From positions 372,001 through 436,000 of the forward strand of contig JAHLKG010000016.1 in NCBI GenBank assembly GCA_025526995.1: a stretch of 64,000 nt of DNA, in the 5' to 3' direction. Positions 1 through 64,000 of this stretch are shown piece by piece. The notes under the pieces were generated by a model. It was not told the origin of the DNA. It did not search any database and worked only from the letters and a program-made list of their open reading frames with translations. The DNA comes from Powellomyces hirtus. Lineage: Eukaryota > Chytridiomycota > Chytridiomycetes > Spizellomycetales > Powellomycetaceae. The position numbers and the translations under genes are program-made. Numbering within the stretch: position 1 is the stretch's first letter; each line of letters opens with the position of its first letter.

Positions 1-1001
1 CACCACCACCACCGCCACCGCCAGAAGTAGTGTGACCGTTGCGAATGTTGTTTTGCATACGGGGCCCCAATCGATCCTCCAACTTCTTTCCCAGCCGGTC
101 GAGCACGTTCCCTACTTTGGGTCCCAATCGATTAGTGATGGCCCCACCACCACCACCACCGCCTCCGTGTCGTGAAGAAGATCCTCGAACGAGCGTCGCC
201 GTCATTTTCATTCCGTCCAGGTCGCGGCCGTCATACGCTTCAATCGCTGCCACCGCAGCGTCCTCGGAATCGAACGTAACAGTGCAAACGCCTTCTGATC
301 TGCCCGCATTGTCGTACTTTAGCTTGACTGATCGGAGTGTTCCGTACGCGCTAATATGTGAGGGTGATCGGTTCAGTAGGGTAGGGAGAGGGGGGAAAGG
401 GGGGAGAGAGGAGAGAATCCAAAGGTTTAGGTTGCGGTCCTTTTTTGTGGTTCTTTCATTTTTCTCTCTACGTTGTCGTGCAGATAAAATAATGAAACGT
501 GCGTTCAAGTGACTTGTACCGACCCCATAAGTTCAGAGATATCCTGTTCCGAGACCTATGGGAGAGTTTACAAGATGTTCACATCAGTTACACAATTCAC
601 ACTGGCTCTGCCTCAACCACAACAAGAAACCGAATGGGTCTCCTCGCACTTACATTCCAGTGCAAGTTCTCCACCCTAATTTGGGTCGAACCCCCACTCG
701 GCTCATTGACCGTGCGTCTCGATCCAATCCGGTCCGCCAAGTCGCGCGGACCGCCTTCAAACATATCATGGCGCCATGTGCCGTTCGCATTCCCCGTGCT
801 TCGGCTATACGGTTTGTCGCTGTAGCGGTTCCTCCGGCCATTATTGTTGTCGTTGCGGCGCGCGGTTCGTGGAGACCCGTTGTCGCTGCTGTAGGAGGAG
901 TCGGTGCGTTGCCGAGATCGATTCCCACCGCCACCCCCGCCACGAGAGCTGCGCTTGCGGGAGATGATCTCGTCTAGGGAAATGTCCATGGGATCTGCCA
1001 T
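1..1001 (-). CDS. ALYREF/Yra1-type mRNA export adaptor, 3' end outside window
   Basis: RNA-binding adaptor of the TREX mRNA export complex (nuclear). The start ATG at 1001-999 gives an N-terminus MADPMDISLDEII, the short acidic N-box typical of Aly/REF, followed by an Arg/Gly/Ser-rich stretch. Exon 1 is 654-1001, ending IRVENLHWN with donor GTAAGT. Exon 2 is about 524-555 (VSEQDISELMG). Exon 3 runs from 350 to the window edge and holds the rest of the RRM (AYGTLRSVKLKYD, then EGVCTVTF) and a Gly-rich C-terminal arm. The RRM is therefore split over three exons. Keeping frame between exons 2 and 3 needs a donor reading GTCGGT rather than the nearby GTACAA, which shifts the frame. The C-terminal UAP56-binding box lies outside the window. 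Divergent from the uS15m gene, 189 bp apart. The family call is firm; the exon 2 donor is inferred. Confidence 0.88.
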
Positions 1002-1190
1002 GCCTGAAATGTGTGTACGTGTAGGAATCGTGTGCTGTCGAGCCTGGTGAACGGTAATGTAGGTAGTTGCCACGACAACCGCAAATGGAATTCGCGACCT
1101 TCAGCCAAACGACTTCGTTCACCTCCAAATTGGCAAAATTCCTCACAGCGCATTCATACTGTGCAGCGAGTGAGCACAGCGACAAACGGA
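1002..1190. promoter_or_regulatory. Shared divergent promoter region, ALYREF / uS15m
   Basis: The 189 bp between the two start codons must hold both promoters because the genes are head to head. I see no clear TATA box or duplicated motif. This call rests on gene arrangement only. Confidence 0.5.
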
Positions 1191-2403
1191 ATGTCCTCGA
1201 TACTCTGCGGACTAGCTGCCCAGCAAGCAGGTCTGCCCTGCCGCTTCCGCATCGCCACATTGACAATTCTCTCCACCGCAGCCCCATCCTCCTCCTTCCA
1301 CAGCTCGCACCCCGCTTCAGGCCGAGTGGGCGGCCTCCCGACCCGTATCTCTCGGAGCTCCTGGCAAAAGAACCAACGCAAAATTGCCGATCTGCGCAAA
1401 CGCTTGGGGAACAAATATGCCGAAATCGGGCGCGACAAGCGCCGGTCACCGATCACCACCACCCGGTCCGCAACTCAATTGTCGCAGCCGGCGCCCACCC
1501 CGGCGCCCATATCCCGCATCGTGCCTTTCCTCGCCACTCCGGGAAAAACGACCCCGCAGCCGATCGTGCTGGGTAATTTGAAGGAAACGATGAAGGCTGT
1601 GAAGGATTATACGGGCGAGGACACCGAAGCAGGTCGCTCGAAAACGGACACGTCACGCTCGATTCGTGGATTGAGGAAACGGGATGCTGGCGAAGGAGAG
1701 GTGTCGCGGGTGCTGAAAGTACCTGCCGGCGCCGTGCCCGAACAGCCCACAACCGCGGCCCGTCTCCCGAAACTGAAGTTGCCCGATGGCGTATCGACCC
1801 TGCCCCTCCCCGCCACCACCGGGCCGGGCTACGCGTACGGCCTCACGTCGGAGGAAGCCAAACTCCTGCTGGTGGATGCCCCGCGCGCCGATGTCGATGA
1901 CACGCAGAGCGTTCCGGGCGATGCCCGCGCGGAAATGGTCCGCAGAATACTGAGCTTGGAGAATGCCAACAAGACGCAGATGAACAAGTTCAATGTGGAT
2001 CGATGTGTTCAGCTGTTTGGACGAACGCCGACCGATACGGGAAGCCCCGAAGTGCAAGGTTTGTTAACCACTCGGAGCGATGGTATATCTCGTCATGTTG
2101 CTCACAATCCTTTGCAACCGTAGCTGCGGTCATGTCAGTGAAGATCAGGGCAATGCAAGACCATCTATCGACCCACAAAAAAGACATGTCCACCAAACGT
2201 CAATTGGAAAAGATGGTCTCACAACGAATGAAGATGCTCAAGTATCTGAGGCGAACGGTATGACGGAACATTGTTACCAGCACCTTTGAAACGAGAGAAC
2301 GCACTGCTAATTGTTGAACCCCTTCCCATTTCATCAGAACCTGCCAAAATTCGTCGAAACCTGCCACGCCGTCGGTGTTGAACCAAACACCATTCGAGTA
2401 TAA
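1191..2403 (+). CDS. Mitochondrial small-subunit ribosomal protein uS15m
   Basis: Mitoribosomal 30S-type subunit protein that binds 16S-like rRNA. Exons are 1191-2058, 2124-2257 and 2338-2403, and phases agree at both junctions (355 aa). The S15 fold is in the last ~95 residues: FGRTPTDTGSPEVQ, the hallmark loop, then the long helix with DHLSTHKKD and RQLEKMVSQRMKMLKYLRR, ending NLPKF. The first ~250 residues are a basic, Ser/Pro-rich extension with a plausible mitochondrial presequence (MSSILCGLAAQQAGLPCRF). Such extensions are usual in fungal uS15m (yeast Mrps28). An upstream in-frame reading to 1011 exists, but 1191 is the first ATG giving a presequence-like start. Donors are GTTTGT and GTATGA, acceptors TAG and CAG. 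High confidence in identity, slightly less in the start. Confidence 0.92.
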
Positions 2404-3190
2404 TTTTTTATCCCCTCAACCATCTCCACCCACCCACCGCAATACTATTCTCGGCGTCGTTCACATTCCCTCTTTTAAATAACATACATCCATGTGTATA
2501 ACGTTGTAAAATAATATCCGACATCCCCAAAGCAGCATGAGAACGTAGCGCTAGATGTAGGACGCGGCGAGGGACCGGTATTCCCACCGACACACCCACA
2601 ACGCGTCCCTACGAATTCGGACATCGCCCTCAGGAATCTCACTGCCCATCTGGCCGTTATGCCAAACGACAAGGAGGATTCGGAGAAGAGACAGCACTCT
2701 CGTTTGCCGTCCCAAATAAGCGCCGAATTGAGAGAGGCTGATAAGGTTCCAGGCGTGCTGAAATTCGGCGCTCATTACTCAACAGGTTTTTGTAGTAGGG
2801 TTAGGGTTACGGTTAGAGTTAGGCCAGGTCGTAGATAGGCCTGTTTTCGTCACAGAAGCCAACTTGAAGGCTTAACTACTCTTTACAGTCCTCTGCATCA
2901 CTACACCCCGAAGGGAAGGCTTACCGACAGTCTGGTGGAGTTACGGCCATTTTTCTGCTAGTACATTCACCTGTATTAGCACAGTCGAGTTCAACTCATT
3001 CCCTCCGTAAAACCATCCAAACTACAAGTCTTCCGTCCCCCACAACTGTCACGAGCAATGCCAGTCCACGGATCTCCTCCCGGGGCGCGGGTACTCACCA
3101 AGTACTCCCCCGGTACCCGCCAAATCTCTCATTACGGACACAACGACTCACGACCAATCCTACCGTCTCGATTGGGACCTGCGTCGTTCG
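2404..3190. other. Gene-free stretch between uS15m and the virus-like block
   Basis: No open reading frame here looks coding. It contains the telomere-like run at 2795-2823. Near its end, GCGGGTAC at 3087 and GTACCCGC at 3112 form an 8-bp inverted repeat with a ~17-nt loop. The sequence up to about 2780 may be 3' flank of uS15m. I recognise nothing else. Confidence 0.5.
2795..2823 (+). repeat. Degenerate interstitial telomere-like repeat
   Basis: Reads TAGGGTTAGGGTTACGGTT followed by AGAGTTAGG: two exact TTAGGG-phase units followed by two or three imperfect ones. TTAGGG is the common telomere unit of fungi and animals. The run is only 29 bp and lies between an ordinary nuclear gene and the decayed virus-like block, so a chance origin cannot be excluded. 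Confidence 0.55.
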
Positions 3191-3196
3191 CCGTCG

Positions 3197-5117
3197 ATGG
3201 GATCACGAGCAAGCTGCAGGTCTTCCCTGCCTTGGCGAACAAAGATCGCTGGCAATGCTACGGCCATCACCGATATTCCCACCCTCAAAACCGACGTGTC
3301 TTCCCTGAAAACACGGGCTACCACCATTGAGGGAAATCGCTCATCGTTGCAAACCACCATCAATACCGCCAATAGCGATATAGCTTCGTTAAAAACCCGC
3401 ACCACCGCGGTGAACCTCGACTACCTCCTTGGGCAGTCGTTTGACAACGAATGAAGCCAGCACAGCGGGTCAGAGTACAGTACGTCCATTCCCGCGCTGC
3501 AGAACCGTACCACCGCAGCCGGAGGCACGATCACCACGCACACCAGACCGATCCAGCAAAACACCACCAAAATTGCCACCAATACCTTGGACATTGAAAA
3601 CGGCCGGACAACCCCGCGAAGCCACTGTCGCTACGCTGGGCGTCACACACTCTTTGCTTGGCGATACCACTGTCCGCAGCTACCCACCCGCAAGTGCCCT
3701 CGCCAAGTTCAATGCCATACGCCAACCATCACGGGCGAAGCGTATGGCAACGGCACATGGAATCTCTACTCCATCTCCGTGAACGGCAACTATGAGGTGG
3801 TCCGCGGGGTCGAACAACCCGACCAAGTAACGATGGCCCTGCAAGGGGCGTACAGTTCACAGTCCCAGTATGCTGCCACCACAGGCCTGTATATGAGCCA
3901 TGCCACGACCACGGACAAGAATGGCGTGGTGGAGGTGGGAGATATCTGGGCGTGCCAACCTCCTTCTGCGCGGAAACTGGTCAGGGTCACTTTGTTTCAC
4001 GAGGCACGCAGGTGGTCAGCGCGCCAAAAATAACTTTATTATTTTGTGCAAAGCGCCCGACACAGGCCTCTACACGAATGTCTTTTCGGCGACAGAAACT
4101 ACATTCGTCGCGGGCACTCCGCAAACATTTACCCTTGCCACCCCTACGGACTTTACGGAATCGCGCTTGGTAACGACAGTGAATGCGGGCGGTGACGGAG
4201 CAGTTCAGTTTCGACTCTGCTTCAGCGCAACAGCCCACTTTCCAGGCTCCACAGTGCTGCACACGCAAATCTTCACCGCTAAAACGCTGGCCGCCACCAC
4301 CTCTGTCACCGCACCCCAACTCAATGCCGGCGCAGTGACCCTCAACGACACCTTCTTGGGTGGAGATGCCACTGCTCGGGCGTACCCGAGCTGGGACATG
4401 GTAAACTCATCCAGTCAGTACTCTAATCCCGTGGCGAACCAACCCTACGGTAAAGGCTTTTGGCGGTTCACCTCGTCGTCAATTGTGAACGGCGGGTTTG
4501 TGCCTGAGTTCGGGTTTTGGCCTGACCTCAGCATGGGCGGCAACTGGTGCAGTGCGTTTGGTCGGTACGATGGAACGACCGGCAACTATGTCAGCAGCGT
4601 CAGCACCCTCGACAATAACGGGGCGGTGCACTTGGGGGAATTCTGGCAGGTGATGCCGCCGACCCCGAAGCACATTACCAGTGTCCGGATTATACGGCGG
4701 TTTGCCGCGCCCCGCAGTTTTGTCATTCTGGGCACCATGGTCTCCGCTGTGGATACCGCTGTATATTACGAACACAGACGTGGCATGGGGTCCGTCGCCC
4801 AAGCGCAGACGTTCAACATCACCGACGGCTTTGATGTGGCAGACATGCGCATCATCATCCGGGTCATTGTAGCTGGCACAGGGGAAACGGTATCGAGTCT
4901 GGTCGTTGCCTTCACCGTGACCACCCCAGGGTCTGGAGCGGCTACCTTTAGCGCCCGGATTCTCACCGGCTTTCAACACCTCTGTCTGTTGAAATGGTGC
5001 GGAATGGCAATGGGATCTCGGCGGCGGTCGAAGAGCTGCCTCTGTTCTAAGACTCTAGAGTGCCTCCTGCGATGCTGTTATCGACCCCAGCGCGTGGTTT
5101 GTGCGACGGCTTCCTAA
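3197..5117 (+). pseudogene. Broken virus-like fibre/adhesin gene with two discoidin-like domains
   Basis: A long coding relic read in more than one frame. At 3265-3420 a heptad-rich stem (TLKTDVSSLKTRATTI, SLQTTINTANSDIASLKTR) resembles trimeric fibre stalks. The same frame meets TGA at 3452-3454 and then continues to about 3610. A first globular domain begins in another frame near 3620 (SLLGDTTVRSYPP), shifts near 3720-3740 (NGTWNLYSISVNGNY, GVVEVGDIWACQPPSARKL) and shifts again near 4010-4035 (NFIILCKAPDTGLYTN). The second copy is intact in one frame from about 4320 to 4930: FLGGDATARAYPS, GKGFWRFTSSS, GAVHLGEFWQVMPPTPKHI, APRSFVILGTM. The G-E-W-Q..P..I..(R)AP.SF.I.G layout resembles the repeated F5/8C-like domains of giant-virus and phycodnavirus proteins (family memory, not searched). 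At least one stop and two frameshifts argue for decay; no splice signals rescue the frames. Confidence 0.55.
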
Positions 5118-5384
5118 AGCGGACTCGCTCGGTCGGGGGCCCCTGTCGCAAGGCTACGTGAAATGAGTTGTAGTCAACAAAGATTTCCATGCGGTGCTGT
5201 CACGTCGCCGAGGGGAAATTATGCGCGTGCAGGCAATCGCGTTGAAGCATTGCACGGATTCTAAGTTTCTCAACAGGTTCAAAAAGCCGCTCGCCTGCGC
5301 CAAGCAGATGAGAAGGATAATGAAACCGGCTCTTCTCCCACGTTTGCAATTGTCTTTTTTTGATGCTATTTTCATCCATCACTT

Positions 5385-6640
5385 TTGCATTGCCGGAGCT
5401 TATCTTTGTTGATGAGTTGTGCGTCGCTAGATCGAACAAGACAGCTGATCCAGATGAATGAAGACCTGGAGCAGGAGCTGCTCATGCAACTCGACCGGAT
5501 TGCCAACGCATACAGCCTCCATGTCTTGTTCTCTCGGCGCCATGGGGTAGGTTGGCAAGAGGTCTACGATGCACACAGAACGGGTTATGCCGCGAATCCA
5601 CCAGCGAATTCTGGTGTCGCCCGTGTTTCCCAGTCCGACCATGTTTGAGGCAACTCGGTGCAGCCACGGCTGCCGGACAATCCGTACCCGGACGGTGGCT
5701 TTCTCTTTGTAACTGTCAAAGCCATCACACCCAGTCTAGCAAGCGGCCCGTTCAAGGTCATTGCCTTCAGGAATGAAGTGCCGGCTGGCACGGACGATGA
5801 ACCCAGCTGAATAGCTGGCTCACCTCTCGCCCCTTAATTTTGAAAATCCGACATTCTTAGACAAAGAATGGAAGCCCCCAGCAATCAACTGCTTTCGAAC
5901 CTGCATGATTTGAAGGCATCTAGTGCGATTGTTGTTGCGCATAAACAAGCCCACGCAACTGGTCTTGACCAGCTTCGCCGCAACCGTCAGGTTTTGCTTG
6001 AGGCCGTCAACTCGAGCCGAGTTCAGCAACCAACCGCGCTGGTGGAGCATGTTTTCGACTTCACCGAGCATCTACAGGCCAGCGTTGGTACTACGGTATT
6101 CGGGCCGCTGTGGACGATCTTGTCGATAAGACAAGCGACCTTGTACAAAAGGTCGCCAGACTTGTGATTGACACACATGACAGCCTTTTACGGACCATTG
6201 CTATCAACGTCGAGCTCTAACTGAAGTGCCAGCTTCTCGACCTCGCCTCTTGGCACTACAAGGACGAGGAGATGCTCAAAACTTCCACGGAGCAAGCCAT
6301 GGACCTCGCCGCTCAGCGCGACAAACTGAGTGCAGAGAAGATCCTAAAAGCGTGGGTTTCCTGATGCGGACCACACGCAGAGGAAGTTTGCTGAATCCAT
6401 ACAACTACTGAAAGTTGTCAGCCATGATGTGCAGCCCGTTACCGACGTCGATGGAACTCTTATCGATCTGGCTGCCGCAAAGACGCTCATTCAAGCCGAC
6501 TTTGAGGTCCCCCGCGGGGTCTCGTCAAGCGGGCCGAAAATGGGATGAGCCTCATAAGCAGGTCGCTTTGTACTATCTTGATAAAGTCTATGCTATCAGG
6601 GAGACTGAAGGACAACATGTCTTACTTTTTTCCTGAGTTT
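5385..6640 (+). pseudogene. Further decayed coding fragments downstream of the fibre-like relic
   Basis: Several protein-like stretches lie in alternating frames on the plus strand. They are at 5412-5648 (EDLEQELLMQLDRIANAYSL), 5650-5810 (NPYPDGGFLFVTVKAITPS, ending at a stop), 5868-6090 (LLSNLHDLKASSAIVVAHKQ, amphipathic helical), 6095-6220 (DDLVDKTSDLVQKVARLVI), 6230-6363 (LASWHYKDEEMLKTSTEQ) and 6360-6546 (DVDGTLIDLAAAKTLIQADF). Each is 40-80 codons and interrupted by stops or frame changes. None has a family I recognise. Their base composition and position suggest they belong to the same inserted block as the fibre-like relic. They may be one or several genes. Confidence 0.35.
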
Positions 6641-7381
6641 ATATTGAGAGGTACAATGTTATTCTAAGACTATGTTGGGATCTGTCAACGTTGCCAGTAT
6701 CTTGTCAAATGCCTCTTCATCCTCACTGCTGAAATGAAATAAAGTGTAAAGGTTCTTGTTGTTGTCTTCGTCCTTTTGTTCAGCCTTCTCGTTATTCATT
6801 GCTAGCCGTTGATCGATGGTGGGTTCATATGCTTGTCGCGCAAATGCATCAATGAATCAGTAACGCTTGGCTTCGCCCATTTCAGGGATGGGCACACAAA
6901 CTAATCGCACTTCATGTACCTTCATCATCTCCTCATCCCTGTGACGATTACAACGCGATGGCACTCTGTCATTCAGATCCCCCAAACTGCTGGTTTCTTA
7001 CAGCTAATGAATGGTGTTTGCTCATTGTTCATATGCAGTTTCGCTGCATCATTCCAGCGGTACTGCATCATTCCAGCGGTACATGTTGTTTCGGACAACA
7101 TATGCTTTAAGGATTCCAGCGGAACCTGTGATCTTCATAGATGAGCACAGCCATATATCTGCTTGCATGTCTATTCAAAAGTTTCCAGACTATCGACAAG
7201 AAGCTCTTGGTGGAAAACCTTTGAAAAGTATACCCGAGCGCCTCATCACCGTGCGTTCAGAGGCGGCAAGTCCCACACATCATCTAACGTCGCCAGGTTC
7301 TGATGAGCAATAAGGTGCAATGATGTGGCCTGACCAATAACATTTCAGATTGAAGATCTACCAAGGTTAGAGGATCGCCTT
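6641..7381. other. Gene-free stretch with a 19-bp tandem repeat
   Basis: AT-richer than its flanks, with no credible coding sequence. Holds the duplicated 19-mer at 7045-7082. A possible right edge of the inserted block lies here, but I see no terminal repeats or target duplication. Confidence 0.4.
7045..7082 (+). repeat. Two exact 19-bp tandem copies plus a third partial copy
   Basis: TGCATCATTCCAGCGGTAC occurs at 7045-7063 and again at 7064-7082, back to back. Its core ATTCCAGCGG occurs once more at 7113-7122. Function unknown; slippage in non-coding DNA is the simplest view. Confidence 0.85.
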
Positions 7382-8225
7382 TCAATAAATTATACCAACT
7401 TTCACTTCCCCTTCAAACTCGTATATAAGTACACCTCTACGGAACGGTTCAGTCCATACTATGCATCTACTCTGAAAATGGAGAAAGCTGAGATAAATTT
7501 TCAACATGCAAGTCGTGCTCGCGGCAAACAGCGCCACGCGGACCAACCCGGGCCAGTCTGCCAGATCGGTGGGCTGCCACGCTGCGACCCCGCGCGGTTT
7601 GAGGACCCAGCCCCACACGAGTAAAGGGAGCGCGGATGAAAAGTAGGCCCAGAGTTGGTAGACGAAATACGGTTTTTCGCGCAGTGGGGTCGTGCGCGTA
7701 GGGGTGGTTCGGAGGGTCGCGAAGACGGTTTCGGCATGCATGAGCTGGTTCTCATGTTCCCAATGCGCGAGACCGAGTGCGTAGCGGCGGAGGAAGGCAT
7801 ACAGCCACCAATGCAGCACGGGGACCCACAACGGACTCCAACTACCACATTGCTGCAGCTCCGCAGCCTCCTGTGGTGGTGGTGGTGGTGGTGCCCATTT
7901 AGCTCTACTCGAACAAATGGCCTTGCTCGACAAGAACCACCACGCGCTCCAAATCGCGCCGTTCATGACGTACGTGCCATACAGCAGCACCGCGCGTTCA
8001 AACGGCGGGTGCAGAAATCGACCGGCAAGAGTGAGTGTGTAGAAGACGAGTTGGACTGCGCTCACCCAGTCGACGTACGTCACGGGGTGCGTGATGCAGT
8101 GCAGGCGGTCGAAATCACCCCACGGACGGTGGTGGGCGCTGTAGCAGGACGCACCTAGCCGGTGCAAGTAGTGGTAGCAGAGGTAGCAGTGGAGGAAGGT
8201 CACGACGTAGCCGTATGAGATCTTG
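7382..8225 (-). CDS. Multi-pass membrane protein, unidentified; 5' exon(s) unresolved
   Basis: A 3' exon of about 281 codons, open from a good acceptor (GATTCAG at 8226-8232) to TGA at 7382-7384. There is no ATG near its start, so at least one upstream exon is missing from this call. It has about five hydrophobic segments, for example around YVDWVSAVQLVFYTLTLAG, VLHWWLYAFLRRYAL and VYQLWAYFSSALPLLVWGW. A histidine-bearing stretch SAHHRPWGDFDRLHCITHP precedes the first of these. The His spacing recalls fatty-acid hydroxylase/sterol desaturase membrane enzymes only loosely; I do not claim that function. A Pro-rich loop (WAPPPPPPQ) lies mid-protein. Real coding is supported by length, membrane pattern and splice site. 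Confidence 0.5.
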
Positions 8226-8232
8226 CTGAATC

Positions 8233-9432
8233 GGGAGGGAAAGGGATGGAATCAGTTGCGCGAGTTAGGTGTAACGTATGCAGATGTGCACTCGCACATC
8301 ACATCATATCATTCGTCAGATCAGATCGCCACATGCACCTTTTGAACGTCATCAGACTTATGAGTCTATCAAACTCTTCTTGTTCATGTTCGTTTTCCGG
8401 CGGGCCCGTCCGGTTGCTCTGCCGCGCAGTGTAGGTCCCTTTCCGCCGTCGGCGCGTGGATATCTCAGCTGTTGAGAACAAAACAATCATCAACTTCACG
8501 TGTTGATACATAGGCGGGGCGGCATCCTCCTGCCCACCCAACGTGCTTCGAGACAAAGCAAACGGGTCCCATCACCACCCCATGGCCCCAGTCTTCCAAC
8601 ATCTCAAGCTTACAATATAGTCTGAAGAAACATTGCCGATATCGCCCAAACTCCCTGTCCGCTTTGGAAGGCATGGGTAGAGCCCCGCTGCCAGATGTTC
8701 GTGCCAGGTTTGCGCTTTTTTGTCACGATGGGGTGTCTGCCCACCCCCTTGCCAGTTGCGTGCGGTGCTCAAATGCTTGCCTTCACGACGAGATACTTTC
8801 CGTTTGCTTGCCAAACGTCGGAAACGGCCAATTGCTCTGCTCTCTGTGGACCCTTTTGGTCAGTGATGCGCGGGGTGATCTGGTCTCTATCTGCACCCGT
8901 CGTGGTGAACGCGATGTTTTCCTTGTTCGTTTCGTTCGCGTTGGCTGCAAACACGCGCACAAGAAAGTGACGTGACAAACAAAACCCACATCCCGTTTAC
9001 AGAACCCTCCCAGCAAATACTGACAGTAGATATCAATATCGATAAGTTGGCGAGAGGGCGGGAAAGGCAGTAGGCATCTCCCCGCCTACTATTCAGGAGT
9101 AGTGAATTAGTGAATGGATGCGTCCAGCGTAAGGTACTCTCGCACGCATTATGGGACGCTAGCAAATTTTGATTACATCGCGGCGCATGCATCCGCATTC
9201 ATTGTTAGGATGTGGCACACACAACCATAACCTACGATCGATCTGTTGCCCAGGGGTGTAAACAAGCTACTGTGAGACAAACATAAAGAGAGGGTTGAGT
9301 GTGAGTGCGTCCTTGTGGCTTGGAACTCGAAATTCGCGAAAACACGGTTCTTAACTCGACAAGCCACGCTCTTCACTCCGACGTCGCCACGTCTCCCCAC
9401 CGCCTTTTCTCCCACCTTCTCTCACCTCTCCA
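8233..9432. other. Intergenic: 5' part of the membrane-protein gene and MINDY promoter
   Basis: Should contain the missing first exon(s) of the minus-strand membrane protein and the promoter of the plus-strand deubiquitinase gene. Short open frames exist on both strands, but none has a recognisable motif or a convincing donor that joins to 8225. Pyrimidine-rich sequence precedes 9433, as is usual upstream of fungal starts. Confidence 0.4.
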
Positions 9433-11829
9433 ATGACCGACCACCGTTCCTCCCCCGCACCCACTCCACACACCCTCGCCATCTCTCTCATCAAAACCTA
9501 CCTCTCTGACCTCAACCTCATCCGGACCTACAAGACCTTCAAAGCCGAGCTCGCCGCGGCCCAGGCTGTGGATGTGGACGAGATCGAGTTTCTGAAACGA
9601 AGAGACGTGGAGTTCTGGTGTGGCGCTGCTGCGGCACAGAGTAGGAGTAAGCGGCGGGCGACTCCGCTGTTGGAACGCGTAGTGGAGGGGTTGAGGAGTG
9701 CGCAGGCGGTGGAGAGTGGGAAAAGAACGAGGAAAGAAGTGAATGGCAATTCACCTGCGAACCAGCAGGAGAGCAACATTACCTCACAAACAACCTCGTC
9801 TGATCGAATTGGGTCTTGCATCTCCATCCTCGACGCGCCAGATATGCCCGCCATGACCTCTATTGCATCCACATCGCGCCGCCGGGCCGAAGTGCAGACC
9901 AATTTCACATCCGCACCTCGCGACCCAAGACAGAGTAGAAGCACAACAGTATCTGAACCCGCACCTTCAGGCTCAGACAATATGGGGAGTCGCGCGTCCA
10001 GCACGGAGGTACTGGATGCGTATGTTGCTGCTGCTGCGGGTGTGGATGCAGGGAGTGTTTGTGTTGCACCACCACCTCGGCGGGCAGGCAGACCTGAAAT
10101 CTCAAGCTCGGCCAAAGCCCCGGTGACTCAGGATAACAAGCAGAGCAGGAACAGATTGGAAGCTACTCGAATGGGAACTCGCACATCGGTCACGGATGCA
10201 TTGGATACGATAGACGCAAGTGTCCCAGCTGCTGCTGCCACCGCATCTGGACGTGGACATGAAAACTCTTCCAAACCCTCTTCGACTTCTCTCGCAGCAT
10301 CCCCAACCAGCTCTCCCGTTCCCGCCACCTCCACCCGCACAAAACGAGCCGGTTCCAAACAACAGCAACAACCAGCTGAAGACCTTCCTCGCCGCCGTAC
10401 CACCACCACTCACCAAGCAGCGGCGGCGTCAGGCAAGTTGTTCGATACCGCTGCGGCTCCTGTAAAGGCGGCGGCGGACAAGGTATTGACATCCGAGGAA
10501 GCACCACCAACCCTTACCTCTGCCCGCCGCGCGTCCCGCCTCATGGCTCCCCTATCGGCCAAACATCCATCGAGCATAGTGACTCCACCCCCGGCAACTA
10601 CGACCACCCCTAAACAACCCCCACAACAAAACCACAACGACATCCAAATCACCGACACCTTCTCCGACCTCGACTCTGACGACAACACGGACTTCACCCC
10701 AACCACCTCCCTCAAACACCCCCCATCCCTCCCTACCACATCCCCGACGCCCCTCCCCACCTCCATATCCACCCACCTGCACTCGCTTATCTGGGGCACC
10801 CAGAAACCCACCACCGCCTGGCTCACCGCTCGCCTCGACCTCACCCGACAGCACCCCGACCTCGTCTACGGACTCATCCAAAAAAAGGGCGGACCGTGTG
10901 GGGTGTTGGCGGCGCTGCAGGCTCGAATGATCGTGTGCTTGTTGCGAGATGCGGGAGGGAGGGAGGATTGGACTCAGGACGATTGTGCCAAGGCGCTCGT
11001 GAAAGCCGTTGCGGAGTGTTTGTGGGAGGTCAGACGGGAGAAGGGGGTGGTTGTTGCCATGTAAGTGGTGCGGGAAGCCCCGCGGTGCGTTTCTTTTCTT
11101 TTCCTTTTCTAACAGTCCCGCCCCCGCTTCGCCCACAGCCCCACAACACCAGCCCCAACCACCCCACTCACACTCACAACCCACACTCTCCTCACCTTCC
11201 CTCACCTTCTCACCTTTCTCACGCCCACCCTCCCCACCCTCCCGCTGCTCTCCCTCCTCTATTCGCTGCTCCTAACGCACACGCCGTCTCTCACCCAGTC
11301 CGAAATGGACGTCCCCACCACTCCCTTGATCGCGGCCCACGGGTACTGTACCCAGGAACTCGTGAATCTGGTGCTGGTTGGGAAAGCAGTCTCGAATGTG
11401 TTTGATGGAGTAAAGAATATGGATGAGACCGTGTTCAGGGGCGTGGCGGGACCGTCCCAGATTGGATTTTTGTCCCTATTCGAAAGCTACGGCGTCCTCC
11501 AAGTCGGCACGCATTACAAGAACCCCACGTATCCCGTATGGGTGATCCACTCGGAATCGCACTACACGGTCCTCTTTGCCACCGACCCGGACTTCAAATA
11601 CGACACCGCCACATTCACCAAACGTTCCGCGACATTTGATCTAGTCTACTACGACGGCCTCGCGAACCAGGACTGTGAGATTGTCGTGCGCGTGACGACA
11701 ATGCGGGGCGTGGTGGATGATGATAATGCAACGGGGAAGGGGTCGTTGGTGCCACCGCTGGAACGCTGTATCAGGACAAAATGGAAGGGCGCGGAAGTGA
11801 GGTGGATTGGATGTGATCCCATTCTATAG
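9433..11829 (+). CDS. MINDY-3/4-type (FAM188) K48-ubiquitin deubiquitinase
   Basis: Cysteine protease of the MINDY family, which trims Lys48-linked ubiquitin chains. Exons are 9433-11060 and 11139-11829 (donor GTAAGT, acceptor CACAG), giving 772 aa. The catalytic Cys489 lies in LIQKKGGPCGVLAALQA. After the intron come YCTQELVNL, AVSNVFDG, IGFLSLFESYG and VWVIHSESHYTVLF, with the catalytic His684. The first ~45 residues (ISLIKTYLSDLNLIRTYKTF) look like the short LisH-type helix found at the N-terminus of MINDY-4. Between them lie about 400 low-complexity Ser/Thr/Ala/Pro residues with no fold I can see. An alternative acceptor at 11115 would hit a stop, so 11139 was chosen. Catalytic residues are intact. 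Confidence 0.9.
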
Positions 11830-11984
11830 AGGTCCGGGTAAAGTTGGAAGCAGAGACCGATACACATGGATCCAAAGAGCATTTTTTGGGGAGTTTCTTG
11901 TAACATGTTACATGCATTAAAGAGATGAGGGAGCGGAGAGGGGAATAATAATCTATGTACATTTTCTTCTCACAAGAAGCAGAA

Positions 11985-11996
11985 GGGGGGGGGGGG
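11985..11996 (+). repeat. G12 homopolymer
   Basis: Twelve consecutive G between the MINDY stop and the convergent dioxygenase gene. One of a set of long G/C runs in this window. Confidence 0.9.
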
Positions 11997-12060
11997 CTAC
12001 GCCGAGAATGTCGCGGGTGTGTGCAGTGAGACGTGGCTAATCTTTCTGTCTACTTTCTTT

Positions 12061-13214
12061 TCACTCTGCTAAAACCGGAGGTCTATAAGTGAATTCCGGA
12101 TTCGGGACTTTGCGGTCTACTTGGAACACGGCGGCGAGCATGCCGACATATGTGGGGCGGTGGCGCGCAAACACATGTTGAGAGAATTTGGATTTGCCTT
12201 CCTTTTCAATGACGGCTTGGAGGACCACGAGACCGTCAAAGGCGCAGGAGACCGCTTCTTTGACCAGTGCGGCGGCGTCCCGGAGGATAAAGTCCGGGTT
12301 GAGTGTGCTGGCCCATCTAGGTTGGAAAGGTTGAGGGCGTTGTGTTAAAGAGGCCAAGCTCACATCATTGGTCCGCGGGCGCGGGAGGAACTTACTTTTC
12401 CACAATACCGTCGAAAACCGCCGCCGCATCCGACACCGGCAGCTTCCAGTCCGGGTTCGGCATGTACACCGGATCCTTGCATCGCGTCGCATGGGTATGG
12501 GCTAAATCCCCTGACAACACAATCGCAATCTTATGCGGCAGCCAGGCCAGATACTTGTGCAAATGATATCCATACTGCAGCATATCCGGCACCCGTTCCT
12601 TGGACGTCTGGGATCTCACGACGCTGGTCCCGCCGACGGGGGTCGGGAGGGACAACAGCATGTACTTGGGTGCTCGTTTCAGGAGTGCCACTCGGCGGAG
12701 AAACCATAGGGGTACGATTTCCGAGGGCGCGAGAGGCGCCTCCGTGCCGGTTATTTTGACGCAGGCGACGCCAGAGGAACCGAGGTGGTTGAGAAAGCCC
12801 GTGGCAACCTCGGCGTCGATCTGAATGGCGAGCTCGTAGTCGTTCCACTGCCCGTTACGTTCTGCTGTGCCGGTCGCTGAAGGAGTCAGGTAGATTCCTA
12901 TGACATGACCCCAAGAAATGCCTCGGTCAGCTTCATCACCCACTCCTCATCCACCCCGCCCCTTATTCGCTCAACCTACCCGGCCGTGGACTTTTTGGTG
13001 CCTGGTGTTCCCAAGAGAAACCGGAGCATCAGACCAGCTATACACACAATTCCAACTGTCATGAAGAGTTCACACTTGCCGAGATCCCATGTGGAGTCAA
13101 GAACACTATCAGCTCCGGCTCCCACGCCGCGACCACTTCTCCGACCGCTTTGCAACCCTCGTGGAGTTCCAACACACCGTCAGGGCAGCCTTCCCGCGTT
13201 GGGTCGAGAATCAT
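12061..13214 (-). CDS. LigB-superfamily class III extradiol dioxygenase-like protein
   Basis: Non-haem iron aromatic-ring dioxygenase fold (catalytic LigB-like domain). Exons on the minus strand are 13076-13214, 12396-12897 and 12061-12316; phases agree. Exon 1 holds MILDPTREG, LELHEGCKAVGEV and PELIVFLTPHGIS, where the His of TPHG is a usual metal ligand. Exon 2 holds SGVACVKITGTEAPLAPSE, VPLWFL and VLSGDLAHTHA, with the conserved GDLAH histidine. Exon 3 holds WASTLNPDFILRDAAALV and KFSQHVFARHRPTYVGML. The N-terminal strand that usually carries an extra metal-binding HG motif is missing from this model. A CAG just before the ATG at 13214 could be an acceptor, with an upstream exon (for example MCHIAAL near 13320), but the phase did not fit. 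Family confident; substrate unknown. Confidence 0.75.
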
Positions 13215-13766
13215 GGGCTGATTAAAATGAAAAGAAACGATAAGCACGAGACCTCCTCATCGTCATTTCAATTTCGTGATCCCTCCGTTTAGATTTGCTA
13301 TCATACCGAGTGCGGCAATATGGCACATCCAAGGATAGGCATTGTAAGAGGGGGGGATGCCGGGGTATGTAGAGGGTTGTTCTACGAGATGGTACGTTGT
13401 CCTTGTGGCTTTCGTGGGGGGTCTTTTACGTGGAAAGGGGGAATTTGAACTTGCGATTTGAAGCATATTCTTACCAAGAAGTCGGTAAGGCGCAAAAGTC
13501 AATTTACCCAAAACGGATAGATGCTTCATCATCTCTTAAGAAAGAACATCAAGAAACCTCTCACTTGGCAAAAGGAACCCCCAGAATGAGAAACTGACAT
13601 GGAAATCCTGCGTGAAAGATATTGGGTCAAGATATCCAAGCGCAAGCACATATCTCAGGGCTATATTGCTTTCTTGCATTCATTGGGAGCCCCTCTATCT
13701 AGTGTAGAGACGGTCTCGAAAAACCCCCTAACGCCCTAGCACAACGTCATCCCTATTCAATTTATC
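13215..13766. other. Intergenic, possible unresolved 5' exon of the dioxygenase
   Basis: Contains a short minus-strand ORF around 13263-13532 that may include a first dioxygenase exon. From 13600 to 13740 nothing coding is visible. Confidence 0.35.
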
Positions 13767-14076
13767 TCACTTCCGCTTCTGTGCAGAGTCCAGCTCGCGC
13801 AGTCTGCGGATCTCTTCCATAGCGTTCTCGTACTCAGAGACCAAGATGGGGGGTATTCGCGACGTGTCTTTCAGCAGGAGCCAGCGCGCAATCGGGTGGT
13901 CGAGGTCAACGGCCGGGATGAGCACATAGTGGCCTGCGACATTCGGTGCTTACCATTATTGTTGGTTATTTGTGGGGGTTGGATGGAGGAACGAAAAGAA
14001 ACGTTTTGCCAACACGTTCGCTGAGTACAATAGTTGTGTGTTGGCCAGATGTAGGGCCTTCATAGAGTCCATGCAT
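13767..14076 (-). CDS. Small hypothetical protein, probably two exons
   Basis: The 3' exon (about 13767-13936) is convincing by pattern: HYVLIPAVDLDHPIARWLL, IPPILVSEYENAMEEIRRL, ending in a basic tail and TGA at 13769-13767. It is preceded by acceptor GTCGCAG. The first exon is uncertain. An ATG at 14076 opens MHGLYEGPTSGQHTTIVLS, and a donor GTGTTG in that exon would keep frame (intron about 80 nt, total about 75 aa). I do not recognise the family. Divergent from ATG14, 139 bp apart. Confidence 0.35.
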
Positions 14077-14215
14077 TAAAAGTCAGCACTACTAATAGCA
14101 CTATTACCTACCATAGCTCATAGCCCATTAGCTATCGATCGATACATTAGACGGACGAAAGGAACAGATTCTGTGGACAGCTCGTTTATCTGTGCCGATC
14201 CCACAAAGGCCACAC

Positions 14216-15981
14216 ATGGAGTGCTACTCCTGTTCCTCAACCCACAAACCATTCTGGTGCACCCGCTGTCTGTCAAAGAGGTGGGTGCCTGCCACACCCC
14301 ACAACAAAGAAAGACAACTCCCAATCAGGGCTCCAAAAGCCAGACTCTCATCTCATGATTGATTGGGATGCTTCTATATCAGACTGTACACATATGTCGC
14401 AACGCAAACCGCATTAGCAAAGGAGCGCGAAACCCTAGCACAACGCATTGCTTCCTTTCATGGTAGAACGCGGCCACCGTCAGGGATATCGCCAGCCGAA
14501 GAAGCATTCTCGACCCAAAAGCGGATTGCAGCACTCCAGGCGGATATTGATTATTCACGGGAGCAGATCCGGCAACGTATGTGTTGAGGCTGAGTGTTAG
14601 AGTTGCTGAGAAGAGTGCGGCAAAAGATTTGACGTACCGTTATCATGTAGGCAAACTGGAAGCCCAGGACCTCCGCAGAACACTACAAGACCGCCGCACC
14701 CGTCTGTCGGACGCATTTACAACCCTCCGCCTCGGCCGTACGCGTTTGCTCGACCTCATGCACAAAGATATCGAGGAAACCCACAAACAATACACGCAGT
14801 CTGCGGACGTGCTTATGCAGTCACGCCGCTTGCTCGTCCGAGAACTGCTTTCCATCTTCAAGCTCCGGAAAGTCCAGCGCCGGTTCCCGAAATCCGTGTC
14901 AAACACCACCATCGTATCATCCTTCTCCCCGTCTTCTTCTTCCACGACGCGTCCCCAATCGGCCATCGCGGCGACAGCGCCGGGGATTATCGAGTATAGG
15001 ATTGTCAATGTACCCCTTCCGATCTTTTCCTACACCATGAGTGAGTGAGAGTGAGTTATCGTTCGCACAACGGACAATGCTGTCACAAAACATGTTGTTG
15101 ACGCAACCTTGCTGACGAAAGGTGTACCACGCGAACGATTCAATGCTGCGATCGGACACACGATCCACATGTGCGTGCTCCTGTTCCAGTACCTCCATGT
15201 CAACCTGCCCTACGTCACCGTCAACAAAGGCGAGAACTCTTATGCGCAAGCGCAGCATGTGGTCGCCGATGAAGCAAGGTATGACCGCCCCCTATAGATT
15301 GACCGCGAGAAATCCCTCACATATCTATCGTCATACTGTCGCAGCCGAATGCCATTGTATCTGACAGACAACAACGCAGAATCGTTTATTGTTGGATTGT
15401 CAATGCTCAACTACAACATTGCCTTCTTGTGCCACACGCAAGGCGTACATATCCCGATATATGAGGTGCCCAACACCCTGGAAAATCTAGTCCTCTGTTG
15501 CCAGGCTTCAAACCTGGGCCGGTGAGTTTATGCGGCATGCTCCTGGAGCGTATTCGGCTCCCGCCGAATCAGGTCTTGAACTTACTCTTTCGGGTGCAGT
15601 GAATGGTCTCGACGACGACCACCGCCACCACCATTACAGCCAGCACCAACAAATCAGCCAGATACCGTCCCACCTCCTCCACAACTCAACGGGAACGACC
15701 CCTTCTTCCTTGAATTCAACAAAGTCGTCCAACTCCACGTCGCGCTGCACAAACGGAGATGGGCCGCCAGCGCCCTTGCGCGGCTGCGCGCTGGGAAACA
15801 GCAACAGCAAGAGCAGCAACAGCCATCAGCGGCCACAATATCAACAACAGCCACTGACATTGATGTCCGCAACACGAAATTGCTCCAACAGATCTTGGAC
15901 GAGAATTCGGAAGATGAGGCAGAGTCCTCGGAATGGCATTTGGTGGATGAGATCGTGGGACCAAAGACGCAGTACCCGTAA
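14216..15981 (+). CDS. ATG14/Barkor-type subunit of the autophagy PI3-kinase complex
   Basis: Targets the Vps34-Vps15-Beclin complex to sites of autophagosome formation. Six exons: 14216-14280, 14383-14576, 14651-15040, 15122-15278, 15345-15521 and 15600-15981. All phases agree (454 aa). The N-terminus has the ATG14-type cysteine pairs C3/C6 and C15/C18 in MECYSCSSTHKPFWCTRCL. A coiled coil follows (ALAKERETLAQRIAS, LQADIDYSREQIRQR, then KLEAQDLRRTLQDRRTRL). The C-terminal half is the ATG14/UVRAG domain: RIVNVPLPIFSYTM, IHMCVLLFQYLHVNLPYVT, MPLYLTDNN, LSMLNYNIAFLCHTQGV. The last exon adds a Gln-rich linker and an acidic tail (ILDENSEDEAESSEWHLVDE). The N-terminal zinc-ribbon-like cysteines favour ATG14 over UVRAG/Vps38, though the two are related. 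No C-terminal BATS region is obvious. Confidence 0.82.
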
Positions 15982-16269
15982 TGTATAGCCGTGTTGGTTG
16001 TTTCGTTTTTTGCTTTGTAACATAACATTTTTGTACACATGTATATATTGGTGTGTCATCTCGTCAAGAGATTTTTCGAGATCGAAGGAGCTGTCCAGAC
16101 CGTTGATCCCTCAGCAGATGTTTCAAGTTGTTCAGTTGAAGATCATTTCTCAATCGCAATTTTCTCAATTGTTTGTCTTCAGATTGAATAGAAATTCCGT
16201 ACGGTATATAAGTGTATAATGTAATTGCCTTTCCTAAAACAAGGTGTCCCTCTTCATCTGTATATTCTT

Positions 16270-16990
16270 TTACGAATAATCAATACTCCTCTGTCCCGCA
16301 AAGTTTCCCTCATAGAATCCGGCCAAGAATTCCGAATTCCCCTTGCCGCGCCCATTATCGTCTTCAAACGGGCGGACTTTGCGTTCGGGCTGGGCGTATG
16401 TGTTGTTGGGGAAGAAGCGTTGCACGTGGTCGTCCTGTTTCCATTGCTCGAGGGTTTCGATCAGCTCGTTGCGCCCTTTGAAGATGAGAATGTCGACGAC
16501 TTGCTTGTTTTCAACGTGCGAGTGTTTGTCGAATTCTTCGCGCATGCGTTGGCGCATCTGGAGGTCCCGGAGTGAGGGGGGATTAGTGAGAGAAGGCAAT
16601 CGTCCCGCTTTCTGGTGACCAATATGCGACTTGAGGGTGGTTCTCCTCAAAAGCCGGCCCGCAACAATTTGGTGCAAGAGACCCTCCCAGCATCACAAAA
16701 TACAGCAACTCCAAAAGCCCGTCACAATTTTCATCCCTTCAAATTCCTGAAGCATCTATTTCCATTCATTCATACTCTCATCCCCATTCTTCAAATCCCC
16801 CCCTGCTCGTCCTAGTCCACAACAATAGCGGATTCCGTTTTTGCAGTACCTTCCAAACGGGGTACGGCATGCGGTACATTTCCAGAATTTCGGGGGCAGC
16901 GCGCATGCAGTCCCGATACAGTTGCAGAACCCGCTTCCGCTGCTCTTGCGAGTCCCGTGAAATCGTCGTGGTTACAATCCTGGACAGCAT
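16270..16990 (-). CDS. Complex I subunit NDUFA6 (LYRM6/B14)
   Basis: LYR-family accessory subunit of mitochondrial NADH:ubiquinone oxidoreductase, matrix arm. Exons are 16850-16990 and 16270-16557 (142 aa), both phase 0. Exon 1 has the LYR signature in RVLQLYRDCMRAAPEIL after TTTISRDSQEQRKR. Exon 2 reads MRQRMREEFDKHSHVENKQV, VVDILIFKGRNELIETL and EQWKQDDHVQRFF, matching the NDUFA6 core that binds acyl-carrier protein. A C-terminal tail (FLAGFYEGNFAGQ) follows. The acceptor was chosen by a CTAAT branch-like motif ~25 nt upstream of CCTCCAG. Divergent from the COG0523 gene. The presence of complex I separates this organism from yeasts that lost it. Confidence 0.88.
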
Positions 16991-17285
16991 GGATGTGGGT
17001 TGGGCTGTTGTGCGAAATCTCTTGAGGTTCTAGGGGGCTTGCCTTTCGCGCAACAGTTTGGTTGAAGTCCTCGAAGTCGCAACGAGGGCTGGCCGCACGT
17101 GACTTGCCGGTGGGTGATGACAGGATGAAGGAATTTCAGACTCTTGCACTATCGATAATCTTGTTACTTTCTGAATTTGACAGCGTCTCCGCACTAATAA
17201 CGATAAAATAGTCACTACCATAGAGACATAGATAGAAAAGCATTCGTTTTATTGTTTATTGTCAAAAGCAAGTCACCCGTAACAC
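16991..17285. promoter_or_regulatory. Shared divergent promoter, NDUFA6 / COG0523 GTPase
   Basis: 295 bp between two start codons. It contains one TTGACAG heptamer at 17177-17183, a motif seen in several other promoters here. Confidence 0.45.
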
Positions 17286-18572
17286 ATGGCCGACGCCGCG
17301 GCCACCTCCACCACGACCCAGCCGATCCCCATCACCGTCTTCACGGGGTTCCTCGGGGCCGGCAAGACCACCATTATCCTGTCCCTTATACAACGCCTTC
17401 CACCAGGATACAATGTCGTTCTTCTCAAAAATGAGTTTGGCGACGTCAAAGTCGACAGCGAATTGGCCCGCGAAAGTAATGTCCAAGTCACCGAAATGCT
17501 GAATGGATGCATGTGTTGTGTGCTGGTCGGGCAGATGAAGAATGCACTGGAGGAGATTCGAGGTGTGTCGTTGATTAGTCTCACAAATGGTGTAGGGCCT
17601 CGTGCTGAGATGGTCTGCTTGCTTGTGTTCTTCTTAACAGACACGCAAAAACCGTCCAGAATCATTATCGAGACCTCCGGGTCAGCGTTCCCCGCCCCGA
17701 TCGCGTGGCAAATCCGGCAACTCTCCTCCTCCTTCTCCCTGGACGCCATCATCACCGTAATCGATTGCGTCAACTTCGAGGGTTACGAAGACACGTCCTA
17801 CACAGCGCGGCTGCAAGCGCAATACACGGACGTGATTCTCCTCAACAAACACTCTCTGGTCACCGAGCGCCAACTCGACGACGTGATTGACCGCGTCAAT
17901 GATTTGAACACCGATACGGTCAAGATTAAAGTGGATGAAGATAAGGGTGTTGCGCCCGATTTGGTATTTGGATTGGACTCGAAGCTGTTTGAGTTGAATG
18001 AAAAGGAAGCAGATGAGAACAAGTGGGCGGCCATGATTGATCCGAAACATATGCAGAATGAGGTCCAGGTCGTTACCATCGAGGCGGGAGTGGCTGGTAA
18101 ACAGAAAACCACCTCGTGTGAAAAGTCGGATTGTCACCATGATCATGAGGATGACTGCAGCGAGGCACACTCCCATTCCGATTCTTCTGTGGACACATCA
18201 CACCACGTCGTCAAATCCGTCACAAAGGAGGACCTCACTGCCCTCTTCGGACCTATCCCCGCCGACACAGTTTACCGCATCAAAGGCTTTGTCCTGCTCG
18301 CTCCATCACCAACGCCCCCCGAACACACACCCATCCACTCGGAACCACCCACAACAACATCATCATCAATACCAACAGCAGCAGTACCATTAACATCAAC
18401 ACCACATCAACCGCAGTTATATATAGTCAATTGGGCGTTTGGACGCATGGAACTGACGCCTGTGCGACGAACAGATGGCGGCCATAGAGATGTGGGTGTG
18501 CGGCTGACTGTGATGGGACAGTTTGGGATGAAGGTCTATGTGGAGAAGATAAAGAAAGCGTTGTTAGGTTAG
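17286..18572 (+). CDS. COG0523/CobW-family zinc-chaperone GTPase (ZNG1-like)
   Basis: G3E-family P-loop GTPase that hands metal, usually zinc, to client proteins. Exons are 17286-17562 and 17641-18572 (402 aa; the intron, donor GTGTGT, can be read through in frame but would insert a foreign stretch). The P-loop GFLGAGKTT is at residues 21-29. The diagnostic metal site GCMCC has C75, C77 and C78. RIIIETSG is the Walker B/switch region, and the base-recognition loop lies in VILLNKHSLV. Between the GTPase and C-terminal domains sits a histidine- and acid-rich stretch (HHDHEDDCSEAHSHSDS), a common metal-holding insert in this family. The CobW C-terminal domain follows (DTVYRIKGFVLL, YIVNWAFGRMEL). 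Metal is inferred from family and His content. Confidence 0.9.
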   Translation: MADAAATSTTTQPIPITVFTGFLGAGKTTIILSLIQRLPPGYNVVLLKNEFGDVKVDSELARESNVQVTEMLNGCMCCVLVGQMKNALEEIRGVSLISLTNGVGPRAEMVCLLVFFLTDTQKPSRIIIETSGSAFPAPIAWQIRQLSSSFSLDAIITVIDCVNFEGYEDTSYTARLQAQYTDVILLNKHSLVTERQLDDVIDRVNDLNTDTVKIKVDEDKGVAPDLVFGLDSKLFELNEKEADENKWAAMIDPKHMQNEVQVVTIEAGVAGKQKTTSCEKSDCHHDHEDDCSEAHSHSDSSVDTSHHVVKSVTKEDLTALFGPIPADTVYRIKGFVLLAPSPTPPEHTPIHSEPPTTTSSSIPTAAVPLTSTPHQPQLYIVNWAFGRMELTPVRRTDGGHRDVGVRLTVMGQFGMKVYVEKIKKALLG

Positions 18573-18895
18573 AGTAGGTAGAGTTATTTATGATGTAGAT
18601 AGATGTCAACATGCTCCACATAAATTTAACTCATCCCTGCAAGTGCGGACTCGAAAAGTTTCTGTGGTGGGTACCCTTTTGTGGGTGTGTTGTTTGTGTG
18701 TGCGACTAGAATACTGTCAGTCCTTCCTAGTTAGGTCACGTGTGGGGTGTGAGGTCCTTTGCTCTTTCGCTCGCTTCTCCACAACTGACTATTTATTTGA
18801 AGGTTTGCCTTGCTTTCCCCCCTACCTTTCCCACCCGGAACATCTTCCTTACTGACAAATAGAAAGAAGAAAGAAAAGAAAGAGAGTGATAGTAC
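18573..18895. other. Intergenic: COG0523 3' flank and NFX1 promoter
   Basis: GT-rich sequence, then a purine-rich run (AGAAAGAAGAAAGAAAAG) just before the NFX1 ATG. No gene seen. Confidence 0.4.
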
Positions 18896-21800
18896 ATGAA
18901 CAGGAAGCAACCACGCATCACCGCCACGGGCAAAGACCCCACCCACTCTCCTATCACCATAAGAATGGAACCCGCTACCATGCTGCAACAACAACAACAA
19001 CCGCAACCGCCACCGCAACTCAAACCCCAGCCGCAGCGACACTTTACGTCAACCGGTTCAGGCGTGGTCCCCAGCTCTGCTGCCAGCGACTCGAATTCAG
19101 CTCTACCTGCATCTAACGGACAGCCGCTTCGTGCTGGGAAAAGCAATGGCGGAAGAGTTGGAGGAGGTGCTGGCAGTTCACGCGGCGGGAGGAATGGACC
19201 TCGACAGAAAGGTCCGTCAATTGCCGGGAACGGGCATGGAGAGCCACATGTACAGCCCTCCGCTGGGGACAAACCACCGCGGCCCGCGAGAGCACCTCGA
19301 CCCAAAATCCCGCTGACAAATGCAAACGGAGCAAATGCGGATGCGAACATCGATACCCAGGGCAGCGTTAATGGCAGCACTAATGGAGATCAGATCTCGG
19401 AAAAGAAACCGCGGAAACGCCGGAATCGTAGAACGAAACTGAATGTCGGGACGTTGGGAAGTAAAGGAGCCCAAGATCTGACCAGTTCGTTGATAGATAC
19501 CCTGACGTGTGGAACCTACGAGTGCATGATTTGCTATGATGTGATCAACCAGCGAGAGCAGACGTGGAGTTGTAATGTCTGCTACGCGGTGTTTCACCTG
19601 CGATGTGTGGAGAAATGGGGGAGCAAGTCGGCAAAGGACAACAACAACAGTAACACCAATGATGGATTAAACGGCGCAGCGTCTTCTAGCCACACAGGAT
19701 GGAGATGTCCAGGATGTCAGAATGTATCGCAGAAGGTGCCTCGGGAGTACCGCTGCTTTTGCGACAAGCAGATCAATCCACCACCGAATAGATACATCAC
19801 ACCACACAGCTGCGGGCAGACTTGCAGTCGAGACCGTAACTGTCAACATCCATGCTCCATGCAATGCCATCCGGGGCCATGTCGACCCTGCGAGTCCATG
19901 GCGCCACCCGTGACCTGCTACTGTGGGAAAAACAAGTTTGTTGTCCGATGCAGTGAACTCGCCAGTGTCACCTTCTCGAAAACCTGTGGCGAGGTGTGCG
20001 AAAAGTATCTCAACTGTGGCATTCATCGCTGCACCCAACCGTGCCATAGTGGGCCGTGCGACCCTTGCTCGGTCGTCAATGTGGAGCAATGCAAGTGCTG
20101 GAAGTCGTCGCGAGAGGTACCCTGTGGGGCCCCGTTCATGGAATGGTCGTGCGGACAGAAATGCAACTTTGAGTTTGAGTGTGGCGTGCATCGATGTGAG
20201 CGCGAATGTCACCAGCCCACCAAGCATCCCGTCCTGTGTCCGCTCGACCCCAAAGTCGTGACCCGATGTCCATGTGGGGAAAAGTCGATACAACAGCTCG
20301 TTGGCGATCAGGGCCGCACGTCCTGCAGTGAAGATGTCCCGACTTGTGACAGTGTGTGTCGAAAGGTACTACCCTGCGAACATCGATGTGCGGACAAGTG
20401 TCATGTGGGCGAATGTCCTCCATGCACAGCAGAGATTGTTGCGCCCTGTCGATGCGGCAAGGAGATCATGGAAGGTTCGTGTGCTCAGATTCTCCGAGAC
20501 GAGAACGGCACGCTGCAGACCCCGCTATGTAACCGACCTTGCGACGCCCAAAAGCATTGCAAGCGACACCGGTGCAAAGAACGCTGTTGCGACTTGCAGT
20601 TCCATGTATGCGGCCTCCTGTGTTCCAAGACCCTGAGGTGCGGACAACACGAGTGTCAAATGCCGTGCGGACATCCCGGACGATGTCATGACTGCGTCGT
20701 CGGGGTCTCGTTTGACGAATTGACCTGCCACTGCGGACAGACTACCATGTACCCTCCCATACCCTGCGGAACGAAACCTCCCATCTGCACCTTCCCGTGT
20801 CAGCGTCCATTGCTTTGTGGCCATGCGACATTCAGCGAACACAACTGCCACCCGGACTCCGAGCCGTGCCCGCCGTGCGTAGCCTTTGTCGAACGTACCT
20901 GCGCGTGTGGGAAAAAAACGATGAAGAACGTCCCATGTTCTCGCCAGTGGACCCCGTCCTGCGGATCCAGCTGCCAGCAAGTCATCCCGTCCTGCGGACA
21001 CCCGTGCATGCGGTTCTGCCATGCAGGCGATTGTGTCGACGCGGACCACAAATGCTCGACCCGCTGCGGTCGCGTCCGCTCAGTCTGTGGCCACACGTGC
21101 GGGTTTCCGTGCCATGAATCACGCTTCTGTGCTGAAGATCGCCCATGCAAAGCCCAGATCACCCAGACCTGCGAGTGCGGGAATCTCACCGTTGAGGTGA
21201 TGTGCTCTGCGTGGAAGGAAAATATGGGTAACCTCCCATCGACCGTGCTGCCCTGTAATGACGCGTGCGAGCGCGCCAAGCGTAATCGACGACTCGCGGA
21301 AGCTCTCGATGTTGACACCACATCCGTTACAGTGTCGTCCTCGAGTGCATCCCTCGTTGAATACTCGGATGTGCTCCTCCGGCACGCGTACACTAATCCC
21401 ACATGGGTCAAGCACGCCGAAGAAGCCTTTGCGGCTTTTGTCCAGGATTCCGGTAGACGCGTCTTCCACTTCCCGAGTGGAAAAGGCGCGGGTAACCCAT
21501 TCCTCCTGGAACTCGCTAGACACTACGACCTCTCCGCATCCATCATTGACGCGGACCGTAAAGGACTCGCTAGCGTCACTGTCCGCAAAACTGCCGCTAA
21601 AACCGCCACCATCCCCCCACTTCTTCTCAGCACGGCCGTCGCTGCCTGGAAACCTATCACAGGATCCTCAACGGCCTCGTCCTCAAAACCCAACGTGAGC
21701 AAATCGCTCACCGCCACCCACCACCGCGAACCCATCAACGCCCTCCACCTCGCCTCCCTCCAATTCGGAATGGACGCGCGCGACCTCCAACTCCTCCTCG

Positions 21801-22387
21801 AACCCATATTTGTTTGCGGAAACGATGTCGCCATCACGGTCAAAATGATCACGGACCACGACGCGGTCATGCTCGCCGAATCGTCTCGCCGCAGCACTTT
21901 GTCGGTCGACGATATCGAAGCCCTCCTCGTGGGAGTCGAATCGGAAGTCCGCAATAAATTCGTGGCTAATAATTGGGCCAAAGATGTCACTCTCTGCCAT
22001 GCCTCGCCCTCTGGAGAGGTCATCTTGGGATCTAAACCCAAAGCGTCTCAAGCCATGGGCCCTGGCGCAGCCCGCGCGGCTTATGCGGCCTCGGTTAGAA
22101 AAGACGTGCCCGTAACCAATACCTACATTTCCCTCTCTGCAGCACCTGCCACCGCGGCGATGAAAGCACCACACCTCGCGCCTAAATCCAGTGGACAATC
22201 GCGTCCGCCGTCCCCGGCTCCTCCACCACCGCCAGCCCCGGCGCGCGGTGAACGACCCGTAACACCCGCTCCTCCGCGACCATCCACGCCCGAGGATTGG
22301 GACCAGGAGTCGGATGTACTGAGTCCGGTTGAGGTACCGCGTCCGCTCGAGGCCGTGGCAGCCGCGGGCACCGGTGAAGGAGCTTGA
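18896..22387 (+). CDS. NFX1/FAP1-type zinc-finger protein with RING-like and R3H domains
   Basis: Single-exon gene of 1163 aa. After a Gln/Pro-rich N-terminus and a basic patch (KKPRKRRNRRTKLNVGTLG), a PHD/RING-like finger spans about residues 210-285 (CMICYDVINQ, CNVCYAVFHLRCVEKW, WRCPGCQ). From about 300 to 790 runs a tandem array of NF-X1 fingers with the C..(H)..C-H-x-G-x-C pattern (CSMQCHPGPCRPC, CTQPCHSGPCDPC, CADKCHVGECPPC, CQMPCGHPGRCHDC). An R3H domain follows near 840-905 (GNPFLLELARHYDLSA). The C-terminus is Pro/Ala-rich. Yeast Fap1 binds FKBP12; animal NFX1 is a transcriptional/post-transcriptional regulator and possible ubiquitin ligase. Role here is inferred. An in-frame ATG at 18965 is an alternative start. 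Confidence 0.93.
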   Translation: MNRKQPRITATGKDPTHSPITIRMEPATMLQQQQQPQPPPQLKPQPQRHFTSTGSGVVPSSAASDSNSALPASNGQPLRAGKSNGGRVGGGAGSSRGGRNGPRQKGPSIAGNGHGEPHVQPSAGDKPPRPARAPRPKIPLTNANGANADANIDTQGSVNGSTNGDQISEKKPRKRRNRRTKLNVGTLGSKGAQDLTSSLIDTLTCGTYECMICYDVINQREQTWSCNVCYAVFHLRCVEKWGSKSAKDNNNSNTNDGLNGAASSSHTGWRCPGCQNVSQKVPREYRCFCDKQINPPPNRYITPHSCGQTCSRDRNCQHPCSMQCHPGPCRPCESMAPPVTCYCGKNKFVVRCSELASVTFSKTCGEVCEKYLNCGIHRCTQPCHSGPCDPCSVVNVEQCKCWKSSREVPCGAPFMEWSCGQKCNFEFECGVHRCERECHQPTKHPVLCPLDPKVVTRCPCGEKSIQQLVGDQGRTSCSEDVPTCDSVCRKVLPCEHRCADKCHVGECPPCTAEIVAPCRCGKEIMEGSCAQILRDENGTLQTPLCNRPCDAQKHCKRHRCKERCCDLQFHVCGLLCSKTLRCGQHECQMPCGHPGRCHDCVVGVSFDELTCHCGQTTMYPPIPCGTKPPICTFPCQRPLLCGHATFSEHNCHPDSEPCPPCVAFVERTCACGKKTMKNVPCSRQWTPSCGSSCQQVIPSCGHPCMRFCHAGDCVDADHKCSTRCGRVRSVCGHTCGFPCHESRFCAEDRPCKAQITQTCECGNLTVEVMCSAWKENMGNLPSTVLPCNDACERAKRNRRLAEALDVDTTSVTVSSSSASLVEYSDVLLRHAYTNPTWVKHAEEAFAAFVQDSGRRVFHFPSGKGAGNPFLLELARHYDLSASIIDADRKGLASVTVRKTAAKTATIPPLLLSTAVAAWKPITGSSTASSSKPNVSKSLTATHHREPINALHLASLQFGMDARDLQLLLEPIFVCGNDVAITVKMITDHDAVMLAESSRRSTLSVDDIEALLVGVESEVRNKFVANNWAKDVTLCHASPSGEVILGSKPKASQAMGPGAARAAYAASVRKDVPVTNTYISLSAAPATAAMKAPHLAPKSSGQSRPPSPAPPPPPAPARGERPVTPAPPRPSTPEDWDQESDVLSPVEVPRPLEAVAAAGTGEGA

Positions 22388-24186
22388 ATAGATTTTGTAC
22401 ATGATTTAACGTCTCCCTTTCCCTGTCCCACACACCTCCCTCGATTTTTTGATTTTCTTCTTTTTGGCCACTCGTTATACACATGCACATATGAATGACA
22501 AAATAGAGACAACTCTGCAGCCCCAAAATTCCTTTTTGTTTTTCCAATGCACCATCATTCCCTTTCGTCCGTCCCTTGTGTTTCCAACAAGACAATCGAA
22601 GCGAAACCTTACCGCAAGAAACCCTAGCGTGTCCCGCCGCTCAAACAAATGTTTCGCTCAATGCCTCTACTTGCCCTCCCGCTCCCCCCTCAGAACTAAC
22701 AATTAGCGCTTTCAGGTGCTACGTACGTTCCATTGACCGTGAAAACATAAATTGCGCCAGACATCATTCAGGATGATGATCCTGAACAGCAACAATTGCA
22801 ACATTGGAGCGGCTTGATTAGACGGATGATATGGGACAATGGAGTTTTATATAGTGTAAGGAACACACTCTGTACACCTTGCAAATGTTGCTACCTACAG
22901 CTTTCTAACTAACTGTGGGAAGAAAATAAGATTTTCAGTAAAAATTTTATTTTTCCGTCGCTTGTTATCAATGTACTTTCCAAATGATTTATCGATTTAC
23001 TTGCTCATGACGTTCGGGCTGCTATGCGCCTCGCGAATGATTTATTGTAGCTTGGTTTTTGCAAGCGTCCGTTGCGTCGGACTCAATGCATGGGTGGACG
23101 CCCATGAAACGCATCCACGTGGAGGCGCACAACTCAAGTTTTCAAATTTACTGTTGTTCAAACAGCACGTCGTGTGGTATGCGCGCAAGGGGTCGGACGT
23201 CCAAGCGCTGCAGTGCGTGGTTGCGGAAGAAGCGAGAAGCTCCACACCATCCTACCCATGTCGCGGGTTCGGACACGGGGGAAGAGTCGCGGGTGTTTGT
23301 TGATATTGTCCCCCCTTCCCCGGCTCGGAACGAGTGCAGTCTGAAAGACTTGCGACCAGGCACGTACGGAACCAGACGGTGTTTGTACGTTGCTGCCGAG
23401 TCGGTAGTCGGACTCAGTAGTGCAACCGTCAACAAGCGGTTGGGACTGTTTGTTTCGGCGCGGTCATATAGGACTTTCGCGAATCAGAGACGAGCACGCG
23501 GGGATCCGTCGCGCTGGTTGGGGTAATTTCCACTATGGTGGCAGCCATTTTCCAGGGCATTCGCACTGGTTTGTCCACATAGTAAACTATCAAAGTTTCT
23601 CTTGCGTATTGTTGCAACCACACCCACTAAGTGACGGACTGGCAGCCATCTGTTCTATGAGGTCGCGACACATGCGCAGTGTCTTGCATGCAAGCCTGTG
23701 TGTGCTCCAGTCTGCACTTGGGTGTTCTTGAGAGCAAGAGTGCACGTATATGCTGGGGGTTTGACCCATGTGACAGTGACACGAGGGAGGGGCATGTACT
23801 GTCATGAAAGAGGAGGAGGCGGAGAGAGGATTAAGAACAAGAAGCGATTCCGTTCATTGTTGGACTGTTGCGTGCAGGCAAAAACAATAACAGTGTTTTG
23901 AAAACACTCGAGTCAGAAGAAAGTGTCATTCAGTCTTGCTGCGCCTCATGTCGACGCGTTCCCGTCACTTTTGAGCGCTCCCTCCGCCTCAACAGGAGGA
24001 TGTTACTCAAGTCTGCATACTAATCATAAGTAATGGGCCCGATCCAAACGACAAACAAGCAGCTTGAAATGAGCTGACATAAACAAACTACAGAAAGACA
24101 TGTAAGCGCTTTCCTGTCTCCTTGTACCGCTTATATCTTCCGTAACTGAGGTGGTTCAGGCGTCCCGCTCCGAGTCCAGAACCCCA
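22388..24186. other. Largely gene-free stretch
   Basis: About 1.8 kb without a gene I can support. The only coding-like piece is 22769-22858, where a plus-strand frame after a possible CCAG acceptor reads DDDPEQQQLQHWSGLIRRM; no partner exon was found. The 23,000-23,900 segment has overlapping short frames on both strands but no motif. Confidence 0.4.
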
Positions 24187-25494
24187 ATGACGAACTCACA
24201 CCCAGAGCCGGATGATAAACCAATCCCCGGCGCCATGTTCGCTGCATTCCCAGCCGGCGCAAACCCGCACTCGCTCAAAGAGCATCGATGACGGCCAAAG
24301 TGATTCGCAGTAGTAGTATCGTCTGCCCTTTCTGATCAAAAGCAGCAGCCGTCCGTGGAGAGTCCAACGGGGTCGACACCACCACCTCCACCACCATCAG
24401 CACATCAACCCTCATAAAAGCCAAGTTACGCCCGAATGCCGACCGCTCTCCCCGTGTACACTGAGCACAACTTGTACCCGCCCAAGCCACCTGCGATCTA
24501 CAAAAAAGCCGCGACCAGTTCGATTAACCCCGGTCCAACACTAACACCACCCCTCGAGACTCGACCATTGTTGAGATCTTCCATGCGCCTGCTGAATCCG
24601 TCCTAACTTTGGCTTCGCTTCTGTACAGCGGTGCAATCGTCGGCCTATTCGGCGCTTGCTTGTCAGTCATCAAGCACAGTACTGTTACGGGGGACCATGA
24701 GACCGGCACATGACCAATCTCCAAGCCTTACCATATGCCCACCTCACCGCTGCCGTCTTTGGATGCCTGGTCCTCCTCATCGCTGTTCTTCTGGAAATTT
24801 GCGGCGCAATAGGCAAACTCACCCTAACGTGGCTCATAGCTTATAAAGAGCGTATAACCTCGCATTGGTGTTGCTCTACGAAAAAGTTGAGCGCGGATAC
24901 CCAGTACTGCATGTACATGCTCTATGCGCTATTGTTTTTTAGCCGGCTATCTTGGGGGTAGTAGTGATTGGAGTGATTGCGATGTGGGGTTGGGTGACCC
25001 TGGGATTTGCAAGCCGGTGTGAACTCATTTGTGGCAGGCACCTAAGATCCGCCTGCACAGTTTCTTCATTCACGTTTGTCTGTCCTTTAACGTATTCTTT
25101 GGCGGCTGCCTCTTGTTCAAGGTGAGGAGCTGTCTGTAGCTGATCCGAATGCAAAGGTCAACGTTTTAAGGAATTCCGGGTCGGTATGGTTCGGGCCGGT
25201 GATTTGCTGCGAGTTGGCGGCATTCAGTTTCGACGGCATGACAAGAAAGCGAGGGAAAGGAAGGAACAACGGGAACGAGAGGAAAGCGAAGAATGGGAAG
25301 AGCTTCTCAGGGAAAAACGACAAGAATTGAAGGAACTCAAACGAGAAGCAAGGCTATCCGCCGAGTCTCCGCGGATCAAACTGCACACGATGTGTTCACC
25401 CTGTTTCGCGGGTTTTGGTTGGTGGTTGGGAGAGCGGTGGGGAATGGCGAGAGGGAAGAAGCCGAGTGTGCTCATTGCCGATATCAAAATGTAG
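24187..25494 (+). pseudogene. Multi-exon tetraspan-like membrane protein, frames disrupted
   Basis: Several hydrophobic, protein-like exons lie in order on the plus strand. They are a soluble N-terminal piece (MPTALPVYTEHNLYPPKPPA, 24436-24570), a first membrane helix in another frame (LTLASLLYSGAIVGLFGACL, ~24600-24700), a second (AAVFGCLVLLIAVLLEICGA, ~24735-24810), a third after acceptor TTTTTTAG (AILGVVVIGVIAMWGWVTLG, ~24944-25018) and a fourth (FFIHVCLSFNVFFGGCLLF, ~25050-25120, donor GTGAGG). Last comes a charged coiled-coil tail (KKARERKEQREREESEEWEE) ending at TAG near 25494. The later junctions have plausible splice sites. The change of frame near 24570, inside continuous coding-like sequence, has none, so this is either a decayed gene or contains an assembly indel. 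Family not recognised. Confidence 0.4.
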
Positions 25495-25789
25495 TTGAAG
25501 TAACGTAGCGGACGAGAACTTGGTAGAATTTATACATAGACCATTTCTTCCCTGGTGCGTCGAGTACAAATCGGCAAAACATGCATCACCTGCCTTTGCA
25601 TCAGAAGTACATGGAAGACGTAGCAGGAACACTTTTGACGAGATATCGAACGCACTTCCTTGCGCACAGGGTATGAACTGACCGCGCGTTGCGCATATCT
25701 AGTGACTTTTGATTGACAACATATACAAATAAAGAAGGTGGAGCTAAATATACACAGGGGGACAGGACGGTGGGGGAAGAAATAATGGG

Positions 25790-26310
25790 ATAGGCAAATT
25801 CTAGCTACAATGATGGCGGATGAGAGGCCGATGGCAGAGGCGAGGATGAAGGAACATGAGCGCTGCGTGTTGAGGAGAGGAGCCAGGATTTCACGGGTCC
25901 GTTCATTGATCCGACGGTGCTGCTTTTCCCCCTCCGCCAGGGTCTGCCATTACATCATTCGATAAAGGATGGTTTTCACCTCCTCTTTGACTTGTTCCTC
26001 GGTGATGCTTTCGTCGTCACGCATTAACTGCCTCATGGTGTCACGGATCTCGCGCGTTTAGAGCCACCGCCTGGCACGTTGTTTTTCTTTGTAGAAGGAA
26101 CGTTGGACGCGGTGGATGTTTCGACGACAGTTACTGCTTGCTCTTCTTCTTGGTCATTCAAGGTGCGGGGTCTTGGGCTCGGTGGGTATCTCGTTGGTAG
26201 ATTCTTCTTGTGTTGCCCTCATGCAGATGTTGCGGGTATTAGATGGTGTCGGATGAGTGGTCAGCATCTACAAATGGCGAAAGAGCCTAGCAAAGTTGCT
26301 GGACAGCTGT
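25790..26310 (-). pseudogene. Small single-pass membrane protein relic
   Basis: Reading the minus strand from about 26260 gives MLTTHPTPSNTRNI, then an acidic stretch in a second frame (NDQEEEQAVTVVETSTASNV), then in a third frame REIRDTMRQLMRDDESITEE and VKEEVKTILYRMM. A TAA follows, then in the same frame LAEGEKQHRRINERTREILA and a hydrophobic segment SFILASAIGLSSAIIVARI. The parts look like one short protein with a C-terminal membrane anchor. Joining them needs two frame changes and one stop to be removed, and only a 36-nt intron could skip the stop. I treat it as probably broken. No family recognised. Confidence 0.3.
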
Positions 26311-26486
26311 GATAGATCGATGAGCTGCAAGGGAACGTGGGCAGCTCGCAAGTTGAGGTGTGAAATAATCATTGACAGGCGCGTTTTGACAGGATGTTCC
26401 CCAACGTTCATTCAAGTCACGTGATGTAAATTAGAGTCTCGTCAGCCAAACTTGTGGGACTTTCTGTCTAGACTTTGTTTGTAACA
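26311..26486 (+). promoter_or_regulatory. Promoter region of the Arg-Asp-rich gene with paired TTGACAG motifs
   Basis: Two TTGACAG copies at 26372-26378 and 26386-26392, 14 bp apart, about 100 bp upstream of the ATG at 26487. A TALE-homeodomain-like core (TGACAG) is one reading. Confidence 0.4.
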
Positions 26487-27962
26487 ATGCCACATCCGGA
26501 CAGAGATAGAGAACGAGATCGGGAAAGAGACAGAGAACGAGACAGGGATCGAGATAGAGATAGAGACCGCATACGGGACAGGGACAGGGACAGAGACCGC
26601 GAACGAGACCGGGACCGAGAACGAGACCGTGAACGCGAACGAGACATTCGAGGCGCTGGTGGACGGGATGTTCGACGAGACAGAGAACGAGACAGGAGCA
26701 GAGATTTCTACAGTCGAGAACGGGACCGGGGCGATCGTGAGCGCGGGGAATACAGAGACCGCGACTGGGAGCGAGATCGACCCGTAGACAGAGATCGTGA
26801 CCGGGACCGTCGACGGATCATCCCCCGCAGTCCACCACCACCTTCCTCCTACCCTCTTTCCGCGCCCTCCTCCACCCGGCGAGACTTTCGAGACGTCCCA
26901 CGACTCCACCGTCAATCGACACCAACCCCGCCACTAGCGTCTGGAGCGGCTGGCTCAACACCCGTCGCTGCGCAACCTACACCTTCCGCTGCACCACCAC
27001 CATCCGCTTATCCGCTCCAACAACCACGAACCTCGGACCGGCGCTCTGATTATACAGGCCCACGAGATTACCATCATCCCTCGTCAGCACCCTTGCGATA
27101 CCCTCCAGCACCGGCCCCGCCATTCCATTATGCCACACCTTCCCGCGACCACCCTTACACCCCTCATCCGGGACCGGTGTCGGCCACACGGAGTGAGTAT
27201 CACCCTCCGCACCATTACGATTCAGCTCCAACGCCTATCAGAGCCGGACCCGCATCCGACAGCAAATTGCATCCATCATGGGACGGGATGACACCCCACG
27301 GACCTCCACAAGCAACACCCTCAGCGGGGTACCGATCTGCAGAACGCCTCCCGGATCGCGACTGGACCTTCCAGCGACGTTCACCACACCATAACCAACA
27401 ACATCGTCCTGCACCGTATTACCCCCATGCACGAGGAGATCATCGAATGCCCCCGCCCCCACGGACATCACCGCATAGCGGCACCAGCTCAGCGACAACC
27501 CCGTATCGCGGAAGACCACCATACACCCCTGGCGGTGGACCAGCACCTGCATCGGCAGCGGCGCAACATCAACGCCCACAACAACGCGCGATTGACGTGA
27601 GCAGGTTGCCCGAGCCGTTGAAGGTTGCGTGGTTTACCAAAGTTGATAAGGATGTGAGTACTACTTTTTCGGACAATAACATTGAAGCGACGAGAAAAAA
27701 CGTGGACGACTCATATCGGTATCCTTGTTGATCACGGCCTTAGGTTGATCGACGCTCCGACGAACTGAAACGCATCCGCGCCGAACTCGACAAGAACCGT
27801 ACTGAGGGCCGCAAAGTCGCGTTTGAACTGTACCTCGCCGACTGGGAGGTCTTCAAATGGGAATCACAGCTTGAAATGATCGACAAACAACTCGAAAAGC
27901 ACGAGCTTAGCATGCAGCAGTTGAGACTCGCCACGAAAAGCCTGGAACGACCGGGGACGTAA
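26487..27962 (+). CDS. Arg-Asp/Arg-Glu repeat protein with a C-terminal helical domain
   Basis: Exons are 26487-27653 and 27744-27962 (donor GTGAGT, acceptor TTAG), both phase 0, 461 aa. The first ~110 residues are almost pure RD/RE dipeptides (DRDRERDRERDRERDRDRDR and onwards), the mixed-charge type found in nuclear RNA-processing proteins. The middle ~250 residues are Pro/His/Tyr-rich and disordered-looking (HHYDSAPTPIRAG). The last ~75 residues form a helical, well-conserved-looking unit (RRSDELKRIRAELDKNRTEG, LYLADWEVFKWESQLEMIDK). I do not recognise this domain. Nuclear speckle or splicing association is inference from composition only. A TTG 12 bases upstream of the ATG is in frame and was not used. 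Confidence 0.75.
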
Positions 27963-28388
27963 CATGAAAGTGGGGCTTGAGAGTGAAGCAGAGTTGCTGT
28001 GTGCTTACACACATATGCTATACATATATCTGATCCGCTGGCGCATGGTATTACCATTTTGAACATAATCGGTATGGCACATTCCAGCGTCTTTTGCATA
28101 TCCATCGGTCTCTGCGTCATATTGCTTTCAGGCCACTGGCCTTTTAATCTCCCGTCCTAGATAACACTTGCTCTTCTTGAGAGAAACAATGAAATATAAA
28201 TATTGTACATAGTGACAAAGCATCGCTTGCCTGTCGGCATTGCGTCGAGCTTTGTTGGGTTTTGGGATATGGCAAAGCTGCCGCGCCGGTGCTGTGAGTG
28301 AATACCGCGAAGCCTCCCAAGCTTCTCCTCCGCCTTCTCTATAAAACTGTGTTCGCCTTCGCGGCCATAGTGAGGTCAAGTGGCACCT

Positions 28389-29035
28389 CTATCCAGATTG
28401 GGCGATGTCTTCCTCCTGTAAAGGATCGCAAGAAGGCGCGTTAAAACACATCCCGAACTATTGCCGCGTCCCGGTCTACATTCCTGTCCTATTTCCTTTT
28501 TGGTAAAACAACGCACTCCCACTTACCAGTTGTAACCGCTTGCTTAACCGATTCACATCCTTCACAATCTCCGCCGCCGTCAGTGTTTCCGTGTCCAGTT
28601 TTAGGGTGGCCTTGTTGGCTGGAAGAAACAAAATCCGGGTTATTTTCGGATTGGACTCGTGTCTCCTCGCTTGCATCAGCCATCGAGACTCACTATAGAA
28701 TGCTTCAACTGTAGGCTTGGTGATCTTGTCGGACATATTTATCACCACGTTGCATTTGGCGTTGCTTTGGCGGTTACCGTCTGTTATCAATTGTTGCATG
28801 AATGCTCTATAAGACCCCATAGACAAAAAGAAATTATAAATCAAAAACACAAGTCAGACGGAAAGCTCATGTTTCAACAAGATTTTCCCTCAAGACTCTG
28901 TGAGCTGATAAATGTTTGACGATTCACCAAACCCCTCCTTGGACCTGACCAACATGTTCCTACATACCTTACAGACCGCGATTTCGGATTCAGCGGCGCA
29001 AAGCTGACGATGATCTTGTCCATGTACTTGAGCAT
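28389..29035 (-). CDS. Mitochondrial large-subunit ribosomal protein mL53 (Mrpl44-like)
   Basis: Thioredoxin-fold protein of the mitoribosomal large subunit. Four short exons on the minus strand, about 97 aa in total: MLKYMDKIIVSFAPLNPKS from 29035; RAFMQQLITDGNRQSNAKCN and KPTVEAFY (about 28690-28807); NKATLKLDTETLTAAEIVKD and RLSKRLQL (about 28530-28620, donor GTAAGT); and a short last exon EEDIAQSG ending TAG at 28389. The layout (F.P......S..R.F...., C.V, F.D...L.......EI...) matches mL53. As in the ALYREF gene, the donor that keeps frame after exon 1 reads GTCTGT, one codon before a more ordinary GTAAGG. Head to head with TIM14, another mitochondrial gene. Confidence 0.78.
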
Positions 29036-29431
29036 GATGGAACTATGTGTGTGGGGGTGGAAATTGTGCTTTGTGAAGTGGTAGACAGTCTAATGTCAAA
29101 TGTCAAATGGGAAAAGTGTCAAATGGAATTGACGGTTTCAGTCGCCGTGGCAACAACATTCCGGAAGGCACGGAGACTGAGACATTTGACATTCTAGTAT
29201 TGACAGTTTCTGTTTTCCTCTCATACTGTTTTTCTTTTCGCCAGAACAACGACAAACCTTGCAAACGATATACACGACACTACACACACCGAGTAGAAGT
29301 ATTGTTACCAGACGAAGGAAGAAATCGAACAACAGCTCTATATTGAATATTTACCAATCGATTGACGTCCGGCAATAACCCCTACTACACCCACCGACAC
29401 CGACACCTCCCTCCACACCTACACACGAAAA
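29036..29431. promoter_or_regulatory. Shared divergent promoter, mL53 / TIM14, rich in TTTGACA-type motifs
   Basis: 396 bp between two mitochondrial-protein genes. Contains three closely spaced GTCAAAT boxes between 29094 and 29130 (GTCAAATGTCAAATG, then GTGTCAAATGG). The same box in the other orientation occurs at 29184-29191 (ATTTGACA), and TTGACAG is at 29200-29206. Their clustering and inverted arrangement suggest a shared factor; this is inference. Confidence 0.5.
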
Positions 29432-29746
29432 ATGGCCAGCGCAATTCTCATCGGCGCCGGAATAGCCGCAGCCGCCATCGTCGGTCGCGCCGCCATCAAA
29501 GCCTCCTCACGAGTCGGCGGAGCAGGCGGCATTGGCGGCAAGTCTTTCATTCGCGGCGGGTTCGAATCCAAAATGACCCGGCGGGAGGCGGCTCTTATCC
29601 TGGGTATCCGGGAAACAGCATCTAAAGAGAAACTGAAAGAAGCCCATCGACGAATCATGCTTGCCAATCACCCGGATCGAGGAGGTAGCCCGTACTTGGC
29701 GAGTAAGATTAACGAGGCGAAGGATATGATCGATAAACGGAGATAG
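29432..29746 (+). CDS. TIM14/PAM18, J-protein of the mitochondrial import motor
   Basis: Inner-membrane J-protein that stimulates mtHsp70 in the PAM import motor of the TIM23 complex. Intronless, 104 aa, the usual length for the DNAJC19 form. Residues 2-20 are the membrane anchor (ASAILIGAGIAAAAIVGRA), then a Gly-rich linker (GGAGGIGGKSFIRGGF). The compact J domain occupies 47-104, with MTRREAALILGI, HRRIMLANHPDRGGSPYLA and the HPD motif at residues 80-82. All key residues are present. Confidence 0.95.
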   Translation: MASAILIGAGIAAAAIVGRAAIKASSRVGGAGGIGGKSFIRGGFESKMTRREAALILGIRETASKEKLKEAHRRIMLANHPDRGGSPYLASKINEAKDMIDKRR

Positions 29747-30136
29747 TGAGGAGCGAAACATGTTCGGTCGTACCACGATGAGATTCTTGCGGATATAGGC
29801 TTAGCCTTTGCTTTGCATTTCGGCTTGTCGACAGGTGGAGGGGAGCTTATGGCTACGTGGGGGGCAGCTTAGGGCGGCCTAATGCAGTCCGAAGTGATCC
29901 AAAACGATAGAATGTCGAAGGGGGGAGATTCCGTTGATCAGCCTAGCTACCATCTCACAGACAAGGGATCTTGCAGCATTTCCACCCCCTTCGACAACAC
30001 CTCAGAGGTTCCAACCTGGGGGTTTTTTTTTCATTCCCATTGTTCATATACATATTATATTATATTTTCCACGAACTTGGTCTCTCGTTTGTCAATGAAT
30101 TTCCGAGATGAAAATCTCGCCACGGACCTTCCTTTT
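29747..30136. other. Intergenic between convergent TIM14 and LRRC9
   Basis: Both flanking genes end here, so it should hold two 3' ends. TATA/T-rich at 30030-30070. No gene seen. Confidence 0.4.
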
Positions 30137-33100
30137 CTACTGACGCAAAGACACGAACCCGCATGAATTTGCACCTAGTTTCATTTCCAGGCCTGCGAAA
30201 TCACGGAAGGAACCCAAATGAGCTTCATGCACGTAACGGAAAACCAAGAACATCACTCACCATCCAACACAACCGACGATATCTTGATGGGCAACTTGGC
30301 CGTCCCATTCAGAGGCGTCACAGCCGGTTGCATCGCGGGCGCGACCAATTTCAACATCGGATTCGTGGCATCCCCCTGCGCGGCGCTCCGGTCCAGATAA
30401 TACATCTGCGCCCGTTGTCGATCTTCTTCGATCACCTCGGTCCCGTCGATCCCCTTGATCAAGGGGAACCGCATCATGACCGCCCAGCGATACATTTGTT
30501 TCCGGGCGACGGCGTTGGAGGCGAGAGAGAGTTCGAGGAGGTTGGGGAGTTTGGTTTTCTGGATGAGGGTTGGCAAAGGAGAAGTGTGCGGGGAATACGT
30601 GAGTGAGGAGAACAACACATGGCACGATGGAGAACCGCAGCGGGGAGAGGAGGTGCTGCCTTTACCTCAATCTCACTGATTTCATGAACCCGGTTATTGC
30701 TCATGTACAATCGCTGCAGACCCTGCAACGCATCAAAGTTCGCCAGCGATTTTATGCGATTCTCTCTATCAAGACCGAAAAATGAAGACAAACGGGTCAT
30801 CAATGCCAATCCCCAGCGCCCTCGTCCCACGCAGCCAGATGCTGGGATGTGCAGACTCACTTGATGTGTAGGTCTTTCAGCTTATCCAGCGCGGCAAACG
30901 AGGATGGGTCGGCGCCCTTGATGTGGTTCTTGTCCAGCACCAGTTCAATCAGGTTGCGGTTTTGGTCAAGGCCGTCAATCTGAATGCGATACATCAGGCA
31001 TAAGCCGGGTTGGTTGAATATGGGTGATTGGTTTGGGTCCAGATACATACCTTGCTGATCCTGTTGCCGTGAAGGTACAGGACTCTCAACTGCGGCAACC
31101 TGTGGAGCCCAAGATCCGCAATGCGGGGAATCATGTTATGACCAAGATGCAGTTCCTCCAAACTCGGTAACAACCCTTTAGTCGATATCCGTCGACAATC
31201 TGGCCCTGCCGTTGCCGTTGCTGCTGCCCCCCCGTCATTCCTCACAGTCCCTACCGGCACATCGGACACCAACAATCTCTCAATCTTGTTATTGTTGAGA
31301 CTCAAACATTTCAGACCCGTCAGCCCCACAAAACAATCGATTCCCGTCAACAAGTTATTGTCGAACGTGAGTTTCCGCAAGTTGCGGAAATCGAGGCCGA
31401 CGAAACAATCGATTTCCCGGATCTTGCAGTTGCGCAGGTCGAGTTCGGAGATGGCTTTGAAGGTTTGGTGGCCGATTTTTTCGCCAAGTAGCTCGATCGT
31501 GAGTTTACCGAGGTAGGCCTCACGAGCGGCGCTCTGTTCTTTGGCCGAGATGCCTGTCCCATCCAAGATCTGACAAAGGGTCGTCAGAAAAGAAATAAGA
31601 GAAGGTGGGTGATGAAAGTGGAGCGAATAAAGTTCCAAGACTCATTACCTTTAGCCTGGCTAGATGGTAGATTGTGAATAGCCGATAGCTGTCGAGCTGG
31701 CACACGGCGTTCCCCGTGAAATCAAGGATGATTAGACGAGGGAGATCTCGCAATGGGAAGATGCTGAGGAGATCATTCACATCATTGTTACCGCAATCTG
31801 CACGAAAGGTAGGAAATCAATAGGATTACAAACCTCGAATACACATGGACAGTACACAAGTGCAAATGCGCCCTTACACAGCTCCATCAAAGTCGGCAAC
31901 TCGGCGAGGGGCTTCAAGGTATCCACACAATTATTCTCCATCGACAACAACATCAAGCTCTGGAAACCCCTCGCGCAATCAATATTCCTAATCCGATTCA
32001 AGCTCACATCCAATTTCGCCAAACTCTTCAACGCCGTCAACGGTTCAATGCTCTCGATCTCGTTATTCTCCAGCGCCAATTCCTCTAAGCGCCCAAACTG
32101 CGCCAACGGGCTAATGTCTCGAATACTGTTGTTGCGGAAACTCGCCCAGCGGAGATTCACCATTCCCGGTGGAACTTGCATTAGGTCGAACAGGTTGCAC
32201 GAGTCGAGCTCGAGAGTTGTGAGAGCTTCGATCATTAGCGCTTCGTTGATGTGAGGGTGGTGCGCGAGCCGCCAGTACTCGTTTTGCGTTGCGGAGAAAC
32301 CGTACCCGGTTTGAGTCCGCACGCTTAGGGGACGGAAGAGGTGCGGTTGGGTGGAGGAATGCTCGATGAGCAGCGGGAGGTCGATAACGGTTTTGATGTT
32401 CTGCAAAGGAGATCACAGAGCGTCGATGTTGGTTTGGTTTTCGAGCAATGGGAGAAGGAGCAGTGACGGGCTCCATGACACTCACCGTATCGCGCACGTT
32501 GCATGGGAGACCGTCGAATATGCGGAGAGCAGGTAGCTGTGTACATAGATAGCTGCGGTACCCTTTGGATTTGCAGATCGGGTTGAAACGGGTATCCAAT
32601 TCCACCAATGTCTGGCCTAGACGGCCAAACAACAATACCAATGTCAGACTTGATAACTTCTTCGACGCCACTGAACCGAGTCATTCATATCAAGCCCGTT
32701 CCACCTACCCATCTTCACCACCACATCAAACTCCTCTCTCTGGGCAACGACATTCCCCGTAATATCCAACAGCCGTAGACTCGGGGCAATCCGCAACGTA
32801 TGTAGATGGGCGATCTTGTTGAAACTCAAATCAAGTTGCTCGAGCTGCGGGAACTCGCTCAGCGAGCCAATAGATGCGAGACCGCACCCGGAGAGTGAAA
32901 GGGATTTGATTTGGGAGAAGAAGCTTTGTTCGGTTAGGGACTTGATTTTCACGCTGTTGAGGTTGAGGAAATCGACGACGGGCGCGGCGTCGCTGGTGAC
33001 TGTGTGCTGAAGCAGGGGAAGGGGAAGTGGGATGGAGAACGGCTTTTAAGCAGACGTCGCTCAAGCGGTACAAGCACTAAAATTGCTGTACCTTGAATGT

Positions 33101-36017
33101 ATAATCCAGGAAACCGGAGGTATCATCCCCGATCTTGACTTCAGGGAACCTCGTCTCAATAATCGCCATTGGCAAGTCGACCAACTCCGAATGAACCGGC
33201 TATCAAACAAACACACACCACATAAATAACCCGTCAACTCTCCCACATACCCACATCACAACAAACACCCATACCGTCTCAGCCACATGCTCCTGTTTCA
33301 AAAACTCCGTCACCATCGCCGGCATCCCCGCCTGGCTCAACTTGTTGGAAAATGCCAAGTCAATAAGAAACTGTTCCAGCTTGCTCGTAAGGTGCGCGGT
33401 CGTCGAGTCCAGCGAGTACTCGATGAAATATTCGGGGAGGAGAACGCGCGTGTCGGCGAACGCGTATCGCCGTGGGGCGTCTTCGAGACGTGGTGGGATG
33501 CCTGTGCTGGAAGGGGTGCTCCGTCGTCGCCGAGTTAGGGAAGGGGCGGTGACTGGAAGTAGCACATTGTGTGTTATGTTGATTTTAGACCTTCTGGAAC
33601 CGTAGCACCGAGGTTCACCTCCTGTTCTTACCAGCCACATCATCAATCTTGGTCGCACTCCCAATTGGTGCCTTGACCACAATCGCTTGCTGCAGGCGTT
33701 TTCCAGGGGGTTTCGGAATCCCCGACCTAGTCTCAAACTCATCCACGGGTGGCCCGATGCACTCCAAATAGTTCGGCAACACCGTCTCGGCATCCAAACT
33801 TCCATCCTGACCAGTACCGTCGGAGCAGAACCCGTACTCAACTACCGAAAACACATCTTCGAAATTATCTGCGGACCCTTGGTACCATAAGTGGTCAAGC
33901 GCGCGGTCGGCGTCGCTGGTGGCGTTATTGGTGCTGCTACTCTTGCTGGATTTGGATGTTGTGGGGAGCGCGCTTGTGGATGTCTTTGGAATATACCGCG
34001 GATAGCATCAGCATGGAGCAATGAAAAAGCTCTCGCTTTATACCCTTCGCAAATAATGCAGCAAATATAACCTCACCTCGTATATGTTCCGAAGATACCG
34101 GTTATGAACCCTCGAGATCCGATGCACCCGGATATTCTTCCCCGAGTTGAGTGACTTCCCGCGCGTCAAGAGTTTCTTCACCAGCACCTCACACGATGCA
34201 AACCACGCATCATCGCGTTGCTCGTCTTCAAACCGCACATTGCCGCCCGTTTCGAGTTCAAGGAGAAGCTTCCTGGCCCATGCAGATTTGAAGGCTTGAT
34301 GAGATGCAGTAGATGGAGAGGGGGTCATGGCTGTGATGTATATTATATACCTGATTGCCATGTCGCTTTGTTGCGATATTTGCAGTGTGACTTCTGCTTC
34401 GTGGGTTTTGAGATCTCGCACTAACCGGCTTTTGTTTTGGATGAAGTGCTGGAGACGGGTATTAGCCCCCGCGAGCTTGGTCATCAGATCCACCGGCTGA
34501 GTTATTTAGAAAAAAACAACGAAATGCAAACCGCAGTCAGTGGCAGAGCATGAACCCCCCCCCCCCCCCCCCCCACGTCTTCTTTTTTGTGTGTGACTCC
34601 TATGTACTCTACCAGAGGTTTTCCCCTTGCTTCCTTCGTCAAGATAAGATCATCGCGTCGTTTCTTTACCCGTTTGGTCCGTTCCATGAGAATGCGGATC
34701 TCGCCCTCCACCTTCTCGATCTCGACTGCGGCCTTTATGGCCAGGAGTTTCATCAGGAAATTGGTGTTGCGCTTGATAGTTCTGATCCGCATGTTATAGT
34801 ACCTTCAAAACCAAGAAACATACAATGCTCAATCAACCTTCCCCGCAGTAAGCCCCACCCCCACATACATCTGCATACATACATGCGTTTTTTCAAAACA
34901 GTCGCACTGATAATCTTTCTACTCTCCTCCGTAACATCCAATGTATCCAAGCTTTTCAGATTGGGCAAGTGGTAGATGACATGGGTTTGGTAATTGCAGA
35001 GAGAACATATTGGGTTATCGGCGAAATTGGCGTCGCTGAGACAGAGAGCGGTCAGGTGCGGAAGACGCGCGAGGAAGAGAACTTCGCGGAAGGAGGAAAT
35101 GTTGTTGCCAGAGATGTTGAGATTCTGGAGTTAGGTAGAGTTAGGAGGCGATCCTCGTGGGGAGCGTGTTCAGGCAAATGAGGATGGGGGGGACGTACAT
35201 ACTTCCAAAAACATGTTTCCATCAAGCGAGTCCCCTACACTTGCTATACGGTTGTTACCAATATGCAGTTCCCTCAGTTGTGTCAACCCATGCAAGTTTT
35301 CCATGATGCTGATATCTCCACAACGGAAAAAATCAATAAGCAATTCCTCCTCTTCCCTCTCTCCGCCCCACCGCCACACATCTCCCACCTACCATTATCA
35401 CTCAACCACAACTTCTCAATCCTCTTACAATCCGCCAATCCCTCAATCCTCTTTATCCTATTACTATACAAGTACAGCTCCCTCAATTCCGTACACTTCT
35501 CTAACCCCTCGATTTTCTCAATTCCGGTTTCGCATATCCACAGTTTCTCGAGCAAGGGCAGGCAGGTGAGTCCTTCGATGCGGTCAATGTCCTGCGTGAC
35601 GATGCAGAGGGATGTGAGGTGTGGGAAATGGAAGAAGGTGGCTGGAGTGATGCGGTCGAGATTGTAGAAACACATTTCGATGGTTGTGATGGAGATGGGT
35701 TTGTTGAGGAAGGTGGTCAGGGAGATGCCGTTTTGGGCGCACTAAGGACAAAAGAATCAAGTTTCAAACATTATCAGCTTCCCGCAAATTTCTGCACAAG
35801 GGCCAAATCTGTATGTCATAACTTAACCCACCACAGTCGCAACATCCTTATCATTCTGATACAATGCCTGCCGTTCCGTTTGCGGGCGAGCATCCATTTT
35901 ATCTGGGGTTATGACGGTGATCGGTGGTTGTTCATCGGACACAACGGACACGTTCTCGACGCCGAGGGCGTACACCATTCCACCAGCCAGTCGGATTGCA
36001 TCCGATATTGGTTCCAT
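30137..36017 (-). CDS. LRRC9 homologue, long leucine-rich-repeat protein of cilia
   Basis: A gene of about 5.9 kb with some 15 short introns, reading from ATG 36017. After a short N-terminal exon (about 35840-36017) comes the LRRC9-typical start at about 35394-35741: EMCFYNLDRITPATFFHFP, LEKLWICETGIEKIEGLEKC, ELRELYLYSNRIKRIEGL. Further LRR exons follow at 35217-35325 and 34970-35140, then a basic coiled coil at 34590-34800 (EKVEGEIRILMERTKRVKKR) and helical segments to ~33290. A second LRR array runs 33060-30500 (LKSLSLSGCGLASIGSLSEF, LEELALENNEIESIEPLTAL, LKCLSLNNNKIERL, LRVLYLHGNRISK). LRRC9 of animals has two LRR blocks around a helical middle and is tied to motile cilia, which fits a zoosporic fungus. 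The C-terminus either stops at 30253 or, using donor GTGAGT there and acceptor CGCAG, ends at TAG 30137. Exon edges are approximate. Confidence 0.8.
34555..34574 (+). repeat. C20 homopolymer in an LRRC9 intron
   Basis: Twenty C on the plus strand (G20 in the transcript), inside the intron between the coiled-coil exon and the exon starting near 34500. Confidence 0.9.
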
Positions 36018-36387
36018 ACTGTATTTTTATTTTGTCTGCCCAGTTATGATGAAGCGTTATTCGTTTTGATGCTGAAGTTACCATGTTTGACAGTTTTTGA
36101 CGGGTTTTGGGATTTGGTGAACCTGTCAAGTCGCGGATACGTAAGCAGCTGACTCAGCGATTTTACGCTCAACCTTCAAACTTCTGAATTTCCGTGCGTA
36201 TCCCAGGATCTTTGATATACGAGTCAAGTTAGCAATCAGTATATTGATCATTATTTTACAATGTTTTTGTCGCGCGTATCTCTTTTTCATTTTTCTGTCT
36301 CCTGCGTTCCTCATCCCATGATTTCTTCTCATGTTCCACGTTCCCCATACTATTCCCTCTCACATATGCCGGATGTTGCTATTGATT

Positions 36388-39300
36388 CTACGGCGGCAAC
36401 TCTGTCACATTAACTCCCGCAACCGTATACATGCGTCCCTCAACGCTCGCTGGGCGGGCATGTGAACTGACATTCGCCACCGTGTTCACACTCGCATTCG
36501 CAGCCGTATTTGCCGAAGGCGGTTTGAAATTCAACGCGCGACCTTCTTCATATACTTCTTCCAGGGCTTCCTGAAACCGGTTTTCGGCTTTGAGCTGGAG
36601 ATACTTTTTGTAAAGCGCGAGAGCCTGTTGAAAACTGTGAATCAGAGGAGTATGGGGGAAGCGAAAGATGCCGGAATGTGGCTTACGGTACGGGAGTCCT
36701 CGATACTGTCATGAACTTCAATCTGGATGTCTTTTCGAAGCAGACACCAAGCGAGGAAGCGCAGCGAGAGTTTTCTATCAAACATAACTCATCTTCATCA
36801 GTTTCACGGTTCTCTCCTTCCTTTCACTTTTTGTCTTGTCGGTGACCGCCCAACTTACCGTTGTCGATTTTGAATATGAAATATATCAACCGTATCTATG
36901 ACTTGTTCGTTCGGGACCAGAATATCTAGAACAACAACACAGATTTAGGAGACACGCTTACATGAAGAAAATTTCGGGCACCTGACTCAACTGATGATCC
37001 GGAAATCCTTCTTGAGTCCGTGGCCAACAAACACGCATCCGAGGTCAACCAGAAGCCGCAGCTTCTTGTACGCCGACTTGAGGGACACGAGAGGATGTCT
37101 GGAATGCGCCGTGTCCAAATCTCCAGCTACAAAGACAAAAAAGAACGATCACGCATCAAAAACAGAATCATACATCCCGTCCGCCGCCCTCTCACAAGCC
37201 CCTTTGCACCACCCCACCTTTGATCCCCGAAAACTCCGTCAAATAATCCACAATCTCCTCCGTCGTCGAAATATACTCATCGATAAAGGGCACACCCTCC
37301 AGGGGTCCATCGGCGCCGCGGAGGACACTGACGCGGGCTAAAGTGAGTCGGGACGGGCGGATAACGGACCGGGTCCCATCGGACCGGATCTCGGCTTCGT
37401 CTTTGCTGAGGGCGACGAATTCCGCGTCGAGCGCGCACAGGAAGCCGGGCGCGGTGGGCAGTTCCGATGGGTGCAGAATCTTGTAGGTAAATTTGAGGTC
37501 GCGTTCTTTGCGGCGGCTGTGAGAGGGGGAGAGGATAGTGTGAGCTTCGTGGTGGTTTTTCGGCGCGGGGGGAGGAGGGGGAAGGTGTTTAAAGTGGTGA
37601 GAAACGGTTTCAGAACTCACTTAAGCAGAACCATGTCGCGAAGATACGCGGGATTCGGGGTTGTGGGCAGCGAGCTGAAATCTTGGATCGCGTCCACGTC
37701 GATCTTCTTGTACTGGAACACGGCCGGGACCTATAAAAGCATGAAAGGAAATCAGAATGCCGGCTCTGAACATCTGCCAGAAATGGTTTAGACACCTAGT
37801 CACTACTGCTCGACCTACCTTCCACTTCTTGAACTGTCTAGCCTCATACTCTGGTATCGACTGGACCAAAAAGTCATTGAAGATGAACCACTGCTGTCCA
37901 ACCGCCGTTTCAACTGTCGATCACAATTGCAAAATGAGTCAGCGCATATCTAATCTTCATCTTCTCATGTTTCTCATTTTGCTCCCGCCTTTCCTTACCA
38001 CACATGTGAGCCACCAGATGCGGCACCTCATTCTCCTCTTTGATTTCCACGACGGTGGCGACCAGATCGTAGATGGCGAGTTGAGCCGTGGGCGGTGCGA
38101 TGGCGGTGGTCGAGTTACGATCAAGGGGTTGGATCGTCAGGGTGCCATTATCAAACACCATTGCTAAGCTAAAGATGAAGGTAAATTCAAACCATACAAA
38201 CAGATTAAATAGCGTGAGCGGGGGTTCCAGTGCTGTGCACATGTGTGCCGAGATTGGCATTGACGAGCTTACCGTGCCGGGATGAACGGAATATCTACAC
38301 CAACAAATCATGAGCATTTGTTGTATCACAAAAGCAGGTCACCCTTACTGATAACATTACGTACCCGAACGATACAGTTCCAGCTCGTCCTCATTAGTGG
38401 CGCATGCATTGATGCTCAGGAAATTTGGTGGGCGCTGGAGATTTCTGTACTGATTTGTAGGCTGGTATCGTTTGCAGGTATTGCACCACGCTTTCGTTGT
38501 GGATACGCGGTTGATGCTATTTTGCAGGATACCGACAAAAGTGTCCGATGGAGTTTGCTTGCCCGGTGATCCCTGCTGCACAATCAAATCAGTAACCACC
38601 TCAATATTCCCACCCATACGGTTCTTCCATACTTTTCGCGGGTACGACAAATCTACGACGAACGGGTACGTGTCTCTGGCATTGACGGCGTTACAAGAGC
38701 AATGGGAGATGGCCTGGAGCTGCAAGCCGTAAATTTGCTGCATGGTGGTGGTTGGAGAGGTGTAATTTCGCGGTATGATGACGGTGCGGCTGTCGTCGCC
38801 GAGGTCGGATTGGATCTGCTCGAGAACAAACCGGTTGAAGTTTTGTATCAGTGTGGCGTACGAGATGGACGGGGAGGGTTGGTCCGGTTCGAATAGGCCG
38901 AGAGCACTGGCTGTGTGACAGAGAAAGAACGATTGGTACAGGGAGGATGAGCAAAAACGACGTAAGTGTCGGGTTAGTTTCTGTTTGTATTTTATTATTT
39001 TACCTTGCGGGATCGTTTTGAAAGCCCTCAAAAAATTCGTCGCCTGACAATTCGCTCCTTTGGCCGTCTCCAGCATCCTGAACAAAAATCCCAACTCGCA
39101 CGTCAAGCAATACTCTTTCGCACACGTGGTTTTAATATGGGCTTTGGCCAATTCTCTGAGCGGGCGGGTGAAGTAGAAGACTTGGAGCATGGCATTGCAA
39201 TAAGAATTGACAATGTGGGTTTCAAGTCCGCCGTAGGGCGTCTTGTTGTAAAATCCAAAATCAAAGTCCTCGATGCCGAATTTGCTGTATTTGATTTCGA

Positions 39301-41376
39301 CCCGCCGGTAGTATTTAGGCGTGGAGCTGACGGCGGCGCGGGGGGTAGGGGAGGACATGCCTGTGGAGGTTGCGCTGCCTGAAGTTGGCTGAGAGAAAAG
39401 AAGAAGAAAAAACAAGATCCCACTAATTAGTCAGCGTGCGTACTCCCCGCTAATCCTCCCAACTTTCTCGTTCATACCTGTCTCGAATCCGCCTTTTTCC
39501 CAAACCATTTCTCCCTATCTTGCTCAGACCGGAACTTTGGTCCATCGAGGGTATCCTTCCGGTTCTTTTTCGCCATCGCCAGGTTCTGGTTTCGGCGAAA
39601 GGTGCGCGGGTTGGGCGCGTATCCGACAAAGTCGATCATTTTGACGTTGCTGAGGATTTCCGGGGGTACTTTGGGGGCGGGTTGACCGACTTCGAATGTC
39701 ATCTTTTCGGGCCACGCGGAAAGCAGACGGGTCGAGTAGTAGGGCATACCGACCAGTGACAACGGGCTGATTTTCCAGATAAGCGAGCAAAACAATTACA
39801 AATGCGCAGTAAAAGAAGAAACATGGAGCCTTACCTATCGTCGCTAATCTCGACATCAGGTCGCAAAGCTGGGGGATCAGCAAACTCTGTTGGGCGCGAG
39901 ACAAAGTTGACTCTCGGATCATCCTTTTCAGCCCAGAGCGAGACCACGCCCTGTGTGTCGGCAAAAGCCAGTGCTTCTCCCGAACTCGAAAAGTCCACGG
40001 CATTCAAGAATCCGCTCACATTGGCCTGGCAAACATATCACATAAATGGACGCGATCTTACGATGCACCACAGTACATAAACAATGTGTGTTGTTACAAC
40101 GCACCTGATAAAAACTTGCTTCAGCGGTATTTACGGCATTGCACATCTGAAACTGGCCGTTCTGTGATGCTGCCAAGACAGTGGACGACAAGCGCGGATG
40201 GAAACGAAGATAACTAGGGCCCGAAGGGAAGGGAATGGGCGCCAGCGCCCTCATTGTACGGATATCCCACAACTTTATCATTCCATCGCATGCCATCTTG
40301 CCTGACCTTAGAGAACAAAGCAAGAATAAATGTAATTCAGCGTTAGAACACCTGCGTGGGTTACACGCACCAACATATAGCGTCAAGGGCGAAGAAGCTA
40401 AAGCACTGAGGACATCGGCAACTCACCGTGAGGAAAAGCCACAAGTAATCAGAATATTTCCCGAAATGTCCAAATCCGATATCGTCCCCGTATGCGCTTG
40501 GATATAATTCTCCGTCTTCAGGGTCCGCGGATCGCGAACGACGACCTTGCCACTGGCTGTTCCACAGCAGATCACGCGAGATTGCTTCATGACGGTCACG
40601 TCGTCATCCAGGTCCATCTGGGGTTGAGAATCAGAACCACTTTTCCGAATCGCGAAAACCCAATGATTTCTCCTCGATACCTGTTTGATGATCGACCCTC
40701 GAAACAGGTTGATGAGCAACATCTGTCGATTCGACGTACTGACAAGCAATTCCGATGTGGTGTTTGTGAAGCTCATGCTTAGCGGACCGTGTCCTCCATC
40801 GACCCTGTTGACCCAGATGCCATTCACACGCGATCAGACAAGAACGCGCATTCAAGAGCTACAGCTTCCCGCCCGCTCAAACGTACCCAATGCTCCACTT
40901 CATGATCCCTCTTCGAGTTGTATGCCGAATGTTCTTGCCACCGATGGAGAACAGGCCTTGGTCGTTGAGGAGGATTTTGCGCACTCGGGACGCATGGGCG
41001 GGGAAGCTAGTGTAGCGGGACACGTCGTCAACGTCGACATAGAGAGATGCAATGTTGCCCTATGTTGAAGGCAGAACCCGGTTATTGAGAGTCGTCCGGT
41101 TGCATTGACCAGGTAAAGAGGGTGACGGGCGTAGGAGCTGCTCGTGGAGAAACTTCTGCGACCCGCACATCATGCGTCGTCTCCGCACGTCTTCCCGCGC
41201 CCTGCTCACGGTCCTTCACGGACAGCTAGTGCTTCACCGCTTCTTACATTCTCTCCTCCAGTCCACAAGAGTTCTTCCAGTGGGTCAAACGTTATGGTAG
41301 ACAGCGGCTGGATTGGATTCTCCGCCGTGCCTTGTTGCCATCCAATCAACGAAAACATCGAACAGAAGGCAGACAT
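36388..41376 (-). CDS. PAN2: PAN2, catalytic subunit of the Pan2-Pan3 poly(A) deadenylase
   Basis: Cytoplasmic 3'-exonuclease that trims mRNA poly(A) tails. Many-exon gene from ATG 41376 to TAG 36388. The N-terminal WD40 propeller spans about 41376-39830: exon 1 41248-41376 ([20 protein letters not shown]), exon 2 40887-41059 ([20 protein letters not shown]), then 40804-40681 ([18 protein letters not shown]), 40617-40427 ([20 protein letters not shown]) and further blades. The Pan3-binding linker is at 39480-39800 ([20 protein letters not shown]). The inactive ubiquitin-hydrolase-like domain is at about 37900-39400 ([37 protein letters not shown]). The DEDD exonuclease is at about 36600-37620, with the catalytic DAE in [16 protein letters not shown]. 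The C-terminal tail ends [15 protein letters not shown]. Exon joins beyond the first four are approximate. All three domains are in the usual order. Confidence 0.92.
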
Positions 41377-42558
41377 AGCATCAGAGGAAAGATAGGACAG
41401 ACACAGTCGGTAAAGAGCACATTCGTTCGCAAAATAGAATCATATGGATGTAGTGTGCCGCACACATGGAAAGAGAAAAGTGGAACAGCAGGAAGCAGAA
41501 TAGAGAAAGAAAAAAACAATGAAAAGAAGGCCATGAAAGCAACCCACAGATATATTTTGATGACAGTCACATAGGTCCACTATACACCCCGTACCGCACA
41601 CTCTCGTAGTCTCTATCCCCTCATCTTTGCTCCTTTCTCGTGGGGAACTAGGCTGGTGGCTTACCCATGCCCACGCGACGCGCTTCCTTCCAGAAATTGG
41701 CCATGGCCGGCGGGGGAGGGGGGGCAGAGAGTTGAAAGGCCAGGCTCTCGAGGAGAGGTAGAACAGACTAAGCAAGCGGGCGGAGGCTGTCCGTTTCAAC
41801 GCACCCGTCGGTATACAATGACCCACAGCGGGTGGGAAGAAGAAAGTGTCAAGGTGTGAAAAGTCAAAGGTGAGAGAACAGAGAGGTTGATGAGTCATCA
41901 TTGATCGAGGACAAGTCTAATTTGATGCGCAGCATGCATTACATAATCCATAACTATGTGGCTTGCGTGGCTTGTTCCCTTGCATTATCGCAAAGCCACA
42001 TCATCTTCACCCAACTTCTTGTGTTCTTTTTCAACTCGTCGTTCAACTTCCGAGTCAGTTTGGGTTGGGGGTTTGTCTGTCTACGCATGTGCCGCAGTTC
42101 ATGCGAGGCGAGGAAACACAAAAAACACGCCAGCAAAAAAGCCACGCTGCCAGCCACAATCGCACACTTTCTGCGCGTCGCTCGTGTCGCTCGTGTCGTC
42201 TTCAAAGTTCTTTTTCGCGCATACTAGGCGTAAGGCGTAAAACGGGCCCATCCCATCTCGAAGCTTGAGGCCTCACAGTCCTTGCTCTGCCCTCGGGACG
42301 GTGACGCCTTCAAGTTGTACACAAGACGGGGGCGGTCCGAAATGCCCAAATCGAGCTAACTCGAATCCGCCGCTGATGTATGTGCGCATGGTGTGTGTGT
42401 CCGTGTTGTCGTTGATTTATATCCATCCCCATCCTGGGCCCGGCCAAAGACGTTTTCCTTAGCTGGCTCTCTCCCCTCCTCCCGCCCTTATACCCTTCCA
42501 TATTCGCTTCGGCCACTTTTCGGTTTTCAGAAATTAAAAACAAGCCGAAAACAGTAAT
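41377..42558. other. Intergenic: PAN2 promoter and upstream region of the CAP gene
   Basis: About 1.2 kb. A minus-strand frame at 41954-42205 has one hydrophobic helix (AIVAGSVAFLLACFLCFLA) in a basic context and could be a small membrane protein, but nothing else supports it. Otherwise no gene seen. Confidence 0.4.
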
Positions 42559-43626
42559 ATGGTCAAGCTCACATCCCTCATTGTTCTCGCCGTCGCAACG
42601 CTGGCCGCTGCTGACTCGGTGAACGTGGAATCCAGAGTTGAACAAAATGAGCAGGAGGTAATGGAACAAGCCTTGCTGGACCTGCCCACTCCTTTGATTT
42701 GAAAACTAACCAATATATTCGTTCTTGGTGTGTTAGGGTCTGTCCTTTATCTCCGGCACCACGGCCGGTCTGATCCCCTTCGCCGTCTCCTCCGTAAACC
42801 CAACCCTCGAGGCTCGCCAACAAAGAAAAGTGGTGAAGAAAGTCGTCGTCAAGAAGGTCGTTCGCGTCGCTGCCAAACCGAAGACCAAAGTCGTGAAAAA
42901 GGTTGTGAAGGTCACGCGCCCCAAGACCAAAGTCGTCAAAAAAGTCATCGTCAAAAGGCCCGCCACTAAGAAAGTCGTCAAAAAGGTGGTTGTCAAGAAA
43001 CCCTCCACTCCCGCCAAACCCCCCGTCAAAATCAGCACCCCCAAAGCCCCAGTCAAAGTCGTCAAGCCGCCCGTCGTCAACAACTTCTTCTCCGACTGCC
43101 TGAACACCCACAACCGCGTGCGCCGTCAGGACGGCAAGCGCGCACTCGTGTGGGACTCGGCACTCCAACAGAGTGCTCAGCGATGGGCCAACATCCTTGC
43201 CTCCCGCACCACCAACAACGGCGGCCTCCCCATGGAACACTCGCAGTCGGGTGAAAACCTCTACGCCAAGCGAAGCAACGGTGCTGCGTCCTGCAGCGAC
43301 GCTACCAACATGTGGTACGCCGAGAAGCCCTATTACCCTCCTGGCTCCCCGATCCGGGATGATGCCCAATTCCACAAGTACGGTCACTACACTCAGGTCG
43401 TCTGGGGAACCACCACCAAGTTGGGATGCGCGGTCGCCAACAAAAGCCACAATGGTCCTAACGGCGCGTTCACCAGCTCTTACGTCGTCTGCCATTACAA
43501 CCCTCCGTAAGTATACACTTTCTGCCCGCTTATCATCTTTCTCTTGTCTATTTGTCTCGATACATTCTCATTGAAATCATTTCTGTCTACAACAGTGGCA
43601 ACGTCATCGGCCAGCCTCTCCCGTAA
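42559..43626 (+). CDS. Secreted CAP/PR-1 family protein with Lys-Val repeat linker
   Basis: Extracellular cysteine-rich-secretory/PR-1 (CAP, SCP) domain protein. Exons are 42559-42657, 42737-43506 and 43596-43626, phases consistent (299 aa). The signal peptide is at residues 1-19 (MVKLTSLIVLAVATLAAAD). A linker of about 75 residues then repeats KVVKKVVVKK, KTKVVKKV and KKVIVKRP: extremely basic and valine-rich. The CAP domain spans about 160-295: CLNTHNRVRRQDGKRALVWD, WANILASR, HSQSGENLYAK, WYAEKPYY, GHYTQVVWGTTTKLGCA and YVVCHYNPPGNVIGQ, with both family signatures (GHYTQVVW and YVVCHYNPPGN). Yeast CAP proteins (Pry) bind sterols and lipids. The basic linker could bind cell-wall or anionic polymers; that is inference. 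Confidence 0.93.
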
Positions 43627-43946
43627 GCCGTCTTTTGTGTACCTGAACTTAGGCACGAACAGTCCTTTTCGTGCATACCACCATCTCCGTAGACAACCCA
43701 AGTGAGATGTAGACAACATTTCTTGCCGTTCGTAGTGTAGTGTTCGCGAAGTACGGAGACAAGTGAAAAGACCCTCACACCCATGCTTTCAATCGGGCAT
43801 GAGATGATGGCGAATGTGTAGAGTTTAGTGCAGCAGTCGCAGAGGTAATTGAGATTATCTCTTATTCAAACAACGTGTTGGGATACAATGAGGATAAATG
43901 TACCAGCTGTCCACCCCCATGAACGACCAACTTGCCATCACTTCCA
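43627..43946. other. Intergenic between convergent CAP and GST genes
   Basis: Holds the 3' ends of two converging genes; no gene or repeat seen. Confidence 0.4.
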
Positions 43947-44642
43947 TCATTGAGCGCCGCCGCGTCCAGGGACAAACGTATTCTTTGTCCAAACGCGATT
44001 CACAACGGGATGTTCCTCCGTCTTCACGATCGCCTGAAACAACTTTGGATTCTTCTCCCTAAACAGGTCCCCATCTCCCTTCCGGATCCACTGGGTGACC
44101 ATCGCGAGATACACATCCAACGCCGTCATCTCCTCGCCCAAAAAGTAGGGCCCGACGACTGCATCATTCATGATCTTAAAATTCCCCCACAATCGTTGAT
44201 CAACTTTCTCTCCAAATGCATCGATGAGCTTTTGATCGGCCGTGTCTGGCAACCATCGGTGCGGGAAATCATTGAGCGTCAACACCGCATAGATATTGAC
44301 GGGTACAAACATCATCCAATTGAGGAACTGCGCAGCCGTCTTAGCATCTTGTGGTCGCAGCCCCATGTCGTTCGCGGTCGCCGCGTGCGTGTCCAACAGG
44401 TGAAGCACGATCGCGGCTGACTCGGTCATGGTAACCCCTTCGCGAGTAATGAATGTGGGGACCTGTTTAAGTGGGTTGTGCTGGGCTAGGCGGGAGATGG
44501 CGTCGGAGGTCCCCCCGGCTTTCATGACTTTCCAGTCGATGGCGGTGTATTCGTAAGGTTCGCCGAGGAGTTCGAGAACGGCTTCGACGACGGCGCTGCC
44601 GCAGCCGAGGCCGCCGAAGAGAGTGTACTTTCCGGATGCCAT
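43947..44642 (-). CDS. Glutathione S-transferase family protein
   Basis: Intronless, 231 aa, normal GST length. The thioredoxin-like N-terminal domain has the cis-Pro in KQVPTFI (VP at 61-62) and the glutathione-contacting MTESAAI (residues 72-78). The all-helical C-terminal domain follows (AAQFLNWMMFVPVNIYA, VGPYFLGEEMTALDVYLAMV, the latter the conserved N-capping/Asp motif). In place of a catalytic Tyr/Ser at the start is LFGGLGCGSA, so Cys14 could be a Cys-type (Omega or GSH-lyase-like) active residue. Substrate unknown. Shares a promoter with the PPR gene. Confidence 0.88.
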   Translation of the reverse strand: MASGKYTLFGGLGCGSAVVEAVLELLGEPYEYTAIDWKVMKAGGTSDAISRLAQHNPLKQVPTFITREGVTMTESAAIVLHLLDTHAATANDMGLRPQDAKTAAQFLNWMMFVPVNIYAVLTLNDFPHRWLPDTADQKLIDAFGEKVDQRLWGNFKIMNDAVVGPYFLGEEMTALDVYLAMVTQWIRKGDGDLFREKNPKLFQAIVKTEEHPVVNRVWTKNTFVPGRGGAQ

Positions 44643-45018
44643 ATTTTTCGATGCGGTGTAGATACCTTGGAGGCAACGACAATCTGAGGGCGTGGAGAAC
44701 AGCCTTTTATTTTATGAATGTGCTTGCTTTCCTGACCGCACACACTTGCGAGGTTGTTTCTTAAGACTCATCAATTTGTAACACTCGTTCCCCGCAAACA
44801 TGGGCCAACATGACCCACTTTGTCCTCAGGGAAGGCGTGGATTTGCCCGTGTCAGTAACTGTCGCACAGTTTGTTGGTTTTGAAGATCACACATCCAGAA
44901 AGTGTTCTCCTTTTGTTGCCATGCCGCGTCCGTGTCAAATTGACAGTATGCCAAAATTGACAGGTTTCTTCCACCCCCGTCAGCTTGTCTTGTCTTTTGT
45001 TTCTGTTTTGTACACCAA
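44643..45018. promoter_or_regulatory. Shared divergent promoter, GST / PPR, with paired TTGACAG motifs
   Basis: 376 bp between starts. TTGACAG occurs at 44940-44946 and 44957-44963, 17 bp apart, 56-79 bp before the PPR ATG. Confidence 0.45.
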
Positions 45019-47460
45019 ATGCGGCGAGCTGCTCATATTGTACAGGAAGCTACCCGCTCTCGCTTCTCACGTCCGCGGCTAAATCTTCAGCAGGCTACCG
45101 CGCCGCTTTGGTTCCCGTCATCTATATGTGCTTCATGTCTTTATAACACATGGACAAGACCCACATGGCGACGGTCCGCTAACGTTCCAGAATTGTCACG
45201 CCCACTTTCACGTCTTGTTCCACCACCATCAACACCTTATACCCGCGGCCGAGGCCTCAACAGTGCTGCCCGAACCACCGTTCCCGATATTACCACCACT
45301 AGCACTACTCACGACACCGTCGGCGTCACCTCCGAACCCAGTCTTGAACGCATTACCACCGCGGAGTTGAAACGGCGGATAAAGGCATTTGAGGATGCCG
45401 TTGTGCAGAGTGATAGAGGCGTGGCGGAGCGGACACGGATATGGGATGCGTTCGTAGCGGCCTGCCAACATCCGGTCACGCGCGATGCATTGCGACAAGC
45501 CCATATCCTGAAAGTATTCCGAATGGTCTGTTTCGACGGCGAAGACGTGCCGAACCTCGCGGAAAAATTGGGCTTTCTACAGACCCTCATCAGCCAGACT
45601 GGATGGATGTCGTTGGAGATGTATGTCAAGAACGCGGGTATACTGCGGCATCGAGAAGCGTTTAATTCACTCGAGGCGGCCGAGACATATCTGGCTGAAA
45701 TGCGGGGCGAGGGCTTGGAAGCGAATTACGATACGTATGCGCTTTTAATGGATGCGTTGGGGAGTCAAGGGTGTGGAGAGGGGGCAGCGGCAGTGTTGAA
45801 GATGCTGGAAGCGGCGGGCGGAGAAATCGATGCAAATGTCTACCAGCATGTCATTTTGGGTTATGCTCGAAGCAACAATGTCGAACGTGCGGTTGCCGCG
45901 TTTCGCGAAATGCAGGAACGGGGGATAGCCGCGTCGGCACGCAACTATACTACGATAATTTCCTGTTATGCCAAGCGGAAAGAAATGAGTGTCGTCGAGG
46001 AACTGTATCAAGAGATGGTCGAGCAAGGCCTCCAACCCACCATCGTCACATTCAACGTCCTTCTAAAACTCTACTTTGATCTCGATCAACTCGACGCAGC
46101 ACAGAGCGTCTTCCGCGCCATCGAAAACGCCGGGCTGCAGCCGCAAACCGACACCTTCAACACCATGATCTCGGGTTTCGTCCGGCTCAAACGCCTCGAC
46201 GACGCCGTCGCGGTCTACAACCAGATGGAGGCGGCGGGGGTCGCCCACGACAAGTTTACCTTTGCGGCCATGATCCATGGGTGTGGCCAGGCGGGGATGA
46301 TGATCAATGCCATGCGGTATTACCGCGACCTCAGACGCTCAGATGTCGCCATCAACTACTACCATTTCTCGATCCTCCAAGCCGCGTTTGCCACTGCTAA
46401 AGACATGCAGACCTGTCAGGAAGTGTTTCGCGACATGATGGCTCTGTACGCCCCCACCGTGCGCAACTACAACATCTTAATAGCAGGATGGATCCGATGC
46501 GGCGATATTGTCAACGCGGAGGCAGAGTTTAATAAAATGAAAATGATGGCGGGGTGTGAACCCGACGCAATCACTTACCGCCGCATGATCCGCGGCTACA
46601 TTCAAGCCGGCCGCGTGCAGGACGCTCTCCGCATGTACGAAATACTCCGCAAGCTCAAAGGCCTCACCATCGGCGTCTACGTGCACCTCATCGATGCTTG
46701 CTGGAACAATGGTCTCACCACTACCGCCGAACGCTTGCTACAAAGCATGCGCGACACGATCCCCGACCAAACACCACCGTACGCTATCTACGAACGCATC
46801 GCCATCTCCCTCCTCAAAGAAGGCAACACCACATCTGCCCTCCAATGGGTCGACCGCCTCGAACGCGTCGGATACATCCCACGCGAATACCTCTATTCCC
46901 AACTCATCCGCACTGCTGCACTGGCACTCAACATCAACCAGGCGCTGGTATTGACTGAGAAGATGAAACGAAACAATATACAGCCCTCCGTTTACGTTTT
47001 CAATCATCTCCTCACGGCCTGTGAGAACACACCCACAGCGATACATTCAATCCTGGCAGATATGCATGACGCGGGAGTTGTTTTTAACCATTATACGTAC
47101 AGTACTCTTATCTACCTGTACTCGAAAACGGCACCGGATCTCACTCGTGCGTGGAGTATCTGGGAAGACTATATCGCGGCACTGGCAACCCAATTACCCA
47201 CACCTGAAGACCACGGTACTACCGTCACAAATAACAACACCACCGCCATCCACCCTGCTGTCGTCCGCACGATGCTCCGCGCGTGTGCTGTCCGCTATGA
47301 CCTCGACAAGTTCAAAACGGTCTGGACGGCGGCTAAACGAGCCCGAGTGGTATTCACAGGCATCGACGTTGAGCAGGTCCTGCGAGGAGCAAATAGACCG
47401 GATTTTAAGGAGCAGATGAGGAACGTCCTGGCAGAGGGAACGGATACGGGGGAGGCGTGA
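45019..47460 (+). CDS. Pentatricopeptide-repeat (PPR) protein, probably mitochondrial
   Basis: Intronless, 813 aa. The N-terminus is Arg/Ser-rich and acid-free (MRRAAHIVQEATRSRFSRPR), a good mitochondrial presequence. From about residue 200 to 740 there are many 35-residue PPR units, for example YDTYALLMDALGSQGCGEGA, NYTTIISCYAKRKEMSVVEE, TFNVLLKLYFDLDQLDAAQ, TFNTMISGFVRLKRLDDAVA and TFAAMIHGCGQAGMMINAMR. PPR proteins bind organellar RNA, with residues 5 and 35 of each unit helping to choose bases. Here many units carry N or T at position 5. Likely role is in maturation, stability or translation of mitochondrial transcripts. I cannot assign a specific yeast counterpart. Confidence 0.93.
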   Translation: MRRAAHIVQEATRSRFSRPRLNLQQATAPLWFPSSICASCLYNTWTRPTWRRSANVPELSRPLSRLVPPPSTPYTRGRGLNSAARTTVPDITTTSTTHDTVGVTSEPSLERITTAELKRRIKAFEDAVVQSDRGVAERTRIWDAFVAACQHPVTRDALRQAHILKVFRMVCFDGEDVPNLAEKLGFLQTLISQTGWMSLEMYVKNAGILRHREAFNSLEAAETYLAEMRGEGLEANYDTYALLMDALGSQGCGEGAAAVLKMLEAAGGEIDANVYQHVILGYARSNNVERAVAAFREMQERGIAASARNYTTIISCYAKRKEMSVVEELYQEMVEQGLQPTIVTFNVLLKLYFDLDQLDAAQSVFRAIENAGLQPQTDTFNTMISGFVRLKRLDDAVAVYNQMEAAGVAHDKFTFAAMIHGCGQAGMMINAMRYYRDLRRSDVAINYYHFSILQAAFATAKDMQTCQEVFRDMMALYAPTVRNYNILIAGWIRCGDIVNAEAEFNKMKMMAGCEPDAITYRRMIRGYIQAGRVQDALRMYEILRKLKGLTIGVYVHLIDACWNNGLTTTAERLLQSMRDTIPDQTPPYAIYERIAISLLKEGNTTSALQWVDRLERVGYIPREYLYSQLIRTAALALNINQALVLTEKMKRNNIQPSVYVFNHLLTACENTPTAIHSILADMHDAGVVFNHYTYSTLIYLYSKTAPDLTRAWSIWEDYIAALATQLPTPEDHGTTVTNNNTTAIHPAVVRTMLRACAVRYDLDKFKTVWTAAKRARVVFTGIDVEQVLRGANRPDFKEQMRNVLAEGTDTGEA

Positions 47461-48151
47461 TGCGGGCATCTTTTTGTGTATTTCTGCTAAATTCTGTCCT
47501 CTCCTTGCCCATATATGTACATCATGTGAAATTATTTTCTGTAATTTATCAAATAGATTTCTGTCGCTCTGTACCGTATGCTTCCCGCAAAGCGCACTCT
47601 GCAATCCTGGGACCAGTTCAGGAAGGATTCGGCTGGGCCACCTAGGATATCAGACGCGCAGACCAACCATTTCGCTTTGCGGCATAGACATATATCTCCG
47701 CAGAATCGATAGACATCTTGTTCCAATTCCTTATTGCGTTTCCTAGATACAAACCTAACATCAGCATGAATGAACTCACTCGCGATGTACCGTCCTGACT
47801 TAAACTCGACGTCTCAGATCTTGTGGTGGAAGAACGGAGCAGAAATGGAATGGAAGTCACACCTACGCCGTATGAGCCACATCTGAACAGATTAAACCGC
47901 GGATGAGTGACACATTACCTGAGCCAAGTTTTCGATTGACGATCTAAGCAGTTGAATACTGGACAAATGTTTTCATAAATACCATACTCACAAAACTTGG
48001 AAAAATACTGACGGCAAAGAATCAAGCGCGTCTTTGCTTACTAAGCAGGGTGTGGCTTGCAGCTCGGTTGTCTCGAATCGCCAGGACGGAGGGTTTCTCG
48101 CTGACTTGCATTGCATCGCCTATAGCACCAAAACCCACGACATCCAAAACT
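47461..48151. other. Intergenic: PPR 3' flank and TTLL promoter
   Basis: About 690 bp. Short open frames on both strands show no motif. A poly-purine and AT-rich mix around 47900-48010 probably forms the TTLL promoter. Confidence 0.4.
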
Positions 48152-50911
48152 ATGCTCGCAGCACTAACATCACCCTTACAACACTCCACCTCCCCTCCCT
48201 CAATTCCCATCTCCTCGCCCACCCTCGCACCCAGCGCCGACCCGTCCTCGTCCTCGCAGTCGTCGTCGTCGTCGTCGGTGGATATCGCTTCTTGTGTAGC
48301 CCCGGTAGCGCGCAAGCGGCCGCCTGTGGTGACGGTCAACACACTCAACTGCAAATACGATGTTGTGCGCGAGTGTTGCGTCAAACTCGGGTTTAGGATC
48401 ACGGAGGATGAGAACGAGCCGTGGATTCTTTTTTGGATCGATACGGGAGTCTCGGTGGAAAGGGTGCTGGCAATGTGAGTCGCGAAAACTCCACTGGCCC
48501 CCACAGGAAAAGCCAGGATCTCTGCAGAATACCAGAAAAAATTTTATTCCAAAGCTGAACATGTGTACCCCCCCCCCCCCCCCCGCTCTACCCTGTCACA
48601 TTACAGGAAACCGTACACCTTCATCAACCATTTTCCCGGGATGCACGAAATCTGCCGCAAAGACTGCCTAGCGCGGAACCTCGGGCGCCTCTCGCGCTCG
48701 TTCCCAAAGGACGGCAATTTCTTCCCGCGCACTTGGGTCCTCCCTCTCGAATGGGGTGATCTGAAAGCCACGCACAACTCCACTCGTCGCCGGAAACCGT
48801 GCTATATTGTCAAGCCCGACCACGGATGTCAAGGCAAAGGCATTTCACTCCTCTCCTCCCCAGACGACCTCCTCCCGATGCTGAAAACACTCAAGGGACC
48901 GAGTAGCCTGATTGTGCAGAGTTATTTGACGCGCCCGTGTTTGATCGATAGCTATAAATTTGACCTCCGCGTCTATGTCCTCGTCACTTCGGTCAAACCC
49001 CTCCGCGTGTTCTTGTACCAAGATGGACTCGCCCGGTTTGCGACTGAGCCGTACCGCGAGCCGCGTGATAGCAATTTGGATAACGTGTGCATGCATCTGA
49101 CAAACTACGCGATCAACAAAAACTCGGAAAATTTTGATCATGCCACCGAGGAGGGGAAAGGAAGCAAACGATCCATTAGATCGGTTCTCCAGCATCTGAA
49201 GGAAACCCGCGGACCGGCAGCCGTGGAGAAAATGTGGCGCCGCATCGGCGACGTGGTTGTCAAGACCCTGCTGACCATCCAACCGCAACTTTCGCGGAAC
49301 ATGCAAGCCTGTTTCCCCAGTAGCGAGGGCGGCCGGCAGTCAACAACAAAACCCACCACCAACAACGATCCCACCACCTCCGACTCCCCGAGCACGACGG
49401 AGAAACCGCCACCCTCCCCACCACCCAAAAGCACGATCCAGCCAAGCCAATGTTTCGAGATCCTCGGCTTTGACATCTTCATTGACCACAAGCTCAAACC
49501 ATGGGTGTTGGAAGTCAATCACTCGCCGTCGTTTACGTGCGACAGTCCGCTCGACGCCGAGATCAAGCGCGGAGTCATAGGTGACGCCCTGCACTTGCTC
49601 AACATCCGCGCCGCAAATCCTAAACGGTTCTATTCAAATCAGAAACGAAAGTCGAAAAAGAGACTCTTGGCCTTCTCGACTTGTCCCAATGGTGGGCGAA
49701 GCGCAAGTCCAACCACCGCGCCCGCCGCCGCCGCCGCCACGGCTACCCGGTCTCCACGTACTCGGGATCCATTCGACATCAAGCCCAGCGAACATTCCCC
49801 TAAATTGCCCTCCCCCGATTCCGATTCTCCCACCTCTTCGGCATCCCACGCCACGACCCCCGTAGAAACGGACATACCCGGGGCTCGCCTCACCAACCTG
49901 TCCGACGAAGCGAACGACGCTCTGGAAAACTACTACCTGAGCTACTCCCCCCGCGAGCTCTTCAAACTCGAAGCGTTTGAAGACGCGCACCTCGGGCACT
50001 ACCAACGGATCTATCCCCCGCACGAAGTGGTCAAACTCGCGCATTTCCTCCTGTTGCAAAACGAAGCCGCCAACATATTTTCCGAAACCATCTCGACCAA
50101 ACGCCGGCGCGAGTTTCTGGAAAACAAGAAACGGGAAGAGGAACTCAAGGCGCGGAAAATGGCCAATTGGCGCCAACGCCAACGCGATAAAGCCCGATCG
50201 GTGCCGTTGTTGTTGTCGAAAAGCTTGTCGGATGACGCAGTAGTCACCCGTCCCATCGAACGCGCGAGGTCGTTGACTGGCTTGTACGCCTTTGAAAGCG
50301 GCGCTGGGTTGATCAGCATCCCACAGGCGCCCTCGTCGTTGTCTTCCACGTCCGTTTTAAACGACACCTTTTATGTGGGTGGGCTTCAACATCAACATCA
50401 GCAGCAGGCCGGTTCGACTGCCACGTCGGACGAAAGCCTGCGAAACGGTGCCAAGCAAGCTGCCGCCAACCACAACAAGCAAACGATCAAAATGAACGTC
50501 GAATCCATCAATGACCGGTTCATGAGCAGCCTGGACGTGCAGCAGCAGCAGCACAAACCTTCTTCCATGGGCTCGTCGTCGCGCGCTTCCGAATGTGTCG
50601 GGCTCATCAAAGGCCGCCCAAAAGCGTCCCCCCGAACAACATCCTTTGGCGACTCCATTAGTACCAATCCACGAACGGGGATTACGATGCTTATCCCCGA
50701 GATCAAACGCAAAGCCATTGCAGCAGCAACGGAGACGATTCCAACACCGGACCCGAGAGAGGCGTTTGAGCGGTATGAGTTTATACAGCGGATGCAGACT
50801 GCGCTGGAGGAACTGCAAAAGACCAAACACTCGGCCTGGGTTCAGAATGGTGGGGCGGCTGCTGCTGCTGCGCGGTGTAAACAGCAGGGACGGAGTAGAA
50901 GAATACCGTGA
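48152..50911 (+). CDS. Tubulin tyrosine ligase-like polyglutamylase (TTLL6/13 type)
   Basis: ATP-grasp enzyme that adds glutamates to tubulin tails, mainly on axonemal microtubules. Exons are 48152-48474 and 48607-50911 (donor GTGAGT, acceptor TTACAG), 875 aa. Exon 1 has a Ser-rich start and then LNCKYDVVRECCVKLGFRI. Exon 2 has INHFPGMHEICRKDCLARN, FPKDGNFFPRTWVLPLEWGD, the nucleotide-binding CYIVKPDHGCQGKGISL, FDLRVYVLVTSVKPLRVF, MHLTNYAINKNSENF and the metal-binding CFEILGFDIFIDH plus VLEVNHSPSF. A 35-residue Thr/Ser/Pro insert lies between the ATP-grasp lobes (about residues 345-375). The C-terminal half has a basic microtubule-binding-like region (KRRREFLENKKREEELKARK) and low-complexity tails. 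TTLL4/6/7/13 share this core; TTLL6/13 is the best fit by eye. Confidence 0.9.
48568..48584 (+). repeat. C17 homopolymer in the TTLL intron
   Basis: Seventeen C lie 22 nt upstream of the TTLL exon 2 acceptor, forming much of its pyrimidine tract. Confidence 0.9.
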
Positions 50912-51156
50912 GCAGACCCTTGCTGGCGACATCTGTCTGATAAGATAACATCAAAACCTGACATCGTACACCGCAAATACAAGCATTGAGACTCGAGGGA
51001 GGTGCTGGCCATGAGCGTGGGCTCTCAATATTTGTATATACAGCTCCACCCAAATGAAGGGAGAGAAAGGTGGGTAGGTCAGGAGTCTCTATGTGCTCTT
51101 CTACACCTTACGGTACGTGTATGTAGCTACGGAGTGGGCGGTGCGGGTTTGTTTGC

Positions 51157-52966
51157 TCATATCAGTTTCTGGGTACTCCCGTCCAACAAGCCCACATCTT
51201 CACCGTCCTCGTGCTCTTCCTGCTCCTCGTCTGCCTGGTCGATTGGGGGTGTATGCCCATGCACGTTTCCCGTTTGGACCGCCATGCTGAGGACGCGCGA
51301 CTCGTTAGTGTTGGGGCGTTGCATGGTGGTGTTCGTGGTCGTCTTCGCGTCCGTGTCGGGGTCCGCGTACATGTTGGTAGAGTCGAGGATGGGGAAATGT
51401 TGGATTTGAGGGTGCGATGATGAGGATGTGGGTGAGCTGGGGAGAGATGCGGATTGGGGGTTGGGGGATGGCACGAGGCTAATTTTCCTAGTCATCGTCG
51501 TTGCGCCATAGCGCTGTGCGCCATCGTCCAATGTCTGGCTTCTGGAGCGATGGGCGGCGCGACCCATGAATTTCTTATCCCGCGTGTTTTTTGACGCTGC
51601 TGCTGCATGATGTGCGGATTGATTGACTGACGGCGGTGGTGGTGGTGTTGGTGTGGGTGTTTGGCGCTTGACGTGCATGAAGGTGGGTCGGTTATTGAGG
51701 GGCGGGCGAGCGGGTTTTTCGACGAGCTCGTTGCTGGTGTAGACGTCCGTTTCGTCGACGATTTCTTCTTGGATGATTTCTTCAATTACGTCTTCGATCG
51801 TGATGATGCCGATGAGGGTGTCCTTGTCGTAGACGGTTGCGAGGTGGCCTGTGAGCAAGAGCGGGGGGGGGGGGGGGGGGGTAATAGAATCGTAAGAAAA
51901 AAAGATGACGAGGGAGGGGAGATGAAATGGGTCGAGACGCGAGCGGCTACGTACTTGCACCCTCCTGGAAGATATTCAGCATATGGAACAGACTGGTATC
52001 CGTTTCCGCTTTGGGTACTTTTGTGATGAGGCGGACCTGGTCGACTGGGGTGGCGGCATTGGGGTCGAGCAATATCAGTGTCTTGACCAACAAGATGCCA
52101 ATAATATTCTCCCTCGTGTTTGCATACACGGGGATTCGCGAATGGCCCGACTTTAAAATCTCCTGCAGGGTCGTTCGATCCAATTTCGCGGTGGCGGGGA
52201 GCATGTATACTCTGTCCATGGGCGTCATGACCTCATGCACTTGTTTGAGATGCACGTTGAGGGTGCCTTGCAGGATCGTGACTTCGTCCGCGGTGAGGTC
52301 GCCGCCGTGTTCAGCGCCGTGGAGGCCGACGAGGTCTTTAAGTTGGGATTTCTTGTACATCATCCCGTGGTCGGCGCCGAGGAGGTAGTCGAGGAGTTTG
52401 GCAATGGGCCACGCGATGGGGAGGAAGCAGACAATCATGGCACGGACGGGGAGGATGAAGAAGGCGCCGATTTGGAGGCCGTAGCGCGAACAGACTGACT
52501 GCGGGATGATTTCCGCAAAGATCAGAATAGCGATGGTTGAAATGACGACGGCCTGTACGCCGCCCCCCGATATCGGGTCCAGCAGGATCGGCAAACTCTC
52601 GTTAATAATCGCATTGGTCGTCAACAGCGTGACGAGCAGCAAATGCCCGTTTTTGCGCACGGGGGCAATTTTCGCCGCCGCGTGCTGTTCCGCGGGTGTG
52701 CCGCTGGATGCGAGGATCCGCAAATCGGTTTCGTCCAGCGACATGAGACCCAGGATCAGACCCGCGACGATGCCGTCAATGATGAGGAGGACCGCGATCA
52801 CGAGAAGTTTCCACCAGAGGCCCGTTACGGGACCTCTGTCTTCGTGGGCCAGAAGCGGCGCAACGCTGGCCACGTCATGGGAGGACAACGGGATGGCGGA
52901 GATGAGAGTAGAGAGAGCGAGCTGGAGGAGCGAAGAGCCGAGAAAGGCTGCTTGTGGAGTGCGCAT
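51157..52966 (-). CDS. CNNM/Mam3-type DUF21-CBS membrane protein
   Basis: Ancient conserved-domain protein. Yeast Mam3 is vacuolar, and CNNM proteins affect Mg2+/metal transport. Exons are 51955-52966 and 51157-51848, phase 1 at the join (567 aa). The N-terminal hydrophobic segment is followed by the DUF21 domain: KLLVIAVLLIIDGIVAGLIL, GLMSLDETDLRIL, LLLVTLLTTNAIINESLPIL and IFAEIIPQSVCSRYGLQIGA. A CBS pair follows: GTLNVHLKQVHEVMTPMDRV, SGHSRIPVYANTRENIIGIL, then after the intron LATVYDKDTLIGIITIEDVI and EEIIQEEIVDETDVY. The remaining ~190 residues are low-complexity. A GTG further upstream is in frame, but the ATG at 52966 is the first proper start. The intron contains a G19 run. Confidence 0.92.
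51863..51881 (+). repeat. G19 homopolymer in the CNNM-type gene intron
   Basis: Nineteen G on the plus strand (C19 in the transcript), ending 15 nt upstream of the exon 2 acceptor. It sits in the polypyrimidine position just like the TTLL intron run. Confidence 0.9.
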
Positions 52967-53239
52967 AGTGGAGCGGTGGAGGATTCTGTCCGGATATATA
53001 CACACACCTTCACCACATTAACAATAGCGAACTGCAAGTGTTAAAAAAGAAGAAGGGAATTTTCAAGGTGAGAGTGACGTCTGTGTGAGAATGCTTGCGT
53101 AAGCAGAAAAAGGACACTCGAACAAACTCTCACAGGCGTTTTCAAGATGGTCTCAAAACTCCCACATCGGGGACCGCGCCCAACATGGCCAGGATAATAC
53201 ATCCAATTGGGGGAGCCACTGACGATCCGCCTGTCTCGG

Positions 53240-53910
53240 AAAGCCTCATCGATCTCTCACTATTCCCCAAACGATCAGCAACTGGGACCTGGCATCCGTG
53301 TTGACCTCCGAAGAACAGTTGATAGTTGAAAGGAAACGTAGAAGGAGCCCTGCGTGGGGACTTGTAGGTAGCGAAACAAGTACCCTTCGTAGTTTAAAGG
53401 GATACCGCCCGGTGGGCCGGCTCCGATAGAAATCGTGTCGTGTCTCATTTTTGATGCACGTCCCTATTCGTATGTCCTTTGTCAGTGTGGCGTACCGCAA
53501 TGGATCGGACTTCCACCTCTTCAAATAGAACCCCTATGTGACGAGTCAACCGGAGCCGATCGTATTGCGTGTATGTTTTGTCCACTGCCGACGTGTAATT
53601 GTCGACATCGCTAAGCACTGCCGCCTGTTTTGCGTACGATCTTTTTAGCGAGCGGGTAAAACAGCTCTACCTCCTTGTCCGGACCCTTAGCAGAGGGGTG
53701 TATAGCTGGCAAGTGGGCGGAGATGATGCTTGACAACTTTCATAGCTCATGTGGCCGCCATGTGAGGGACCTGACCGAGACTTGGACCGAGACCTGGACT
53801 TGGATCTACACTTGGATCGAGCCCGAGATCTGGACTTTGTTCGAGGCTTTGAAGACCGGGACCCACTTTTGAATCGCTTGTTCAGGCTTCTTACACGATG
53901 GATGGCTGAG
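53240..53910 (-). pseudogene. Degenerate coding relic with an RS-like segment
   Basis: On the minus strand, three protein-like stretches overlap in different frames. The first, just after a T-rich CTCAG acceptor-like site at ~53910, reads HRVRSLNKRFKSGSRSSKPR and then SKCRSKSRSRSKSRSG to about 53760. A second frame from ~53715 reads SSIISAHLPAIHPSAKGPDK and EVELFYPLAKKIVRKTGG. A third from ~53640 reads AAVLSDVDNYTSAVDKTYTQ and RLRLTRHIGVLFEEVEVRSI. Each ends at a stop or frame change with no splice site to connect them. The pattern matches a decayed gene. An SR-type protein exon is the alternative for the first piece. No family recognised. Confidence 0.35.
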
Positions 53911-54388
53911 CAAAAAAAAACGTCATGTCCTCACGCCGATTCGGTTTAACTATGCCGATGTTCCAGTGGCGCACGTCTCAAAATTGATACACGTTGAAAA
54001 AACGAATTTCGGCATTGAAACGCACCATGTATCATATGTGGATTACTAGCTACCTACAGTACTATACTATGCGACACTACAACTAAGCTCTACTACGCTA
54101 CGACTAGCACCAAGACATGACCCAAGAACAAGACCAGGGGGAAACTAGTCCACTTCAAAAATTTCTTTAATGAATGAAGTAGCGTTCCTCTCGTGCTGGC
54201 TCATCATCCTGGCATTACTGCCGCTACCCTCTTGCACGTCTTGGAGAAAATGGTTGGCAAAGTTGTTGACAAAGGTTCCCCGAGCCATCTGATCAGCTTG
54301 AGTCATGGTGTGGCCAAGCTCTCACATGATTCGTGGAGTACTGGCCGCGTTGACGGATCGGGAGTGGTAGCGGGCGGGTGACCGAAAA

Positions 54389-54494
54389 CGATTTTGATGA
54401 GACTCAAGTTGCGGTCCAACTGCATGGGATGAAGTTTCGACGGCTCGTTCGGTTTTACGCGTAGGCCGATTTTGATGAGACTCAACTTGCGGTC
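54389..54494 (+). repeat. 28-bp direct repeat, two copies 78 bp apart
   Basis: CGATTTTGATGAGACTCAAG plus TTGCGGTC occurs at 54389-54416 and again at 54467-54494 with a single G/C difference. Function unknown. Confidence 0.85.
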
Positions 54495-54538
54495 ACCAAC
54501 GAATGGTGCGTCATCTTCGTGTGAGGCACCCTCGCCTC

Positions 54539-54588
54539 GGGGGGGGGGGGGGCACACGAATCGGCATCTCCGTCTCCTGTGTGCCCCC
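54539..54588 (+). repeat. G14 run and GGGGGCACAC/GTGTGCCCCC inverted repeat
   Basis: G14 at 54539-54552 leads into GGGGGCACAC at 54548-54557. Its exact reverse complement is at 54579-54588, giving a 10-bp stem with a 21-nt loop. Confidence 0.85.
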
Positions 54589-54813
54589 TCCCCGGGGCTT
54601 GGGGGTATACAAAATGTGTTTTCCATCTACAGAACGAACTTGGGTTAGGAAACGTTGCCTTAGAGACTGCATTCGACAACATTGACTTGCCATTTACGAA
54701 GGTCTGCTGATTGAGCGGGCTGGTTGGCATCTTGAAGTAGGCTTCAAGGTCCCGTGGGCCCTCTCCCCACAAAAGATGGGGCCCCGACCATCGGCTCCCG
54801 TGTCTGGGAGGGA

Positions 54814-54855
54814 GGGGGGGGGGGGGGGGGGGGCGTTGTCCCCCCCCCCCCCCCC
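54814..54855 (+). repeat. G20 and C16 tracts facing each other
   Basis: G20 at 54814-54833, six other bases, then C16 at 54840-54855. The two runs can pair into a perfect GC hairpin, or each strand can form G-quadruplex structures. Confidence 0.9.
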
Positions 54856-55349
54856 TCGGGCCCAGAAGTCAGCTCGTTCGGATCTCTTTCACGCACGAAC
54901 ATTGCACAACACCCACTGCTGTGGTGGCCTGCTCGAGATGCGCTCTCACGATCTGTTTTGTTGACCAGGCTGCTCGGTAAGTGAGGTCATCTCGCTATTC
55001 TAAAGAAAAAGAATGGAAAAAGGAAAAAAAAAAAAAACATTGACAACTGAATCAGCTTGCGCAAATGAACCAAGCAAGTACATTCATTCACAGAAATACC
55101 TGTCAAGTGGGGAGGACTTGCTGATGTGCAGCGATCCACGCACGTTGAGAGACAATCTTGCAGTAATTCTCCGGGGCCCGGCCAACTGCGTTCACGTTCC
55201 ATTCATTCATTTTCTCTTCGCACAGATCCACAACCCCTTCGAGATCAGCAATTTTCGTCTTGTTGTTTCTTTTCTGCACATTTCCATTTTTTCCATGGTC
55301 TTCTTGCATTCGTCCAATGCCGCATTGACTTCTGTGAGTTGCTGCTTGT

Positions 55350-55810
55350 AGGACGTTATGTGTTGTTCGCGACTTTGACGCCGAGGATCAAGTCGACGGG
55401 ACCGGCGTTGGTCATATTGAACTCCATCGCGAGGTCTGCTTTCACCCCCTCGATGAGGTGTGGGGGCGCAGCAACCACGAAATCATCGACGTAGACTGCG
55501 AGGAGGACGAGGGCACCCGAGGTCGGACGGTGGAAGAGTCCAGAACTTGCTGTTGCCGGGGACTTGCGCCCCAAATGCCCGTCCACGCCCGCATGCCCCC
55601 GATGAAGGGGTTTGCCCGAGGAGGGCTACACTGGTTGCGCGTCGCTGCCCCCGATGTGGAGGTTTGGCGCGTGGTGGTGGGGTGGGTGCGCGCGTTGACT
55701 GCACTGTTGAGCACTGGCAGATATGAAATGTGGTGGAGGTCATTCGCCTTCGCCCCGAATGCCCCGGATGAAGCTGTCATTCTGATATCAGGATTGTTCC
55801 ATATGGCCCT
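55350..55810 (-). mobile_element. Ty1/Copia retrotransposon relic (reverse transcriptase)
   Basis: The minus-strand frame at 55356-55586 contains the Copia RT active-site block: VLLAVYVDDFVVAAPPH (YVDD), followed by KADLAMEFNMTNAGPVDLIL and GVKV, the position where Copia RT reads M.DLG.L.YFLGI.V. Upstream fragments in other frames (NPFIGGMRAWTGIWGA) fit the preceding G.R.W-type RT region after frameshifts. No integrase, RNase H, long terminal repeats or primer-binding site could be found around it. The element is a short, broken fragment. The domain call rests on the YVDD context. Confidence 0.65.
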
Positions 55811-57749
55811 CGTGCTGCTCTGATGCGGTCAACCCAGGATATCCGCATAAAAGCAGAACGAGCGAGCGCCCCTGCGTGCCCTCGCCGGCGTGATCTGCCC
55901 CGCCCCAACGGTTACTGCGAAGCCCCCTCCGGAGAGAAAACATGCGGTGTTTCTTGTCAAGTTGTCGAAATGAGGCTTTTATATTTTCATCGTGGTCCTA
56001 GTGGTCAAACGAATCCGCGGCGCGCGACCCAAGCATGGGGCCGCACCGCTCAGCTCAAGCACGGGAACTCGGTCCAGTCCAGCTTGACCGTTTCCGAGGA
56101 GCGCACTCCATCGGCGGCAAGCGCCCCGCAGATGGGGGATACTGCACAGCAGAGAATTCTCTTCGCCGATCCATCCGCGACGACGGATTGCCGCTTCTGG
56201 TCATTCTTCACCAGAGTCCCCGGGGGAGGGTGGATCCGGACCGGTGGCCTGCGGCACGACTATCGACCGTCACACCTCCCCACAACACCTTCTTCTGCGA
56301 TCCTCACGTCTTCGCGGCGGGCGGGGTAACCTCTCCACGCTCGTCCCGGCCCGGGTTTGCGACGTCCGCGGATGAAAGCAGAGCTCTCTCCTCGCCCCAC
56401 CTGCGGCTCCCCCGCCCCAACGACCCCCTCATGGCCCGTGTCGGCCCCGATTGCGCCGACAGTGCATCAACGGGGGATGGGTGCTGGTTGAACACCGCCC
56501 CCCCCATCACTCAGCGGGGTGCAGTTGCCGCTGTTCACGCACCCTCATGGCGCGCGGCTGTCATATATGCTTGGCTGCGCGCAGTTTACAATGGATGCGG
56601 GGTGTCGACGCGGCGCACGCTGACCCCCCCGCCGCGCATCGAACACCTGTTTCCGCGACCATGAGCGAGTGCGCGATCTGCACTTGCAGGTAGCGTTGCC
56701 GGGCCGCGTCGAATGGCGGGTGTACTGTATGTGCATGGGGTGTGAAGGATCCCAGGCCATTTGGAGGCGGTGGGTGGAGAAGGACAGGCACGTGTGTTGC
56801 GCCCGGAATGAATGCATGTGGGCCCGCTCAACCACCCGCGGTTGGGTGTTTGCGGTCCGGGGCTCATAAACCGGGGTTGTAAAAATGCCTCCCCTCCAAG
56901 CAGGCATTGATATTAGACGAAACACGAAATAGTCTCGCCCCGTGTACAGTACATATATCGTACTACACTATTCGACAAAGTTCGTGAAGAACCCAGCACC
57001 GCCCCCAGCGACCGTGGGATTATATCGATATCCAACATCTGATCTGCCTCCGGTCCACATCCGCATGGTGTGGGCTGAGTGTATCCCCCGCTACCACTAC
57101 CAATTCCGTGCCCTGCTTTGTCACGCCTAGAATTTCTGACAAGCAAAGGGTATGAGAAAAACAAATACAATACACTAAAATGGTCCATTCTCATTTTGCT
57201 TTTTGGAAAATGAGTGCATATACATAATATACATAATATTCACTGTAGATCTCACACACACCTCACCCCACATGTCGGGGGTGGCCAGTCTAGTCCCGTC
57301 TTCGCATGTTACAAATCGTAGGAACTGACGCTCTCGTATGTAGTCATGGTTCATGTCGTCCGTGTTTGTATTTGGGTTTGGGTTTGGATTTGGATCTACA
57401 TGACATTACATTACAGGCATAGCATACCCCACATGCGGAAGATCAAACATAGCGAGGGGAACATGGGTTCTGAACTGCTCAATGGGAATAAAATGCCGAC
57501 ACTGATAACCGAGGGACGCGGGGGTAAAGTGAGTGTGGAACGAGGTAGGAAAAGCAAAAAAAAGAAAAAAAAAAAAGTATGTCGCGTGTAATGGTGGGTC
57601 GTGTGGGTTCGTTCGGCCGTTCCCCTCCGCCAGGGAGTTAGGTGGGACCGATGGCTATAGCGCGATATAATATACTCGGGGGTGTGTACAACGTAACGTA
57701 ACGTAGCGTAACGTGCAAGGATAGGGTGACAAGGCTTATTATTTAGTAT
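55811..57749. other. Gene-poor DNA beside the Copia relic
   Basis: GC-rich, with overlapping open frames on both strands at 55823-56690 that share no recognisable motif and look like composition effects. 57150-57250 is AT-rich (TACATAATATACATAATATT). 57346-57400 has TTTGGG/TTTGGA-type short repeats. 57690-57714 has GTAAC repeats. This may include more retroelement debris, but I cannot prove it. Confidence 0.35.
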
Positions 57750-59295
57750 TTATTCTGGCTCGGTTTTACTGGGTTTTGAGGTGGCCAGGATGGTGCGGAG
57801 TTGGTCGCGTTCGTGGCGGGCGTCTTCGAGGGACGCGATGTATTCGACAGCTACCATGCACGAGAAAGAAAGAGACATGACAATAAACATGAGCGTGGGT
57901 GGGTTTTTTTTTTATCAGAGAAACAGCGTAGCCAATGGCGCGCGAAATGCCGGTTTGTTACAGCACCGATGAACGAAACAACGCGTCGTCGCACGTACCT
58001 TTCGACAGCAACTCCCACTTGCTGGGGCGGGTGGACTCGAAGCTGTGCTGCGGGAGGGCGTGTTTGAGGTCGTCAAAGAGTTCTTTGATTTCCTTGCGCC
58101 GTTTGCGCTCGGCGAGTTTGTGCACGACGCGGAGTTGCGGGGAGCGCGAGTAGGGGTGGGTGTTGCTGTTGCTGCTGTTGTTGTTGGAGAGTGTTGGGGG
58201 GAGGTGGGGTTTGGGTTGTTGGTGGTGTTGTTGACGTTGTTGTGTGGATGTGGGTTTTTTGTGCGTTGTTGTTGTTGTTGGTGGTGTTGGTTTGGGCGTT
58301 GTCGTCGGATGTGGTGAATGGGGTGGGAGGGTGTTCGTGTTATCGTTAGTAGGAATATACGGTTGGCCCCCGGATGCGGGGGTGGTGGAGGACGAGGAAG
58401 AGAGGAGCGAGTCAAGTGACGGGCGGCGCGGGTTCGTTATTGGCGATGCGGCGGGGGTATGGAGATGGTGGTTACGCCGTGTAGGGTCACGGGGCGGGTC
58501 GTCCTCGTTGTTGAGGAGCGTTGCGATGGTTGTGACGGTATTGGTATGGCGGGCGAGTGTGTGGGCCGAGGGTTCGGTGAAAGACAGTCTCGGGGCACGG
58601 AGTGGGTGGTGGTGGGGATGCGGTAGGTGATCAGTGTGGGTTGGCATGCTGGAGCGTCTGCAGCGAGCAGCAGCAGCAGCAGCAGTTGCGGTGGTGGCCG
58701 GTCTTGACTCTGGCGGCGGGTCGAAGGCCGGGAGGTGATGATGACGAAGCGGGTGCCGCTGCGGCCCATAGCCATCGCTATCTCTTGTATCTATACGCAC
58801 CGTCTCATCCCGTCTCGCGAGCGGGGGCGGGGGCATACTATGGCGGGTACGTTGATACGGGTGATACTGGTGGCAACGTGGACCCGCAGCCGCAGCCGCA
58901 GCGTCACGGGGTGGTGCAGCAGCATATCGGTGCTCATACTCTCGCTCTAACTGCGGTGCGGCCGCCGGATGCGCGTAGGCGTAGAGATGACGTGGATTGG
59001 GTTCGCGAATCGGGGCCAGCGTCAAGTTCCGATCTGGCGATGATTCGTATTCGTCGGGGTAGTCGTACGGCGAGTGGACCATTGTGGGGGGAGAGGGGGG
59101 AAGAGCTGGAGCTGTAGCTGGAGCTGTAGCTGGAGCTGTTGCTGTAGCTGTTGCGTGGATGGGGGTGGTGCTGCTGGAGGACGAGGAGGGGGATGAGAGC
59201 GAGGAGGTTGAGCTGAGAGGTGGGGACGTGAGCAACGGGAGTGGTAGCAGTGGAGGTGGTCGTTGTTTGTGGTGATAGGTTCCTCGGACAAGCAT
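57750..59295 (-). CDS. bHLH transcription factor
   Basis: Exons are 57999-59295 and 57750-57850 (donor GTACGT, acceptor GGTAG, phase 1), 465 aa. The bHLH domain is at the C-terminus and split by the intron. The basic region and helix 1 lie in RVVHKLAERKRRKEIKELFD and DLKHALP, with the E-box-reading His, Glu and Arg in H-x3-E-R-x-R-R spacing. The loop is followed by helix 2 PSKWELLSKAVEYIASLEDA and a short leucine-containing helix RHERDQLRTIL. The first ~390 residues are low-complexity Pro/Ser/Thr/His/Ala, including an ATAPATAPATAP repeat encoded at about 59100-59160. Family and nuclear DNA binding are confident; targets unknown. Reading the exon through the donor would end the protein early and lose helix 2. 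Confidence 0.9.
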
Positions 59296-60013
59296 TGCTC
59301 TTTGAAGAAAAAAAGGTGGCTGAACCAGCAGCTCAATGTTGGAAAAAGAAACCCGAGGGGGGAGAGTGTGGGGGGTGGAAATAAATACCGCCCACGTTTA
59401 TCGTTCATTTAGCGGCAGGCGAGATATCCGATGGAGGCGGGCGGAGGGGGGGATAACGTAAGCAGCGGCTCAAAAACGGACGCGCCTCTTCGCTTCTGTG
59501 TTTGCCGCAAATGTGGAGAAAAGTGTTACCCACGCGAGTGATAGTCGCATACAAAAAAACTGCCGCCCGCGCGTCATCGTAGGTTCCCCAGTTCACCCGC
59601 ATTTCAGATGAACCCTGAGACGGACGCAGTTACGTTTATAGTTGCTGTATTTACTAACTGCATCATGTACATTATTATAACGTATCAGTACATTTGCCCC
59701 TTGTTTGTCTCCGGGTTCAGCGATATGGCATGTGAATGAGGGATGCGGTCAGCGCAGTATTTCTGGATAAAAGCAGCGCGGGCCATGTTTTTGCTCTCTT
59801 GCCAGTGGGAACATAATAAAAAGTATATCGCCGTACTTGGGGTTATAGTGTATATGAAGGAAAGGAAAGTTCTATGAAGCTACCAAAAAAGGGGGTGATA
59901 TATTAATGGATGGGGATGGGTAACGGAAATACACAGAGAGAGGGGACCGATCATCAACCAAACTGTTGTGGCGTATGGGGGCACGTGGGGGGGGGGGGGG
60001 GGGGGGATGTGCT
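59296..60013. other. Intergenic: bHLH promoter and esterase 3' flank
   Basis: Includes a G20 run at 59987-60006, seven bases from the esterase stop. No gene seen. AT-rich near 59640-59690 and 59820-59900. Confidence 0.4.
59987..60006 (+). repeat. G20 homopolymer
   Basis: Twenty consecutive G just downstream of the esterase coding end (C20 in that transcript's 3' UTR). Confidence 0.9.
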
Positions 60014-61554
60014 TCAATCCTGGAAATCGTTGACGAGGTGGGCCATGACATCCGAATTATGGGGGAAATCCGGACGTGCGACGATCGCGGCATGGGATCT
60101 ACGGGACTCTATTCTGACATGAATTTTGCGCCACGGGAGGATATTCAGATTCGCGATAATCCGTTTGCGGGTCTCGGCGAGGGTGTGCAGGCGGGACTGC
60201 GGGTGAGCCTTTTCTTGCGCCACATGGGCCGCGACGTGGGCTCTGGCATCTGCGAGCGGTCCTGCAACGTGGTGTTTCTCGGTGGCGTTGCGTATTTTGG
60301 CGGCAATGTAGAGGGAGAGAAAGGCGATGAGGATGATGGGGGCGAGGATCGGGGCGAGGACGTAGAGGAGGAGTTTGCGGGGTGCAAAGGGGGAGGTGAG
60401 GGCGGTGGAGGCAGAAATGGCAGCGACGGTGGTGACTCCGAGCGCGGCGGTTTCGAGCGGGGTGGGTTCGCTGATTTTGGAGGCGGCGGGGGTTTCGTCG
60501 GCGGCAGCTTGTTCGGCCTCCGCTTTCGCCATGACGGCGGCTGCGTCATTGGTGTTGATGGGCATCATTGATTCGTCATCGAGTTCGTCGTCGAGGAGGT
60601 CTGCATCTGTCGCCGATGCAGCCGGCTCGTCGGCCGGTGTCGTATCGGCGACGACGCGGTCATTCATCTCCATCCTCACAATGGACGGATACTGGGGATC
60701 CACGACGAACCGCGTGGCGGGGTTCCGATAATGGTTGCTGGTTTCTAACGCACTTGTGGTATAGCCTACAACGCGGTCATTGATGGTGTTGGCGTAGGTG
60801 GTTCTGACATTGAACTTTTGCAGCCCCTTCCAGAACGGCAAGTTTGGGTCCGCCATCGCATCCAGCAAAGGTCTCTTTGCGCCTTTCGTTGGACCAAACT
60901 CGCCATCCCGATCCGTCAAGGTAATGTGGGTCCCACTGGCGGACACGGCCCAGGACGTGGCGCCATTGTAGAGGCGACCCCACACATTGTCTGCTTTCCA
61001 CGCCGCGCCCGCATGCGGCGTGGCGACGGTGATCAAGTTGACGGCCCGGAGGAGACGACGGGGTTGCGCTGGGGAAGGTTCTGGGGAAGGGTATAGCAGG
61101 TGGCGGGCTTCGAGGATGCCGACAGCGTAGCGCACAACGAGGCCGCCGAGGGAATAGCCGATAAAGGAGATGCGGTCGACGGGAGGTCGAGAGGTGTCGG
61201 CGAGGCGGGCCTGGATTGCGGCCATGAGACGGACGGCGCAGACCTAGAATCAGTTGGGACAGCCCTGGGGTTAGCGCTGTTGTGTGATTTGGCAGCGGCT
61301 TTGTGACGCACGTCTACGCCGTCATAGGTCCTCGTAAAGGAATTGCCGTTAAAGTTCAGGGTCTAGACAGGGGAGAGGCAGTAAGCGGCAGGAAAGAAGC
61401 AAAACGATGGCCAAGCACGGGAGTATCGATATGTATGTACCTCCAGGGTGCGTGGAAAGTTGAGGGTTAGCAGTCTGTCTATGTGAGCCATGTGGGTAGA
61501 GTTTCCCCACAGGCCATGGTGTATGACGACAAGGTGGATGGGGGGCAGAGTCAT
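60014..61554 (-). CDS. DUF676 / ROG1-like serine esterase (lipase) with membrane segment
   Basis: Alpha/beta-hydrolase of the yeast Rog1/Yor059c lipase type. Exons are 61441-61554, 61312-61362 and 60014-61243, phases consistent (464 aa). Exon 1 gives LPPIHLVVIHHGLWGNSTHM, the HGLWG oxyanion motif. Exon 2 gives TRTYDGVDV. Exon 3 gives the nucleophile elbow FIGYSLGGLVVRYAVG with Ser86, then LITVATPHAGAAWK. The acid/His end lies around TTYANTINDRVVGYTTSALE, where the D of NDRVV is the expected acid. After residue ~330 comes a hydrophobic pair (LGVTTVAAISASTAL and LLLYVLAPILAPIILIAFLS), which suggests membrane or lipid-droplet attachment. Substrate (monoacylglycerol or phospholipid) is inference from the family. 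Confidence 0.85.
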
Positions 61555-61712
61555 TACTGGCAGAGGAGGAGGAGGGTGGTGGGATGAAGATGAGCAGTGG
61601 ACATGAGTGACTGAGTGACTGACTGACTGGGGGGAAAGGGAATGCGTGTTCGCTCGCTGCTGGCCTTTCCCCGCGGGTGCGCACATGTCGAATCCCACCC
61701 CTCACACCCACA

Positions 61713-61907
61713 ATGTCAGATTCCACCCTCTACATCCTCCTCCTCCTCATTTTCCTCCTCCTGCTCCTCTTCCTCCTCTTCATGATCGCCAGCACATGCT
61801 GCGGACGCGCACTCCTCGCACCATTCCTAACCGGGCGCCAACGACAACGTCGCGATTCGCAGCGCATTGCCTCGCCCCACGACTGGGTCGAACTGCAGGG
61901 TAGTTAG
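61713..61907 (+). CDS. Small single-pass membrane protein, hypothetical
   Basis: A 64-aa open frame divergent from the esterase (158 bp between starts). Residues 6-27 are almost entirely Leu/Ile/Phe (LYILLLLIFLLLLLFLLFMI), followed by CC, a basic stretch (GRQRQRRDSQR) and a short polar tail (ASPHDWVELQGS). It has the plan of a tail- or signal-anchored micro-protein. No family recognised; the Leu-rich part may reflect CTC-rich DNA. An in-phase extension to 61677 exists. Confidence 0.4.
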   Translation: MSDSTLYILLLLIFLLLLLFLLFMIASTCCGRALLAPFLTGRQRQRRDSQRIASPHDWVELQGS

Positions 61908-62548
61908 TGTGGCGAGGCAGCTGGCGACGACGACGCGTGCGGAGAGGGATGCGGCCAGGGAATTGTCGATGCGGGCAGTCAAGTAACACGGTACCATTCG
62001 GGGACATTCAAATAGAAATTGTAGATAGTTCCCCAGCCCCCCATTCATCACCGTGTGTTGTCTTTCCCTCACCCGCATGGGGCGGAGGTAGAGTGGGGGA
62101 AGAAGATTGGCGGCATATTGACACACGCTTCTCCGCAAAAGCTCTGGAATGGCGCTGCATGAATGCACTACTGAATCCGTGAAAAAAATGGGCTATGGCT
62201 ATTTTTGACCTTGTGGGTTCTGTTCTCCCGGTGGCTCTTTTTATTGTATGTACTTCCTCATCCCCTCTCCTCCTGAGTCAACAAAGCGTTGGCCACATCG
62301 ACATTCCCCTCCAATATTTCCTCTCCTCGTCCAGAACTGCGGGAGGCGCGGGCGGTCCACCTCGGTCCCCTACCCACCACAGTCACGGATATAGTAGAGA
62401 GCCACATTTGTCTTTTGTAGTATACGGGATATCATACATACATATATATATAATATAATATATATAAAAATGACGGTGTAAACAAAGCACATGTCCACGT
62501 CTTGACGTCCCCATGTCTGTCCGCCGTGCCACTACGCCTTTGTCTGTC
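61908..62548. other. Intergenic between convergent genes
   Basis: No gene seen. An AT-rich run at about 62435-62470 (ATATATATAATATAATATATATA) lies just beyond the stop of the next minus-strand gene and may help 3'-end formation. Confidence 0.4.
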
Positions 62549-64000
62549 CTACAAATACCTCGACAGACTATCCGCCGCCGCCGAGTCCGACCGCGCATCA
62601 TCCCCACTATCGCTGCCCACGTCCCCACTCGTGGCTGTCGACGCCATGCTGACGCGACGGCTCGCTGCATCACCACTACCAGGGTGCACCACGACCATGG
62701 GGGAATTGTTGTCGCTGGACAATAATGACGACGACGATGATGATGGTGATGACGAGGATGGGTGCGTAGACCACGACCGTTGTCGCTGGTGGTGCGTCGT
62801 GATCGCGGGTGAAATGTCCGTCGTGCCGTGGCGCAACAATGTCGGGGGAGCCGGGGCCGGAGGCGACGACGCCTCCTTTGGCGTCGGGTACAGTAACGCC
62901 GGCGCTCGTCCCAGCGTGCTCGATCGCTCCAAATGTCTCGACAGCGACCCCGCCTCCGAACTCGCCCCACTCACGACCGACGACGACAACGACCACGACG
63001 ACGCCGCCGACCTCACGCTCGACCGGCGCGACTCGGGTGTCGCGACGCGACTGCGCTCGTCTTCATCATCGCCCGCATCCGACGACAGCGAACAGAAACT
63101 CGCCGGCTTCCCGATCGGCATCACATAGTCCCTCGCGCCATCAATATCCTTATCCGGGTGGTTCGACGGCGCGGGCGAGAGCGCGAGCGAGGCCAGCGGC
63201 GCAGAGTTGGAGTACAGAATGAAGGGGATCACTGGTTTTCGCGGCTTGCCCGAGTGGGTGCCGTGGAGGAAGAGGAGGTTCGGGAGGTAGTTGTTGAGAC
63301 GGAGACCCGAGAAGAAGGACACGCCTGATGGGCCGGCGGCCGCCGCCGCGGCAGGGGTTCGAGTTGTGGTTGGTGTGCTTGTGGTGAGGGTGGAGAGGGT
63401 GGAGAGGGTGGATGGGGCAGCAATGAGGGGCGGTGGACCGGTTTCTGAGTTGAGGGTCGTGCCGTTAAGACTGCTGTTAAAAGTCCGGTCCGTACCGGTG
63501 CGGCTGCTGTCGAGAGTGCGGGGCGGGGTGGGAAAGTGTCCTGGCGCGACAAAGATATCATCAAGCGGGGAATGCTGGATGACTGCCTCGTCGTTAAAGT
63601 CCCCCGGTTTCGAGTCGCCTTTGTTGCCACTAATGCCAGACATTTTCCGGGTCGGTAGGGCCATGGCCTTGACCGAATTGACTTTACGTCGGTACAGCAG
63701 CCCGCCCACGACCGCAACCGAGACGCATCCCGAAATAAGCAGGCCTGTGATGGTTTTCGTGGCCATGGCATGCGATGTCTCCTCCTTCTCTGGTGGGGCG
63801 TTGGGCAATCCGTCCTTGTCGGATCCGCCCGGCGCGTTTTTAGGCGACACAGAGCCTCGACCGGGGGTAGCAGCCTGCGGGTTCAAGATCGCCGGTCCCT
63901 GCAAGCCACCGGCTCCCGATGCCGTTGACGCCGCCGCCGCCGAGTCCGGCTGCACAAGCGCGGCCATGTCGTCGTCGTCGCCCGTGCTGCCTGGTTTGGC
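62549..64000 (-). CDS. Single-pass low-complexity membrane protein, 5' end outside window
   Basis: Open from the window edge to a stop at 62549. The first ATG inside the window is at 63967 (472 aa from there), but the frame stays open upstream, so the real start is probably outside. An Ala/Gly/Ser/Pro-rich N-terminal part ends with KEETSHAMATK. A single membrane helix ITGLLISGCVSVAVVGGLLY is followed by RRKVNSVKAM. The remaining ~380 residues are Ser/Thr/Ala-rich with Asp/Ser patches. The plan (disordered outside part, one helix, RRK stop-transfer, long tail) is that of wall-stress-sensor-like or mucin-like surface proteins; that is only an analogy. Confidence 0.6.
   Translation of the reverse strand, partial: AKPGSTGDDDDMAALVQPDSAAAASTASGAGGLQGPAILNPQAATPGRGSVSPKNAPGGSDKDGLPNAPPEKEETSHAMATKTITGLLISGCVSVAVVGGLLYRRKVNSVKAMALPTRKMSGISGNKGDSKPGDFNDEAVIQHSPLDDIFVAPGHFPTPPRTLDSSRTGTDRTFNSSLNGTTLNSETGPPPLIAAPSTLSTLSTLTTSTPTTTRTPAAAAAAGPSGVSFFSGLRLNNYLPNLLFLHGTHSGKPRKPVIPFILYSNSAPLASLALSPAPSNHPDKDIDGARDYVMPIGKPASFCSLSSDAGDDEDERSRVATPESRRSSVRSAASSWSLSSSVVSGASSEAGSLSRHLERSSTLGRAPALLYPTPKEASSPPAPAPPTLLRHGTTDISPAITTHHQRQRSWSTHPSSSSPSSSSSSLLSSDNNSPMVVVHPGSGDAASRRVSMASTATSGDVGSDSGDDARSDSAAADSLSRYL

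Follow-up and report, generated by a model that had tools for sequence, protein, structure and literature searches.

Integrated polinton-like viruses of Rhizaria and glaucophytes are described as encoding fibre-type proteins with F5_F8_C domains, either single or paired (PMC12220804), and an integrase, an ATPase, a capsid protein and a fibre make up the gene set given for polinton-like viruses in the consulted parts of two reports (PMC12220804, PMC10120064). Among fungi, the chytrid Spizellomyces punctatus was reported to harbor one integrated polinton-like virus, and the existence of dsDNA viruses of fungi was suggested (PMC7805220); the words fiber, fibre, discoidin and lectin are absent from the main text of that report. 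Among open-licence PMC papers we came across none that describes a fibre with discoidin domains for a polinton-like virus of fungi, which is not proof of absence. In general, little is known about the DNA viruses of zoosporic fungi. The locus considered here lies in a 64,000-nucleotide stretch of DNA (the window, i.e., the whole stretch analysed) and is probably an old, dead fragment of the attachment-fibre gene of a polinton-type DNA virus, captured and then decayed.

On the plus strand, positions 3242-4925 (about 560 codons seen) encode, in pieces, a stalk followed by two tandem copies of one domain (Table 1). The left end of the interval 3197..5117 is uncertain; a retrotransposon fragment precedes it. 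The preliminary description had recognized a heptad-rich stalk interrupted by an in-frame TGA and two domain copies with conserved positions in register, the second whole in one frame and the first split by frame changes, and all of this was recovered: copy 2 aligns with the middle of copy 1 (3719-4006) at 32% identity over 94 columns (E 5e-13, BLASTP, a single comparison) and lies within the ORF 3897-5114, while copy 1 is distributed over three stretches in two frames. The domain size of about 200 residues had to be revised, the copies being spaced by 702 nt from start to start, with a repeat unit of 234 codons and a domain core of roughly 160. As to the motifs said to be shared, the repetition stands, alignment between the copies being weak both at the start motif (LGGDATARAYP / LLGDTTVRSYP) and in the C-terminal part (E 0.002 and 0.006, respectively); the last motif, (R)APxSFxILG, present as APRSFVILG, is weak in copy 1. 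In the longest open frame, the first ~40 and the last ~60 codons lie outside the domains.

A spliced living gene, i.e., a domesticated viral fibre whose breaks are introns or assembly errors, could be imagined, given the 406 codons open in one frame. However, the stretches of copy 1 are at most 13 nt apart, less than an ordinary intron needs, which makes splicing a poor explanation; the in-frame TGA and the flanks, composed of scraps of unrelated loci, also speak against a living gene, and we consider it extremely improbable. In its present state the gene cannot yield a whole protein. The stalk, searched as the ORF 3011-3451, gave the minor head protein PHROG 19577 as the best of eight listed matches (E 6e-8) and FliD_N in Pfam (E 0.0082, below the cut-off of that family), which are matches of the kind that coiled coils often give; no second copy of the stalk was found in the genome at E<=0.1.

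Table 1. Features of the relic, of its surroundings and of the related region on C3 (positions are those of the window unless preceded by C3).
Feature	Position	Strand	Remarks
Degenerate TTAGGG-type (telomere-like) tract	2796..2823	+	TRF period 6, 4.7 copies, score 42; left edge of the patchwork
Gag-bearing retrotransposon, leader and beginning, decayed	2831..3077	+	Multi-copy in the genome
Heptad-like stalk, first open stretch	3242..3451	+	Translation; ended by TGA 3452-3454
Stalk continuation past the TGA	3455..3610	+	Translation; same frame, then a frame change (placed by eye)
Discoidin-like domain, copy 1	3621..4250	+	Split by frame changes: about 3621-3719, 3719-4006, 4020-4250
Longest open frame of the relic	3897..5117	+	406 codons between stops
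Discoidin-like (F5/8C-type) domain, copy 2	4338..4925	+	Whole, single frame; HMM, hhalign, AlphaFold2 and fold matches
119-bp piece in common with a C15 locus	5173..5291	+	93.3% identity; F-box-like gene, by eye
279-bp piece in common with a C4 locus	5304..5582	+	91% identity; adjoins a PRPP-synthetase-like gene (named by eye)
C3 fibre ORF	C3:288184-294426		2081 codons; shaft-like repeats and two F5/8C domains
C3 polinton-like region	C3:288184-303741 (L116-L118)		Integrated; read in part

The identity of the domain was assessed with an HMM built from 20 domains of viral contigs, without any window sequence, for a family gathered by means of sequence motifs. These domains came from 19 of 27 candidate loci; L080, L087, L096 and L098 were left out by hand (out of context), L074 and L099 as repeats of others, and L093 and L100 as lacking the stricter peptide motif. 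Among 992 six-frame ORFs, two window ORFs ranked first and second (full-sequence E 5.6e-11 for ORF 3897-5114, containing copy 2, and 0.018 for ORF 3455-4030, containing the middle of copy 1), and for neither did any of the 2000 shuffles reach the real score. The former ORF scored 38.5 bits against 7.2 for the best shuffle and the latter 10.8 against 10.2, so that copy 1 alone is marginal against this HMM (hhalign E 0.058). Copy 2 covers positions 1-171 of the 186 of the HMM (best domain E 3.9e-9), aligns with the viral profile by hhalign (95.1%, E 3.5e-8, 157 columns) and matches the viral fibre F5/8C subfamily, with its layout YPP..M...GxY...GEWLQI..P, along the whole domain. The AlphaFold2 model of the product of 4317-4937 (pLDDT 77.8, pTM 0.77; a two-row alignment gave a pLDDT of 34.1) has the discoidin/F5-8C beta-sandwich fold, and the first named match that Foldseek gives for it in BFVD comes from Bathycoccus sp. 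RCC716 virus 1, an F5/8C protein (E 2.4e-10, TM 0.72 on the query).

Two alignments were compiled: A4 holds 19 of the 20 HMM rows (L097 omitted) and A5 holds 57 of 60 domain copies plus the window row, i.e., 58 rows, 38 of which match Pfam F5_F8_type_C (PF00754) at E<=0.01. Neither the window row nor the window copies themselves match any Pfam family, F5_F8_type_C included. Direct searches with copy 2 or copy 1 gave no relatives: in the protein collection, the window's own ORF alone came up, 2360 and 3844 candidates having been scored in the searches with copy 2; searches of PHROGs, of INPHARED and, by back-translated peptides, of IMG/VR revealed no relative, and the PDB sequence search gave one chance-like antibody match (E 0.072). 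The pattern GYGNGTY (47 contigs) led to no domain relative, and a weak match of L031 (E 0.0011) was judged to be due to chance. With the L073 domain as query, the protein collection yielded two proteins, the sequences of which identify them as the two L073 genes (7983 best candidates scored).

A search of the genome with PF00754 gave 18 places, 17 of them in nine long frames (1178-2230 codons) and the remaining one in an ORF of 258 aa; none of the 18 lies in the window. The nine fibre loci, found on C3, C30, C13, C50, C25, C8, C26 and C7, have two related domains each, and the first domain of the C8 fibre has a stop inside. The C3 fibre matches, besides F5_F8_type_C, the adenovirus-type N-terminal part Av_adeno_fibre (1.2e-7). 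Its neighbors are an integrase (rve and chromodomain, 9.3e-11 and 1.4e-8), an A32-type ATPase (Pox_A32, 9.2e-6; no PDB match) and a 416-aa capsid-like protein, called so from a sub-threshold Capsid_N match (E 0.0062) and from the layout; the PDB yielded no match to this protein, and peptide patterns no relative of it in IMG/VR. Four further C3 proteins, besides a 314-aa one, match no Pfam family. The capsid-like gene is present in seven copies in the genome (six at 79-100% and one at 52%), each, by coordinates, at most about 11 kb from fibre domains; among the matches listed, no such copy accompanies the C26 and C7 fibre loci. The genome carries an integrated polinton-like virus or several of them, and at least one fibre gene lies inside such a virus (C3, read in part). 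A response-regulator gene (L116, C3:286879-287571; PF00072, 6.7e-17) adjoins the C3 fibre and is a candidate host or element gene.

The second domain of the C3 fibre (D2) links the relic to these loci. At E<=0.1 it has 19 matches in the genome, of which 18 are spread over the nine fibre loci, two per locus, and one falls in the window, the latter being the only match outside the fibre loci (E 8.8e-7, 33%) and better than those of the fibres' own first domains (5.0e-6 or weaker). Among 59 domains (57 viral and two of C3), the top scorer for copy 2 is host D2 (3.1e-11; 32% over 114 aa), followed by two L108 domains; for copy 1 it is an L108 domain (3.4e-8), followed by host D2 (5.1e-7). By tblastn, D2 also finds copy 1 at 3743-4000 (31%, E 1.1e-4), and the match of copy 1 to the C3 fibre (E 1.1e-5) is weaker than that of copy 2. 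The reverse search of the 29.26 Mb genome, with the ORF 3897-5114 as query and a limit of E<=0.001, finds only this ORF itself and copy 1 (E 1.9e-8) and lists no fibre locus. Identity of 31-33% means that the relic is not a copy of any fibre locus found in the assembly, and, as its DNA matches neither the C3 stretch nor any other place in the genome and its stalk is unmatched elsewhere, it is a divergent relative and not a recent copy. Of 11 C3 proteins compared with the window (tblastn, E<=0.1), only the fibre gives a credible match, no piece of capsid, integrase or ATPase being found; a 44-aa match of another C3 protein at 37351-37482 (E 0.004) was judged to be due to chance. Within the window the relic thus lacks the linked capsid, ATPase and integrase genes expected of a polinton-like virus fibre, and we class it as a fibre-gene fragment of polinton-like type and not as an element. 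Pfam found no adenovirus-type N-terminal part in the pieces of the relic, which may be truncated.

F5/8C domains are common in cells, and one might instead suppose a host gene, now decayed, that encoded a secreted lectin of discoidin-like type and had no link to viruses. The genome does contain an F5/8C domain (C7:9429-9797, E 4.2e-4) in the separate 258-aa ORF, possibly a cellular discoidin-type protein, which was missed by the D2 search. However, tandem domains on a heptad-like stalk and the fit to the viral-domain profile do not favor a lectin gene, the only relatives that host D2 found in the genome are fibre loci, and the direct protein searches with copy 2 brought up the window's own ORF alone among the candidates scored. 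We regard a lectin origin as quite improbable.

The other possible source is a giant virus (Nucleocytoviricota) in place of a polinton-type one. The domain occurs in contig L081, together with an mRNA capping enzyme, TS-DHFR and Hsp70, and in contig L094, together with glycosyltransferases and kinases; this gene content suggests giant viruses, Pfam having covered 10 of 24 L081 ORFs (40 of the 43 kb of this contig read) and 10 of 37 L094 ORFs. The algal-virus match in BFVD points in the same direction, as do the giant-virus genes that the consulted part of one paper reports in Gonapodya and Allomyces (PMC5294986). However, copy 2 scores better with host fibre D2 and with L108, whose contig encodes a DUF5906/primase-type protein and laminin-G repeats, than with the L081 and L094 domains. 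The giant-virus capsid families PF16903 and PF04451 were silent in this genome, and the capsid search of 19 viral records, L081 and L094 included, gave 0/19; this counts little, because the controls (including 14 control genomes) were silent too and the host's own capsid-like genes were missed. Four phage records, three of them from Erwinia phages, also match the L094 domain weakly (E 9e-5 to 1e-3). On the whole, a giant-virus source seems unlikely to us.

The preliminary description had taken the domains for discoidin-like ones, which agrees with the predicted fold and with the F5_F8_type_C matches of the viral relatives; it had called the gene virus-like and fibre-like, in line with the ranking by the viral HMM, the hhalign and fold matches and the preference of copy 2 for host D2; and it had proposed an endogenised virus, to which the related fibre loci of the same genome lend support. 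Its derivation from a large DNA virus is supported as to the viral origin and is narrowed here to a probable polinton-like source, a polinton-like virus fibre being the best-scoring relative of copy 2; the domain nevertheless is present also in giant-virus-type contigs and the Bathycoccus virus.

The surroundings of the relic are a patchwork. At its left edge stands the telomere-like tract; TTAGGG arrays give 901 forward and 82 reverse matches in the genome; among those listed, one lies right at the beginning of C3 (126-245), and C1 and C2 carry long ones. Next comes the retrotransposon leader, on which 38 of the 41 DNA matches listed fall (73-88% identity). The copy L012 of this retrotransposon matches Ty3_capsid, Retrotrans_gag and Pol_BBD; the family (L010-L019, L021, L022) shares stretches of roughly 2 kb, mostly 84-99% identical to L012, and many of its loci have an inverted piece nearby. 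The upstream repeat 2984-3058 was considered as a viral promoter and rejected, being part of this leader. Positions 3085-5172 have no second DNA copy in the genome. To the right follow the pieces in common with the C15 and C4 loci, the ORFs of which match no Pfam family at E<=0.01; for 5580-7400 the DNA search found neither a second copy nor a donor. Several short open pieces with shifting frames occupy 5421-6350 (four were tested, none exceeding a Pfam cut-off) and are perhaps further decayed captured genes. A perfect 19-bp tandem duplication was observed at 7044-7082, and a related stretch of 17 nt follows at 7113. The window also holds a tubulin-tyrosine-ligase family gene, consistent with a flagellate host.

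Such a patchwork probably reflects capture during break repair, a gene-capturing transposon being the alternative maker. The fibre fragment would have entered the chromosome amid pieces of the retrotransposon leader, of two other loci and of the telomere-like tract, probably while a break was repaired, and would have decayed afterwards. In the live virus, the fibre would have consisted of a stalk and two tandem discoidin-like (F5/8C, CBM32-like) domains, which the stalk would have set at a distance from the capsid and which would have held cell-surface sugars; the modelled fold of copy 2 fits binding of surface sugars, and the fibre is predicted to have been trimeric and glycan-binding. We infer that the gene came from the same virus group as the host fibres, and not merely from a virus with a similar domain. 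Possibly, though we put this forward only tentatively, it belonged to another polinton-type virus lineage of this host, of which nothing else survives, with DNA of that lineage serving as filler in the patching of a chromosome break.

If the host is a zoosporic fungus, a single genome of this group contains several virus insertions with a large fibre and paired discoidin domains, and the relic points to a more divergent fibre relative that was present in this host earlier. What such viruses grip on the host surface, and whether break repair catches viral DNA, become testable. Like the C3 host fibre, the relic has stalk-like repeats and two F5/8C-type domains; in contrast to the relic, the C3 fibre is open, far longer (2081 codons versus about 560), possesses the Av_adeno_fibre N-terminal part and further C-terminal parts, and lies beside integrase, ATPase and capsid-like genes. 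The F5/8C protein of Bathycoccus sp. RCC716 virus 1 has the same fold as copy 2, but belongs to an algal virus and is 19% identical. As far as the descriptions in the consulted parts of the reports go, the fibres of Rhizaria and glaucophyte polinton-like viruses are alike in their discoidin domains and come from other hosts (PMC12220804), while the virus of Spizellomyces punctatus, reported as one element, is likewise polinton-like and integrated in a zoosporic fungus (PMC7805220). The relic is of a kind already known.
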